A stretch of DNA of 49,617 nucleotides from a virus. The translations under genes were made by a program, and so were the position numbers. This document shows, one piece after another, positions 1 through 49,617 of this stretch. Every line of letters starts with the position of its first letter. Positions within the stretch are counted from its first letter, which is position 1. Under the pieces are notes generated by a model that was not told the origin of the DNA, did not search any database, and was given only the letters and a program-made list of their open reading frames with translations. The stretch covers positions 1 to 49,617 of the IMG/VR virus record IMGVR_UViG_3300009124_000029; one strand, written 5' to 3'.

Positions 1-1362
1 GAGAAGGTACGCTCCCTCATGGGCGATACCCCTGTTAATCTTGCATCCCCCGAACAGAAATCGCAGGTTATCTTCAGTCGCAAACCCAAAGACAAAAAAG
101 ATTGGGAGGGCTTATTTGAATTTACATCAAGTGCGCAAGAATTTAAAGAAGCCGTTAAAGCGAACTCCCAAACAATATTCAAGACTAAGGCGTATCAATG
201 CGAATCTTGTTATGGTAAAGGGAAAGTATACAAAGTAAAGAAAGATGGCAGCAAGTATGCCAAGCCAAACAAATGTAAGGAATGTGATGCCCGTGGGTTT
301 AAACTTATGGAAACAAACCAAGTCGCGGGCCTTAAGTTCACAGCCCCAAGTAAAGAATGGGCTAGCAACAGTGGCTTCTCAACATCAAAGAAGCAATTGG
401 AAAAGCTTATGGTCACTGCTAAAAACAACAACATGGATGGTGCTGTTCGCTTCCTTGGTGACCTTATGCGCCATTCTGCTGTTTCTAGTTACATTACTAG
501 CTTTGTTAATGGTATTGATACTTATAGAAAATCAAACACTTCCTACTTACATGTACAACTTACCCAATCAATCACGCATACAGGTAGATTTTCTGGAAGA
601 AATCCCAATATGCAAAACATGCCAAGAGGTGGTACCTTCCCTATAAAGAGGGTATTTGTCTCACGGTGGAACACTGGTAAAATTATGGAGGCCGACTTTG
701 CCCAATTGGAATTTCGCACAGCAGCATTTCTCGCGCAGGATGACACTGCGATGGATGAAATCGCAACAGGATTTGACGTACACAGCTACACAGCAAAAGT
801 TATCTCTGATGCAGGTCAGCCAACGACAAGGCAAGAAGCAAAAGAACACACCTTTGCACCACTCTTCGGCGCTACTGGTTATGGAAGAACCAAAGCTGAG
901 CAAGCTTACTACACACACTTCATTGAAAAGTATAAAGGTATAGCTGCATGGCACAAGAAGTTAGGTGAAGAAGCTCTACGCTTCATGAAGATTACTAACA
1001 TATCAGGACGACAATATGCTTTTCCTGATGTCACACGCCGTAGTAGTGGTACACCTACACACTTTACTATGATTAAGAACTACCCTGTGCAAGGTTTTGC
1101 CACAGGTGATGTTGTCCCTGTTGTACTAAACGAAATGCACAAAAGATTACAGCCTATGGAATCCTGCCTTGTTAATACAGTTCACGATTCAATGGTTGTA
1201 GATGTACACCCTGATGAAGAAAACCAGGTTATACAAATGGTTAACGACATGAACAACGACTTAAACAAATTAATCAAAGAAGCCTATGATGTAGAGATGA
1301 ATGTACCTCTATTATTAGAAGCAAAAATCGGTTCAAACTGGCTTGACACAGTTGATGTATAG
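1..1362 (+). CDS. Family A DNA polymerase, C-terminal part (5' truncated by window edge), with DnaJ-like zinc insert
   Basis: This is the replicative DNA polymerase. The frame is open from base 1, so the N-terminus (and any 3'-5' exonuclease domain) is outside the window. Counting from the Met at base 19, motif A is around Asp226 (DFAQLEFR), motif B has Lys275 and Phe279 (AKEHTFAPLFG), and motif C is HDS at 389-391. Phe279 matches E. coli Pol I Phe762; the position of Pol I Tyr766 is also Phe here. Residues 61-94 hold CxxCxGxG and CxxCxxxG (Cys61, 64, 86, 89), a half DnaJ central domain inserted before the fingers. That insert is known from the HMO-2011 type of marine podovirus. It heads the rightward gene block. 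Family assignment is secure; the role of the zinc insert is unknown. Confidence 0.95.
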   Translation, partial: EKVRSLMGDTPVNLASPEQKSQVIFSRKPKDKKDWEGLFEFTSSAQEFKEAVKANSQTIFKTKAYQCESCYGKGKVYKVKKDGSKYAKPNKCKECDARGFKLMETNQVAGLKFTAPSKEWASNSGFSTSKKQLEKLMVTAKNNNMDGAVRFLGDLMRHSAVSSYITSFVNGIDTYRKSNTSYLHVQLTQSITHTGRFSGRNPNMQNMPRGGTFPIKRVFVSRWNTGKIMEADFAQLEFRTAAFLAQDDTAMDEIATGFDVHSYTAKVISDAGQPTTRQEAKEHTFAPLFGATGYGRTKAEQAYYTHFIEKYKGIAAWHKKLGEEALRFMKITNISGRQYAFPDVTRRSSGTPTHFTMIKNYPVQGFATGDVVPVVLNEMHKRLQPMESCLVNTVHDSMVVDVHPDEENQVIQMVNDMNNDLNKLIKEAYDVEMNVPLLLEAKIGSNWLDTVDV

Positions 1363-1404
1363 TGTATAACTAAGACTCTTTTGACTCTATAGAAAGGTAT
1401 AGAA

Positions 1405-2280
1405 ATGAGTACAGAACTAGCAATCGCAACAGAGCGCGGTCAATCGATGGCAGAACTAATGGGCGTATCATCTACAGCCCCTGCTGAGTCAACACCGTCT
1501 ATTGCGCGGCTTGGTATGATCCACCAACCTATCATGGGTGAGGTGGAGTACAACGGTAAAGCAATCAAGACAGAAGTTATTCCTGTCGGTGCATTTACCT
1601 TCACAAAGGGTGATAACACTGTGTACAGCACAGGTATCTCTATTCGCATCTTCGCCCAGCGCAATCAGTGGCAGCGTTGGAACAGTGAAACAGAAGAGAT
1701 GGAGAAATCTGTCTTGTCTAACTCATTGAATGGCGATCTAAAGGATAGCATTGGTGGTTTAAACCTAGGGCGTCCTTCAGGTTACATCGAAGATTTCCAG
1801 TCCTTGCCAGAGGAAACTAAGCGGGTCATCCGTAGCGTTAAACGTGTGAAAGTATTCTATGGTACTGTAACGTTAGACAACCCTACTGATGAACAAGGTC
1901 AGCCTGTCAGTGGAGAGTTCGTTGATGAACCGTTCGTGATGGATGTAAAGAACCGTCAATCACTGAAGAGCATTGACTCAGTGTTGAATGGCTTGCAGCG
2001 CAAAAACGTCCTGCCAATCATGTCTACTGTTAAGTTGGTAGGCGTAGAGGATAGCATCCCAACAGGTGCTAAGTTTGGTAGGATTGAAGCATCACTAGGT
2101 GATCGTATTGATATTGCTGAAGCAGACAATGGTATGCTCAAAGACTTTATTGAATTGATTGAGTACAGCAATGGTAAGATTCTTGATCTACACCATGAAC
2201 GTGCCAAGGGGCATACTGATGAAGATGAAGGTCTTGTTCAAGAAATCCTAAACAATGATTTTGTAGAGGTGGACGAGTAA
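1405..2280 (+). CDS. Conserved phage protein of unknown function, possibly replication-associated (ssDNA-binding candidate)
   Basis: A 291-residue soluble protein with no motif I recognise. It has mixed alpha/beta character and an acidic tail (ending EVDE). An AAAGG ribosome-binding site lies about 9 bases before the ATG. It sits directly between DNA polymerase and a RecB-like nuclease, and its stop overlaps the nuclease start (TAATGA). The slot and the acidic C-terminus are what a phage single-stranded DNA-binding protein would show, but there is no recognised OB-fold signature. The role is positional inference only. Confidence 0.8.
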   Translation: MSTELAIATERGQSMAELMGVSSTAPAESTPSIARLGMIHQPIMGEVEYNGKAIKTEVIPVGAFTFTKGDNTVYSTGISIRIFAQRNQWQRWNSETEEMEKSVLSNSLNGDLKDSIGGLNLGRPSGYIEDFQSLPEETKRVIRSVKRVKVFYGTVTLDNPTDEQGQPVSGEFVDEPFVMDVKNRQSLKSIDSVLNGLQRKNVLPIMSTVKLVGVEDSIPTGAKFGRIEASLGDRIDIAEADNGMLKDFIELIEYSNGKILDLHHERAKGHTDEDEGLVQEILNNDFVEVDE

Positions 2281-3140
2281 TGAACCACCCTGCTGAATTA
2301 GCTGTCTACAGTTTCTTGCAGAAAGCTATGGCTGGTGAATCGTCAATGACAGAGGAGGTGACCAAACAGGTTGCCTCCGATGTTGAGGCTGCGTTGAACA
2401 AACAGTTTAACTCAGGCCCACGTGACGAGTTTAAGCTGCGTATGTCCAACATAGGTAAGCCTAAGTGCCAGTTGTGGTTTGAGAAGAACGATCCTGAAGA
2501 TAAGACACCCCTGCCTCCACACTTCCTGATGAACATGATCCTAGGCGATATCGTTGAGGCTGTGTTCAAAGGGTTACTACGTGCTGCAGGTCAGGATTTC
2601 AAAGACAACGATCACGTTACTCTTAAGCTTAAGAATGGCAAAGAGATCAACGGTGAGTACGACATGGAAATGGATGGCAAGATTGACGATGTTAAATCTG
2701 CATCCCCGTGGTCATACAAGAACAAGTTTGCATCCTTTGATGCCCTAGCACAAGGTGACAGCTTTGGTTATATCGCACAGCTTGTAGGGTACGCCACAGC
2801 AGCAGGTAAAGATGTTGGTGGTTGGTGGGTAGTCAACAAAGGCAATGGTGAGTTCAAGTACGTGGATGCCTCTGAGGTAGACAAAGAATCTGTACTGGAT
2901 GACATACAAAGCTTAGTAGATTACATTGATAGTGATGCACCATTTGAGCGCTGCTTTGAGCCTGTGCCTGAGACATACTATCGTAAGCCTACAGGTAATA
3001 TTGTTCTACCCAGCGCATGTAAGTTTTGTAACTTCAAACACAAGTGTCACCCTACTCTACAGACAGTGCCTAGCTTAGCTTCTAAGTCAGCAAACCCACC
3101 AGAAGTAGATTATGTTTTTATAGGAGATGGAAATGCCTAA
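2280..3140 (+). CDS. PD-(D/E)XK (RecB/Cas4-like) exonuclease with predicted Fe-S cluster
   Basis: Likely a DNA exonuclease of the RecB/Cas4 type. Gly125-Glu126-Tyr-Asp128, then Asp136-Asp137-Val-Lys139-Ser, fits the Asp/(D/E)xK catalytic core. Cys63 pairs with a C-terminal C-x2-C-x5-C (Cys247, 250, 256). This one-plus-three cysteine pattern holds a 4Fe-4S cluster in Cas4 and AddB nucleases. In podoviruses such enzymes fill the T7 gp6 role: degrading host DNA, removing primers and recombining ends. It is translationally coupled to the gene before it and followed by a small coiled-coil ORF and an endonuclease I. The nuclease fold is fairly sure; the Fe-S cluster is inferred from cysteine spacing. 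Confidence 0.85.
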   Translation: MNHPAELAVYSFLQKAMAGESSMTEEVTKQVASDVEAALNKQFNSGPRDEFKLRMSNIGKPKCQLWFEKNDPEDKTPLPPHFLMNMILGDIVEAVFKGLLRAAGQDFKDNDHVTLKLKNGKEINGEYDMEMDGKIDDVKSASPWSYKNKFASFDALAQGDSFGYIAQLVGYATAAGKDVGGWWVVNKGNGEFKYVDASEVDKESVLDDIQSLVDYIDSDAPFERCFEPVPETYYRKPTGNIVLPSACKFCNFKHKCHPTLQTVPSLASKSANPPEVDYVFIGDGNA

Positions 3141-3345
3141 GATTGTTGTGAATGATAAAGAGTTGTACACAGATGATTTCAACGAAGAACAGATGAAAAT
3201 CTATCAAGAGATCATATTTGCTAAACAAATTCACGATCAGCTAAAATATCAGCTACAGGTTTTAGAGCTTCGTATGTCTGGTCTGTCTGCAGAACTTTTA
3301 CCAAAAGAGGATGAAGCAGAGAGTAATGAAGAGACATCATCTTAA
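3133..3345 (+). CDS. Small coiled-coil phage protein (DUF6447-like)
   Basis: A protein of about 70 residues with a short beta start (KIVVNDKELY) followed by a long helix (residues 20-55) and an acidic tail. It resembles the small DUF6447-type proteins common in marine phages, function unknown. The ATG at 3133 is preferred over one at 3127 because AGGAG (3122-3126) would abut the earlier ATG. Its end overlaps the start of the endonuclease I gene. Confidence 0.7.
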   Translation: MPKIVVNDKELYTDDFNEEQMKIYQEIIFAKQIHDQLKYQLQVLELRMSGLSAELLPKEDEAESNEETSS

Positions 3346-3754
3346 ACGCACATACCGTAGTGGCCTCGAAGAGGAGGCCGCTGCATTTCTCAAGTCTAGG
3401 CAGAAGAAAGTAGAGTATGAAAAGCTTAAGATCGAATGGGAAGACCTTAAGTATCGCACATACACACCTGACTTTGAGTTAGACAACGGTATCATAATAG
3501 AAACAAAGGGTATCTTCAGCGCAGCAGATCGCAGGAAGCATATTGAAATACAAAGACAGCATCCTACATTAGACATTCGATTCGTGTTTAGTAACGCTAA
3601 TGCAAAGCTTTACAAAGGTGCTAAATCTAGGTATTGCGATTGGTGTGAGCAAAAAGATTTCAAATGGGCGCACCGTGTGATACCAGAGGGTTGGTTACTT
3701 GAAAAAGGTAGTCGCATGAAAGAGCAACGATTAAAAGTGAAGCGGAGATTGTAA
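3311..3754 (+). CDS. T7 endonuclease I-like Holliday junction resolvase
   Basis: This matches T7 gp3 along its length: RSGLEEE at 16-22, YTPDF at 51-55, IETKG at 63-67, then DIRFVF, KLYKG and a C-terminal IPEGWL. Glu20, Asp54, Glu64 and Lys66 correspond to the T7 catalytic set Glu20/Asp55/Glu65/Lys67. The enzyme resolves four-way junctions before packaging and helps break down host DNA. A second ATG at 3326 is also possible, since the first is almost on top of its AGAGG. The C-terminus is basic. The stop overlaps the next start (GTAATG). Confidence 0.95.
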   Translation: MKQRVMKRHHLKRTYRSGLEEEAAAFLKSRQKKVEYEKLKIEWEDLKYRTYTPDFELDNGIIIETKGIFSAADRRKHIEIQRQHPTLDIRFVFSNANAKLYKGAKSRYCDWCEQKDFKWAHRVIPEGWLLEKGSRMKEQRLKVKRRL

Positions 3755-4110
3755 TGTCTTATGAAGTAAAACCAGGTGAGATTGCAATTGTCTTGCGTCC
3801 TATGGAGGACACAAATGGTGATTGGTCTGGTAAGTTAAACACAGGTCTTATCTTTGGTCCTGAGAAACATGAAGACGCTATGCGAATGGCACTAGATATT
3901 GCAATCACTATGGCGGCAACAGAGCGTTTCCTAGAAGACTACCCAGAGTTCATGGAAGATTATGACTACTACAAAAACCTTCTCTTACAGGAGATATTCC
4001 CTGAGGCACACGCTGCTGCAGTAGCTGAAGTAGAAGCTGAAGAAGGTTACAAAACTGAGGACAACGTAATACGCCTTAACAAATGGACAAAGACAAAGGG
4101 CAGCGCATGA
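3754..4110 (+). CDS. Hypothetical phage protein, acidic, 118 aa
   Basis: Not recognised. A small acidic protein with a beta-rich N-terminus (IAIVLRPM, LNTGLIFG) and a helical C-terminus. It starts within the junction with the resolvase gene and its stop overlaps the next ATG (ATGA at 4107), so it is part of one tightly coupled operon. It has no transmembrane segment and no cysteines. Confidence 0.75.
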   Translation: MSYEVKPGEIAIVLRPMEDTNGDWSGKLNTGLIFGPEKHEDAMRMALDIAITMAATERFLEDYPEFMEDYDYYKNLLLQEIFPEAHAAAVAEVEAEEGYKTEDNVIRLNKWTKTKGSA

Positions 4111-4418
4111 AGATTGAACCTACACTTACTACAATCACTGCATCATCTACATCACATGAAATGAAGATTGACCCAGTAAACAAGCCTAGCCACTACACGC
4201 AAATCAAAGCTTGGGTAGAGGACAAACTTCAGAGGGTTGAAGCTGTTAATATCATACATGCTTTATGTAAACGTTTGTCTGGTGGTGAGGCTTCCTTATA
4301 CTTTAATGTTATGAAATACCTCTGGCGCTATCCAGATAAAAACGGATTACAGGATTTAGAAAAAGCACAGTGGTATTTAGATAAACTTATCAAAGAGTAT
4401 AAAGAGACACACAAATGA
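4107..4418 (+). CDS. DUF3310 protein (SaV-like nucleotide kinase-associated)
   Basis: The core NKPSHYTQ, then a helix with VEAVNIIHAL, and KYLWRYPDKNG with DLEKAQWYLDKLI is the DUF3310 signature found in many phages. Its biochemical role is not established; annotations as a nucleotide kinase are weak. The start at 4107 has AAGGG upstream and overlaps the previous stop. An in-frame ATG at 4161, just before the conserved core, is an alternative. It is followed by a 55-aa ORF with a 4-base overlap. Confidence 0.85.
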   Translation: MKIEPTLTTITASSTSHEMKIDPVNKPSHYTQIKAWVEDKLQRVEAVNIIHALCKRLSGGEASLYFNVMKYLWRYPDKNGLQDLEKAQWYLDKLIKEYKETHK

Positions 4419-4582
4419 AAAAGTTCAGCGTCACGTTTGTTGTAGAGATGGATGAAGAGAATAATATACTATCCTCGTTTGATGATAACCATGAAGAAGA
4501 TGTATATGATCTAATCACTAATGTTATGTATGACGTGGATGATGTAAAGATAGACAATCTAGTAGTAAAGGAAAGAGCATGA
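4415..4582 (+). CDS. Small acidic hypothetical protein, 55 aa
   Basis: An ORF of 55 codons linked by ATGA overlaps at both ends, to the DUF3310 gene and to the MazG gene. This makes it very likely translated. The sequence begins with a beta strand (KKFSVTFVVEM) and is Asp/Glu-rich. No family is recognised. Confidence 0.7.
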   Translation: MKKFSVTFVVEMDEENNILSSFDDNHEEDVYDLITNVMYDVDDVKIDNLVVKERA

Positions 4583-4947
4583 TAAGCCGTGAAGACATTG
4601 AGGCGTTTCAGTATTATCAAGGGGATTATATTAATATGGAAATGAATGACTACCAAGAACAGGCTGCACAAACTGCTATCTATAAAGCGGAACATGCAGT
4701 GATCTACCCATCGCTGGGATTAGCTGCAGAAGCAGGTGAGGTAGCAAACAAGGTAAAGAAGATTTTACGTGATGGTACGTTTAACCGTGAAGATATTGCA
4801 GACGAGGTAGGTGATTGCCTGTGGTATATTGCTGCACTGTGCCGTGACCTAAATGTAAATATGGCAGACCTAGCCAAGAACAACCTTCAGAAACTAGAAG
4901 ATCGTAAGCGCCGTGGTAAAATTGCAGGATCAGGAGATAAGCGATGA
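4579..4947 (+). CDS. MazG-like nucleotide pyrophosphohydrolase
   Basis: The MazG fold is clear: LGLAAEAGEVANKVKK (about residues 47-62) with the first ExxE-type metal motif, then EVGDCLWYIAAL (about 83-94) with the second E-x3-D motif. Phage MazG enzymes hydrolyse (d)NTPs to monophosphates and are proposed to alter nucleotide or alarmone pools during infection. A Met about 24 residues in (MNDYQEQ) would give the usual length and is a possible alternative start. The gene overlaps the RNR start by 4 bases, in line with a joint role in nucleotide supply. Confidence 0.9.
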   Translation: MISREDIEAFQYYQGDYINMEMNDYQEQAAQTAIYKAEHAVIYPSLGLAAEAGEVANKVKKILRDGTFNREDIADEVGDCLWYIAALCRDLNVNMADLAKNNLQKLEDRKRRGKIAGSGDKR

Positions 4948-6851
4948 ATAATTATTTACCAACAGACTACCAATCATTTATTCATAAATCACGTTACGCT
5001 AAATACTTTGATGGTAAAGGCCGCGAGAACTGGGATGAAACAGTATCACGTTACATGGACAATATTGTACGTCCTATCGCAGGTGATGACAGCTACATCA
5101 ATCAGATTGAAGAGGCTATTCTTAACCTAGAGATTATGCCCTCTATGCGCTCTATGATGACAGCAGGTGCAGCAGCAGCACGGGACAACACATGTATGTA
5201 CAATTGTTCTTACGTAGCTGTAGACAAGCCTACACGCTTTGACGAAGCTATGTTCATTCTACTGTGTGGTACAGGTGTAGGGTTCTCCGTTGAGCGCCAG
5301 TACATCAAAAAGCTACCAGAGGTACCTGAAAAGCTATTTGATAGTGATACAATCATTGCAGTAAAGGACAGCAAAGAGGGTTGGGCGAAAGCTTTCCGTC
5401 AGCTATTGGCACTACTATGGACAGGTGAAATTCCTAAGTGGGATGTATCAAAGGTACGCCCTTCAGGTGCGCGACTAAAAACATTTGGTGGACGTGCATC
5501 AGGCCCAGCGCCTTTGGTTGAACTGTTTAACTTTGCTGTCACTACATTCAAGGGCGCACAGGGCCGTAAGCTGTCAAGCATGGAGTGTCATGACCTGATG
5601 TGCTTCATTGGTCAAATTGTGGTAGTCGGTGGAGTAAGACGGTCAGCTATGATCTCCCTGTCCAACCTAAGTGATGACCGTATGCGTCACGCTAAGTCAG
5701 GACAGTGGTGGGAAACAGCAGCGCATCGTGCCTTGGCGAATAACTCTGTGGCATACACTGAGAAGCCTGACATTGAAACGTTTATGCGTGAATGGACAGC
5801 CCTTGTGGAATCTAAATCAGGTGAGCGTGGTGTGTTCAACCGTGAAGCATCCCAGAAACAAGCTGCTAAATATAGCCGAAGGGATAGTAATTGGGAATTT
5901 GGTACTAATCCATGCAGTGAGATCATCTTGCGATCAGCGCAGTTCTGCAACCTTACTGAGTGCGTCATCCGTGCTACTGACAATATTGATGACATTGAAC
6001 GTAAGGTAAAATTTGCTACGATCTTAGGTACCATTCAGTCTAGCTACACTAAGTTCCCATATCTATCTAAGGATTGGCAGCGTAACACAGAAGAGGAACG
6101 CTTACTAGGTGTAAGCCTAACTGGTATTATGGATAACCCTCTTATGACATCAGTAAATGTAGGATTGGAGAAAACACTTGCACATCTACGAGATATTGCT
6201 GTCGCCACTAACGCTGAGTGGGCTGATCGTCTTGGTATCCCTCATAGCGCTGCTATTACCTGCGTCAAGCCATCAGGCACTGTCTCGCAGTTGGTGGATA
6301 GCTCCAGTGGTATACACTCTCGCCATAGCCCCTATTACATACGCACTGTACGTGGTGATAACAAAGACCCACTAACACAGTTCATGATTGATAACGGTAT
6401 CCCTAATGAGCCTTGTGTATTTAAGCCTGACACTACTACAGTGTTTAGCTTCCCGCAGAAAGCTCCTGCAGGTGCGGTTACACGTGATGATATGACAGCT
6501 ATTGAGCAGCTAGAGACATGGCTTACGTATCAGCGACACTGGTGTGAGCATAAACCATCGGTGACTATCTCAGTACGTGACAGTGAATGGCTAGAGGTGG
6601 GTGCATTTGTGTACAAGCATTTTGATGAAATGTCAGGTGTATCATTCCTGCCCCACTCTGACCATACATATCAACAAGCACCTTATCAGGATTGCACACG
6701 TGAAGAGTATGAACTCTTGTTAGCAAAGATGCCTGAGCGAATTGATTGGACTAAGCTATCAGAGTATGAGCAAGAGGATAACACTGCTGCTATGCAGACG
6801 CTAGCTTGCTCTGGTGACTCATGCGAAATCGTAGACCTAACCGCAGCTTAG
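4944..6851 (+). CDS. nrdJ: Class II (adenosylcobalamin-dependent) ribonucleoside-triphosphate reductase
   Basis: A monomeric RTPR-type class II reductase making dNTPs from NTPs, using coenzyme B12 and not oxygen. NPCSE is at 323-327, with Cys325 as the thiyl-radical cysteine and Glu327 catalytic (Cys408/Glu410 in Lactobacillus RTPR). Cys336 matches Cys419, and Cys84/Cys88 lie near the partner site. PSGT is at 444-447. The tail ends with Cys622-x4-Cys627, the swinging redox pair that is re-reduced externally. At 635 residues it is shorter than the 739-residue model enzyme but has every motif. A glutaredoxin follows three genes on. The host must supply or import cobalamin. Confidence 0.95.
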   Translation: MNNYLPTDYQSFIHKSRYAKYFDGKGRENWDETVSRYMDNIVRPIAGDDSYINQIEEAILNLEIMPSMRSMMTAGAAAARDNTCMYNCSYVAVDKPTRFDEAMFILLCGTGVGFSVERQYIKKLPEVPEKLFDSDTIIAVKDSKEGWAKAFRQLLALLWTGEIPKWDVSKVRPSGARLKTFGGRASGPAPLVELFNFAVTTFKGAQGRKLSSMECHDLMCFIGQIVVVGGVRRSAMISLSNLSDDRMRHAKSGQWWETAAHRALANNSVAYTEKPDIETFMREWTALVESKSGERGVFNREASQKQAAKYSRRDSNWEFGTNPCSEIILRSAQFCNLTECVIRATDNIDDIERKVKFATILGTIQSSYTKFPYLSKDWQRNTEEERLLGVSLTGIMDNPLMTSVNVGLEKTLAHLRDIAVATNAEWADRLGIPHSAAITCVKPSGTVSQLVDSSSGIHSRHSPYYIRTVRGDNKDPLTQFMIDNGIPNEPCVFKPDTTTVFSFPQKAPAGAVTRDDMTAIEQLETWLTYQRHWCEHKPSVTISVRDSEWLEVGAFVYKHFDEMSGVSFLPHSDHTYQQAPYQDCTREEYELLLAKMPERIDWTKLSEYEQEDNTAAMQTLACSGDSCEIVDLTAA

Positions 6852-7030
6852 GTAAGGTACAAACACCCTGCGTAAAGGTTTGCCGAATAGAAGGTGAATA
6901 CTGCGTGGGGTGCCTACGCACTACAGACGAGATACGCGATTGGATGATCATGTCTGAGTATGAACAAAAGAAACTACTACATGAATTAATGTGGAGAAAA
7001 GATGACCTACGTAGTCGTATCACGAAGTGA
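6821..7030 (+). CDS. DUF1289 small four-cysteine protein
   Basis: A 69-residue protein with Cys17-x3-Cys21-x6-Cys28-x2-Cys31 in the TPCVKVCRIEGEYCVGC context, followed by an RTxDEIRDW helix. This is DUF1289, common in proteobacteria and suspected to bind metal or Fe-S. It overlaps the end of the RNR gene by 31 bases and the glutaredoxin by 29. Being trapped between these two suggests a redox or metal-related accessory role for the reductase; that is inference. Confidence 0.85.
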   Translation: MRNRRPNRSLGKVQTPCVKVCRIEGEYCVGCLRTTDEIRDWMIMSEYEQKKLLHELMWRKDDLRSRITK

Positions 7031-7229
7031 TTGTAGCTATTGTACGTTAGCGACAGAGTTACTTAAAGAGAATGGTGTAGCATATACGTGTTACTCATTA
7101 GAGTCATCCCGATGGGTACTTGACCTTTTCAAAAAGGCTGATATAAAGACAGTACCCCAAGTATGGGATTCAAAGGGTAACCACATTGGTGGTTATACAG
7201 AGTTGCAAAGTTATCTGGAAGGAGATTAA
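7002..7229 (+). CDS. Glutaredoxin
   Basis: A 75-residue thioredoxin-fold protein with the active site Cys11-Ser-Tyr-Cys14 near the N-terminus. It has the cis-proline loop TVPQVW and a C-terminal GGYTEL helix, all standard for a single-domain glutaredoxin. Its placement just after the class II reductase suggests it re-reduces the Cys622/Cys627 pair of NrdJ. The frame overlaps the DUF1289 gene by 29 bases. Confidence 0.92.
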   Translation: MTYVVVSRSDCSYCTLATELLKENGVAYTCYSLESSRWVLDLFKKADIKTVPQVWDSKGNHIGGYTELQSYLEGD

Positions 7230-7230
7230 T

Positions 7231-7392
7231 ATGTTAGCAACAATTTTTGTAACAGTAACAACAGCGTTTCTTGCTGTAGGTGTCATCAATGAAGTAGTAT
7301 TACCAGCAGGTGATTACGCTATTGAGAAAGGCACAGAAGCTTACGATGCAGGTAAAGAACTGTATCAAGAGCATGTAGTCGGTACAGAGTAA
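7231..7392 (+). CDS. Small membrane protein, 53 aa
   Basis: The start at 7231 is set by GGAGATTAAT directly upstream; the open frame extends further upstream, but without a ribosome-binding site. Residues 2-22 are a hydrophobic segment (LATIFVTVTTAFLAVG), followed by a short polar helix with acidic character. It has one predicted transmembrane segment or an uncleaved signal. The function is unknown. The stop overlaps the next ATG (TAATG). Confidence 0.7.
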   Translation: MLATIFVTVTTAFLAVGVINEVVLPAGDYAIEKGTEAYDAGKELYQEHVVGTE

Positions 7393-7580
7393 TGTATGTT
7401 CTGGTAGCTATACTGTTCTTGGGTAACAACTATCACATTGACCCAGCGCCTATCCTTTTCCCTAGCTATGAAGTTTGTAGTCAGGCAAAGGAGGTGTTAC
7501 ATGAACGGCTTATGGCTACCAGACCAACACCTGAAGCGCAGGTACTAACGTTCTGCACAGAAGTTCCAATGGGAGTTTAA
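7392..7580 (+). CDS. Hypothetical protein, 62 aa, hydrophobic N-terminus
   Basis: Coupled to the preceding ORF by TAATG. It begins with a short hydrophobic run (VLVAILFLG) and has two cysteines (in EVCSQ and TFCTE) that could pair if exported. Not recognised. An octamer CCCAGCGC lies inside it at 7442. Confidence 0.65.
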   Translation: MYVLVAILFLGNNYHIDPAPILFPSYEVCSQAKEVLHERLMATRPTPEAQVLTFCTEVPMGV

Positions 7581-7581
7581 T

Positions 7582-8193
7582 ATGACGAAACTTAAATGCA
7601 ATACATGTGACGGTCCATTAGATGATACTAACTGGCGTCCATCATGGAAAGCTACGGGTAGAAAGCAGTGTAACGATTGTGGGGATGATTATAATCGCAA
7701 ATCAAATGTTAACCGATTGCATATAGGTGGAAAGTATATTAAGCAGAGTGACCCACTCTATAAGATGTTTAGGCCCGGCAACTATACCTGTCTAGGTGAT
7801 GCCACGTTTAAACAAAGTGAGATTAGTAATATCGACTATGGCTATGTTTACATCATAACAAACAAGGCATGGCCAGGGTGGGTAAAGATTGGTATGGCTG
7901 TTGATGCAGAAGACCGCCTCAAAGGTTATCAGACTAGTAGTCCCTTCAGAGACTTTGAACTGGTACATAAAATCTATTCAGAGGATAGACGTAAGACAGA
8001 GCAAGAAGCTCACAAAATGGCTAAGCTTAAAGCGGAGCGCACTGAGAGTGAATGGTTCTTGATTGACATTGATAAAGCAGTAGAGATATTGGATAAGCTA
8101 AATGAATATAACGGATTTCCCAAAGAAGCAGACACGCACACGGAGAAAGACGAACTACAAGAACAGCCAATCCAAACAAGTTTCGGGTTTTAG
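7582..8193 (+). CDS. T5orf172/GIY-YIG-type nuclease with N-terminal zinc ribbon
   Basis: The N-terminal region has Cys6-x2-Cys9 and Cys30-x2-Cys33, a likely zinc ribbon. Residues 86-170 fit the T5orf172 branch of the GIY-YIG superfamily: YVYIIT at 88-93, VKIGMA at 101-106, Arg112, Glu140 in an EQEAHK helix, then SEWF. Such proteins occur in phages as free-standing endonucleases or DNA-binding proteins, some of them homing enzymes. The last 92 bases are shared with the PhoH frame. Whether it cuts DNA is not shown. Confidence 0.8.
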   Translation: MTKLKCNTCDGPLDDTNWRPSWKATGRKQCNDCGDDYNRKSNVNRLHIGGKYIKQSDPLYKMFRPGNYTCLGDATFKQSEISNIDYGYVYIITNKAWPGWVKIGMAVDAEDRLKGYQTSSPFRDFELVHKIYSEDRRKTEQEAHKMAKLKAERTESEWFLIDIDKAVEILDKLNEYNGFPKEADTHTEKDELQEQPIQTSFGF

Positions 8194-8812
8194 TCCACGC
8201 ACAGATAAGCAGAAAGCATTGTGGGATGCAATGCGTGAAAGCACTCAGGTCATTGTACTTGGGTGCGCTGGGACGGGTAAGACATATGTAACTGCTACTT
8301 ATGCAGCAGACTTATATACTCTCAAAGAGATTGATAAGATTGTTATCACCCGTCCTCATGTGTCTGTTGGTAAAGACCTTGGGTTCCTACCTGGTAGCCT
8401 TGAAGAAAAGACTTACCCGTGGGCTTTGCCAGTACTTGATGTCCTTCAAAAGCATTTAGGTAAGGGTACATTAGATACAGGGATAAAGAATGGAAACATT
8501 GAAATGGCACCTATTGCTCTTATGCGTGGGCGCAGCTTTGATAATGCCTTTATAATTGTTGATGAAACACAGAACATCACAACACATGAACTCAAGATGT
8601 TGTTGACCCGCGTAGGCGAAGGTAGTACAATTGTACTTAATGGTGATATTCAACAGTCAGACTTGAAAGAAGCGGATGGTCTATCAAAGATCATCCATCT
8701 AGCAAAGAAGCATATGTTGCCTATCCCTATTATTGAGTTTGGTGTAGATGATATTGTACGCAGTGACATTTGCGCTGAGTGGGTAAAAGTATTTATGAAA
8801 GAAGGTTTATGA
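8102..8812 (+). CDS. phoH: PhoH-like ATPase
   Basis: A cytosolic P-loop ATPase with Walker A GCAGTGKT at 54-61 and Walker B IIVDETQN at about 150-157. ITRP, GFLPGSLEEK and a final LNGD sensor are all PhoH features. PhoH is widespread in marine phages; a role in RNA metabolism or phosphate stress is proposed, not settled. The start shown overlaps the upstream gene by 92 bases. There is no later ATG before the ATPase core except Met44, so either this long overlap is real or a non-ATG start is used. Confidence 0.92.
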   Translation: MNITDFPKKQTRTRRKTNYKNSQSKQVSGFSPRTDKQKALWDAMRESTQVIVLGCAGTGKTYVTATYAADLYTLKEIDKIVITRPHVSVGKDLGFLPGSLEEKTYPWALPVLDVLQKHLGKGTLDTGIKNGNIEMAPIALMRGRSFDNAFIIVDETQNITTHELKMLLTRVGEGSTIVLNGDIQQSDLKEADGLSKIIHLAKKHMLPIPIIEFGVDDIVRSDICAEWVKVFMKEGL

Positions 8813-9012
8813 GTTTAGAAGCAGAGGCGCAAGCTCATATGTACAAAAAGAAGCAGCAATTCCTTGAAGCACTCAAAGAATATGCAGCCTACTTAGAAAA
8901 GTTTTATGATGATAATCTACACAGTAGTCATGAGCTAGATCAAGCTAGGACACAGCTTCAAAGTAGTACGCTATGGGCAGCAGAAGCAGCAGACATGCAT
9001 GGAATAAAATAA
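8809..9012 (+). CDS. Hypothetical helical protein, 67 aa, last gene of the rightward block
   Basis: The ATG at 8809 overlaps the PhoH stop (ATGAG) with GAAGG a few bases before it, and is preferred to an in-frame start 30 bases upstream. The protein is almost wholly helical with heptad-like spacing (QQFLEALKEYAAYLEKFY), so probably a coiled coil. No function is recognised. A terminator follows at once. Confidence 0.7.
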   Translation: MSLEAEAQAHMYKKKQQFLEALKEYAAYLEKFYDDNLHSSHELDQARTQLQSSTLWAAEAADMHGIK

Positions 9013-9030
9013 AGGGGCCGCTTGGCCCCT
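9013..9030. terminator. Bidirectional rho-independent terminator between convergent gene blocks
   Basis: AGGGGCC, a GCTT loop, then GGCCCCT forms a perfect 7-bp stem. It is followed by a CTTTCTT tract on the + strand and a TTTATTTTATT tract on the - strand. It lies in the 23-base gap between the end of the + block and the end of the - block, so it can stop both. Confidence 0.9.
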
Positions 9031-9035
9031 CTTTC

Positions 9036-12000
9036 TTATCTCTTAGCTGCTTTACCAAACTCTCTGAAAGCTTTCTCTATGGTCTTCTGTCCCGTGAGAT
9101 ATAGCAAAGCTAACGTAGTATGCCTTGACCTTTTCTCATCTTCATCTAGATCAGGATCATTATTAATAAAGCCTACTGCCTCATTGTAGCTCATATCAGC
9201 GTAGCCAAGGCTGTCTCTAAAAGCTTCCCAGTGAACATCAGCGTTACCCTTTTCTCTAAAGGACAATGCTTGCACCTCACCACGAACATAAGCATCAAAG
9301 TCTGGTGATTTACCTTGTTGGTTTCTTAATACCTCTTCAGCAACATCACGCTTTTCTCTTATCGCTACTTTTATATATTCTGTAAGAGCTTTCTTTTTAG
9401 TTTTACTGTCTGCACTTTTATACTCAGGTAGGTCCAACACATCACGTTTAACTTGTTCAGGTAGAACACCTTGTAGAGCAGCCTGTGTCAGAACCTCAAG
9501 CGCTGGGTTCTTTTCTCTGTATGGGTTATACAAAGTAAACGGATCAATCTGTAGACGTGACATCTCACGTTGTAGCTCATTCTTAGGCTGTACACCTACA
9601 AGACCTGTAAGCTGTTTAGCTATAGGGTTGTTAAATCGAATAGGACCATCACTAAAGATGTCGAACCTAATCATATCGTAACCTGTGTCACCTTTAGTCG
9701 GATCAACCATAGTCTGATACTGTGTGCGTGATGCACCACCAATATACTTAAGCAAACCTCCCATATGAGATTCACCAAGGTCAATACCAGTAGTATCCTT
9801 CAAAGCCTTAGACATCTCATTAAGATTAAAGTCAGGTAACTGCCGTGACATACGCTGGAACGTAGACATACGTAGGTTAAACCCTGTCTCTGTCAGAGGT
9901 ATGTTTACGTAATAGCTTGTTACTGTAGGATCACGTGTCTCTGGTAAATAGGATGAACGGGAGTCAAACTGCCCGTAGAAATCTTTTACCACAGCTAACG
10001 GGTACGTGTATGAAGCAAAGTAATCACCAACAGAGTCAAACACAGGAGTAAGATCACCAGCTTGCGCAGCCTGTATCCACTTATCAGCAATACCTGCGTT
10101 TGGTCTAAACTCTGTACCAACTAAAATCTTATTAGCCTCACGTAATAGTTCTGGTGTAGTCTTAACTTCTTCACCATTCATTACACGTGCAACTAGGTTA
10201 GCTGACCATTGTGTAAACGCGGCTGGACCCCATGCAGCTTGTGCATTGTATGTTTGTCCATCATAGGCTTCAGCCTCATACCACTCACGGCCTTTCTCAG
10301 CGTTGTATCTCTGTATGTTGTACGCTCCTGCAAACATAGCAGCACCCGTCATGAAACGAGCATAATCTTCATCAATAGCTTTCTTACCTGATGCAAGTCT
10401 ACGTGCAATAGTAAGACCTGTGTAGTCACTGATGAACTTAGCCTGTGATGCAATGTAACGAGGGAAAGGGATAGCTACAGTTAATCCTGAATTGTGAACA
10501 AACTGAATAGCTTTACCTGCAGCTTGGTTAAGACCACTTGCATCTTTACCACCAAACCTACGCTGGAACGTAAATGCAAAGCTCTCATTCAAAGCCTTAT
10601 CTAGGATATCATCTGGTAGCTGTGAGATAGTACCCTTCTCTAGCATATCCATCACAGATGTACCTAGTTGCTTGTTTCCCGCCTTACCAAGTTCACGATC
10701 AATAACACTGGCAATCACAGCACGTTTAAACACGTGGTCTGACATAGTGTTAAGCACGTTAGCTGCAGAACCTAAGCGTCCTAGCCGTGTGTTACCCTGT
10801 GTTGCTGCCTCTGCCTGTGCTGCGTTAAGAAAGACACGAGACATTTTCTCAGGTGCTTCCTGTGATAGCATGGTAGTAAGAGCTTCAGCTACATAGTGAT
10901 CATCTGTTAGGTAGGTAAGCGTTTTATAGCTGTTTCTAAGCGTTGAACGTGCAGCAGCCTTGTCACCTTTTACCCGTCTGATAGCTGCTAGGAAGATTTG
11001 ATCAACAGTATCAATACCTGCGTTAAGTCCACCAAAGATGTTGTTTCGCATTGTGGTGGCAGGCTGTGATGTCATGAACGCTCTACGTGCGTCTTCTAGG
11101 TTCTTGAACCCACGCCATACTTTACCACCTACACCAGACATAGCATCTAGTTGTGCCTGTGTAAGTTCTGTAGCCTCACGTCCTGATATCTGTGACATAC
11201 CTTCATCATACAGCATGTCTAGCTTTTGTCTGAACGCATCAGCATTAAGCTTACTAATCTTTACGCCACCGTTGGTAACCAAGTTGCGCTGGGTAGCAAG
11301 TAACTTAGCAGCCTCTGATACCTCTGCTGCATACACTGCACTAAGCTGTCGTCTAGTTAGACCATACTTATCAGCTACATCATCAAATAGCTGAGCGCCA
11401 TGTCCTTCCTCTACAGCACGTGCAAGGTACTCTGTAATACGCTGCCCTTCCTCAGGCTTAACCCCTAGCTTACCAGCTAGCTCATAGGCTGCAGCACCCA
11501 AGCGTTTAACTACGCTACGGTCTAGCCCACCGATTAAGCCATCATCCAGCCCTTCACTTAGGAGTGTCTTCTTTAGGTCCATACCCTCTTCAACCAACTT
11601 AGGGTCAATAGAGCGTAGAATTTTCATAGACGTGAAATCAAATAGCTTAGCCTCTTCACGAGACTTTACGCGCTTAATAGCTGCCTCTGCTTTGCTTGCC
11701 GCTTCAGCAAGCTCTTTCACTTTCTTCTTTTCACCTGTAGCAATTGTAGTAGCTAAACGTTCTGCAGCTTTAGTTTGGCGGCTACCCAATAGAAGCGATG
11801 CAGTTCCTGAGATACCACCGCCTAGTACAGCAGCAGCACCTACAGCAGTTTGATTTACATCATAGTCAATGCCAATCTCTTTACCCGCTTTTTGTTTGAC
11901 CTTCTCAAGACCATACTGAGATGCACCAGCTAAAGCTCCGTCCATTGCGGCTGTCATGGTAGCTCTACCAATGTTTTTCTTAGCTAGCGCACGTAGAGTC

Positions 12001-12458
12001 ACCAAGGTACCCTGCTTAGCTGTTTGAGCCGCAACACTACCTGCACCACCAGTAAAGGGTACAGCAGCTACAGTAGCGAATGTAGAAGGAGCAGTAGCAA
12101 AGCCACCTGCATAATCCCATATAGCTGCACCACCACCATCAAGGACACCTTCGCCCTTAGCACGATCAAAGGCAAACATAAGTCTACCAAATGCTTCTTT
12201 TTCTTCTTGAGATGTCTTGTCGTTGTCGATGTAGTAGTAATCTTTAGCCATCGTAACTTCGTTGGCTATCTGTGTACGGAAGTGGTTCAATACATCATAA
12301 ACCACATCTTCACCTGACATACCCTGCAGGTCTTCTTCTTGATAGTTCTTACGTGATCCACGAAGAAATGTAAGAGCATCTGATAGAAACTCTTCATTGT
12401 TTTTAAGGTCAGTCAATTTCTTGCCTGACATATTTTCTTCTTCGTAATAGCTGTACAT
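9036..12458 (-). CDS. Large internal virion (ejection) protein, 1140 aa
   Basis: The last and longest late gene. It has an acidic N-terminus, then an Ala/Gly-rich region (about 105-240) with several hydrophobic stretches, and a long helical body. The position, after the tail tube and lysis genes and next to another large helical protein, matches the internal core/ejection proteins of podoviruses (T7 gp15/gp16 type). Those cross the host envelope with the DNA. There is no clear transglycosylase or other enzyme motif. The start is 1 base after the previous stop; a Met 9 codons in, at 12431, has AGAAGAAG before it and may be the true start. Confidence 0.8.
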   Translation of the reverse strand: MYSYYEEENMSGKKLTDLKNNEEFLSDALTFLRGSRKNYQEEDLQGMSGEDVVYDVLNHFRTQIANEVTMAKDYYYIDNDKTSQEEKEAFGRLMFAFDRAKGEGVLDGGGAAIWDYAGGFATAPSTFATVAAVPFTGGAGSVAAQTAKQGTLVTLRALAKKNIGRATMTAAMDGALAGASQYGLEKVKQKAGKEIGIDYDVNQTAVGAAAVLGGGISGTASLLLGSRQTKAAERLATTIATGEKKKVKELAEAASKAEAAIKRVKSREEAKLFDFTSMKILRSIDPKLVEEGMDLKKTLLSEGLDDGLIGGLDRSVVKRLGAAAYELAGKLGVKPEEGQRITEYLARAVEEGHGAQLFDDVADKYGLTRRQLSAVYAAEVSEAAKLLATQRNLVTNGGVKISKLNADAFRQKLDMLYDEGMSQISGREATELTQAQLDAMSGVGGKVWRGFKNLEDARRAFMTSQPATTMRNNIFGGLNAGIDTVDQIFLAAIRRVKGDKAAARSTLRNSYKTLTYLTDDHYVAEALTTMLSQEAPEKMSRVFLNAAQAEAATQGNTRLGRLGSAANVLNTMSDHVFKRAVIASVIDRELGKAGNKQLGTSVMDMLEKGTISQLPDDILDKALNESFAFTFQRRFGGKDASGLNQAAGKAIQFVHNSGLTVAIPFPRYIASQAKFISDYTGLTIARRLASGKKAIDEDYARFMTGAAMFAGAYNIQRYNAEKGREWYEAEAYDGQTYNAQAAWGPAAFTQWSANLVARVMNGEEVKTTPELLREANKILVGTEFRPNAGIADKWIQAAQAGDLTPVFDSVGDYFASYTYPLAVVKDFYGQFDSRSSYLPETRDPTVTSYYVNIPLTETGFNLRMSTFQRMSRQLPDFNLNEMSKALKDTTGIDLGESHMGGLLKYIGGASRTQYQTMVDPTKGDTGYDMIRFDIFSDGPIRFNNPIAKQLTGLVGVQPKNELQREMSRLQIDPFTLYNPYREKNPALEVLTQAALQGVLPEQVKRDVLDLPEYKSADSKTKKKALTEYIKVAIREKRDVAEEVLRNQQGKSPDFDAYVRGEVQALSFREKGNADVHWEAFRDSLGYADMSYNEAVGFINNDPDLDEDEKRSRHTTLALLYLTGQKTIEKAFREFGKAAKR

Positions 12459-12459
12459 A

Positions 12460-14580
12460 TTATCTACGCGCCTTATTAGCTAAGATATCAAGTTCTGCTA
12501 ATAGCTTACTCTTTGTCGCACTATTAGGCAACTTTTTAGTTAATTTAATAAACTTATAAATCTGTGTGTAGTTAGGCTTACGTCTATCTAGAAGCTTAGC
12601 ATAGTCTTTAGCAACTTTACTTTCACTACCGTGTAGACGTTTAATCATGTCTTCAAGATCATCTAGTGTTGTAGACTTAACAGGCTCAGCAGGAGATTCA
12701 GTATCTACAAATGGCGCTGTAACATCCTGACCTGGTTTATTCATGATACCTTGCTCTTGAAGGTTCATCGTTTGTTCTTCCTGCAGAGACATAGCATCCT
12801 GACGCGCTTCATAATCGTAATCACGATCTGCCATACGTAATACTTCTTCAGCGCTCATACCACCAATATCAGTACCGTCCTTGACTAGCTGGATAAGCGC
12901 CTCTGCAAGCTGTTCTTTTGTTTGGCCTGCTTCGTCCATCTGCTCCATCTTAAATGGGCTAGGATCAAAGCCAATCTCACCTACTGGAATTTTACCACCA
13001 CGTGTCATATTTTGAATACGTACTTTGGAAACATCTAGGCCAAGTAGCTTACGCCCTGCCTTGCTCATACCTGCCCAATCTTCGTATGTGATATACTTCT
13101 GTTCAGGTGCATCAGGTTCTGTCTTAAGCGCGTTACGAACTTCACGTTCAATAGCCATTGATACAGTAGGCACACGTTCCTCATAGCCAATACCAAGATC
13201 AGCATCTAGATCACGTCCCTCAGGCTCTTCCTCTGTTGGCCCTAGACCCACAACGTTCTCAGGCACATCACTGTCTTGTCTACGTCTATTTCTATCGCCA
13301 CGCTTCTCTTGCTCTTCGGCATCTCCACTATCAGCATTACGCTTGATCAAGTCTTCTACAGTAGTAGTACCATCAGATTTTACTATAGGTTCTGCAGCCT
13401 TTGAGGTTGATGAGATAGGGTCTGACCCTTCCTCGCGGAAACCCGGAGCGCCCTTCATTGTAAGCTCTTCTTTTACTTCTGTTCTAGGCTCATCAAACTG
13501 CATGATCTTGACGAACTCTTCATCAGTGATGTACTGATCATTACCATACGCTTCAACAATGCGATCAACAATGCTAGAGTCTTGTCTTACTAGCTTCACA
13601 AATTGACGCATATCCTCTACGCTGTCCATACGTGTAGCAAGACCTGTCATAACTTGATAACGAGCATTAGCTTGACCAAAGCCTACAGTCAGACCTTTAC
13701 CAATCAAGCTCTTCTCTAGATCAGCCATAGCTTGCCCTGCAGCAAACACTTCACGTTTAGCAGTGTTAGCCGTAGCATTAGCACCAAAGGCACTAAGCGC
13801 ACCAGCGTTCATGTTCAACAAAGATGCATAATCATCAGGGTCAGACGAATCTGTGAACTGGTTACTGAATACTCTAGCAAGGGCGTTAACAGTAGTCTTG
13901 TACTGCGCATCAGTGTAATCAATGTCAACGTTTTGATACGGACCTGTAGCTTTAAGTTGTTCAAATGGAGTTTGCTTGATGCCACCACCAGCCTCAAAGC
14001 CTAGTAGTGTTTCAACAGGTACACCAGCAACCTTCATACCATTAACAATCTCTTCAGCAGAAGCACGAGGGTTTAGTGCCATTATGTCAGACACAGCTTT
14101 ACCAAAGGCACCTGCACGGTGTTGCTCACTCTTGTTTCGTGGGTCTGTATATACAGTGATACCTTGAAAGATTTGACGTAGTGCTTTCTCAGGTGTTACA
14201 CCCTCTGGTAGCTTAAAGTTTGCAGGTAGTGCGAGGCTACCCAAGATCATACTTTTATCAATCTGACCTACAATACCGTTCTTTTCCATGACAGACTTAG
14301 CTGTATATACGTTCTTGTAGATATCATGAATGTCGTAGTTCTGAGCAAGGCCAATGAACTCTTCTGGTGAGACACCAAAGTCATTATTCATTTGATCCAT
14401 CATGTCTTCCATTGTGGAAATCTCTGCCTCGGACTGAGCATAAGCAGGAGCTACACGTTTAGCGTTATCAATAGCTAGGTCAACGTACTTCTCACGTTGC
14501 GCTCTACGTTCTTTCATTCCTTCAGCAAGCGTTGTACCAAAACCCTTAGCAAAGCCTGCACCAAAAGCACCCTTAATCAT
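12460..14580 (-). CDS. Internal virion / structural protein, 706 aa
   Basis: A predicted helical protein with a Gly/Ala-rich N-terminal start (MIKGAFGAGFAKGFGTTLAEG), acidic throughout, with a low-complexity Asp/Glu/Arg stretch near residues 405-460. A clear AAGGAG lies 9 bases before the ATG. Paired with the 1140-aa protein downstream, it probably forms part of the internal core or ejection complex. No catalytic motif is visible. Confidence 0.75.
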   Translation of the reverse strand: MIKGAFGAGFAKGFGTTLAEGMKERRAQREKYVDLAIDNAKRVAPAYAQSEAEISTMEDMMDQMNNDFGVSPEEFIGLAQNYDIHDIYKNVYTAKSVMEKNGIVGQIDKSMILGSLALPANFKLPEGVTPEKALRQIFQGITVYTDPRNKSEQHRAGAFGKAVSDIMALNPRASAEEIVNGMKVAGVPVETLLGFEAGGGIKQTPFEQLKATGPYQNVDIDYTDAQYKTTVNALARVFSNQFTDSSDPDDYASLLNMNAGALSAFGANATANTAKREVFAAGQAMADLEKSLIGKGLTVGFGQANARYQVMTGLATRMDSVEDMRQFVKLVRQDSSIVDRIVEAYGNDQYITDEEFVKIMQFDEPRTEVKEELTMKGAPGFREEGSDPISSTSKAAEPIVKSDGTTTVEDLIKRNADSGDAEEQEKRGDRNRRRQDSDVPENVVGLGPTEEEPEGRDLDADLGIGYEERVPTVSMAIEREVRNALKTEPDAPEQKYITYEDWAGMSKAGRKLLGLDVSKVRIQNMTRGGKIPVGEIGFDPSPFKMEQMDEAGQTKEQLAEALIQLVKDGTDIGGMSAEEVLRMADRDYDYEARQDAMSLQEEQTMNLQEQGIMNKPGQDVTAPFVDTESPAEPVKSTTLDDLEDMIKRLHGSESKVAKDYAKLLDRRKPNYTQIYKFIKLTKKLPNSATKSKLLAELDILANKARR

Positions 14581-14585
14581 ATCGC

Positions 14586-15128
14586 TTACTCCTTAGCCAT
14601 CAAGCCTTGTGGCTTATCATTTTCAGGTTGCTCTTCTACGATGTCTTCTGCAACTTGCTGTTCAAGGACATCACCCTCATCCATCTTTCCAGCGCGTTCC
14701 ATGACACGCTTCTTAAGTTTAACAGCCATACGTTGAACCTTAGCGTCTTGCTTAAGACCATCTGTATCAATGTAGTCTTTCATTGTTTCTTTGTAGTCTA
14801 TACCAGCTTCTTCTGCCATTTGCTTCATTACCAAAGCAATCTGAGGCTGTATTATAAGCTTCATATCTACAGTATGGATACCATCCATGATACCTCTATC
14901 TAACATTGTACCTGATACAACACTAATAGGTACACCTATGTCTAGCATATCAAGTACATTGTCTGCTACCTCTTCTGTGGTTAATCCTTTCATGTAAAGA
15001 TCAAGCACCTCCTCAGGATCATTCATAGCAGGAGGTTGTTCCCAAGCAAAGGCACCGGGTTCATCTGTAAGTGAGTTGCCGGGGATTGGCCCCTGCATCA
15101 TCATTGATTCTGCGTCTTTAATATCCAT
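14586..15128 (-). CDS. Hypothetical structural protein, 180 aa
   Basis: Acidic, mainly helical, methionine-rich; it begins MDIKDAESMMMQGPIPGN and has a central amphipathic helix. It lies between the holin-like gene and the two internal virion proteins, so a small virion or core-assembly component is likely. The family is not recognised. The start has only a weak TAGG-type ribosome-binding site. Confidence 0.65.
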   Translation of the reverse strand: MDIKDAESMMMQGPIPGNSLTDEPGAFAWEQPPAMNDPEEVLDLYMKGLTTEEVADNVLDMLDIGVPISVVSGTMLDRGIMDGIHTVDMKLIIQPQIALVMKQMAEEAGIDYKETMKDYIDTDGLKQDAKVQRMAVKLKKRVMERAGKMDEGDVLEQQVAEDIVEEQPENDKPQGLMAKE

Positions 15129-15136
15129 AATATAAC

Positions 15137-15580
15137 CTACTTAGTAAATCCTGCGCCAAAGTATAATCCCACAATTGCGGAAACAATATGTGTATCTAGT
15201 GGGGTGATAACAAAGCCCTGTGCCATTTTCCATTGTACAGACTCTGCTGGCCCAAACAACCAATTCAATAAACCACCAGTAGCTTCAGTGTATCCTACAT
15301 AAACACTTACTTCAGGATACCATACAGCTACTAGCTTTGGCAATACGATAATTGAAAACACAGCAGATAGAGCTATTAATCTACGTGTCCATGCAAAATG
15401 TTTGTCGTTCTTACCTGCGTCACGTGCATCAGCTACTGCTTCTCTTTGGAAGTTAGCACGTTGCATAAGCATTTCGTTTTGTGCTTGCTTAGCTTTAATA
15501 GATTGACCCCAAATAGACATGACTCCACCTAGGACGGTGGAGAACAACATTGTGATTAGCTCTAGGGGTAAACCAAACAT
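15137..15580 (-). CDS. Holin-like membrane protein with three transmembrane segments
   Basis: Hydrophobic segments lie at about 5-24 (LELITMLFSTVLGGVMSIW), 67-90 (LIALSAVFSIIVLPKLVAVWY) and 125-145 (HIVSAIVGLYFGAGF), joined by charged loops. Its start overlaps the stop of the GH19 lysin gene (TAATG). The size, three segments and pairing with an endolysin resemble the three-TM holins of alphaproteobacterial gene-transfer agents and phages. Pore formation is inferred from context. Confidence 0.75.
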   Translation of the reverse strand: MFGLPLELITMLFSTVLGGVMSIWGQSIKAKQAQNEMLMQRANFQREAVADARDAGKNDKHFAWTRRLIALSAVFSIIVLPKLVAVWYPEVSVYVGYTEATGGLLNWLFGPAESVQWKMAQGFVITPLDTHIVSAIVGLYFGAGFTK

Positions 15581-16866
15581 TAATTACTCGCCACTTCTAA
15601 TTCATCTTCATCGTCACGTAATCTAGGACGAGGTGAAGTACGGCTGTTAGTTACTTTTTCATTGTACTTGGCAAACTTCTTTTTACGATCATTTAAGCCG
15701 CTAGCTGTACTTGTGGCACTACCTCTATTTACAAGCCCCGATACAGCATTAATATCTGTATAATCGTCATCGGGTACATTGTCTCTTACATTAAGTTTCC
15801 ACCAAGCAATACTTGCTTTTCTGGCAATGGCAGGGTCTGACATAAGATCAGGATTACCGACCAAATCCTCGCCAATAGCTTCCCCTATAGTGCGGTAGTT
15901 GTCCTTCCCGGTAAGCTGGATATAACCTCTGCCACGGTAGCGATTACCATCACCACTTGCATAGTCACCATTACCATTTCTGTTTGCGTAAACTGAGTTA
16001 AATATATTTTCTGCAGTACCGTTGGCTGCAGTTACACCGTCACGCTTAAGTCTATCCTTCCAAACCTGTGGAAAACCATTGTAGTTTTTAGACCAGCTAT
16101 AGCCACGTTCTCTTATAGTTCCAAAGGAACCTGATTCATGTGCGACCTGTGCCATGAAAGCTTTTAACTCATCCCCACTAAGGCCAGCCTGATACGCCTC
16201 TTTATACAAATCCCTTTCTGCATCGCCTTTAGTTGTCCCTGCTTTGTTTATAAACACAGATTTAGGTGGAAGTATGTCATCACCTCTATCAAGGCGAGGA
16301 CTCATTATCCCTTTCCCACTGGGGGCTGCACCTCCATCAGCGTCGATGGTATCAGTATCAATAGTACCGGGATCAATCTCTTCAGCCATTTTGTAAAGAG
16401 GCTCTGCATTAGATAGCTTCCCTTCATCTGTATCAGTCACATCTATCATGATGGTCTGATCCTTGTCAAGCTTGTTGCCATATTCAGGATCACCTACTGC
16501 AGCACGTACAGATACATCTTCTTCAGTAAGAGATTGTGTGATACCTGAAGCTTCACGCTGTAGACGGGCTTCCATAGCTGATTGCTTAGCCTGCTCAAAG
16601 ACACTCATCTCTTCTTCATACTTAGCAATATCTTCATCTGTGATGCTTGTATTACGTGCTTTTACTGCAGGTATTTCTTCACGTGCTTTAGCTGGGTCTA
16701 AGTCTCGCTTTGAACGTAGATACTTTACAAAGGATGTTACATAGTCCTCAGGTTCACTATCTGACATACCCTGACCCATCAAACCCTCAGTAGTTGACGT
16801 TGCAGTATCATCAGAGTACATCATTGACTCTAGTGCTTGCATCTGTTTCTTTAACATATCTGTCAT
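15580..16866 (-). CDS. Endolysin or virion lysin with C-terminal GH19 (chitinase-like) domain
   Basis: Residues 1-200 are acidic and probably disordered or structural. Residues 215-400 form a glycoside hydrolase 19 domain: AHESG at 242-246 (Glu244 the likely acid), the GYSWSKNYNGFP region, and RGRGYIQLTGKDNY at 311-324, which is diagnostic. GH19 phage enzymes cut the glycan strand of peptidoglycan. The long N-terminal extension is unusual for a simple endolysin and could anchor the enzyme in the virion. It is coupled by start/stop overlap to the holin-like gene, which favours a lysis role. Confidence 0.88.
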   Translation of the reverse strand: MTDMLKKQMQALESMMYSDDTATSTTEGLMGQGMSDSEPEDYVTSFVKYLRSKRDLDPAKAREEIPAVKARNTSITDEDIAKYEEEMSVFEQAKQSAMEARLQREASGITQSLTEEDVSVRAAVGDPEYGNKLDKDQTIMIDVTDTDEGKLSNAEPLYKMAEEIDPGTIDTDTIDADGGAAPSGKGIMSPRLDRGDDILPPKSVFINKAGTTKGDAERDLYKEAYQAGLSGDELKAFMAQVAHESGSFGTIRERGYSWSKNYNGFPQVWKDRLKRDGVTAANGTAENIFNSVYANRNGNGDYASGDGNRYRGRGYIQLTGKDNYRTIGEAIGEDLVGNPDLMSDPAIARKASIAWWKLNVRDNVPDDDYTDINAVSGLVNRGSATSTASGLNDRKKKFAKYNEKVTNSRTSPRPRLRDDEDELEVASN

Positions 16867-16878
16867 ATTAATAATACC

Positions 16879-18972
16879 TTACCAAGAAAATGGGTTCCAC
16901 CAGCTTGATGTACCTGATCCAGTTATCATTGCAGGAACAAGCTCACCCAAGAAATTACCCCATCCTGCACCACGAGCAGAGTCTACTGATGCTTGTGCCG
17001 TTGCAAGGTCTACATCTCTTTGCATTTCAGCAATAAGTAGCTGCAAAGATCGGTTAGCATCATTTTCTTGGCCCTTAAATGCGTAGCTAATCATATCTCG
17101 TGTGTTTTGTAATATATTGTTATATGCTGTGAGTGTAAGGTTATTAGTAGCCATAGCTGAATCACGGTTAGCTGCGTTCTGTGCTGCATTGTCTGCTAGT
17201 GTATAACTCTGCGCCCACTGTGCATTAGATTGTGCAATAACCAAGCTGTTAGTTGCATTGAACTGTTCACGTGCAGCTTCTAAGCCTGTATTAAATTGAG
17301 CCATAGCGTTGGTCTGACCAGTGTTAAACTGATTCATAGCATTGTATTGCTCAGCATTAAATGTTTCAATCTGTGCTTGTAGGTTAGCCATGAACTGGTT
17401 TGTTTGGTTTTCACTTGCTGCATTGAACTGATTAGCAGCATTTGTAGCAGCCTGATCAGACAGCATTGCATTTACTGTAGCTTGAGCTTTAAATATCTTA
17501 TCCTGCTGTTCAAACCCTAAGTTTGTTAAGTCCATCTTCAGGAAGGTTTCAGCGTTCTTAACCTGTGCCTGTTGCTGATTTGTTAGGTTCTGTATATCTA
17601 ATTGAGTTAGTGCTGCAGCATCTGCTAGAACTTTAGCGTTAGCAGCCTGTAAGTTAGCTAGGTCTACAGACTGTGCAAGCCGTGCGTTTTCTAGTGCTAC
17701 CTGCTGTTCAGCAGTAAAGTTCATGTTAGCAATGTCACTGATCTTAGCAGCGTTAGCAACCTTAGTTTGGAACTCTTGTGTGAACTCTAGGCCAAGGAAC
17801 TTAGAACGTTGTTCTGCTGCGAACATTGCGGCCTGCTGACGATTGCTAAGGTTCTGAGATTCAAATCTAGCAAACGTCTGTGCATCAGCATTAGCGATAG
17901 GCATAGCAGCTTCCATAGCAGCCTGTACTGCAGCTTGTCCTGCCATAGATGAAGCGCTAAGACCACGTGATGCCATCATTGCAGCAGCTTTACGTAAAGC
18001 ACCAGCAGCCCACGGTGGAGGGCTAGTACCCTCAAAGTCTTCCATCAACTGACCAAGCTGGCCTTGTACCGTAGCGTTGCTAGAAGGTTGTCCAGTAGCC
18101 GCCTCAAAGTTTGTCTCTTTCTTGACGCGATCCATGTCAACGGTAGAACCATCAATAAGTTCACCTTCTTCTAACTCACGTGTAGGCGCACCTTGAACTG
18201 TCTGTGCTTTCTCAAGTTGTGCAGCAGATAAGCCAAGCTGAGATAGCTCTTTAGGGTCCATCGTTTGAGCTTCTACAAGAGCCTCTGGACCAACTTTACC
18301 TGTCACCTTTTCTAGGTGATCCATAATCTGCTCTACATTAGCAGTAACTTCTAGGGGTTCATACGTTTTTGTTTCAAGCTTATCAGGAGCATCAACGGTT
18401 TTAACAGTGTCTACAGTTTTAACGTCAGCTTCTTGCTTCTCTGTTACCTGCCCAACACCATCGTCAATCTCTCCTGCTTCTTTTTGTTCTTCCGTAGTTT
18501 TTGAAACGTCTGCCGTAGTAACGGACGCGCTGGGATCAGTAGTTAGATCAGATAATACCTCTGTGCTGCTTGGTACATCTGTTGCTTCCATGCCAGCCGT
18601 AGCAGAGTTAACTTCTGCTTGTGCTGCATTAACAGCAGTTTGTGCATCTGTAACAGCTTTAGCAAGTGCTTCATCCTCAGGGTTAGCCTGTGACGCAGCC
18701 ATAGCCTCACTTAATTTAGTTTGAGCATCAGCGAACTTCTTTTGTGCTGCATCTAGCTTAGCCTGACCGCCCTCATTAAATGCTTTACGTACTATACCAC
18801 CGTAAGCCATATTGATACGCTTCTGAGCAGCCATAGCCATTTTACCTACACGTGCAGCAAGCGCTGGGTTAGCAGCAATTATAGCGTTCTGCTCATCACT
18901 CTGTTTACCCTGCAGAGATGCATCAATTTTACCTAGCTGTTCTGGGGTAAACCCTGCAAACTTCTTAGCCAT
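16879..18972 (-). CDS. Ala/Gln/Asn-rich coiled-coil virion protein, 697 aa
   Basis: Extremely rich in Ala, Gln, Asn and Thr, with long heptad stretches. The N-terminal third contains AYGGIVRKAFNEGGQ, a motif shared by marine phage structural proteins. Near residues 520-570 there are tandem QFNxGxTNAMA-like repeats (FNTGQTNAMAQFNTG). It is probably a fibrous or internal virion component. It lies between a small membrane protein and the GH19 lysin. No enzyme motif is visible. Confidence 0.75.
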   Translation of the reverse strand: MAKKFAGFTPEQLGKIDASLQGKQSDEQNAIIAANPALAARVGKMAMAAQKRINMAYGGIVRKAFNEGGQAKLDAAQKKFADAQTKLSEAMAASQANPEDEALAKAVTDAQTAVNAAQAEVNSATAGMEATDVPSSTEVLSDLTTDPSASVTTADVSKTTEEQKEAGEIDDGVGQVTEKQEADVKTVDTVKTVDAPDKLETKTYEPLEVTANVEQIMDHLEKVTGKVGPEALVEAQTMDPKELSQLGLSAAQLEKAQTVQGAPTRELEEGELIDGSTVDMDRVKKETNFEAATGQPSSNATVQGQLGQLMEDFEGTSPPPWAAGALRKAAAMMASRGLSASSMAGQAAVQAAMEAAMPIANADAQTFARFESQNLSNRQQAAMFAAEQRSKFLGLEFTQEFQTKVANAAKISDIANMNFTAEQQVALENARLAQSVDLANLQAANAKVLADAAALTQLDIQNLTNQQQAQVKNAETFLKMDLTNLGFEQQDKIFKAQATVNAMLSDQAATNAANQFNAASENQTNQFMANLQAQIETFNAEQYNAMNQFNTGQTNAMAQFNTGLEAAREQFNATNSLVIAQSNAQWAQSYTLADNAAQNAANRDSAMATNNLTLTAYNNILQNTRDMISYAFKGQENDANRSLQLLIAEMQRDVDLATAQASVDSARGAGWGNFLGELVPAMITGSGTSSWWNPFSW

Positions 18973-18974
18973 AA

Positions 18975-19226
18975 TTACTTATTCCCTATTTGCATCCATA
19001 CTGATGCTGCTATAAATGATAGCAATGCTATTGTTGTGACACGTACTAGTGTATTCCATACGCTTTTCTTTGTATCTCTATATGCTTCCAATAAACTACG
19101 CATCTCTACAATATCTTTATGCGCATCTTCATCATGCAAACCTAAAGCAGCCAAAGCCTCTTTAGCACCACGCCTTGCAGCACGATCTAGCAAATCTTCT
19201 AGCTCTTCGGGTGTTAGCTGCGTCAT
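18975..19226 (-). CDS. DUF6127-like small membrane protein
   Basis: An 83-residue protein with a helical, charged N-terminus (EELEDLLDRAARRGAKEAL), a second amphipathic helix, and one C-terminal transmembrane segment (about 60-78, VTTIALLSFIAASVWMQI). This resembles DUF6127 proteins found with alphaproteobacterial phages and gene-transfer agents. It may take part in lysis (a holin partner); this is inferred from proximity to the holin-like and GH19 genes. Confidence 0.7.
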   Translation of the reverse strand: MTQLTPEELEDLLDRAARRGAKEALAALGLHDEDAHKDIVEMRSLLEAYRDTKKSVWNTLVRVTTIALLSFIAASVWMQIGNK

Positions 19227-19231
19227 AAATC

Positions 19232-19648
19232 TTACTCAGGTTTAGTAGGCCAAGTGATTGTATTTGGAAAGCCTGCCTGTTGTGGTACGTTGAGCAAGTC
19301 AGTTCTGTATGTAGTCCATTCAGTTTGTTTTTCTGTTGTTAAGTCTGCCCAGCGCAACGGGTTAGTAACGATAGGATCAACTTCTGATCTTAGCCTACGA
19401 TTCCTTTCATTCCGCACAGATTGCGCTGTTTCTGCATCTATTTCTGCTTGCGTTGGTGCAACATAAGGTGTGAAATCTGTATCAATTAAAGAGCGTAAGG
19501 CAGCATGGTCAACTGAAGGTTCAGTTACACTTGCATCCATCATGTAAGGTACCCATCCTAGTTCTGGATGGTTAATCTCTACATCCATTCGACTGTTATC
19601 GGCGGCATAGGAAACGGCGTTACGGTATTCTGTGATTATAGTAGACAT
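19232..19648 (-). CDS. Tail fibre assembly / tail chaperone-like protein
   Basis: The C-terminal half (RNxRL....DP....PLRWADLTTEKQTEWTTYR, then PQQAGFPNTITWP) follows the layout of phage tail assembly chaperones that help fibres fold. It lies directly downstream of the 633-aa fibre gene, as fibre chaperones usually do. The N-terminus is beta-rich. It shares its C-terminal plan with the 164-aa protein at 25049-25543. AAGGAAATTT precedes the ATG. Confidence 0.75.
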   Translation of the reverse strand: MSTIITEYRNAVSYAADNSRMDVEINHPELGWVPYMMDASVTEPSVDHAALRSLIDTDFTPYVAPTQAEIDAETAQSVRNERNRRLRSEVDPIVTNPLRWADLTTEKQTEWTTYRTDLLNVPQQAGFPNTITWPTKPE

Positions 19649-19662
19649 AATTTAAATTTCCT

Positions 19663-21564
19663 TTAAGCAAGAATCTTTAGGAACAATGTAGCGGAGTATG
19701 GGTGATCACTAACGAGGGTGCGATGCTGATTGCCCATACATCTCCAAGTTCCACTAGGACTAGATGAAGCACCTGTCATAATGGCGGCATTATTAGCATC
19801 ACTATAATCACCAGCGTTTATACCTGCATACGCCAAACCACTTGAATAGGTAGAACCCGGAGCTACTGTGCTTGTTCTGGATAGCCACGCATAAGTACCT
19901 ACAGCATTTAAAGTAGAGGGCGTTGCAGCGCTTGTTATACCCGTTACGTGACCGTTGCCATCTACAGTGATGTCTTGGATAAAAGTGTTACCACTATTAT
20001 CTACACTATTAGCTGCAGTGATGTTTGGGTGAGCCGTTAAGGCACCTAAGCCAGCCGCCGTGGGTGGGGTATAGGTGAAGATACCATTAATGTTGTTATA
20101 AGTCAGAGAGCCGCCACCACTAGCCGTGTCTGTTCCTACTGAAAGATCACCATATTGTATAAAATCTGGTACAGTAAAATTTAATTTAGCTGTAGCATCA
20201 TTATATGAAACAGAAATATTTGTTTCAGTGTTACCAAACACCATAGAGCCAATAATATCTTGTATGGATTCATCATTTAATGATACGGCACCTGATGAAA
20301 CACTAAAATCAATACTATTAAAAGAGGCTATACCTTTAGTAGTTGTTGTAGCATCGGCTGGGGCAGTTGCTGTAGCTGATATCTCCCCTGTAGTGGAGTT
20401 ATAGCTAATACCTGTCCCTGCACTAAATGCAGCCCTTGCTCGTGCATCTGTAAAATATTTATTTGTAGCGTTGGTGTCAATAAGGTTATCAGTAGTGAGG
20501 TTAGATAAAGAAGAAACAGTACCATTAAAACGAGCATTTACAGTATCAACTATTTTAGTAGCGCCGTTGCTTGTATATACATCACCTCTATGATCGCCTG
20601 TAACGGAATTAAAAGTAACATTATCTGTTGTTTCTATAGCTTGTGGAATAGAAATTGTTAGGATTGCACCATCATCACTAACCCCAGAAGAGTCAGATAT
20701 AGTAATCCCTGTTCCTTGCGATACACTTTCTACATAGTCACCACTTGTATCTGTACCTAGGGAAACAGAGCCTGCAGGGACACTAGTACTTTGAACAGTC
20801 AACTCTACGTCTGAAACGTTTCCACTACCATCTATAGTAAATGATCCTGTAACATCACCAATTGGGTCACCATTACCGTCAGTACCACCAAACGTTACAG
20901 TACGTGATGAAGACCAAGCATCTGCTGTATTAGCATTACCCTCAAACTGTGCTGTCACGGCATCAGAACCAGGTGTAAGAATAACCGTGCTGTTTGAATT
21001 TATTAATGTACCATAATATGTAGCTAAACTAGCATCTGAGCCTGAGTCAAATATAGTTGTTAGGTCAGAGTTTTTAATATCACCTATTAGATCACCTGTG
21101 ACATCACCAGTAAAGGTAGCATTTGTACCATCTGTGCCAGACTCAAGAACTTTACTTGTACCGTCTGTAGAGTATACATCACCAACAAGATCACCTGTTA
21201 GTGTACCATTTAAGCCGCCATTAAATGTGGCCTCACCTGTGAAGGTAGACGTTTCATCAACACTAAGGATATCTGTGTTAAGAGTACCATCAAAGAAACC
21301 ATTTTTAAAAGGAACACCACTTGTACCAACATCTAGAGTGTTTGCAGTTTTACCTTTAATTTCTGTAGCAGTAACCACAAGGTCTGAGCTAGGTCCAATA
21401 CTACTAATAGTAGCACCGCCGCCTGCACTACCATCGTGGTTGTGTCCTGTAGATGCATTAAACGCATCTTCAAGAGCATTAAACTCATTGTCAAAATCAT
21501 CAGCGTCAATAACATTACCATTTGCAATATTGTTATTGGTATCCTGTCTTTGATATCCTGCCAT
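19663..21564 (-). CDS. Tail fibre protein, 633 aa
   Basis: The N-terminal region (MAGYQRQDTNNNIANGN, then NALEDAFNASTGHNHDG) is the typical virion-attachment start of marine phage fibres. The body is a long Gly/Thr/Ser/Asp-rich beta repeat (GDLVGDVYS, GDLIGDIKNSD, GDVTGSFTID), fitting a trimeric fibrous shaft. The C-terminus (about 540-633) is aromatic and probably the receptor-binding tip. It follows the gp12-like tail tube gene after 1 base and precedes a chaperone-like gene. Confidence 0.88.
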   Translation of the reverse strand: MAGYQRQDTNNNIANGNVIDADDFDNEFNALEDAFNASTGHNHDGSAGGGATISSIGPSSDLVVTATEIKGKTANTLDVGTSGVPFKNGFFDGTLNTDILSVDETSTFTGEATFNGGLNGTLTGDLVGDVYSTDGTSKVLESGTDGTNATFTGDVTGDLIGDIKNSDLTTIFDSGSDASLATYYGTLINSNSTVILTPGSDAVTAQFEGNANTADAWSSSRTVTFGGTDGNGDPIGDVTGSFTIDGSGNVSDVELTVQSTSVPAGSVSLGTDTSGDYVESVSQGTGITISDSSGVSDDGAILTISIPQAIETTDNVTFNSVTGDHRGDVYTSNGATKIVDTVNARFNGTVSSLSNLTTDNLIDTNATNKYFTDARARAAFSAGTGISYNSTTGEISATATAPADATTTTKGIASFNSIDFSVSSGAVSLNDESIQDIIGSMVFGNTETNISVSYNDATAKLNFTVPDFIQYGDLSVGTDTASGGGSLTYNNINGIFTYTPPTAAGLGALTAHPNITAANSVDNSGNTFIQDITVDGNGHVTGITSAATPSTLNAVGTYAWLSRTSTVAPGSTYSSGLAYAGINAGDYSDANNAAIMTGASSSPSGTWRCMGNQHRTLVSDHPYSATLFLKILA

Positions 21565-21565
21565 T

Positions 21566-23119
21566 TTACTGCCTGTCTTCTTGTGTAAACTCTAGTATAG
21601 CCGTATCTAAAGTGTATGTTGGGTTTGTTGAGATGTCTTCAATACGAATTGCTACTGTCTTACCTGAACCTATAACATTTTTATTATATACTTTATCTAT
21701 TTCACCACCATAAGTAGCCGTACCAAATACAGCATCAGCAGCGCCATATTCAAATATACCTGAGTTTGTGCTTCCTATAGTAATGGTATCAGGTTGTATT
21801 GTAGCACGGTTATTAGGAGAATCAAAATCAAATTTAAGGTTAAGATCAAGCTGCATATTACCTGTGGGTTCTGTATACAGCGTCATCTTATAAAAGCTTT
21901 TTCTTAGTTGCGGATCACTTATTGGCATATAAGGTGATTCATATATAGCTTCGATTGGATCACCGTCAAAGCTATTACCTGTATTCATCGTATATACGTA
22001 ACCATCTTCGTTTGCAAACGCTATAACTTCCTGATTACTAAAGTATCTACTATCTGATACATAAGCTTTAATACCTTTAGTAGTAGACCACTGAATACCT
22101 GAAGCACCCTGTGTAATAAACTTTGTAGCAATTAGCCCACGAGCAGCCTCATGTTGTTCAGATGTAATATATGCAAATATCCTGTATTGTGCTTTTTCCC
22201 TTATAACAGCGGAACTAAAATTAGAAGCACTATTTAAAAAGGTAGATGCGTCTTTAAAAATAGTATCAGAAGCTACATCAAGAGCAAAGTCACCAATACG
22301 ATCTGTAGCACTTAGTAGCCTAATACCATCAGGGGCTAGGTACATAACATCGCCACCAACTTCCTGAATTGTATCTCCATTGATACAACCAATACTATCG
22401 GTGATTGGTGCCATTAAGAAATCTGCAGCAGTACTACCTGTAATCTTTTTAATTGAGCTATTAGTAAAAACAATTAGCTGCTCACGGAAAACAGCCATAC
22501 CTGTAATATCATACCCTACATTAATTGTCCCAGCGCCATTAGCTACACTAAAATCATCAACAGTGTTAGGTGCCGTAAAAATAAGGTCACTACCTACAGC
22601 ATAGAAAGCTGTGTTTTTAAATATGGTTACATGCAGCGCACCTGATATGTCAGGGCTGTTTGTTGCAGACATAAAGCTAATAGTGTTACCAGATGTATTG
22701 TAGACAGCGGGGTAGTTAACACCGTCTACAAATATAACTTTATCATCACCATCAAAGTTAAATTCAACATGACGAACTTTACCACCATTGGTAAGGCTAC
22801 TAGTATTATTAGCCATTGTCTGCCAAGTACTACCAGTACCATAAAAATAGACAGTATTATTTGATGCGTTCTTACGCGCTACAACATATCGTCCAGAAGA
22901 AATAACTTTTAAAGCTACTATAGGACCACTTCCCGGTACGGTAGAAGTACTAAACTTTTCAAAGCCTCTAATCTTAGAGTATCCACCCTCTTTGTTTGAC
23001 TCAAAGTTTTGCAAAATAGTAGCAGAACCAACAGCATTAGAACCCTGCTGTAGAGCAGAGAGATTAGAGATTAGACCACCTCTAAACTCAATAGGAAATG
23101 TATTCCATTGTGTAGCCAT
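21566..23119 (-). CDS. Tail tubular protein B-like (T7 gp12-type) nozzle protein
   Basis: The start (WNTFPIEFRGGLISNLSALQQG...GSATILQNFESNKEGGYSKIRGFEKF) is the hallmark of podovirus nozzle or stabilisation proteins. It is followed by repeated beta segments suggesting a beta-propeller body. At 517 residues it is shorter than T7 gp12 (about 790). The start overlaps the gp11-like stop by TAATG, the same gp11-gp12 order as in T7-like phages. Confidence 0.88.
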   Translation of the reverse strand: MATQWNTFPIEFRGGLISNLSALQQGSNAVGSATILQNFESNKEGGYSKIRGFEKFSTSTVPGSGPIVALKVISSGRYVVARKNASNNTVYFYGTGSTWQTMANNTSSLTNGGKVRHVEFNFDGDDKVIFVDGVNYPAVYNTSGNTISFMSATNSPDISGALHVTIFKNTAFYAVGSDLIFTAPNTVDDFSVANGAGTINVGYDITGMAVFREQLIVFTNSSIKKITGSTAADFLMAPITDSIGCINGDTIQEVGGDVMYLAPDGIRLLSATDRIGDFALDVASDTIFKDASTFLNSASNFSSAVIREKAQYRIFAYITSEQHEAARGLIATKFITQGASGIQWSTTKGIKAYVSDSRYFSNQEVIAFANEDGYVYTMNTGNSFDGDPIEAIYESPYMPISDPQLRKSFYKMTLYTEPTGNMQLDLNLKFDFDSPNNRATIQPDTITIGSTNSGIFEYGAADAVFGTATYGGEIDKVYNKNVIGSGKTVAIRIEDISTNPTYTLDTAILEFTQEDRQ

Positions 23120-23808
23120 TAGAATCTAACTCTTGAATCTCTTAAATAGTCTGTACGGTTAATGTGTAAGCTACGAAGGTGTTTAATGCCTTGTTGAAAT
23201 TTACCTAACGATAATTGTGCTGCTTGTGTATCACCACGGAACTGGTACACATAATACATAGCACCATCTATAATAACATAACGATATTGCTCTGGTAAGT
23301 TTGGTACATCTGTAGCGTTCTCTAAATCATACGCGCTTCTATAATACTCATACACTAGTTCATAAGCTGAGTCAGGATTGGGGTATACTATAAATTCCCT
23401 ACTAGGTGTTCGAGACACATGTGTTGGAGTGGTTCTATTAGATGTTTGTGTATTGTACTCACTGTCTGCATATTTTTCTATATATTCTTCGTATGCTAAT
23501 AGCTTAAGTTTTTTAGTACCAACATTTAAATCTGAATCTCTTTTAATGCGAAACGTATTCATGTTAATGTTTTTAGCATCAGCAGGAAATCCATATCTAA
23601 CAGTACCTGGCGATAATGTTTCTATAACCTCTGCGTGATTCCAAGGCCATTCATACTCTTCCTGATTTATATGCCTAATTGATGAGTTAACAGAATCCTT
23701 AGCAAAACTGTAATAACCAGTTGTAGTAGCGAAGTTAGCAGAAGTTAACTCTACTTCGTTAAGCCTACGGTTAACATCATTTACAAGACCAATATAATCA
23801 TATGCCAT
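23119..23808 (-). CDS. Tail tubular protein A-like (T7 gp11-type) adaptor
   Basis: A 229-residue protein beginning with helices (YIGLVNDVNRRLNEVELTSANF) and containing SVNSSIRHINQEEYEWPWNHAE, then a beta sandwich (TVRYGFPADAKNI) and helical C-terminus. All these features are typical of gp11 adaptors that form the ring between portal and nozzle. It has a strong ribosome-binding site (AAGGAGAAG) and is coupled to the gp12-like gene. Confidence 0.88.
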   Translation of the reverse strand: MAYDYIGLVNDVNRRLNEVELTSANFATTTGYYSFAKDSVNSSIRHINQEEYEWPWNHAEVIETLSPGTVRYGFPADAKNINMNTFRIKRDSDLNVGTKKLKLLAYEEYIEKYADSEYNTQTSNRTTPTHVSRTPSREFIVYPNPDSAYELVYEYYRSAYDLENATDVPNLPEQYRYVIIDGAMYYVYQFRGDTQAAQLSLGKFQQGIKHLRSLHINRTDYLRDSRVRF

Positions 23809-23810
23809 TA

Positions 23811-24128
23811 TTACTTCTCCTTAACGCGCAAGAAGATAGAGCGCTCATATTGCAAAGCACCTGCTGTTGTTATCTGGCACACTACAGTATATTTAACGTT
23901 ATTAGTACCTAAAGAAAATCTAGCTGTGGCAACCTGTCCAGAAATAGTGCCTGTCACAAACTGAAGACCATTAATTACTTCTGCATCAGATGCTTCTTCT
24001 TTGTTACCATCAGCATCCTTAATAAACCATCTAACAGAACTAATTGTCTCACTACCTAAGAAGCGTGACCAATCAACACTATAATCTATTATTTCATCTG
24101 GGTCTTTATTGGGCCAAGTATAAGACAT
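23811..24128 (-). CDS. Phage fiber-tail adaptor-like beta protein
   Basis: A 105-residue all-beta protein: SYTWPNKDPDEIIDYSVDWSRFL, then strands with VNGLQFVTGTISGQVATARF and a final SIFLRVKEK. This plan, an Ig-like small protein with WPxKDPDE near the start, recurs in phages as a fiber-tail adaptor. It is placed just before the tail tube genes. The exact role is uncertain. Confidence 0.65.
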   Translation of the reverse strand: MSYTWPNKDPDEIIDYSVDWSRFLGSETISSVRWFIKDADGNKEEASDAEVINGLQFVTGTISGQVATARFSLGTNNVKYTVVCQITTAGALQYERSIFLRVKEK

Positions 24129-24137
24129 GAGTAGTCC

Positions 24138-25037
24138 TTATGCTGCGATATACACAGTATAACTCTGTGTATCTTTATCGACATAAACTGTTCTGTTTTC
24201 TGGGTGAATATGCACTGTATTACCTTGGTCATATGATACTATATAAACAGTGCGATTTCTACTATATAAATCTGCATAAGCAGTAAAATCAAATGTTTCT
24301 GCTGTGGGTCTGTCTGGTAAAGATAATGATGTAGTTAAAAAGGTGTTAAGTGTATTTAATTCTATATTTGAAGAGGCTTTAGGTGTAACATCTGATACTA
24401 ATGCTATTGTATCTTCTACTGCAAATAAATCAAGATTAGCATCTGCAGATGTTTGTAATCCATCTGTTGCAGTTGTTGTAATAGATAGGTTGTCTAAAAC
24501 TTTAGACGCATCTACTGTTATTGATAAGTCTTCAGCAAATATAGAAAATTGTATAGATGGTATATCTACTGATGATGATATACTAAATAGAAGATCATTT
24601 TGATCTAAAACAGAAGAGACACTATCTGTAGTTATATTTGCATCTGCAGTAATGTCAACCCCTGCAATAGAAAAAGTAGATTCTAAGGAGTTGATATTTG
24701 TACTACCATCAGCGGTAATAGTAGGTGTCTGAAATGTAAATGAAGCAGTGGCTACTGGTAATGTTGTATTAGCTAAGCCTGTAACACTACTAAAATCAGC
24801 TAGTGATGTTTGTGCTAGTGTTGATACTAAATCTACAGTTGCTTGTGCGTCTACTTCACCAAATGCATTTACTGAAAAAGATGCTGACGTAGATGGTATT
24901 GTTAAGCTTGCTTCAAGTGTATGATCTAATACGCCGTGGGATAGAGCAAGTACAGTTGTCCCTAATACAATAAACTTATCAAACTTAGGATAAGATTGAG
25001 AAATACTAGTTTGCGAAAGGGGTGTAAAGCCTAACAT
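24138..25037 (-). CDS. Beta-repeat virion protein with C-terminal NRTVY repeats
   Basis: 299 residues of Ser/Thr/Asp/Val-rich sequence with recurring units of about 30 residues (ITADANITTDSVSSVLD, LSITTTATDGLQTSADANL), fitting a beta-helix or fibrous fold. The C-terminus repeats NRTVY twice (SRNRTVYIV, ENRTVYVD) and ends QSYTVYIAA. A tail or head appendage is likely from context; the family is not recognised. AAGGAAC precedes the ATG. Confidence 0.65.
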   Translation of the reverse strand: MLGFTPLSQTSISQSYPKFDKFIVLGTTVLALSHGVLDHTLEASLTIPSTSASFSVNAFGEVDAQATVDLVSTLAQTSLADFSSVTGLANTTLPVATASFTFQTPTITADGSTNINSLESTFSIAGVDITADANITTDSVSSVLDQNDLLFSISSSVDIPSIQFSIFAEDLSITVDASKVLDNLSITTTATDGLQTSADANLDLFAVEDTIALVSDVTPKASSNIELNTLNTFLTTSLSLPDRPTAETFDFTAYADLYSRNRTVYIVSYDQGNTVHIHPENRTVYVDKDTQSYTVYIAA

Positions 25038-25048
25038 TTAGTTGTTCC

Positions 25049-25543
25049 TTACGATTTAATGGGCCAATCATCTTCGCCTAAGTGAGGCCAGTTTGCATGG
25101 CTTGTGATGTCACGCAGTGCTTGACGATAAGCTGTTTGTTCTGCTGTCATAGTCAAATCAGATGATGCCCACCAATCAGTTTCAGCAATTAGTCTGTTAC
25201 GTTCATTACGATTACGTTCTGCTGCATCACTATCAAGACGAGCTTGGTATGCAGCTTCTTGTTCAGCTTTAGTTCCTAACTCTGGGTCATCAGTAAACAT
25301 ATCATGGATTTCCCATGCATAAACCCAATTACCTAAACTATCTTGTACAACACCATTGCGATCTGCTCTTTGATACTCACCAACACTCTCCGTAGGCATA
25401 GGTGTTGGAAGTATTGGGTCTACATTCAGTGCGTCAAAGGTGAAACTATTCCACACCTTGGGTAGAGACATATTAGGGTTTTCACGCTTAAGCTGTTCTC
25501 TGCGTTTAATTTGACCTGTTGTGCGATCTCTATATTCAGACAT
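25049..25543 (-). CDS. Second tail assembly chaperone-like protein
   Basis: 164 residues. The C-terminal half (ERNRNERNRLIAETDWWASSD, then AYRQALRDITSHANWP) is a standard phage tail assembly chaperone motif and parallels the 138-aa protein at 19232-19648. It follows the lectin-fold cassette, so it may fold or load those appendages and not the 633-aa fibre. The N-terminus (YRDRTTGQIKRREQLKRENPNMSLPKVW) is a common start in marine phage relatives. Confidence 0.75.
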   Translation of the reverse strand: MSEYRDRTTGQIKRREQLKRENPNMSLPKVWNSFTFDALNVDPILPTPMPTESVGEYQRADRNGVVQDSLGNWVYAWEIHDMFTDDPELGTKAEQEAAYQARLDSDAAERNRNERNRLIAETDWWASSDLTMTAEQTAYRQALRDITSHANWPHLGEDDWPIKS

Positions 25544-25565
25544 TAATTAATAATCCTTATACTAT

Positions 25566-28283
25566 TTAATATGGATTTGCTATTGCGTAGAAAACATAGT
25601 TAAAACCACTTGCATTTATGTAAGATGTGTTAGTATTGACTCCAAAGCCCGCACTGTAAGGTTCTAAATAATCTTGGTTAACGGTTTGAGCTGAGTTTTG
25701 ATTAATCCTAAGATATTGGTCACGACCAGCAGCAAACGTAGAATCATAAATACCTCTTTCACTATCAAAGAGGTACCAAGCACCTGACAAACTAGTACCT
25801 GATATACGATGGATTAAAACAAACTTTGCACCATTAGTAAACCCACAATCAATATTTTGACTACTGCTTGAGCCAGCGTAAGTGCCTACTTTAGATACTC
25901 CATCTAGACTTGCAAAAAGATATGCCATGTAGTTGTTGCCAGAACCATTTACTCCAGAGTTAGAGCCAAGGGTAAATGATGAAGCACCAGGTGTTGTGTT
26001 GTTCCACATAGTACTATCTGTAGTGGCGTTAGTTACATAGGTATTCAAGATCATATACTGTGTATTACCAGTAGCACTATGATAAATATACCAATCATCA
26101 TAGCTAGTACGTGATTTTACCCACATCATTTCAGGCGCAACACCAAGGTTGTGATCTATTGTACGCCCTGACGATCCGTTTCCTGTGTAAGCAACAGCGT
26201 CAAAGAAGTGGGGAGCGCGTGACCACATCCAACCAAAACTTTGAAAATGACTTACACCACCACTGGTTGGTTGATACCCGTAATTATAATCTAGAAGAAG
26301 ACCTGATTGACCTGAACTCGCAGCACTTTCAGTATCGTCTGAATTAGTTTCTAAAGCTTTAGTTGACCCTCGTAAGCGATCAAATACAGTGGTATTTCCT
26401 GATGACCCTATAGATAAACGTTGTAACCCAAAGTCTACAATATTAAACTCAGATTTAAATTTTGGATTTGTAGGTAGCTCAGTATCATTGTTAAGGGGTT
26501 CAAAAATATCAAACACATCTATAGAATTTTCAGCTATAGCCATTGGGCCACGGCGTATCGCTATGTAGATTAGGTTTGTTGGGTTATATACAGTTGTTGG
26601 CATTTCAAAACCTGTTGCGGTAGGAAATATTACCCCCGCATTAGAGGAATCAGAGCCATCATTATCTGCATCAAGTCTTAATCCACGGGAAGTAGCAGGC
26701 ATACCTCTTAGATTATCGTTAATGATCCAGTTACCTGCACTATCTGTAGGTTTTACTAGAACCCACTGAGGTTCAAACCCTAAGTTTACTGTTGCCCCAG
26801 CATTATAAGACACAGAGCCGCACTTGATAATGTCTTGATCCCCTGTCGGACCAAACTCACCGTCACCGTCATTGTGGGCGAATAAGTAAGCTACATAGGT
26901 TGCGCCTGAACCATTAATGTCGCCTCCATTTCCAACAGTAAAAGATGTGCTGGAAATACCATGTAAAATAAAAGAGTTTCCGTTAGATTGAGCGCTACTA
27001 GATTCAAGGAGTGCAAAATTAAGATACCCACTTGTGCTACCCATATCTTTATGGTGTACTATCCAGTTTCCTGCAGAACTTCTTTTTTTGATGATTATCG
27101 TACCAACAGTTGTACCAAGATTATGACTAATGCTTCTACCGCTTGTGCCATTGCCAGTGTAAGTCACAATATCAAAAAACTTTGGGGCTTTGCGGAATGT
27201 CCAAGAGCAGTAGTTTGTGCCGACTCCTGAGTGAATACCGTTCCACCTTCCACTAAAACCTACATTAAAAGACCAACCATCCGTATTATATGCGTTGATT
27301 CCATAGCTTGAAGTTGATTCAGCAGCATTGCTGTTAGATGCTAAAGGTTTATATATACCACGTTCTGTATCAAATAAAGCATGTTCAACTGTGCTACCTT
27401 GGTATTGATCTCTAGCTTTTATCCAAACTAAACCACCGTCAGCCTCTGCTGCCGTATCAAGAGTAACGTCAGTTAATGTAATACCTGATGATGATGCAGT
27501 AAAATCAGTGCTATTATTATAGGTACCAATGTTTCCACCTATAGCAAAGCTTTTTGTCATAGGTAAGTAAATTCTTCCACCTAAAGAGTGTATAATATTC
27601 TTGTTTGGAAAAGTGTTACTTGCTGGATAAAATAGTTCTCTGTTAGATTGAACACTTAAATCTATATAATTAGTATCTAAGAAAAAGTGTGCCATATTTG
27701 ATTGGTACAAATAATCTGAGCCACTTCTTGTGCCAATATATGTGTGTGATCTTAGGGTATCTATTTCTTGATTTAAGTAGGTGTTCCAAGACATGCTTAA
27801 CTCAGTACCGTTAAGATAAACATGCCTATTACTTGAATTAGTTAAATCAAAAGAGATTTGTATGTTATACCAATTATTAGGCTGAAACATATTTGAAGAA
27901 GTTATTTCAGCATATACTATATTAGTGTTTGATGTATTCCTACCAACAAGAATAAGTTGGTCTTTATTTCCGTATACATTGAAATAGAAACTTTCAACAG
28001 CTACAAGACTAAATGAAGTAACAGGATTAGCTATAGGCTGAAACCATGCGCTAAAAGTAATCTCTTTACTTCTAGACATGGTGAAACCATTTTTATATAG
28101 GTAACTACCACCATTAAAGTTTGTAGCTGTATCAACTATATTTGTACCTAGATTAATTCCATTCTTAATACTTCTTGAAGTATTGTCACCCTCATAATTG
28201 TAAATACTAAACACATCTTCTACGTTTAGTGCATCAGCGCCACCAGCAGCCGTACTCATAAGTAATTTCTTTGCTGAACTCAT
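25566..28283 (-). CDS. Large appendage protein with LamG-like domain and DUF7483-type repeats
   Basis: 905 residues. Residues about 30-215 resemble a LamG/concanavalin A-like jelly roll (KEITFSAWFQP, NNWYNIQISFDL, VYLNGTELSMSW). The remainder holds repeats of a module with F-D-x-V-x-YTGNGxSGRxIxHNLG (two copies, about 365 and 690). A third related module (AGATVNLGFEPQWVLVKP) is followed by NLIYIAIRRGPM, the sign of DUF7483. A surface appendage or receptor-binding role is inferred. It is part of a cassette with three smaller LamG-like proteins. Confidence 0.8.
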   Translation of the reverse strand: MSSAKKLLMSTAAGGADALNVEDVFSIYNYEGDNTSRSIKNGINLGTNIVDTATNFNGGSYLYKNGFTMSRSKEITFSAWFQPIANPVTSFSLVAVESFYFNVYGNKDQLILVGRNTSNTNIVYAEITSSNMFQPNNWYNIQISFDLTNSSNRHVYLNGTELSMSWNTYLNQEIDTLRSHTYIGTRSGSDYLYQSNMAHFFLDTNYIDLSVQSNRELFYPASNTFPNKNIIHSLGGRIYLPMTKSFAIGGNIGTYNNSTDFTASSSGITLTDVTLDTAAEADGGLVWIKARDQYQGSTVEHALFDTERGIYKPLASNSNAAESTSSYGINAYNTDGWSFNVGFSGRWNGIHSGVGTNYCSWTFRKAPKFFDIVTYTGNGTSGRSISHNLGTTVGTIIIKKRSSAGNWIVHHKDMGSTSGYLNFALLESSSAQSNGNSFILHGISSTSFTVGNGGDINGSGATYVAYLFAHNDGDGEFGPTGDQDIIKCGSVSYNAGATVNLGFEPQWVLVKPTDSAGNWIINDNLRGMPATSRGLRLDADNDGSDSSNAGVIFPTATGFEMPTTVYNPTNLIYIAIRRGPMAIAENSIDVFDIFEPLNNDTELPTNPKFKSEFNIVDFGLQRLSIGSSGNTTVFDRLRGSTKALETNSDDTESAASSGQSGLLLDYNYGYQPTSGGVSHFQSFGWMWSRAPHFFDAVAYTGNGSSGRTIDHNLGVAPEMMWVKSRTSYDDWYIYHSATGNTQYMILNTYVTNATTDSTMWNNTTPGASSFTLGSNSGVNGSGNNYMAYLFASLDGVSKVGTYAGSSSSQNIDCGFTNGAKFVLIHRISGTSLSGAWYLFDSERGIYDSTFAAGRDQYLRINQNSAQTVNQDYLEPYSAGFGVNTNTSYINASGFNYVFYAIANPY

Positions 28284-28292
28284 TTTATAACC

Positions 28293-29195
28293 TTATGCCG
28301 CCGCGTCTACGGATAGCACACCGTACCACGTTGTGCCGCCATCTCTTGTCCAGAAAACGTAAATGTCAGTCTCACCACTTGCAGGTGCATCTGGTGCAGT
28401 ACCACCCGCCCAATCTACTGAGGTAGGCCATGTGACTGTCCCGCCGTTGCCTGTTAGCTCTAAGACAAAACCAGTAGCCCATGCATTAGACACACTATTA
28501 AACGTAAACGTAGTGTTGCCTGTCATAGTTAAGCTAAATGCTTGGGCGGTGTCGCAGTTTACCGTTACAGATGTGCCTGATAGTGCGTCATAATCTTCGT
28601 AGTAAACTGAGTAGTTATAGATAGGGTTATAGCTATCCGTATAAGTACTGAATATACGCATCTTATCGGAGTTAGCAATTCTAAATCTTATTGCTTGTCC
28701 AGATGTAGCATTAAGATAAGTGTTACCCGCACTGCTATGTATTAAAGCGTATGTAAGGCTTCCATTTTGATCTACGTGACTAAACCCCGCATAATCTGTT
28801 GAACCTATATAACCAATATGTGCTTTACCTATCTCAGCAGAACTATCTGTATCTGGCTTTACTTGTAATGTACTACCCGTATCCGTAGCTGTACCAATAA
28901 GAACATTACCACTATACTCAGCAAAACGTATTATACCATCGTCATCTACTTCAATGCTTGGTATGCCTGACACATCGTTGACACTAAAGATCGTGCCTGT
29001 CATGTCATTGGTGATAGAGAACAACTGCCCTGCTGAACCATCAAACGACAGTGTACCGTTGTTAGTTGGATAAGCTGTAGCTGTAATGGTTTGTGCAGAC
29101 GTAGAGGCATCAGCACCTTTGAACTCAATCTTAGGGTCAGCACTGCTAGAGCCAACATTGGGTGTGATTAAGATGTCTTTATCTGTATTAGCCAT
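28293..29195 (-). CDS. Tail fibre-like protein, 300 aa
   Basis: Opens MANTDKDILITPNVGSSSADPKIEFKG, a repeated phage fibre motif (beta repeats with SFDGSAGQLFSITNDMTGTIFSV). The C-terminus (NCDTAQAFSLTMTGNTTFTF, then FWTRDGGTTWYGVLS) is typical of marine phage fibre or short-tail proteins. It probably sits at the virion surface. AAGGTT precedes the neighbouring ATG; the genes are in one operon. Confidence 0.75.
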   Translation of the reverse strand: MANTDKDILITPNVGSSSADPKIEFKGADASTSAQTITATAYPTNNGTLSFDGSAGQLFSITNDMTGTIFSVNDVSGIPSIEVDDDGIIRFAEYSGNVLIGTATDTGSTLQVKPDTDSSAEIGKAHIGYIGSTDYAGFSHVDQNGSLTYALIHSSAGNTYLNATSGQAIRFRIANSDKMRIFSTYTDSYNPIYNYSVYYEDYDALSGTSVTVNCDTAQAFSLTMTGNTTFTFNSVSNAWATGFVLELTGNGGTVTWPTSVDWAGGTAPDAPASGETDIYVFWTRDGGTTWYGVLSVDAAA

Positions 29196-29206
29196 TTGTT
29201 ATCTTT

Positions 29207-29935
29207 CTATACACCATATCTACTACGTGTAGCATTAAAGTTAGTTTTTATCTCATCTGCTGTGAGTGATCTGTCATACATTACCATATAAGACATGCCA
29301 CCGTAAAAACTTTCTGCATACAAATATAAAGGATGTCCTGTTGATCTGCCAAATTTGTTGGGTTGAAAATACTCGTTTGCGTTTGAGCTACCACCCATAT
29401 TTCCCGTGTGATACAACTCACCATTAAGATACCATCTAACAGGTCTATTTGTCTCAGCATTAGCAAACACAATAGTCATGTGATGCCATGTATCGTTAGC
29501 TATAGAAGGACTACCACCACCAAAGCTGTAACCATTTACATAAACAGCCTCTGTTCTAAAATAAGTGTTGCGCCATTCTAAGTGATTAATTGTGCCAGCA
29601 CCTACAAACAAACCATGACCGTTTGGTTGATTTTGTTCAAAATAAGCCCACCACTGATACGTTACACCTGCTGTTTTTGTTGGCGGGTATGTTGACGAAG
29701 CTGATGTTGGTATTCCTATATAATCACCTGGTGGATCAAAATCTCTTTCACCAGAACCATCAAACTCTAACCAACCACCAGCATTGTATGTAGGACCATA
29801 GATAGTAGTATTACGTTGATTAGTTACATCATACAAAGTTGTACCTGATCCAGCATATGACTTTTCATTCTTTAAGTCATACAACAATGTAATGCTGTCG
29901 TTAGGTGCTAACTTTGGCCCTGCTGCACATCCCAT
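29207..29935 (-). CDS. LamG-like (concanavalin A-fold) appendage protein 1
   Basis: 242 residues. KTAGVTYQWWAYFEQN, NDTWHHMTIVFAN and VRWYLNGELYHTG are classic LamG jelly-roll strands. The C-terminal MVMYDRSLTADEIKTNFNATRSRYGV is shared in form with the next two proteins. LamG domains bind glycans or proteins, so attachment to host surface sugars is the likely job. Its start overlaps the stop of the 400-aa paralogue by 1 base. Confidence 0.82.
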   Translation of the reverse strand: MGCAAGPKLAPNDSITLLYDLKNEKSYAGSGTTLYDVTNQRNTTIYGPTYNAGGWLEFDGSGERDFDPPGDYIGIPTSASSTYPPTKTAGVTYQWWAYFEQNQPNGHGLFVGAGTINHLEWRNTYFRTEAVYVNGYSFGGGSPSIANDTWHHMTIVFANAETNRPVRWYLNGELYHTGNMGGSSNANEYFQPNKFGRSTGHPLYLYAESFYGGMSYMVMYDRSLTADEIKTNFNATRSRYGV

Positions 29936-31137
29936 TACACACCAAACCTTCCACGTAACGCATTGTAGTTTTTGGCCACCTCTGCTGCACTAAGTGCTTT
30001 GTTCTTGTATATCCTGAGTACTGGCACTGTACCGTCTAAATTATTTCTTGTTGATGGTGCAGAGTTTCTATCTTGTCCTATGTATTGTGGGCCACGACCT
30101 GTTAAAGTAAAGTTTGCAGTATTAGTGTTAGAAACGTCAAGTTCACCGTTTATGTATATTCTCATACCAGCACTTTGATCAAACACATGAACTGCATGGT
30201 GATATGTTCCTGTAGATAATTGCGTAGGTGCAGTTAAAAAGTTTGTAACCCAAGGGCTTTGACTTTGAAAATGACCCGCATAAATTTGATTGTTTGTACT
30301 TACTAAAAACCTATACCAACCATATTGATAATCTCCTACAATACCTTGTGTTGTCCCACCTGTATCAAACTTGAACCATGCCTCTACAGAGTAACTACCG
30401 TTTAGGTCTTGGCTTGGTAGATATACACCCCTGTCAGTGTTGTTTGTGCCATCAAAAGAAAAGGTGTTATCACTATTATAATCTGTTAGAGACAACATTG
30501 TAATAGTTTGACCACCTACCCAATCTGTTAATGCCTGTGTTGTCGATCTACTTGTAGGCGTAAATGGTGTAGCAAAAGAAAGTTCTTCTATTTGAGGTTT
30601 ATATATTTTTAGGTGTGTGCCAGCAGGTGCATACCCTAAACCCATTTGATAACGTGCATCTGTATATGTTGTACTCATTGCAGATGAAGGGCTAGTAACA
30701 ATATAATTCCAACCTACCTCAAGTTGGTGTGCTGCCATTGCTATGTATTGAGTGTAAGGTGATCCATTTTTAATTGCACCAAGCCTAAACTGAAAGGCTC
30801 TGTCTGTCCAAACCCAAGCAGAAACACTATAGTATGATCCTGAGTTAAGAGTGATATTGCCTTGGTACATTTGCCCATTGTAATAACCACTCTGTGTTGA
30901 AGTAGTAATATACACATCAGCGTAATAGTAACCGTTCACTTCATCTTCAAGAACATTACTTCTAGAGAAGTACATATTACCAGAACTATACCACCAGCCT
31001 AAAGATGAAGGTGCTTCAGGTGTCCACGGATTAAGTAGATTAGTAGTGGGTGCGCCCTTCCATGACTGACTACTGCCATTGTCATAGGCTAGTACAAGCC
31101 CGTCTGTCGTTATGCCTGATCCATGTGCTAGTGCCAT
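29935..31137 (-). CDS. LamG-like appendage protein 2 with extra N-terminal domain
   Basis: 400 residues. The first half (about 25-205) is a beta sandwich resembling a carbohydrate-binding module (YYSVSAWVWTDRAFQFRLG). The second half is a LamG domain (YSVEAWFKFDTGG, TYHHAVHVFDQS, RIYINGELDV) ending in LRIYKNKALSAAEVAKNYNALRGRFGV. The N-terminal GLVLAYDNGSSQSWKGAPTTNLL is a known marine phage motif. It is flanked by paralogues with 1-base start/stop overlaps, which suggests duplication. Confidence 0.82.
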   Translation of the reverse strand: MALAHGSGITTDGLVLAYDNGSSQSWKGAPTTNLLNPWTPEAPSSLGWWYSSGNMYFSRSNVLEDEVNGYYYADVYITTSTQSGYYNGQMYQGNITLNSGSYYSVSAWVWTDRAFQFRLGAIKNGSPYTQYIAMAAHQLEVGWNYIVTSPSSAMSTTYTDARYQMGLGYAPAGTHLKIYKPQIEELSFATPFTPTSRSTTQALTDWVGGQTITMLSLTDYNSDNTFSFDGTNNTDRGVYLPSQDLNGSYSVEAWFKFDTGGTTQGIVGDYQYGWYRFLVSTNNQIYAGHFQSQSPWVTNFLTAPTQLSTGTYHHAVHVFDQSAGMRIYINGELDVSNTNTANFTLTGRGPQYIGQDRNSAPSTRNNLDGTVPVLRIYKNKALSAAEVAKNYNALRGRFGV

Positions 31138-31892
31138 TACACACCAAACCTTGTTCTAGTGCTTTGGTACACATTATATATCTCAGCAGCAGTAAGTGCC
31201 TTTTCGTAGTACATAAATATATTAGTGCTACCACCAAAGTTACCGTAAGTCTCAGTCCATGCACCCCATATAGGCGTACCGTTGCCATCTGGTGTATCAT
31301 AAGATGTATTGCTTGACCCTGTTATTTTAAATGCGCCATCAATGTAAAAATCTGTTTTATGGTAATAATCAGGGCCATAATCTACAGCCGCCCAACAATG
31401 CCAGTTATTATCTGTTGCACCATAGCTGCTACCCGCTGAGTAACTATTTGTACTACCTGCATCAGAATATCTTAAAACACCATTATACGTACTTGTTCCA
31501 CTAGGTACTAAATAAAAAGATGTGCGACCTGAAAAGCCACCGCCATAAATGTTTTCTGCTCTTTGGGTAGTTGTTCCGTATGCAAGTTTATACCAACAAA
31601 TAAAAGTAAATTCATCAACTCTTGGTATGCCTGACCCTACCCAAGACGGTTCACCACCTACTTTAGCATTTTGTGAGTAAACATAATTACCATTATCTTG
31701 TGTAAAAGACATAGCACCTAACCCACTTGAAGTAGTATCATTTGGTGAAAAGGTATAACTGCTATCTACTAAATTTGTAAGTGTCGTAGAAGATGATATT
31801 GCTGCACTAGCATCTACACACTTTGGATTATTAACATCAAAGTAAAACTTTAGATTATCCGTAGGTACACTTACACCGTAGTTTTGACCCAT
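31137..31892 (-). CDS. LamG-like appendage protein 3
   Basis: 251 residues. The N-terminal VPTDNLKFYFDVNNPKCVD is a common start, followed by LamG strands (VDEFTFICWYKLAYG, NNWHCWAAVDYG, TDFYIDGAFKITG). The C-terminus FMYYEKALTAAEIYNVYQSTRTRFGV mirrors those of the two paralogues that follow it in transcription order. The role is probably glycan binding on the virion surface. Confidence 0.82.
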   Translation of the reverse strand: MGQNYGVSVPTDNLKFYFDVNNPKCVDASAAISSSTTLTNLVDSSYTFSPNDTTSSGLGAMSFTQDNGNYVYSQNAKVGGEPSWVGSGIPRVDEFTFICWYKLAYGTTTQRAENIYGGGFSGRTSFYLVPSGTSTYNGVLRYSDAGSTNSYSAGSSYGATDNNWHCWAAVDYGPDYYHKTDFYIDGAFKITGSSNTSYDTPDGNGTPIWGAWTETYGNFGGSTNIFMYYEKALTAAEIYNVYQSTRTRFGV

Positions 31893-31894
31893 AG

Positions 31895-32053
31895 CTAGTC
31901 ACCATCGTACTCATCAAAGAAAGCCTGTGCTAACTCATTGTTCTCAAAGGTCCACTCTATTGCAATGTTGTCATCTTCTTCTTTGAACACCCTGTATTGC
32001 GTTACAGTGTTACCTTCACCGTCAACTATCTGTTCTTCAACTATCTGCAACAT
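31895..32053 (-). CDS. Small acidic hypothetical protein, 52 aa, between fibre and LamG cassette
   Basis: A short ORF whose start (ATG at 32053-32051) lies inside the last codons of the 1064-aa fibre gene and whose stop is 2 bases before the next ATG. It begins with a beta-like strand (MLQIVEEQIVDGEGNTVTQY), then EWTFENNELAQAFFDEYDGD. The position suggests a fibre-associated accessory protein; no family is recognised. The region would otherwise be an unusual 144-base gap in this packed operon. Confidence 0.65.
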   Translation of the reverse strand: MLQIVEEQIVDGEGNTVTQYRVFKEEDDNIAIEWTFENNELAQAFFDEYDGD

Positions 32054-35000
32054 ACTCAACATCCCATGCTTCTACATCTTTACGTGTAGCTTGTACAAAG
32101 TAGAAACAGTCTACCTCTGTGTCACAACCTACAGTAACTTTATTATCTGATATACTCTCAACCCACAGATCAGCCTTACCACCCATAGCTGTTAGCTGTA
32201 CTGTGATGCTGTCCTCATGTACTAAGCCTGTCCAGTAATCTGGTAGCTCAATAACTGTTTCACCTGTAAGTCTACCACGAACATATACACCATCTTCTGG
32301 TCCCTCTAGTGAGCCGTAACGTAGCTTCATGCCCTCTTTGGTAGGGTGGTCAATGACAAATGATTTGGTGGTTGCTGTTAATGCGCCTGTTACGTTTACA
32401 CCAGTGCTGATTGTTTGGAGTTTGGAAGTACCTTGATAGTGTATTTCTGTTGACCCATTAAATGTCCCACGCATAAACCAGTGATTGTTCGCATCGTTAT
32501 ATAGACCAGCATATGTACTACTATTTGTCATAAAGACAGCAACACCACCAATGCTGTATCCCTCGTAACCACCGTGCGCACCGCCATCAATCTCAATAGA
32601 GCCGTAGTTGCCAGAAACAGGACGGATGTAACCGTTGCCTTGATCGCCTATACGAATACCCGTAGAGTTAATAGTTATTTGAGGATCAGTACCAGTGCCT
32701 AGTATTAAGGTAGTGCCAGATACAGAACGGATATAAGTATTTGCATTACCAACGATTTCATTGCTATCAAAAGCTAAAGTGGCAGAACCATCTGTTATTT
32801 GTAGATAGCCATTAGATATAGTTGTGCCAGCAATACTACCAGAACCAGAGATGGTTAGCTTACCTGTTGTGGTATCATCAGCATCACTGCGTAGATAGCT
32901 AGAACCCTCAACACCATCTAATGTATCAGCATCCAACCCACTGCCAGAGCCATCTGTGTAATTAGTCCAAACAGTTTCATAGTTGCTGCCACCTGCCTTG
33001 ACGTACATTAAATAGTCGTTGGAAGCATCAACAAAAACTCTACCTAGTTCTCCACTGGTATTAGTAAACTTGACACTAGGCCAGTTAACTGAACTATTAG
33101 CACGATGAACTTCTAGTTGTTCACCCCAATCATCAGAAGCAGCAATTATAGCAGGATCAGTGCCTGAATAGACATTTAACTTAGATGAGGGACTTGTGGT
33201 GCCCATTCCCACATACCCAGTACTGCTTTTAATATATATGTCTTCTTCACGAGTATCTTGTGCAGCAAGTGACAAATCCATGCCGTCAGTATTTGGAGGC
33301 GCAATTTGAGCAAAAGTATTAAGACCACTGTAATTTGCGTTTACATAAAGACTTTTACCGCTTCGTTCAAATAATGCATAACCACCAGAGACTAATGTCA
33401 AACTCCTTGTGTTGTTAGCTGCAAAATAAGTATCCGAATTTTCAAAGTTCCAAATATACGAACCTACACCGTCTATATATCCAAACTGCGCACCATCACC
33501 TGCTGTATGTCCTGTTGCGTTTGTTGTGACTTGGATATCGACTCTAGTTGCAGAACCACCACTTACATGAAGTTCTTGCGCTGGACTTGCGGTTCCGATG
33601 CCAACATTACCGCTGCCATCTATAAGTACATCTGTCCTGCCATCTGTTTCATTGCGAATACGCAAGCCGCTTTCAGACAGTTCAATGTCCATAGTGTCAT
33701 AGCTATCACGTTCAAAACGTAATCCATTACCTCCAGAACCTTGGTCTAGATGCAGTAGAGAAGCTGGCGAACTCGTCCCTATACCAACCCAATTATTCGT
33801 TGCATCAACGTGCAATGTGTTTGTATCCACAGTCAGCCCATCAGCCGTGACAGTGCCAGTTACGTCAATACCTGTGGAGGTGGTTTCTAGTTTAACCTGA
33901 TTTCCGTAATACAGCTCAACTTCACCGCCATCTACAAATCGTGCATAGTTGGAACTAAAACTCGTATTAGCAAAACGAATATCAGTACCTAAAATCCACA
34001 ACTCGCCGCCAGTACCTTGTTCCCAAATATAGCTGTTACCAGTGGCCCCATCATGGTAAATTCTAAGGTCAGACCCTGCACCAAAGATGGCTTTGTCGTT
34101 GTCGCCGAAGGATAAGTTACTGCTTACTTTTAAGTCACCTGAACCGTTATTAACAATGTGACTATCGCCTGTAGCACCCTCATGATATATCTCTAAATCG
34201 TTAGATGCGCCTAGCAAAACCTTGTCATCATCACCTAAGCTAATGTTAGCTGTAGATGTAAGACCTGCAAAGGTAGGTGTGTCTGATGTACTTACTGCCT
34301 GACCAATAGACACACTGTTAGAGCCTACAGTAACACCTGTACCAGCACCTACAGCAAACTCTGTACCTGTAAGTGAAAGGCCATCACCTGCAGTGTATAC
34401 AGCAGTAGCAGCAACCTGAGTGAAGGTAATAGCTGTTGTACCAAAGGTGATAGCACCTTCAGTGTTCATTACATATAGTTCACCAGCACCTGCACCACCT
34501 TCTTGAACAAAGAAAGCGTCACCTTGTCCTAGTGCATCAGGATCAGAGGCACCATAACTGTCTGCATCAGTAGCACGAGTAAGAACCCAGTTAGTACTTG
34601 CAGAGCCTGTATCAGTAACTGTGTAGATACCGTTTTCATATGCGTTGGTTTGTTCATAGATAAGTACACGGTCATTAAGTGATAATGTAACACCATCAAT
34701 ACTTAATGCTGCCTGAGTGCCATTATTAGTAAGTGTAGCGCCTACACCTGATGTACCATTGTCGTATGTAGCTGTAAGGTTACCCTCTTGCTCGACACGT
34801 ACTGGATCGTGGTAGTGAATACCTGCTGCAGCAATTGTATCAACATACTGCTTTGTCGCAGCTTGTAAGGCTGTCTGAGGATCACGTGTAAGGTCTAAAT
34901 CTCCATTAGCATTAAAAAAAGCGGCCTTTGCAGCAGGATAAGTCATAAAGATTTGCTTATCGCCTGCTGTAAAGTTAACCGCTGATGTGGAGTTTGAGCC

Positions 35001-35231
35001 AGCTAAGATAGTAGTTCTTGTAAGTGTGTTACCTGTATTCCAAGTACCAATACCTACTTCCCACTCATCTACGCCAGACTCTTCTGATGCAATGGCATAA
35101 TAAGTTGTATCACCGTTGGACATATATGTTTGAAATTGATCAAACGTACTACTAGCCCCACCTAAGGATATCGCGCCCGTGCCTGTGCTAGTCGTGATCT
35201 CTTTGACACGATCCTTAATGATAAAAGCCAT
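32037..35231 (-). CDS. Major tail fibre protein, 1064 aa
   Basis: The N-terminal MAFIIKDRVKEITTSTGTGAI and DPQTALQAATKQYVDTIAAAG are the standard virion-binding start of marine phage fibres. The middle is repeated beta shaft with xISLGDDDKVLLGASNDLEIYHEGATGDSHI-type units. The C-terminus (HPTKEGMKLRYGSLEGPEDGVYVRGRL, then ELPDYWTGLVHEDSITVQL) matches a conserved C-terminal domain of cyanophage and other marine phage fibres. This is the principal adsorption fibre candidate. It lies directly after the small head genes and starts the fibre cassette. Confidence 0.88.
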   Translation of the reverse strand: MAFIIKDRVKEITTSTGTGAISLGGASSTFDQFQTYMSNGDTTYYAIASEESGVDEWEVGIGTWNTGNTLTRTTILAGSNSTSAVNFTAGDKQIFMTYPAAKAAFFNANGDLDLTRDPQTALQAATKQYVDTIAAAGIHYHDPVRVEQEGNLTATYDNGTSGVGATLTNNGTQAALSIDGVTLSLNDRVLIYEQTNAYENGIYTVTDTGSASTNWVLTRATDADSYGASDPDALGQGDAFFVQEGGAGAGELYVMNTEGAITFGTTAITFTQVAATAVYTAGDGLSLTGTEFAVGAGTGVTVGSNSVSIGQAVSTSDTPTFAGLTSTANISLGDDDKVLLGASNDLEIYHEGATGDSHIVNNGSGDLKVSSNLSFGDNDKAIFGAGSDLRIYHDGATGNSYIWEQGTGGELWILGTDIRFANTSFSSNYARFVDGGEVELYYGNQVKLETTSTGIDVTGTVTADGLTVDTNTLHVDATNNWVGIGTSSPASLLHLDQGSGGNGLRFERDSYDTMDIELSESGLRIRNETDGRTDVLIDGSGNVGIGTASPAQELHVSGGSATRVDIQVTTNATGHTAGDGAQFGYIDGVGSYIWNFENSDTYFAANNTRSLTLVSGGYALFERSGKSLYVNANYSGLNTFAQIAPPNTDGMDLSLAAQDTREEDIYIKSSTGYVGMGTTSPSSKLNVYSGTDPAIIAASDDWGEQLEVHRANSSVNWPSVKFTNTSGELGRVFVDASNDYLMYVKAGGSNYETVWTNYTDGSGSGLDADTLDGVEGSSYLRSDADDTTTGKLTISGSGSIAGTTISNGYLQITDGSATLAFDSNEIVGNANTYIRSVSGTTLILGTGTDPQITINSTGIRIGDQGNGYIRPVSGNYGSIEIDGGAHGGYEGYSIGGVAVFMTNSSTYAGLYNDANNHWFMRGTFNGSTEIHYQGTSKLQTISTGVNVTGALTATTKSFVIDHPTKEGMKLRYGSLEGPEDGVYVRGRLTGETVIELPDYWTGLVHEDSITVQLTAMGGKADLWVESISDNKVTVGCDTEVDCFYFVQATRKDVEAWDVEYVADS

Positions 35232-35247
35232 TGTATTTTTACCTTAA

Positions 35248-35703
35248 TTATGTAATCCGAACTACTGCGCTGGTAGAGTTTTGATCAGGGAATACGATTG
35301 TGAAATCACCTGCTGTAGCAGTAATAGTACCACCAAAATCAAAAACTGCAATAGCCTTACCACTTTGACTAGAGTTATATAGAATAGCGCCATCGGCTGA
35401 AACAGTAACGTCTTGAAAAACCTCATCAACAAAGTCTAGAAATGCAACATCGTTTGATAGGTTGATAATACTTGATGTACCGTCTGTTGGCGCAGATATA
35501 ACCTGTCCAGTTGCAGTATAATTAGTGCCAGTAGCTTCATCACTATTACCTGTTACATCAGAATAGTTTGTAGTATTCTTATTATATGTACCTGTTGGTG
35601 AAGCTTTAATTAGAGCTATTTTTAAAACATCTGTATCTAGATCGTGAACACCCCCAAGAAGCTCTTGCTTGAAGCTGTTGCACATTGCCGTAGTAATTGC
35701 CAT
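35248..35703 (-). CDS. Conserved virion protein (possible decoration or head-associated)
   Basis: 151 residues from the ATG at 35703, which has AAGGAC 7 bases upstream; the longer frame to 35745 lacks a ribosome-binding site. The sequence (MCNSFKQELLGGVHDL, then VLKIALIKASPTGTYN, and FVDEVFQDVTVSADGAILYNSS) is a widespread marine phage family of beta-rich proteins found near capsid genes. It sits between capsid and fibre genes. A decoration or head-tail role is likely but unproven. Confidence 0.75.
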   Translation of the reverse strand: MAITTAMCNSFKQELLGGVHDLDTDVLKIALIKASPTGTYNKNTTNYSDVTGNSDEATGTNYTATGQVISAPTDGTSSIINLSNDVAFLDFVDEVFQDVTVSADGAILYNSSQSGKAIAVFDFGGTITATAGDFTIVFPDQNSTSAVVRIT

Positions 35704-35772
35704 TAGGAATGTCCTTATTGTTTTAAAGCACAAAGAGGCCAGCACATAAGCCAGCCTCTAAGTATACTTTAA

Positions 35773-36840
35773 TTAAGCCGCGTTGTAACGTGCTGTTACT
35801 AGCGCTTGTGGGCGAAGAATCTTGCGACCGTATAGGTGCATACCGCGAACGATGTCAGCGAATGAATCTGGGTCACGGTAGTTCTCTACCTTGTTGATTT
35901 GCTCAGCGGAAGCAACCGCTTCGTCCTGACCTGCAACAACAACACCGAAGTTAGTGTCTTGTGCTAGTGCGCCTGAGGTGCCTGCACCTGTACCGCCTGC
36001 TGGTAGGTTGTTTGAAATGTAAACACGGAAGCCGTGTAGGTTATTCAAGACCAAACCATTTTGTAGACCTGCACCGCCGAAATCCGCGTTAAGCATACGT
36101 GAATCTTCGTCTTTAAGCATCTCTACAAACACCGGGTCAACTACAATCCAGCGCCCACGTGCATCAACGTTTGCTACGTCCATCTGACGAGCCATACGTG
36201 CTACAACTGTTAGAGGTGAAACTGTAGCATCTGACAATGCTGTTGCACCTGGTAGGCGTGGTGCTAGTGGGATAGAATCACCAGTAGCATATGCTGTAGA
36301 AGCTGAGTCTGCAGAACCTAGCTGACCGAAATCAGTTGCGTCTAGGTGGTTTGCTAGCAAAAACTCGCCTGATAGATCACCTGCTGTTTCGTGCTGTGCG
36401 TCACCAGATGTACCAGTGATTTTAGCACCTGCAGTTGTGTGACCTGACAAGTATGACAAAACGTCTGCGTCCATTGAGTCAGCCATTTTGTATGCTGCAC
36501 GATCAGCAGCTAGGCTAACATAATCAACGTTTGCGAACTGGTCTTCGATGTCGTCCATTTTGAACGCGAAGTAGTTAGCTTTGTCAATTGTTAGTGAGAA
36601 ATCTTCATCATTCAATTTCTCTACAGAGATAGCTGTGTGGCGCTCTAGCGCGTTAACAGTTACATCTGGTTCTTTCTGAATACGAACAACATCACCTTGG
36701 TTTGCAATCTCACCGAAGTAAGAGTTGTTTGTAATCGCGTTTGTGACAGCAGATTTACGTAGAGCAATCTGTGCCTGTTTCGAATAGATTACTGGGGACC
36801 AGTTACCGTCGAAACCTCCTGATGCGGAAGTAATAGCCAT
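35773..36840 (-). CDS. Major capsid protein
   Basis: 355 residues with the HK97-like layout seen in podovirus capsids. The N-arm (ITSASGGFDGNWSPVIYSKQAQIALRK) is followed by an extended loop (VVRIQKEPDVTVNALERHTAI), spine helix regions and a closing beta segment (RKILRPQALVTARYNAA). It follows the scaffolding gene, the usual order. AAGGAG lies 8 bases before the ATG. It is separated from the scaffold gene by a 213-base gap containing a partial terminator, which would let capsid and scaffold levels differ. Confidence 0.9.
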   Translation of the reverse strand: MAITSASGGFDGNWSPVIYSKQAQIALRKSAVTNAITNNSYFGEIANQGDVVRIQKEPDVTVNALERHTAISVEKLNDEDFSLTIDKANYFAFKMDDIEDQFANVDYVSLAADRAAYKMADSMDADVLSYLSGHTTAGAKITGTSGDAQHETAGDLSGEFLLANHLDATDFGQLGSADSASTAYATGDSIPLAPRLPGATALSDATVSPLTVVARMARQMDVANVDARGRWIVVDPVFVEMLKDEDSRMLNADFGGAGLQNGLVLNNLHGFRVYISNNLPAGGTGAGTSGALAQDTNFGVVVAGQDEAVASAEQINKVENYRDPDSFADIVRGMHLYGRKILRPQALVTARYNAA

Positions 36841-37053
36841 AATTAATTCTCCTTATAGATATGGCGTGAAAATGACACTACATATCCACTTAAGAGGCTC
36901 TTCATCTAGGGTAGTCAGCTTGCTTTGAAACTGCGCTGTTTCTTTGCGCTGGGCCTGTCATCTGAGGTAGTTCTTTGTGTGGCTAGTGCTTAAAAAGCAT
37001 ACACACTTTTATGCTGTGTATATACTATAGTTTTATCTAAGATGTTTAGAGTG
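36841..37053. other. 213-base intergenic region between scaffold and capsid genes
   Basis: The longest gap in the late block. On the - strand it contains a terminator-like hairpin (36996-37015), then about 150 bases of leader to the capsid gene. One octamer GCGCTGGG (36946-36953) lies here outside any gene. A TTGACA (37052-37057, - strand) overlaps the scaffold end, but the nearest TATAGT is 22 bases away, so I do not call a promoter. Confidence 0.6.
36992..37015 (-). terminator. Weak rho-independent terminator between scaffold and capsid genes
   Basis: On the - strand AGCATA, an 8-base loop and TATGCT form a 6-bp stem followed by TTTT. The stem is AT-rich, so it probably only attenuates transcription after the scaffold gene or marks a processing site. 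Confidence 0.5.
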
Positions 37054-38013
37054 TCAAGCTCTTTTTGTTACATCATAAATAAATTTTCCAGAGCGTTGAG
37101 CGTTTAGGATTTCTTCCTGTCGCTTCTCATACTCTTTAATAGACATTTTAGCTACATCTGATTCACGTATATACAGTGAAGAATCCTGTGGATCAATAGT
37201 AGTTTTACCTTTAGTTTTTACTGAAGATGCTGCAGCTTTATCAGAGCTAGTATCTTTCTTAGATGTGATACCTTTGTCTGACTTATACAGATCAATAACA
37301 CGTGCTACAGATTTAGCATCCTCTGTGTTCTCATACAAAGCATCCTGAACCACTTTAGGCTGTGTCTTAGCCCATTCATGGAAAGCCTCGTCTGCACGAA
37401 TCTCTCCAAAGTCAGGATGTAGTGCTGCTAGCTCAGCTTCAGCTTTCTCGCGCTTAGCTGTGATGCGTAGCTCTTCAATCTCTTTCAAGCGTCCATCTAG
37501 ATCAGAGGCGCGTTCATTAGCTTTCTTTTCTGCAATAGCTTCAACGATACCTGCTACGTCAGGATACTTCTTAGCCCAAGCTTCTACTTCGTCTTCAGAC
37601 TTAGGTAATACTAGCTCGTTCTTTGTAGCAGCCTCTAGTTGCTTTTCTAGCTTTTCTAGCTTAGCAGCAGTTTCTTTTTCTTTATCTTGCATGTGGCGAC
37701 GAAGATCACCATAGCGTTTCTTGAAAGACTTTTCTTCAGCAGTTAGTCCAGCATCTCCCTCATCGTTTTCTTTGGGTGCTTCGGTTTTAACTTGCTCTTT
37801 TGTTTCTTGTTCAGATACACTCTCATCCTGAATTGAGGTTCCCTCAGTGTCTTCGCTACTGGGTTCACTCTGTGTATCGTCGGTTTGATCTTCATCAGTC
37901 TCACCACGAGCTTGCCGCCTCAGTGCCTCTAGTTCTTCTTCATCACGCTTAACACGTGCCATGTTACGTAAATGTGATGCAGATGTTACATCAATAGTTT
38001 GGGCTTCCGACAT
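37054..38013 (-). CDS. Capsid scaffolding protein
   Basis: 319 residues, highly charged. It has an acidic, disordered region at about 35-95 rich in Glu/Asp/Ser/Thr, then long helices with coiled-coil spacing (KDKEKETAAKLEKLEKQLEAATK) and a basic C-terminus (GKFIYDVTKRA). Size, composition and position just before the capsid gene fit podovirus scaffolds. AAGGAG precedes the ATG. It directs procapsid assembly and is absent from the mature head. Confidence 0.88.
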   Translation of the reverse strand: MSEAQTIDVTSASHLRNMARVKRDEEELEALRRQARGETDEDQTDDTQSEPSSEDTEGTSIQDESVSEQETKEQVKTEAPKENDEGDAGLTAEEKSFKKRYGDLRRHMQDKEKETAAKLEKLEKQLEAATKNELVLPKSEDEVEAWAKKYPDVAGIVEAIAEKKANERASDLDGRLKEIEELRITAKREKAEAELAALHPDFGEIRADEAFHEWAKTQPKVVQDALYENTEDAKSVARVIDLYKSDKGITSKKDTSSDKAAASSVKTKGKTTIDPQDSSLYIRESDVAKMSIKEYEKRQEEILNAQRSGKFIYDVTKRA

Positions 38014-38034
38014 TTTTTACTCCTTATGTTGGGG

Positions 38035-38048
38035 CCAGCCGAAGCTGG
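38035..38048 (-). other. UUCG-tetraloop RNA hairpin upstream of the scaffold gene
   Basis: On the - strand CCAGC-TTCG-GCTGG forms a 5-bp stem with a UUCG loop, among the most stable RNA tetraloops. It lies about 7 bases before the scaffold ribosome-binding site. There is no U-run, so it may mark an mRNA end or protect the scaffold transcript from decay. Confidence 0.55.
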
Positions 38049-38088
38049 GTAGCCTTATTATTATATGATTATCGGATCGGGGCCGACT

Positions 38089-39366
38089 TTATTTATCGTC
38101 TTTTTCATCATCTACTAGCTTACCACCTTCATATGATTTACCATCATTCGGGGTAAAGAAGTTAGCTATAGATTGTGATAAGCTGTTTGAGCCTGTTTCA
38201 TTATCGCCAATAACAGGGGTGAAATCATTATCATCACTGCTGGAAGGTTGTCCATCTCTACGTGAACCCTGTCTTGATTCTGTTAGTGAATCACCTTGTA
38301 CACCAAGTCCTTTAAACAGTCCCGGTTCATCAAAGCCTAGTAGATCACCTAGCCATGTATCACCAAATGACGCACCACCTGATCCGTCTGTATCTTCTAG
38401 ATTATCTGAAAAAAGTGTTTCCTCACCACCAAAGACTTTTGAACGCTCTACTAGAGACTCTTTCTCGTTTTCTTCGGTTTGTGTTGTAATGCCATCTAAG
38501 ATAGCCTGTAGGTCTTTTTTCTTTTGTGCTTCTGTTGGGTCTTTATCATTTAGGCTAGCTATCTGTTCTTCAAGACCTTTACGCATACGTTTGTCTTCCA
38601 TCTTTGTAGCCATCTTCATGAAGCCGTACATGGGAGCGCCACCTAGCAATACTGCACCTGTCTTAACTACTTTATTTATAGTAGAATCTTTTTGTGATAG
38701 GTAATTGTTAAAATCTTCTACTTCTGCTGTTTTCCAATCAGTACCTTTAGGTGCATCTGGTTGAGGTGTATCATCATCTCTAGATGTTGTTTGCTGTGCT
38801 ACTTGCTCAGCAACTTCTTCCGCTGCAGTTTCAGCAGGTTTATAACCTTCTGGAATAGCTGTTAATGGTGTCTCACCAATAAACTGTATAAATACCTTTT
38901 CACCATTTGGGCCAACATATTCACGAACAGATACTGATTGATCGCCATACTTACCACCAAAGTCCATACTAGGTTGGTAACCACCTGGTGCATAACCTCG
39001 CATGTAACCACCCGCGTACATCTCAGGCTGCTCTTCACCATCGTCTGTCATCTGTAGTTCAGCTATGTCAAAGGGTAGCTCATCATCACCCATTTCCATG
39101 CCAACAGGTTCACCACCAATACGTCCGTTCTCTTCCATGCTATTCCAGCCAGCTTTGGCTTCCATACGCAGGTCTTCAAAGAACTTAACACCGTAGTACC
39201 GTACTACATCAGCAGGTACAACATATTCACCTTCACTCAGTTGCGCTGGGATATCATCACGAACCTCTTCAGGCAAAGAACCTGTAGGTACTTCGTTTCC
39301 TGATACTGGGTCTTTGTCTGTACGACTAGACTTAAAGACCGCATCCATTTCAGCTTCAACCGCCAT
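38089..39366 (-). CDS. Conserved head-associated structural protein, 425 aa
   Basis: Not assigned to an enzyme family. Residues 25-60 contain GSLPEEVRDDIPAQLSEGEYVVPADVVRYYG, a motif of marine podovirus proteins located between portal and scaffold. The centre has a Gly/Tyr-rich stretch (AGGYMRGYAPGGYQPSMDFGGKYG), and the C-terminus is acidic and Ser-rich. One hydrophobic segment lies near 240-255. A virion or head-assembly role is inferred from position. Confidence 0.75.
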   Translation of the reverse strand: MAVEAEMDAVFKSSRTDKDPVSGNEVPTGSLPEEVRDDIPAQLSEGEYVVPADVVRYYGVKFFEDLRMEAKAGWNSMEENGRIGGEPVGMEMGDDELPFDIAELQMTDDGEEQPEMYAGGYMRGYAPGGYQPSMDFGGKYGDQSVSVREYVGPNGEKVFIQFIGETPLTAIPEGYKPAETAAEEVAEQVAQQTTSRDDDTPQPDAPKGTDWKTAEVEDFNNYLSQKDSTINKVVKTGAVLLGGAPMYGFMKMATKMEDKRMRKGLEEQIASLNDKDPTEAQKKKDLQAILDGITTQTEENEKESLVERSKVFGGEETLFSDNLEDTDGSGGASFGDTWLGDLLGFDEPGLFKGLGVQGDSLTESRQGSRRDGQPSSSDDNDFTPVIGDNETGSNSLSQSIANFFTPNDGKSYEGGKLVDDEKDDK

Positions 39367-39550
39367 TTACTTGCTCCCTGAGTAACTTTAATTTGCGCAG
39401 CGTAGTGATAGCCCCCTGCGCTCTGTAGAACACCACAGGCTCTGTAGCCTGCTCCATCTGTTTGTGTTGCAAGTAGATTAAATCATCTACATGTTTAAGA
39501 AACTCTTCGTAGAGTTCTTTATTGTTGACCAACTGCTTGAGGTTGCTCAT
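39356..39550 (-). CDS. Small helical protein, 64 aa
   Basis: Overlaps the portal end by 32 bases and the 425-aa gene start by 11 bases. Predicted fully helical (LVNNKELYEEFLKHVDDLIYLQHKQMEQA). Similar short ORFs follow the portal gene in related marine phages, function unknown. Confidence 0.7.
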   Translation of the reverse strand: MSNLKQLVNNKELYEEFLKHVDDLIYLQHKQMEQATEPVVFYRAQGAITTLRKLKLLREQVNGG

Positions 39551-41633
39551 TACCTGTAAATCCTTGTTCGCCCGGTGTTGGTGCTGTGCCTATGCCCATC
39601 TGTGAACCACCACCACCTGATGTATCCTGAACGCCCTGTACACCCTGTCCCATTGCCTCTGGCGTAGGTTGTGGTGCTTGGAAGCCCTTAAGTATTTCTG
39701 CTTGGATTGCTGCGTCCTGCATAGAGTTAGTAACCTTATCAGGGTCAAGGTCCATGCTCTTAGCAATCTCACGGATAATATAATCCATTTTAGCAAAAGG
39801 TGCAAGAACTGGATTCTGTGCTACCTGTAAGAATTGCATTAGGCGCTGGGAACGTACTTCGTTAGCCATTAAGCTTTCTGTACCAGATGCGTTAACTTCT
39901 AGGTCACCACGTAGTGATTCATCAAAATCAAACTGCATATTGAATGAGAAGAAAGCTTTACCTAGTGGGCGAATCAGGTAATCATCTACGTTCTTAACTA
40001 CTGTACGGATAGAACCGTTAGCAGCAGACATAAGCATACTAATACCTGAAGCTGTACGACCAACGCCCGACACGCCTGTTTGACCATGAGCAAAGCTAGG
40101 GAATCCAGTGCTTTCATCAGCTAACACCCTTGCCTTGTCAAAGAGTTGCATGTTTTCTTGTGCAACATTCGGGAACTTAGTACCAAAAATGGCCTGTCCT
40201 GGTGCGCCACCCTGACGACGAAAAACCTTGCCAGGATAGACACTTAGGTCTTGGCCCGGTACAAGGTTAGTTTCATCTACTTCTATAATTAGATTACCAG
40301 ATAGTGCAGCATTGTCAATAGCCATACGCATAAAACCATTCATTAATGTTTGCGTATCGTCCATATTTTCTGCAATACCTACACCAAAGAAGCTATATGG
40401 GTTATGCTCATATGGTGTCGCGTAGTAAGGAATACGTGTAGGCTTGAATGGATTTAGTACAAAACGGATTACTTCACCGTTACAAATCCATACGTTACAG
40501 TTTACTTCGTCTAGCTCTTTCAGGTCTTTAGGAATGTTGACACCAGATTGCTCTAGAAGCTCAACGTCTACAAAACCCCAAAACTCTAATACTTCCCAGC
40601 GCTCAGATGTAGGCTGTGTATCATCGTCTTCCATAACCATTTCCCAAGACTTTTGAACATAGTCTGGTCCTTTGGCTACAGCTATATCTACTGCGTCATC
40701 CATAAAGTATGGACGGTTCTTCAAAGCGCGTAGCTGTGTGCGTGACATCTTGTGACGCTCTACTACATACTCTGCATCCTGCATAGATTTAGCTTCAGGG
40801 TCTGGGTAAAAATCCCACACGCTTACATGGCTACATTCTGGTACTGTTTTAATGAGAGGCTCATATTCACCTTCCTCATTCCAGTTAGGGTATTCCTTAT
40901 CTACAGCGAATGGTCCCTTCATAACACCTGTGCCTAGAAGAGCCATCTCAAATGCCATAGAGCGTAGATGTGTATTAGCACCACTCTCTTGTAGCTGATC
41001 GTGGATTTTCTTTTCCATCTTCTTGGCTGCTACCATAGCAGGGTGGAATGTTACTGTGCTAGGTGTAGTACCGTCACCCTCAACAATCTTATCAGAGACA
41101 GCCTGTAGCTTGTTCTGCTCTGGACCTAGGCGGCGTTGCAGATCAATAAGAGTTTCACCAGGTTGTAACTGTCCTTTTGTACCATCTAGTAAGTATGGCT
41201 GCGCTGGGGCATCTGAGGTTACAGCATTTAGGGATTGACCTGCCTGTGCAGCATTAGGGTCTACATTTATGTGTACTGACTCAGCAACACCATCAGGTAA
41301 TACAGAGGGGTTAACAGAAAGAGGAAAGCGATTGTTACCAAATAATACATCTACAATCTGTCCGTATGCTGCAAGAGTTTTAGTCTTGGTTACCTTTACA
41401 AAGACACGAGACTTTTCTGTATCAGTGAACTGCACCTCAGAGCTATACAAGCCACGATAGTTACGATAAGCACGTAGCCAACGCTCTTCATCTGCATAAC
41501 GTGCGTCTTCTGCTCGTTTGTAACGGTCTTCTACGAAAGAAACAACACCTGATCGCTCTTCAAAGATAGAGTCTTCACTGTCTTCTGCAGCTACGATCTC
41601 GTCTGTTTCAAACATTTCTTCTTGTTCTGCCAT
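39519..41633 (-). CDS. Portal protein
   Basis: 704 residues. Long helical N-terminus (VEDRYKRAEDARYADEERWLRAYRNYRGLY), then VTKTKTLAAYGQIVDVLFGNNRFPLSV, KTVPECSHVSVWDFYPDPEAKSMQDAEYVVERHKMS and a C-terminal Gln/Gly-rich tail. This matches large portals of marine podoviruses. The portal is the dodecameric DNA gate at the capsid vertex. It lies 2 bases after the terminase stop and overlaps the 64-aa ORF. Confidence 0.9.
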   Translation of the reverse strand: MAEQEEMFETDEIVAAEDSEDSIFEERSGVVSFVEDRYKRAEDARYADEERWLRAYRNYRGLYSSEVQFTDTEKSRVFVKVTKTKTLAAYGQIVDVLFGNNRFPLSVNPSVLPDGVAESVHINVDPNAAQAGQSLNAVTSDAPAQPYLLDGTKGQLQPGETLIDLQRRLGPEQNKLQAVSDKIVEGDGTTPSTVTFHPAMVAAKKMEKKIHDQLQESGANTHLRSMAFEMALLGTGVMKGPFAVDKEYPNWNEEGEYEPLIKTVPECSHVSVWDFYPDPEAKSMQDAEYVVERHKMSRTQLRALKNRPYFMDDAVDIAVAKGPDYVQKSWEMVMEDDDTQPTSERWEVLEFWGFVDVELLEQSGVNIPKDLKELDEVNCNVWICNGEVIRFVLNPFKPTRIPYYATPYEHNPYSFFGVGIAENMDDTQTLMNGFMRMAIDNAALSGNLIIEVDETNLVPGQDLSVYPGKVFRRQGGAPGQAIFGTKFPNVAQENMQLFDKARVLADESTGFPSFAHGQTGVSGVGRTASGISMLMSAANGSIRTVVKNVDDYLIRPLGKAFFSFNMQFDFDESLRGDLEVNASGTESLMANEVRSQRLMQFLQVAQNPVLAPFAKMDYIIREIAKSMDLDPDKVTNSMQDAAIQAEILKGFQAPQPTPEAMGQGVQGVQDTSGGGGSQMGIGTAPTPGEQGFTGNEQPQAVGQQ

Positions 41634-41635
41634 AC

Positions 41636-43240
41636 TTAATACCCGAAGTTAGGATCACTAGCTTGAAAACCAGTGCGTTGTTTTGCTGGGTTATAATCCC
41701 ATATGCTGCTGCGGGGGCGTGTCATCACCCCATAACGTAAAGCATCGTATAAGTGATCCTCTGCGTTGGTGTCTACATCCTCTGGGTTTCTTTTGTCCAA
41801 AGGGATGCTTGGTATCTGCGCAATAGTGTTTGTGCAGTTATCCATAAATACAAGACGAGGCTTCTCAGTAAATTCATCTACCTGTAACCTCCTATGTATT
41901 TCGTTTTTACCTGCGACACGAGAGCCTCTACTGCGATCTGATGGACGCCATCGACATCCTTTCATGATCATTTGCTCTGCTAGGGATGGCCCCGTGTCGC
42001 CACGGTTGTGCCACAAAGAAGAGTCTAGCACACCGTATCTCATACCACCATCATCTTTTTCGATCTCTAGGATCATATCTGCTAAATCTGTAGCAGTAAC
42101 CTTAGAACAATATAGCTCTCTGTATACATAGAGTTGCTCGTCAGGGGCAACAGCGAACCAGAGAACGCCTGTGTAAGACCCGTAACCGTAGTCGCAACTT
42201 CTAAACTTAGTCCAAGATCGGGGAACGTCAAAAGCTTCCACGACATGTTTTGATCTGTCAAACTCAGGGAAAGCTGCTCCATCGTTTACGTCCCAATTAC
42301 CCTCTAGTAGCTGCTTACGTTGATGCTCTGGTAGAGACAAAAGCATTGCCTCATAGTCACCAGCTTCTGCCAAGTAAGGGTTATCAAACAAGCTAGCAGG
42401 TATGAACCTGCGTTTAAATAGTGGTTGACCTTCTTTACTGTGTCCCTTAGGAAAAGTAATTACATCGCCTGTTTCAACATTTGTAGCCCAAAAGGGTTTT
42501 CCTGCAGGAGCAGGATCAATAAACATTTTCTTAACCCATTGATGCCCAGCACCACCAGGGTTAGTGGTTGCTCTCATATAGAGTCCTAACTCTTTAGAGG
42601 CAGACCTTAAGCGTGATCTCATATAATCCCAAGCGTAAGATGTAGACCATTGAGTAAGTTCGTCGAATCCAATCCAGTTAAAAGCCTGACCTTGGTATCG
42701 TGTGACATCTGTATCTTTGTCGAGATAAGACATCCAAAGTCTTCCACCTTTTGGACTAGTCCATTGAGACTTACGCTCTGACCATTTGATTCCCGGTACG
42801 GCACGAGGGTATAACTCCTGAGATTTCTGTATGAGTTCCCGTAGTTCTTCAGTAGTATGTCGTACAAGCAACCCGCTGAAATTAGGATCATTTAAGCCGT
42901 GTAGTGGATCAGCAAGCATTGCAAAACTTTTTCCACCGCCAGCAGCCCCACCATAAAGTACCTCACGTTCTGACGAACTCAAGAAGTGAGTTTGGGGGCC
43001 GGGGTTTGGCTTAAACACTACATCCTGTGCAATATCCACGTCAAACTCAGGAGCAGAGACTTGTGCAGGAACAGTATCTAGTTTGGGGGTGACAACTGTT
43101 TCAACTGTCTTCTCTGGACTCTGAGTATGCCCCGACCCCTTGGCTTTCGAGTTTTTCGATCTCCGATAGCGTTTCTTGGAGCCACTTGGCAAACTTGCGT
43201 TTAATTGTAATGACTTTCCTACGTCTTTGCTCAACTTCAA
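41636..43240 (-). CDS. Terminase large subunit (TerL)
   Basis: ATPase/nuclease packaging motor. Walker A GGAAGGGKS is at 97-105 and Walker B NWIGFDE at 188-194, followed by the coupling motif TTNPGG. The nuclease domain includes RSCDYGYGSYTG, VLDSSLW and DHLYDALRYG. There is no ATG before the ATPase domain. The frame shown starts with TTG and overlaps the upstream HTH gene by 140 bases; a GTG at residue 68 (near 43039) is an alternative. The N-terminal 60 residues are Lys/Ser-rich and may not be translated. Confidence 0.93.
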   Translation of the reverse strand: MKLSKDVGKSLQLNASLPSGSKKRYRRSKNSKAKGSGHTQSPEKTVETVVTPKLDTVPAQVSAPEFDVDIAQDVVFKPNPGPQTHFLSSSEREVLYGGAAGGGKSFAMLADPLHGLNDPNFSGLLVRHTTEELRELIQKSQELYPRAVPGIKWSERKSQWTSPKGGRLWMSYLDKDTDVTRYQGQAFNWIGFDELTQWSTSYAWDYMRSRLRSASKELGLYMRATTNPGGAGHQWVKKMFIDPAPAGKPFWATNVETGDVITFPKGHSKEGQPLFKRRFIPASLFDNPYLAEAGDYEAMLLSLPEHQRKQLLEGNWDVNDGAAFPEFDRSKHVVEAFDVPRSWTKFRSCDYGYGSYTGVLWFAVAPDEQLYVYRELYCSKVTATDLADMILEIEKDDGGMRYGVLDSSLWHNRGDTGPSLAEQMIMKGCRWRPSDRSRGSRVAGKNEIHRRLQVDEFTEKPRLVFMDNCTNTIAQIPSIPLDKRNPEDVDTNAEDHLYDALRYGVMTRPRSSIWDYNPAKQRTGFQASDPNFGY

Positions 43241-43484
43241 TTCTCTTCTTTAGGCCCATATGTGATATGTAACGGCCCGTTTCTTTACTTAACCAATTAG
43301 CTACTGCTCTATAACTATACTGCTTAAGGTGTCGTTTTGCAAGCTCTAACGCTTCAAGTTCATGCTCAATAGGTACAAGTAGCCTATCATTATCAGGATG
43401 TAGTTCATAGCCCCACGGTATTTTCTTTGTTACCCGAACTATTGTGTGCCATTCTTTGTTGTGTTTCTTGGGAGGGAGAGGCAA
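43101..43484 (-). CDS. HTH-type DNA-binding protein, possible packaging or regulatory factor
   Basis: 127 residues as drawn from a TTG. PLPPKKHNKEWHTIVRVTKKIPWGYELHPD is followed by a helix-turn-helix with YSYRAVANWLSKETGRYISHMGLKKRI, then a basic C-terminal helix. The frame stays open upstream with homologous-looking sequence (IIIPERELGFWQLP), so the real start may be earlier and non-ATG. It lies between TerS and TerL. A role in binding the packaging site is possible; it may equally regulate. Confidence 0.75.
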   Translation of the reverse strand: MPLPPKKHNKEWHTIVRVTKKIPWGYELHPDNDRLLVPIEHELEALELAKRHLKQYSYRAVANWLSKETGRYISHMGLKKRIEVEQRRRKVITIKRKFAKWLQETLSEIEKLESQGVGAYSESREDS

Positions 43485-43528
43485 CTGCCAGAAGCCTAAC
43501 TCCCTCTCAGGGATTATTATAGGTTTAC

Positions 43529-43900
43529 TTATTCGTTCGTACCTTCTTTTGGTGGTAAATAAAATATACCGCCACCACCACTGGTGACATCTACTTTATC
43601 TACTTTACCAAGTCCTGCACGATCTAGCAAGTCTTTTGCTGCGACCATCTTTTCTTTGATACCTAATTCAGTAGGATCATATAAAGCGCCAACCATAGCC
43701 ATAGCAGCTTTGGGCGCAGTACGAGCAAAGTAAGTACGTGTTTTATCTGCAATTTCATCTTTTAGAGATTCCACAATTGCTGCAGTGCTGGACTCAGGTG
43801 CATAACCTGCCAGTTTCTTAGCTGCAACAACATCACCGCCAGCTTCATCAAATAGTACCTCAAGGAACTTAAGCTGCTTTTCCGTTAGAGTTCTCGCCAT
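43529..43900 (-). CDS. Terminase small subunit-like protein (TerS)
   Basis: 123 residues from ATG 43900. The N-terminal LTEKQLKFLEVLFDEAGGDVVAAKKLAGYAPES is a terminase small-subunit HTH pattern. Then come helices for oligomerisation and a Gly-rich C-terminus (DVTSGGGGIFYLPP). The order TerS-HTH-TerL is common in podoviruses. The start overlaps the DUF1127 gene by 32 bases; the longer open frame upstream lacks a ribosome-binding site. Confidence 0.85.
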   Translation of the reverse strand: MARTLTEKQLKFLEVLFDEAGGDVVAAKKLAGYAPESSTAAIVESLKDEIADKTRTYFARTAPKAAMAMVGALYDPTELGIKEKMVAAKDLLDRAGLGKVDKVDVTSGGGGIFYLPPKEGTNE

Positions 43901-44042
43901 AGATGATTTCCTGTATTTGTGAGCGACCAATCCCTAGGTCACGTAGTTCACGATCAGACAGCATTTGTAGTAGTTTGTAGTCTGCGCGTTTTTGTTGTGA
44001 TTCTTCGATTGCTTTCCATAAAGCTTTGAACCATTTTTTCAT
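43869..44042 (-). CDS. DUF1127 small protein
   Basis: 57 residues from ATG 44042, chosen for the AAGGAGATAGTGCT upstream. It has a basic helix (KKWFKALWKAIEESQQKRADYKLLQML) and the signature SDRELRDLGIGRSQI, which defines DUF1127 (YjiS-like). This family is typical of alphaproteobacterial chromosomes, where small members act in RNA turnover and phosphate or carbon regulation. Its presence in a phage suggests capture from the host and a role in host regulation. Confidence 0.85.
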   Translation of the reverse strand: MKKWFKALWKAIEESQQKRADYKLLQMLSDRELRDLGIGRSQIQEIIYGENSNGKAA

Positions 44043-44124
44043 AGCACTATCTCCTTTTGTTTGTGTGCGGAGATAGTTATACATATGATTAGGTCAGGTA
44101 GTAGTACCTATTATTGCATACCCG

Positions 44125-44484
44125 TTATGACCTAGTTTGAGCAAATGTCTCTGTAACAGTCATAATACTATCAATATGTGCTGCTGTATCTGGAGTTATT
44201 CTGATTTCGTCACCAGCCTGTAATACTAGTTCTATATCAGGGAACTGAACATACTCTGCTGCGCCTAGGTTTTTACCTTCTAGGAAGTGAGATGTGTAGT
44301 TGTCTGCATCAATGTACCACTCAATTGTAATACTTGTATTGCCAGTAGAGTTATGTACGTGAATGAATGTCACCTCTGTAGTACAGTTAGGTGGGCAGGT
44401 ATAGATTGTCTCTGTTGTAGTTCCCGTATTGTGACCATACACAGATTTTCTTCGGGCTGGCCTACCTAACTGATTAAGTGCCAT
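44125..44484 (-). CDS. Beta-rich structural protein, 119 aa
   Basis: All-beta pattern (TTTETIYTCPPNCTTEVTFIHVHNS, ITIEWYIDADNY, IRITPDTAAHIDSIMTV) with a basic start (LGRPARRK). It resembles small head or tail accessory proteins of marine phages. It is coupled to the preceding gene by TAATG. No enzyme motif. Confidence 0.65.
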   Translation of the reverse strand: MALNQLGRPARRKSVYGHNTGTTTETIYTCPPNCTTEVTFIHVHNSTGNTSITIEWYIDADNYTSHFLEGKNLGAAEYVQFPDIELVLQAGDEIRITPDTAAHIDSIMTVTETFAQTRS

Positions 44485-44801
44485 TACTTATCCTCTACGT
44501 ATGTCCATGCTTCATTAACATCAGGTGTGTTAGGATCATCTGCACGAAGAGTACCATCTTTGTTACGGGCGCGTACCTTCTTCAGTTTTGGCGTAACCTT
44601 TTTAACCGCTTCCTTAACTTTAGCAAGAGGCTTAGCATCTTCCTTAGCAATGATATCTTTAATTCTAACATCATTAATATAAGCCGTACCAAAGCGATCC
44701 TCCATTGCAGCACAGTTACCACGATAGTCGTATACACCCCTACCATTAAGGCGATATCCTGCTTCAGTTAAAGCTTTTTCATATTTTTTAAAATAGCTCA
44801 T
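44484..44801 (-). CDS. Hypothetical basic protein, 105 aa
   Basis: Lys-rich in the C-terminal half (KPLAKVKEAVKKVTPKLKKVRARNKDGTLRADDP), with an N-terminal segment that looks like a small fold (YRLNGRGVYDYRGNCAAMEDRFG). The family is not recognised. It lies in a run of small basic ORFs coupled by start/stop overlaps. Confidence 0.6.
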   Translation of the reverse strand: MSYFKKYEKALTEAGYRLNGRGVYDYRGNCAAMEDRFGTAYINDVRIKDIIAKEDAKPLAKVKEAVKKVTPKLKKVRARNKDGTLRADDPNTPDVNEAWTYVEDK

Positions 44802-45076
44802 TATTTCTTGTACCCTTTAGCTGGACCAGTGCAGAAGCCACCGTTACGATAGCCTTTCTTTTTAGCCATACCACCATGTTTATAAGCGTGTTTAGCGCCT
44901 TTCATCATAGTCCCGTCTGGCATTTTATGCATAGGCATACCGCCTTTATTCATACCCTGTGCTTTTTTCATAGCTGCCTCCGTTGGTGCGCCTTTAGCGC
45001 CTTTTTTACGCATCTTTTCACCACTACCTTCAGCTATACGCTTCCGTTTAGCGTGAATGTTTTCCCATAAACTCAT
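44801..45076 (-). CDS. Small Lys/Gly/Met-rich basic protein, 91 aa
   Basis: The start at 45076 has GGAGAA 8 bases upstream; an in-frame start 36 bases earlier lies in the preceding gene. It contains KRIAEGSGEKMRKKGAKGAPT, a short module seen in marine phage structural ORFs, then repeated KGxxM and GG motifs (KGGMPMHKMPDGTMMKG). Strong positive charge suggests nucleic acid contact or virion packing. The start overlaps the DUF6321-like stop. Confidence 0.7.
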   Translation of the reverse strand: MSLWENIHAKRKRIAEGSGEKMRKKGAKGAPTEAAMKKAQGMNKGGMPMHKMPDGTMMKGAKHAYKHGGMAKKKGYRNGGFCTGPAKGYKK

Positions 45077-45345
45077 TATGTTCTCCGCGATTTTGTCCCG
45101 CTGCATTTCCATTTCTTACGAGACAGACGCAATGGGCTGTTTGGGTCTTTAGCTGCCTTAGGGTGTTTCTTCATCTGCCCAGCGCTACGTGCGCAGTATG
45201 AGTCGCCCTTGCTAGTACCAGGACGGATACGTTTACCACCATCCTTAGCTTTACCAGCTTGACCATACGATACAGTACGAGTGCGACCTGTCTTAGGGTT
45301 CTTCACCTTCTTAGCAAACATCTTGCCTTTTGCTGGTTTAGCCAT
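45076..45345 (-). CDS. DUF6321-like basic protein, 89 aa
   Basis: KNPKTGRTRTVSYGQAGKAKDGGKRIRPGTSKGDSYCARSAG, then DPNSPLRLSRKKWKCSG, is the DUF6321 pattern shared by many marine phages; function unknown. Two cysteines (in YCARS and WKCSG) are conserved in the family. Highly basic. Its start overlaps the HNH gene stop. Confidence 0.8.
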   Translation of the reverse strand: MAKPAKGKMFAKKVKNPKTGRTRTVSYGQAGKAKDGGKRIRPGTSKGDSYCARSAGQMKKHPKAAKDPNSPLRLSRKKWKCSGTKSRRT

Positions 45346-45686
45346 TATGCTTTTCCTGCTGTCTTAGTACGTTTAAAGCTACGGTTCTTTGACTTACTGG
45401 TAACTCGTAGGTTCTTCTTACTGTTGTTCTTAGGGTTACCATCCTTGTGATCTACGTCTTTACCGTCACCCTTACGAACCTTACCTGCTGCTTCCATCTT
45501 ACGTCTAGCTGTCTTACGTGCATCATTACGTTTGCGCTGGGTAGGCGTACCTTGATAGTTCTTATACTCTTTCTTGTAGTCTCTTGCCATGTTTTCAGCT
45601 ATCCGTTTGTAAGATGTTAGTATAAGTAGTTTTCCGTTGTCATCATATAAAGCATACTTTAATCTGCCTATCTCGACTAACCGCAT
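45345..45686 (-). CDS. HNH-type endonuclease-like protein, 113 aa
   Basis: The C-terminal part has DVDHKDGNPKNNSKKNLRVTS, the DH...N...N core of HNH homing endonucleases. The N-terminal part is a short beta hairpin (LKYALYDDNGKLLILTS) and a basic helix. In phages these may be homing enzymes or packaging-associated nucleases. It stands in the small-gene cluster at the start of the late block and not beside TerL, so its role is unclear. Confidence 0.8.
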   Translation of the reverse strand: MRLVEIGRLKYALYDDNGKLLILTSYKRIAENMARDYKKEYKNYQGTPTQRKRNDARKTARRKMEAAGKVRKGDGKDVDHKDGNPKNNSKKNLRVTSKSKNRSFKRTKTAGKA

Positions 45687-46163
45687 CTACCATCTACCTT
45701 GGGATACTCCTATTAGATAAATAATAAAACTAAATATCCCAGAAGCTATTATAGCCATAAATAAGCCTACTGTCCAGTTAATTATATTATCTATAAACTC
45801 TTGCTTAGCATAAGCAGCTTCTTTACGTATACGCCGCTGCTCTGCTTCGATACGTAGAACCTCTTCCCAAGCGCTGGGACCATACAAAAAAGATATTTCA
45901 TCTTTAATGGTTTTTCTCATTTCGTCCAGCTTACGGCGCTGATTCCATATGAGTATCGCGTTTTCTTCGTCGCTACCTTTGAATGTCTTTTCCCACCAGG
46001 GTGGGTTCTTAGCTCGTTCTTCTAGCTTACCAAAATCTGATACAGCTTTACCCCAAGTAGCTAGGGTGTTACCCATAGACTGTATATCCTTACCTGTGGA
46101 TATAGCTGCCTTAAGCGTTTTATAAGCGCCACTGGCTAGAGCTATGCAGGAAACGGGGTCCAT
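45687..46163 (-). CDS. C-terminally anchored membrane protein, 158 aa
   Basis: A helical, charged cytoplasmic-type body (residues 25-125, with WWEKTFKGSDEENAILIWNQRRKLDEMRKTI) followed by a strong hydrophobic segment (about 130-152, VGLFMAIIASGIFSFIIYLIG). This family is recurrent in marine phages. Three adjacent genes encode membrane-anchored proteins (39, 124 and 158 aa), suggesting an envelope or lysis module separate from the holin-GH19 pair. Confidence 0.7.
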   Translation of the reverse strand: MDPVSCIALASGAYKTLKAAISTGKDIQSMGNTLATWGKAVSDFGKLEERAKNPPWWEKTFKGSDEENAILIWNQRRKLDEMRKTIKDEISFLYGPSAWEEVLRIEAEQRRIRKEAAYAKQEFIDNIINWTVGLFMAIIASGIFSFIIYLIGVSQGRW

Positions 46164-46537
46164 TACCGCATATCAGATTTAGGGATATCCACTTTGTTAA
46201 GAAACTTTATTGAATTTTCTAGAACTGCAACTCTTTGCTGTAACTGCATTATGTTAACCATATAGGTTGCCATTGATGCTGCCTCGTCCCACAACTCTTC
46301 TGTCTCTTCCCAAAGTTCATCTATCTCGTCAAACGCACCTGCTATGTAGTCTGCGTTATCCTGCACATCTCGCTTTAGATTGACGTTATCCTCTACCGCC
46401 ATCTTAGAAGCAAACTGTTGTACAGACTCTTCTAGGCTAGCAATAGTCGCTGCCTGTTGTGATACCCACCACACACCACCTGCTAGCTGAGCAGCCATAG
46501 CAAGCACAAGGGCTATAGGTAGCTTTAGGTTTTCCAT
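46163..46537 (-). CDS. N-terminally anchored coiled-coil protein, 124 aa (spanin-like candidate)
   Basis: One N-terminal transmembrane segment (about 7-27, IALVLAMAAQLAGGVWWVSQ), then long heptad-rich acidic helices. The type II topology with a periplasmic coiled coil is the plan of an inner-membrane spanin. No outer-membrane lipoprotein partner with a lipobox is seen nearby, so the call stays tentative. Start and stop overlap both neighbours (TAATG). Confidence 0.65.
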   Translation of the reverse strand: MENLKLPIALVLAMAAQLAGGVWWVSQQAATIASLEESVQQFASKMAVEDNVNLKRDVQDNADYIAGAFDEIDELWEETEELWDEAASMATYMVNIMQLQQRVAVLENSIKFLNKVDIPKSDMR

Positions 46538-46656
46538 TACATGTATTCCTCTTCAAAGCGCTTGTTACGCTTCCACTCTACATACAATCTAACACAGTTA
46601 ATGATAGTGTTTAAACTCACCATAGAGAATAACGCTATCCACTGCCACATTTCCAT
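46537..46656 (-). CDS. Very small membrane protein, 39 aa
   Basis: A 39-codon ORF with TAATG overlaps at both ends, so probably translated. It starts MEMWQWIALFSMVSLNTIINC (one hydrophobic helix) and ends in a charged tail (RLYVEWKRNKRFEEEYM). Such tiny one-helix proteins can be pinholins, antiholins or regulatory membrane peptides. Function unknown. Confidence 0.65.
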   Translation of the reverse strand: MEMWQWIALFSMVSLNTIINCVRLYVEWKRNKRFEEEYM

Positions 46657-46913
46657 TATCCATACTCTCGTGGTCTATCAGGGTCTAGTACATCTCTGCG
46701 ATCAAGCATACCCTCCAGGTACATAGCTCTTTCTACATGATCTAAGGAGTATCGAACTCCAGTGTCTTGCTCTATTGCAGCACGAACATAGAATACATCA
46801 CTACGGGGGATATGTATGCGTTGTAATTTACGTGAGTTACCTTCGGCTATAGCGGAGTAAAACTCTTCAATAACGTTGTCGCCTGCATATAGTTGTATAT
46901 GCTTACGTTTCAT
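46656..46913 (-). CDS. Conserved marine phage protein, 85 aa, first gene of the late block
   Basis: The ATG at 46913 has AAGG 8 bases upstream; an upstream TTG in frame is less likely. The sequence KLQRIHIPRSDVFYVRAAIEQDTGVRYSLDHVERAMYLEGMLDR resembles proteins recurring in marine podoviruses, function unknown. It opens the leftward operon behind the promoter at 47063-47092. Confidence 0.8.
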   Translation of the reverse strand: MKRKHIQLYAGDNVIEEFYSAIAEGNSRKLQRIHIPRSDVFYVRAAIEQDTGVRYSLDHVERAMYLEGMLDRRDVLDPDRPREYG

Positions 46914-46935
46914 TGTCAATACCTTATATAAAAAA

Positions 46936-47011
46936 AGGTACGTGTCGCAAACTACGTGTGAGGGAGAGGAGACAAGAGGAAGAGTGACACATATATTTGT
47001 GACACGTACCT
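46936..47011 (-). promoter_or_regulatory. Attenuator-like inverted repeat in the late leader
   Basis: AGGTACGTGTC (46936-46946) and GACACGTACCT (47001-47011) are perfect 11-bp inverted arms; with one G-T mismatch the pairing runs 16 bases (to CAAA/TTTG). On the - strand the second arm is followed by seven Ts (TTTTTTTATATAAGG), as in a rho-independent terminator. It is the leader of the late block, so it could stop late transcription unless antiterminated. The loop is about 44 bases. Confidence 0.7.
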
Positions 47012-47012
47012 A

Positions 47013-47025
47013 TAGTGTAACACTA
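47013..47025. promoter_or_regulatory. 13-base palindrome in late leader (possible operator)
   Basis: TAGTGT-A-ACACTA is a perfect inverted repeat. It lies downstream of the late promoter -10 box and beside the attenuator stem. A related TAGTGTGTTAC follows at about 47044. No known regulator is recognised. Confidence 0.4.
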
Positions 47026-47062
47026 TTATGTTTATACTTTAATTAGTGTGTTACTTAATAAT

Positions 47063-47092
47063 AGTATACATTAAAAAATGTGAATATGTCAA
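47063..47092 (-). promoter_or_regulatory. Sigma70-type promoter for the leftward late block
   Basis: On the - strand: -35 TTGACA (perfect), an 18-base AT-rich spacer, and -10 TATACT. It is the only clear sigma70 promoter I see upstream of the 46913 start, and would give a leader of about 140 bases containing the attenuator repeat. Confidence 0.75.
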
Positions 47093-47543
47093 TAGTTAAA
47101 CTCTACCTATGTCCACTTTCTTTATTGCAACACTCTTATATAAAGTTTAACTATTTATTATTTATTACTTTATTTATGTTAATACACTAAAAGTTTAACT
47201 CTGCTGCTCCTGCTCCGCAGTTGTACCCATATTTTACCCCTAGTCAACCCCCTTTCTGCTATATATTACAGTGTTGTAACAATTTGTGATTAATATACTG
47301 GTATATATAGAGAGTTTACCCCAATAAGTTGCAGAAACTAAAAGTCACTTCTGTGTATTTGTACATATACGTGTACCGTCACACCCCCTATGGCCCTCGC
47401 AGGGTCCACATTCAAGTATTCATATATATGATTATGTATTTTTATCCCGGCTAAGGGTATTAAGCTACTGATTTTATTGAATAAATTAACTGATAGTTTA
47501 TCAGTAGATGTATATAAGGTGTTGATTTTGTTAGGTTTTTACT
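47093..47543. other. AT-rich non-coding spacer of the control region
   Basis: No plausible gene on either strand. It holds several AT-rich tracts, repeated AGTTTAACT/AGTTAAACT words (around 47094, 47145 and 47190) and a perfect hairpin ACTGATA-GTT-TATCAGT (47489-47505). It could include the replication origin, given its AT content and position between divergent blocks, but no DnaA boxes or iteron array was identified. Confidence 0.4.
47489..47505. promoter_or_regulatory. Perfect hairpin/operator-like inverted repeat
   Basis: ACTGATA, GTT, TATCAGT: 7-bp perfect arms with a 3-base spacer, about 39 bases left of the first TGTGATCACA site. It could be an operator or a small RNA stem-loop. Confidence 0.4.
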
Positions 47544-47630
47544 TTTGTGATCACAAATACAAAAGACGTGCATAATATACCCTACCCCTTGTGATCACAA
47601 ATCAGAGTACACCCCACAAATGTGATCACA
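47544..47630. promoter_or_regulatory. Three-site palindromic operator cluster (TGTGATCACA)
   Basis: Three perfect palindromes share the core TGTGATCACA: TTTGTGATCACAAA at 47544-47557 (14 bases), TTGTGATCACAA at 47589-47600 (12) and TGTGATCACA at 47621-47630 (10). Centres are 44 and 31 bases apart, close to whole helical turns. ATAATAT boxes (47572 and 47651) follow the first and third, so a dimeric protein bound here could control rightward early promoters. A one-mismatch copy (TGTGATCATA) is at about 48178. The core looks like CRP half-sites without the 6-base gap; the binding protein is unknown. Confidence 0.65.
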
Positions 47631-47692
47631 AATAAAAGCTTTTATCGCGGATAATATGTACCCGTATACGCGCGTGAATCGCAATTCAACTT

Positions 47693-48217
47693 TGTTTCGT
47701 TTAAAATCAATAGCTTATAAGAAAGTTGGTCTAGGTGGGTTTACATCCCTATTTTGATTTGCTTTAAATAATCACATCGAAAGCGACAAGTTAGACAGCG
47801 AGTAGCCAAGAGCCTTGATCCAAAGTTTAACAGCGTCCTAAGACAAGTACGGTGGAAAGCCCTACATCACACACTAACGAAACGAAACACTTTAACAGAC
47901 GGAATGAGACAGCTTCGAGAGACATTGGCCTAGCAAGCCCTACACGGTGTAGAGAAAGGACCACGTTATTTGACATACTGCGTTCAATCGCACCCTGCGT
48001 TACGTCGATACGGTAACGGAAAGCTTGCTAGCTTATGGGCATATACATTCAGCGTATCCTTGACGGTGGCACGGATTGACACCCGCAAACTGTCTTGACC
48101 GATAAACACCAAACGTATGCACGCGGTCACTGCGTTTGGGTCTGCTCTTGGTAGAGTGGTTTAGCTCAAAGGGTGCCTGTGATCATAAACGTAGCAGGGT
48201 AACAACATAATCTTTTG
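47693..48217 (+). ncRNA. Putative structured non-coding / leader RNA upstream of the early genes
   Basis: No ORF is seen, and the GC content is visibly higher than in the spacer to its left. Complementary segments: 47693-47702 with 47880-47889 (10 bp); 47704-47710 with 47754-47760 (7 bp); CTAGCAAGC at 47930-47938 with 48023-48031 (9 bp). The last encloses hairpins 47940-47952 (CTACA-CGG-TGTAG), 47979-47992 (4 bp) and 47998-48018 (CGTTAC/GTAACG). A likely three-way junction lies at 48141-48198. AAGCCCTACA is repeated at 47857 and 47935. Any single 9-bp match could be chance; the nesting plus the following terminator is the evidence. Candidate classes are large ornate phage RNAs (GOLLD/ROOL-like) or an antitermination leader; I cannot assign one. 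Confidence 0.5.
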
Positions 48218-48257
48218 AAGGGCGACTGGAAATCGACAGGATAGGTGCGCCCTTTTT
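48218..48257 (+). terminator. Rho-independent terminator/attenuator before the early genes
   Basis: AAGGGCG (48218-48224) pairs with CGCCCTT (48048 + 200, i.e. 48248-48254), followed by a TTTTT run; the loop is 23 bases. It ends the putative RNA just 25 bases before the next ATG, leaving no room for a promoter. The early genes therefore seem to depend on read-through. The flanking AACATAA (48204) and TTATGTT (48263) could form a competing outer stem. Confidence 0.7.
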
Positions 48258-48281
48258 ATGGCTTATGTTTAGGAGGTAGAC

Positions 48282-48500
48282 ATGAAACTTTACATAGCAT
48301 CAGACGGGTGGCCGTTTTACTTACAAGACGATGGCACGTTAACAGACACACCCAACCCCAACCAAAGTGATTTAGGGTGGAATACACTAAAAGACTTGAC
48401 AGATTGGGACGAAGATACAAGACTAGCCACAGACGAAGAGTTTGAAGAGTGGCAAGACAGCCATGCAATGGCAGGGTTAGAGTATATAGTGAGAGGGTAA
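48282..48500 (+). CDS. Small acidic early protein, 72 aa
   Basis: A perfect AGGAGGT lies 4 bases before the ATG spacer, the strongest ribosome-binding site in the window. The protein is acidic with aromatic residues (DGWPFYLQDDGTLTDTPNPNQSDLGWN) and EEFEEWQDSHAMAG near the end. No family is recognised. As the first gene of the early block, a role in host takeover is plausible but unproven. Confidence 0.75.
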   Translation: MKLYIASDGWPFYLQDDGTLTDTPNPNQSDLGWNTLKDLTDWDEDTRLATDEEFEEWQDSHAMAGLEYIVRG

Positions 48501-48503
48501 GAC

Positions 48504-49247
48504 ATGACATATAAACTTATCGGCGTAGGTAATAACGCAAAGACAATCAAGGGTGACGGTAGCGAGTACCTAACCGCTATCCTTTACATGACACCTTACA
48601 AAGTGATGGTGGATGGCAAGCTATTCAATTCATGCAGCATGGCGGCAATCGCACAATGCATCGAAGCTTGTCTATACACAGCAGGACGTGGCGCAATGTC
48701 TAACGTTCAGACAGCACGACAGCGCAAAGCCGAATGGTTTTACCGTGACAAGGCTAGCTTCATGCAGCAACTAGTCGAGGATGTCCGTAAGTTTGAGGCA
48801 TACTGTGTCAAACGCGGTATCAAACCTGTGGTACGGCTAAACGGTACAACTGACATACGGTGGGAGCTTATCAAGATCAAACAAAAGACAGCCAACTTTG
48901 AAGCTGACCTAACGATCTTTCAGGTGTTCCCGAATGTCCAGTTCTACGACTACACCAAGATTGCCAACCGCAAGGTGTCAGGCATCCGCAATTATCACCT
49001 TACATGGTCATACTCAGGCGCAAACGCTGACTACGCAGCAAAGCTAGACACAGCACTAGCGCAAGGCATGTCTGTGGCTGTGGTATTCCGTGACGTATAC
49101 ACCAAGGATACATGGCGCGGTGTGCCTGTGATAGATGGTGACAAAGACGATCTACGTTTCACAGACCCACAGTCTCACATCGTCAAGCTATACGCCAAGG
49201 GTAAAGCTAAGAAAGACACAACAGGATTTGTTCAGGAGGTAGCATAA
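48504..49247 (+). CDS. GP88/DUF7227-like phage protein, 247 aa
   Basis: A conserved phage family of unknown function: CSMAAIAQCIEACLYTAGRGAMSNVQTARQRKAEWFYRD, then PVVRLNGTTDIRWE, FPNVQFYDYTKIANRK, YHLTWSYSG and VIDGDKDDLRFTDP. The cysteines at about 44, 53 and 57 lie where relatives have a Cys-rich cluster. It starts 3 bases after the previous stop. The pattern of short conserved polar blocks suggests an enzyme; the reaction is not known. Confidence 0.8.
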   Translation: MTYKLIGVGNNAKTIKGDGSEYLTAILYMTPYKVMVDGKLFNSCSMAAIAQCIEACLYTAGRGAMSNVQTARQRKAEWFYRDKASFMQQLVEDVRKFEAYCVKRGIKPVVRLNGTTDIRWELIKIKQKTANFEADLTIFQVFPNVQFYDYTKIANRKVSGIRNYHLTWSYSGANADYAAKLDTALAQGMSVAVVFRDVYTKDTWRGVPVIDGDKDDLRFTDPQSHIVKLYAKGKAKKDTTGFVQEVA

Positions 49248-49399
49248 TGCAACGAGGATCAGCAACAATCAAAGTATACCTACGCAATGGTGTGGTCACT
49301 GTTCTACACGGTGACACAGGCAAGGTACTACTAGAACGCAAAGCCTACGATGGCGATTGGAACCTAATTTGGAACGCACTAGAAGGATACAACGGATGA
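49247..49399 (+). CDS. Small hypothetical protein, 50 aa
   Basis: Start overlaps the previous stop (TAATG), and its stop overlaps the next ATG (ATGA at 49396). A beta-hairpin start (SATIKVYLRNGVVTVLHGDTG) is followed by WNLIWNALEGYNG. It is coupled in the early operon; no family recognised. Confidence 0.7.
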   Translation: MQRGSATIKVYLRNGVVTVLHGDTGKVLLERKAYDGDWNLIWNALEGYNG

Positions 49400-49590
49400 A
49401 ACGTAGAGTAATCACAAGCAAGCCACACCCACTATGGGATCACTTAGAGATTGTCTTATGTAAGACAGACAACACGCGGCACCCTTGGGTGACATGGCTA
49501 CACAACCACACAGACAATGGTTACTACCACGGTCACTACTACACAGACTTTGTAAACGCAGCAACAGACTTTGCATCACGGGAGGCATAA
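49396..49590 (+). CDS. Small His/Tyr-rich hypothetical protein, 64 aa
   Basis: ATG at 49396 overlaps the 50-aa ORF stop and is preferred to an in-frame ATG at 49357 inside that gene. Contains PHPLWDHLEIVLCKTDN and a His/Tyr-rich run (WLHNHTDNGYYHGHYY), which could bind metal. Function unknown. Last complete gene before the artefactual end. Confidence 0.7.
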   Translation: MKRRVITSKPHPLWDHLEIVLCKTDNTRHPWVTWLHNHTDNGYYHGHYYTDFVNAATDFASREA

Positions 49591-49596
49591 ACTATG

Positions 49597-49617
49597 CTGT
49601 CTCTTATACACATCTGA
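49597..49617. other. Sequencing adapter remnant (Nextera / Tn5 mosaic end)
   Basis: CTGTCTCTTATACACATCT followed by GA is the Illumina Nextera transposase read-through sequence (mosaic end plus the first adapter bases). It is exactly at the end of the window, so the terminus is a library artefact, not a phage end. Confidence 0.95.

Follow-up and report, generated by a model that had tools for sequence, protein, structure and literature searches.

Genomic setting

The window analyzed here, that is, the whole stretch of 49,617 bases, is one complete uncultured virus record. Its plus strand encodes a family A DNA polymerase, endonuclease I, PhoH, ribonucleotide reductase, and a GP88-family protein, and its minus strand encodes the portal, terminase, and tail genes. 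The minus-strand genes end at 46919 and the plus-strand early genes start at 48282, and the leader described below sits within this non-coding gap of 1.36 kb. The first early ORF (48282..48500, plus strand) codes for 72 amino acids with no family match, and the second early gene (48504..49247, plus strand) codes for a 247-aa protein of the GP88 family (PF17338; phrog_1617).

Other features are found in the same gap. A near-perfect minus-strand promoter at 47092-47063 (TTGACA-18-TATACT, 11/12) serves the leftward genes, and a non-coding stretch near these genes (47146-47251) has 76% conservation with the cultured Roseobacter phage CRP-207. Palindromic GTGATCAC repeats (TGTGATCACAAA) lie upstream of the early promoter, at 47546, 47590, and 47621. 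Their count was reached in 0 of 100 shuffles, they are also tripled in several relatives (L001, L003, L004, L013, L016, L024, and L026), and they are likely an operator or replication iterons. The motif AAAATCANNNNCTTA has three exact copies, two on the minus strand (47461-47475 and 47515-47529) and one on the plus strand (47703-47717), the latter falling inside the conserved block 5′ of the early promoter.

Early promoter

The original prediction was a structured RNA some 560 nt long, untranslated and covering 47693-48257. Its extent has to be revised, with a start near 47775 instead of 47693, and 47693-47774 comprises a promoter and a conserved upstream DNA motif. The predicted early promoter (47740..47769, plus strand) is of the sigma70 type, with a −35 box TTTACA at 47740-47745, an 18-nt spacer, and a −10 box TTAAAT at 47764-47769. 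We infer a transcription start at 47775-47777, the first bases of the element that we call module A. As a plain consensus scan of the window does not list this promoter, the case for it rests on comparison: among 47 non-redundant relatives, TTGCAA-like and −10-like hexamers about 18 nt apart are found at a near-fixed distance to CATCG and module A, and the phages ParMal1 and ParKuw1 have a comparable arrangement. The conserved AT-rich motif TTTCGTTTAAAATCAATAGCTTATAAGAAAG(TT) further upstream (47695..47727, plus strand), which is part of the profile, is matched by blastn in L013, L025, L026, L021, and others and is recognizable in ParMal1 and ParKuw1. It is possibly an UP element or an activator site.

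Downstream of the promoter, the absence of an ORF was correctly predicted, as there are only mechanical ORFs of at most 54 aa and the middle of the region is replaced by unrelated sequence in a close relative, L024. The higher GC content that had been pointed out is real relative to the sequence just upstream (0.39-0.51 versus 0.31-0.37, with the rise at about 47800), but the downstream coding DNA has an equal GC content.

Module A

Relatives had to be compared because single-sequence folding could not sustain a claim of structure. The folding energy of the RNA at 47775-48257 is no better than that of shuffled sequence (z, +0.82), nor is that of module A in the window (47775-47867; z, −0.28), and only the 3′ hairpin (48198-48275) is more stable than shuffles (z, −2.27). 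Searching with the 247-aa gene gave 80 loci, to which pattern scans added more. Most pattern-scan loci were recruited because they contain one exact 16-mer, and the constancy of CATCGAAAGCGACAAG among them partly reflects this selection; it is also strongly conserved in loci found through the protein (L003, L006, L016, L020, L021, and L025) and in L235-L238, recruited by a pattern on the 3′ half. In other relatives, the conserved blocks correspond to 47695-47727, 47775-47790, 47831-47865, and 47962-47977.

Module A (47775..47867, plus strand) is a 92-nt RNA with two stem-loops. In the first, P1 (47777-47787/47835-47843) encloses P2 (47790-47796/47825-47831), and the second is formed by P3 (47847-47852/47860-47865), which has a C.C mismatch. 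The covariance model built from 13 module A sequences, R1, gives the window 80.5 bits, and its seed set has a covariation score of 0.303, compared with 0.095 when shuffled and at most 0.046 when slid. R1 matches 63 loci, one match per locus, with E values up to 5.8e-7. In the alignment of these loci, 15 of 20 pairs have double-sided changes, the covariation score is 0.397 (0.100 shuffled; at most 0.065 with slid partners), and 89.9% of the cells are paired, versus 70.2% after shuffling. As this alignment was fitted to the structure and the sequences are related, what counts is the size of the effect and not the number of shuffles. No fitted alignment enters the result for the second pair of P2, which is paired in 60 of 61 sequences (shuffles, mean of 30 and maximum of 41) and occurs as T-A, C-G, A-T, G-C, and G-T. 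Compensatory changes in P1 are also found in loci that were not chosen by the 16-mer: G5 is changed to C and its partner to G in L003, and G9 to A and its partner from C to U in L006/L025. Judged by sequence comparison, the structure of module A is maintained by compensatory changes. RNAalifold had failed on a raw MAFFT alignment of the divergent loci, where the stem arms were misaligned, a problem that the covariance model solved.

The core of the original prediction, an untranslated structured RNA, survives because covariation was found among relatives. The covarying structure is real but lies in helices other than those first listed, for which support beyond chance was not found.

Module A is upstream of the first rightward genes in every locus checked, and the gene start, where assignable, is mostly about 320 to 740 nt 3′ of it on the same strand. 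A T-run just 3′ of the module is rare among relatives. At the gathering score, Rfam detects nothing in the window or 17 relatives except three tRNAs in L012, and permissive Rfam searches returned chance-level matches only. No Rfam family covers module A, and the genome region in which it lies carries no annotation; non-coding RNA goes unmentioned in a paper on HMO-2011-type phages. Scanning 84,980 genomes of bacteria and archaea (one per species) with a sequence pattern gave 0 matches, so there is no sign of prophages at that stringency.

Cultured phages

Searches by blastn with the module A of relatives against isolate phages found nothing convincing, but the window's own sequence weakly matched Paracoccus phage ParMal1 (OQ376858, Autographiviridae) in a gap without annotation. 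R1 scores this phage at 53.8 bits and locates module A behind TTGCAA-18-ATAACT and the shared upstream motif. The phage RNA polymerase gene of ParMal1 starts about 15.5 kb downstream of module A on the same strand, as do all the genes in between, so the early operon transcribed by the host polymerase is probably very long. In ParKuw1 the same promoter is kept and, as R1 gives this phage 12 bits, we rely on reading its sequence, which suggests a module A that is rearranged and carries an insertion. In the stretches of HMO-2011 and CRP-207 searched with R1 there was no module A and nothing beyond noise, and CRP-235 gave one weak match (19.4 bits). A D-like sequence and a gene-start element (both described below) were read by eye in CRP-207. 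The window's conserved folded RNA, previously unlisted, is also present in numerous uncultured relatives and in a single cultured phage, ParMal1 of Paracoccus.

Exchangeable domains in the rest of the leader

Module A is followed by an A-rich linker (47868..47926, plus strand), which in many relatives carries a second promoter-like box, TTGACT-17/18-xAxxxT, that is absent in the window. Next comes a local hairpin, GGC-CUAGCAA-GCC, and then CUACA-CGG-UGUAG (47927..47952, plus strand). It is not favored by energy alone; L007 has an identical loop with the stem changed to AGC/GCU, and the hairpin is present in L024 and roseophage CRP-207. It replaces the 9-bp long-range pair proposed before, whose halves, CTAGCAAGC (47930-47938) and GCTTGCTAG (48023-48031), do exist in the window but are not conserved as a helix. 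They are not found together in relatives; L024 and L007 possess a single half each, and L024 keeps the 5′ half within the local hairpin and lacks the 3′ half. A kissing contact between modules, UAGCAA/UUGCUA, was rejected as well, as its halves do not co-occur and L024 and L007 hold just one. The 10-base direct repeat AAGCCCTACA (47857 and 47935) is present as described but diverged in L024.

Domain D, of type D1, starts with ACGUUAUUUGACAUA and occupies 47963..48199 (plus strand). It contains the hairpin AAGC-UUGCUA-GCUU (48021-48034), hairpin c, CCAAACG...CGUUUGG (48109-48139), and a terminal hairpin, CCUG...CAGG (48176-48198), all on the plus strand. Homologs of D1 are found in L192, L104, L125, L162, and L164 and also in a second phage group, which is GC-rich (L208, L211, and L213-L215) and in which it precedes a rightward gene without module A. 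In ten sequences, all seven stem pairs of hairpin c change on both sides while the loop is kept, and the covariation score is 0.676, versus 0.270 shuffled; as these sequences were chosen by eye for the loop, the covariation is supporting and not blind. The terminal stem is CCUG/CAGG in the window and L228, CGUG/CACG in L192, and CAUG/CAUG in L208. Most matches to the D pattern CACGTTATTTGACATA did not resemble D and were discarded. L024 is 93.5% identical to the window up to 47977 and 95% identical from 48193, with unrelated sequence between, and on this alignment the middle of the leader is exchanged between near-identical phages. Leaders 3′ of module A, as read from these comparisons, carry interchangeable structured domains.

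The leader closes with a gene-start element (48204..48269, plus strand), in which an outer helix, AACAUAA/UUAUGUU, surrounds a terminator-like hairpin, GGGCG...CGCCC-UUUUU. In relatives, too, nested hairpins immediately precede the first gene. The predicted rho-independent terminator exists as a terminator-like hairpin plus U-run that ends at about 48257 (−12.8 kcal/mol), but a U-run after the last hairpin, and with it an intrinsic terminator (GC hairpin plus U-run) at the equivalent place, is found only in the window and L024.

Other elements were seen in the leaders of relatives. TTGAC is four times overrepresented on the plus strand in the leaders of 40 relatives (84 versus 20), whereas the minus strand shows no excess (9 versus 10). 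The plus-strand copies lie in the second promoter box, in domain D, and in the gene-start element. A three-way-junction-like element, ...UAGGCCAACCUA...CUUGAC..., is located just before the first gene in L021, L026, L008, L029, and L140 and at about 3600-3650 in CRP-207 (L081); its arms covary (UUUAGG/CCUAAA, AUAGG/CCUAU, and ACAGG/CCUGU), and it is possibly another RNA motif. A hairpin element, CTTGACAGGTAGGC...GCCTACTCTC, is found in L088 between the first two early genes, about 645 to 700 from module A, while other phages have it ahead of the first gene, which gives the impression that it moves with gene cassettes. Finally, the leaders of L017 and L012, 5′ of the 247-aa gene, have in the equivalent place behind a promoter another 5′ module, CCATCGAACGGCAC...GGCGATGG, which is probably a further type of leader RNA.

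Possible function

RNA elements that modify RNA polymerase without a protein are, to our knowledge, known in very few cases, the put RNA of HK022 being the best studied. Our tentative preference is that module A is an element of this kind, acting in cis as nascent RNA on the host RNA polymerase. The host polymerase would start at about 47775 and make module A immediately, and the module would fold on the emerging polymerase, may act on it during promoter exit, and would remain bound in cis. With module A bound, the polymerase would resist pausing and termination while passing through the structured leader and then the lengthy early operon, and domain D and the gene-start hairpin would be separate, exchangeable RNA cargo. 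We infer the transcription of the module, the polymerase as its partner, and the antitermination or anti-pausing effect. They fit an element that is located at the predicted 5′ end, keeps a fixed position, is continuous with the early operon, and tolerates any downstream sequence, and they fit ParMal1, where the operon is very long and extends to the phage polymerase; the sequence exchange beyond module A in L024 suits an element that acts on the polymerase regardless of what follows. Several findings count against antitermination. The second promoter-like box of many relatives is positioned after module A, so transcripts from it would lack the module; there is one copy per locus, compared with two puts in HK022; R1 has no match in the HK022 regions searched; and module A alone is, in the window, no more stable than shuffled sequence. 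Plus-strand intrinsic terminators are not in excess in the early operon of ParMal1, which counts somewhat against it too. A broader proposal, possible but doubtful, is that module A represents a second family of RNA-only antiterminators acting on host RNA polymerase, one that evolved independently and is shared by at least two phage lineages, and that behind it lies a slot where large structured RNAs such as D would be swapped as cassettes, in the manner of gene modules.

The extensive covarying structure in A and D and the lack of a conserved ORF would also suit a trans-acting non-coding RNA, made early, in which module A and the downstream domain are released by processing and bind a host or phage target. 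D is found without A in the second phage group and in L007, which implies that it stands alone. We consider this rather unlikely, given that no conserved terminator follows A or D, that the leader is upstream of the early genes on their strand, and that near-identical phages can have unrelated sequence in the place of D. The leader could instead act in cis on the stability, processing, or translation of the mRNA, with A shielding the 5′ end from decay and the gene-start hairpin serving as a processing site or translational control. Module A is indeed paired from about +3, and nested hairpins precede the first gene and, in L088, also lie between later early genes, as processing hairpins do in the early mRNA of T7; such a role, which we judge unlikely, leaves the near-invariant unpaired bases of A unexplained, and these hold also in the loci recovered with the pattern on the 3′ half only.

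A DNA element, such as an origin or a protein-binding cruciform, would be in keeping with an intergenic gap with palindromic GTGATCAC repeats nearby, and the GU and AC cell counts in module A, taken as a strand indicator (24 versus 35), do not fix the strand. The near-fixed distance to the promoter-like sequence, the fixed orientation relative to the genes, and the bulged helices with internal loops, typical of RNA, make this very improbable. The thermodynamic z-scores near zero are what would be expected if there were no functional structure and the conservation were due to chance or held at the sequence level only, but the covariation exceeds every shuffle and slid control and already contradicts this reading, to which we give hardly any credence.

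Comparison with known systems

The leader resembles GOLLD, ROOL, and OLE in being a long structured phage or bacterial RNA with no ORF and with domain-wise conservation. It differs from them in being part of a leader without a conserved terminator, with exchangeable domains and parts of 90 to 240 nt. The free RNA of the GOLLD/ROOL type that had been suggested is not borne out: Rfam covariance models for GOLLD, ROOL, HEARO, OLE, T-box, and riboswitches have no match in the window and 17 relatives, the RNA lies directly 5′ of the early genes on their strand, and the window has no tRNA genes, which are often near GOLLD and ROOL.

The early mRNA of T7 has intergenic processing hairpins that are RNase III sites. 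The gene-start element is likewise a hairpin with a lower and an upper stem just before genes; it has in relatives a conserved CUUGAC, which is also −35-like, and its processing is putative.

The put RNA of HK022 suppresses termination and pausing in cis without protein and requires the beta-prime zinc-binding domain of the polymerase. It is about 70 nt long with two stem-loops, putL being just downstream of PL, and modifies the host polymerase in cis (PMC9378689). A leader of the put type was among the original suggestions and is now the leading hypothesis, although without a profile match to put. R1, which models module A only, gives at best 9.7 bits over 22-40 kb of HK022, a record in which put is unannotated; with this similarity test failed, we do not assign module A to the put family, but it possibly works like put. 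Module A differs in being 92 nt long, in belonging to marine phages of probably Rhodobacterales hosts, and in having the second promoter-like box on its 3′ side in many relatives. Both putL/putR and module A have two stem-loops, those of module A (P1+P2 and P3) being backed by covariation in a presumed transcript. Both begin within a few bases of the early promoter +1, which is predicted for module A. Both also belong to the leader of an early operon that is long, and neither has an evident need for a phage protein. With a covarying element just past an early promoter and a cultured carrier, ParMal1, how common such RNAs are becomes directly testable.
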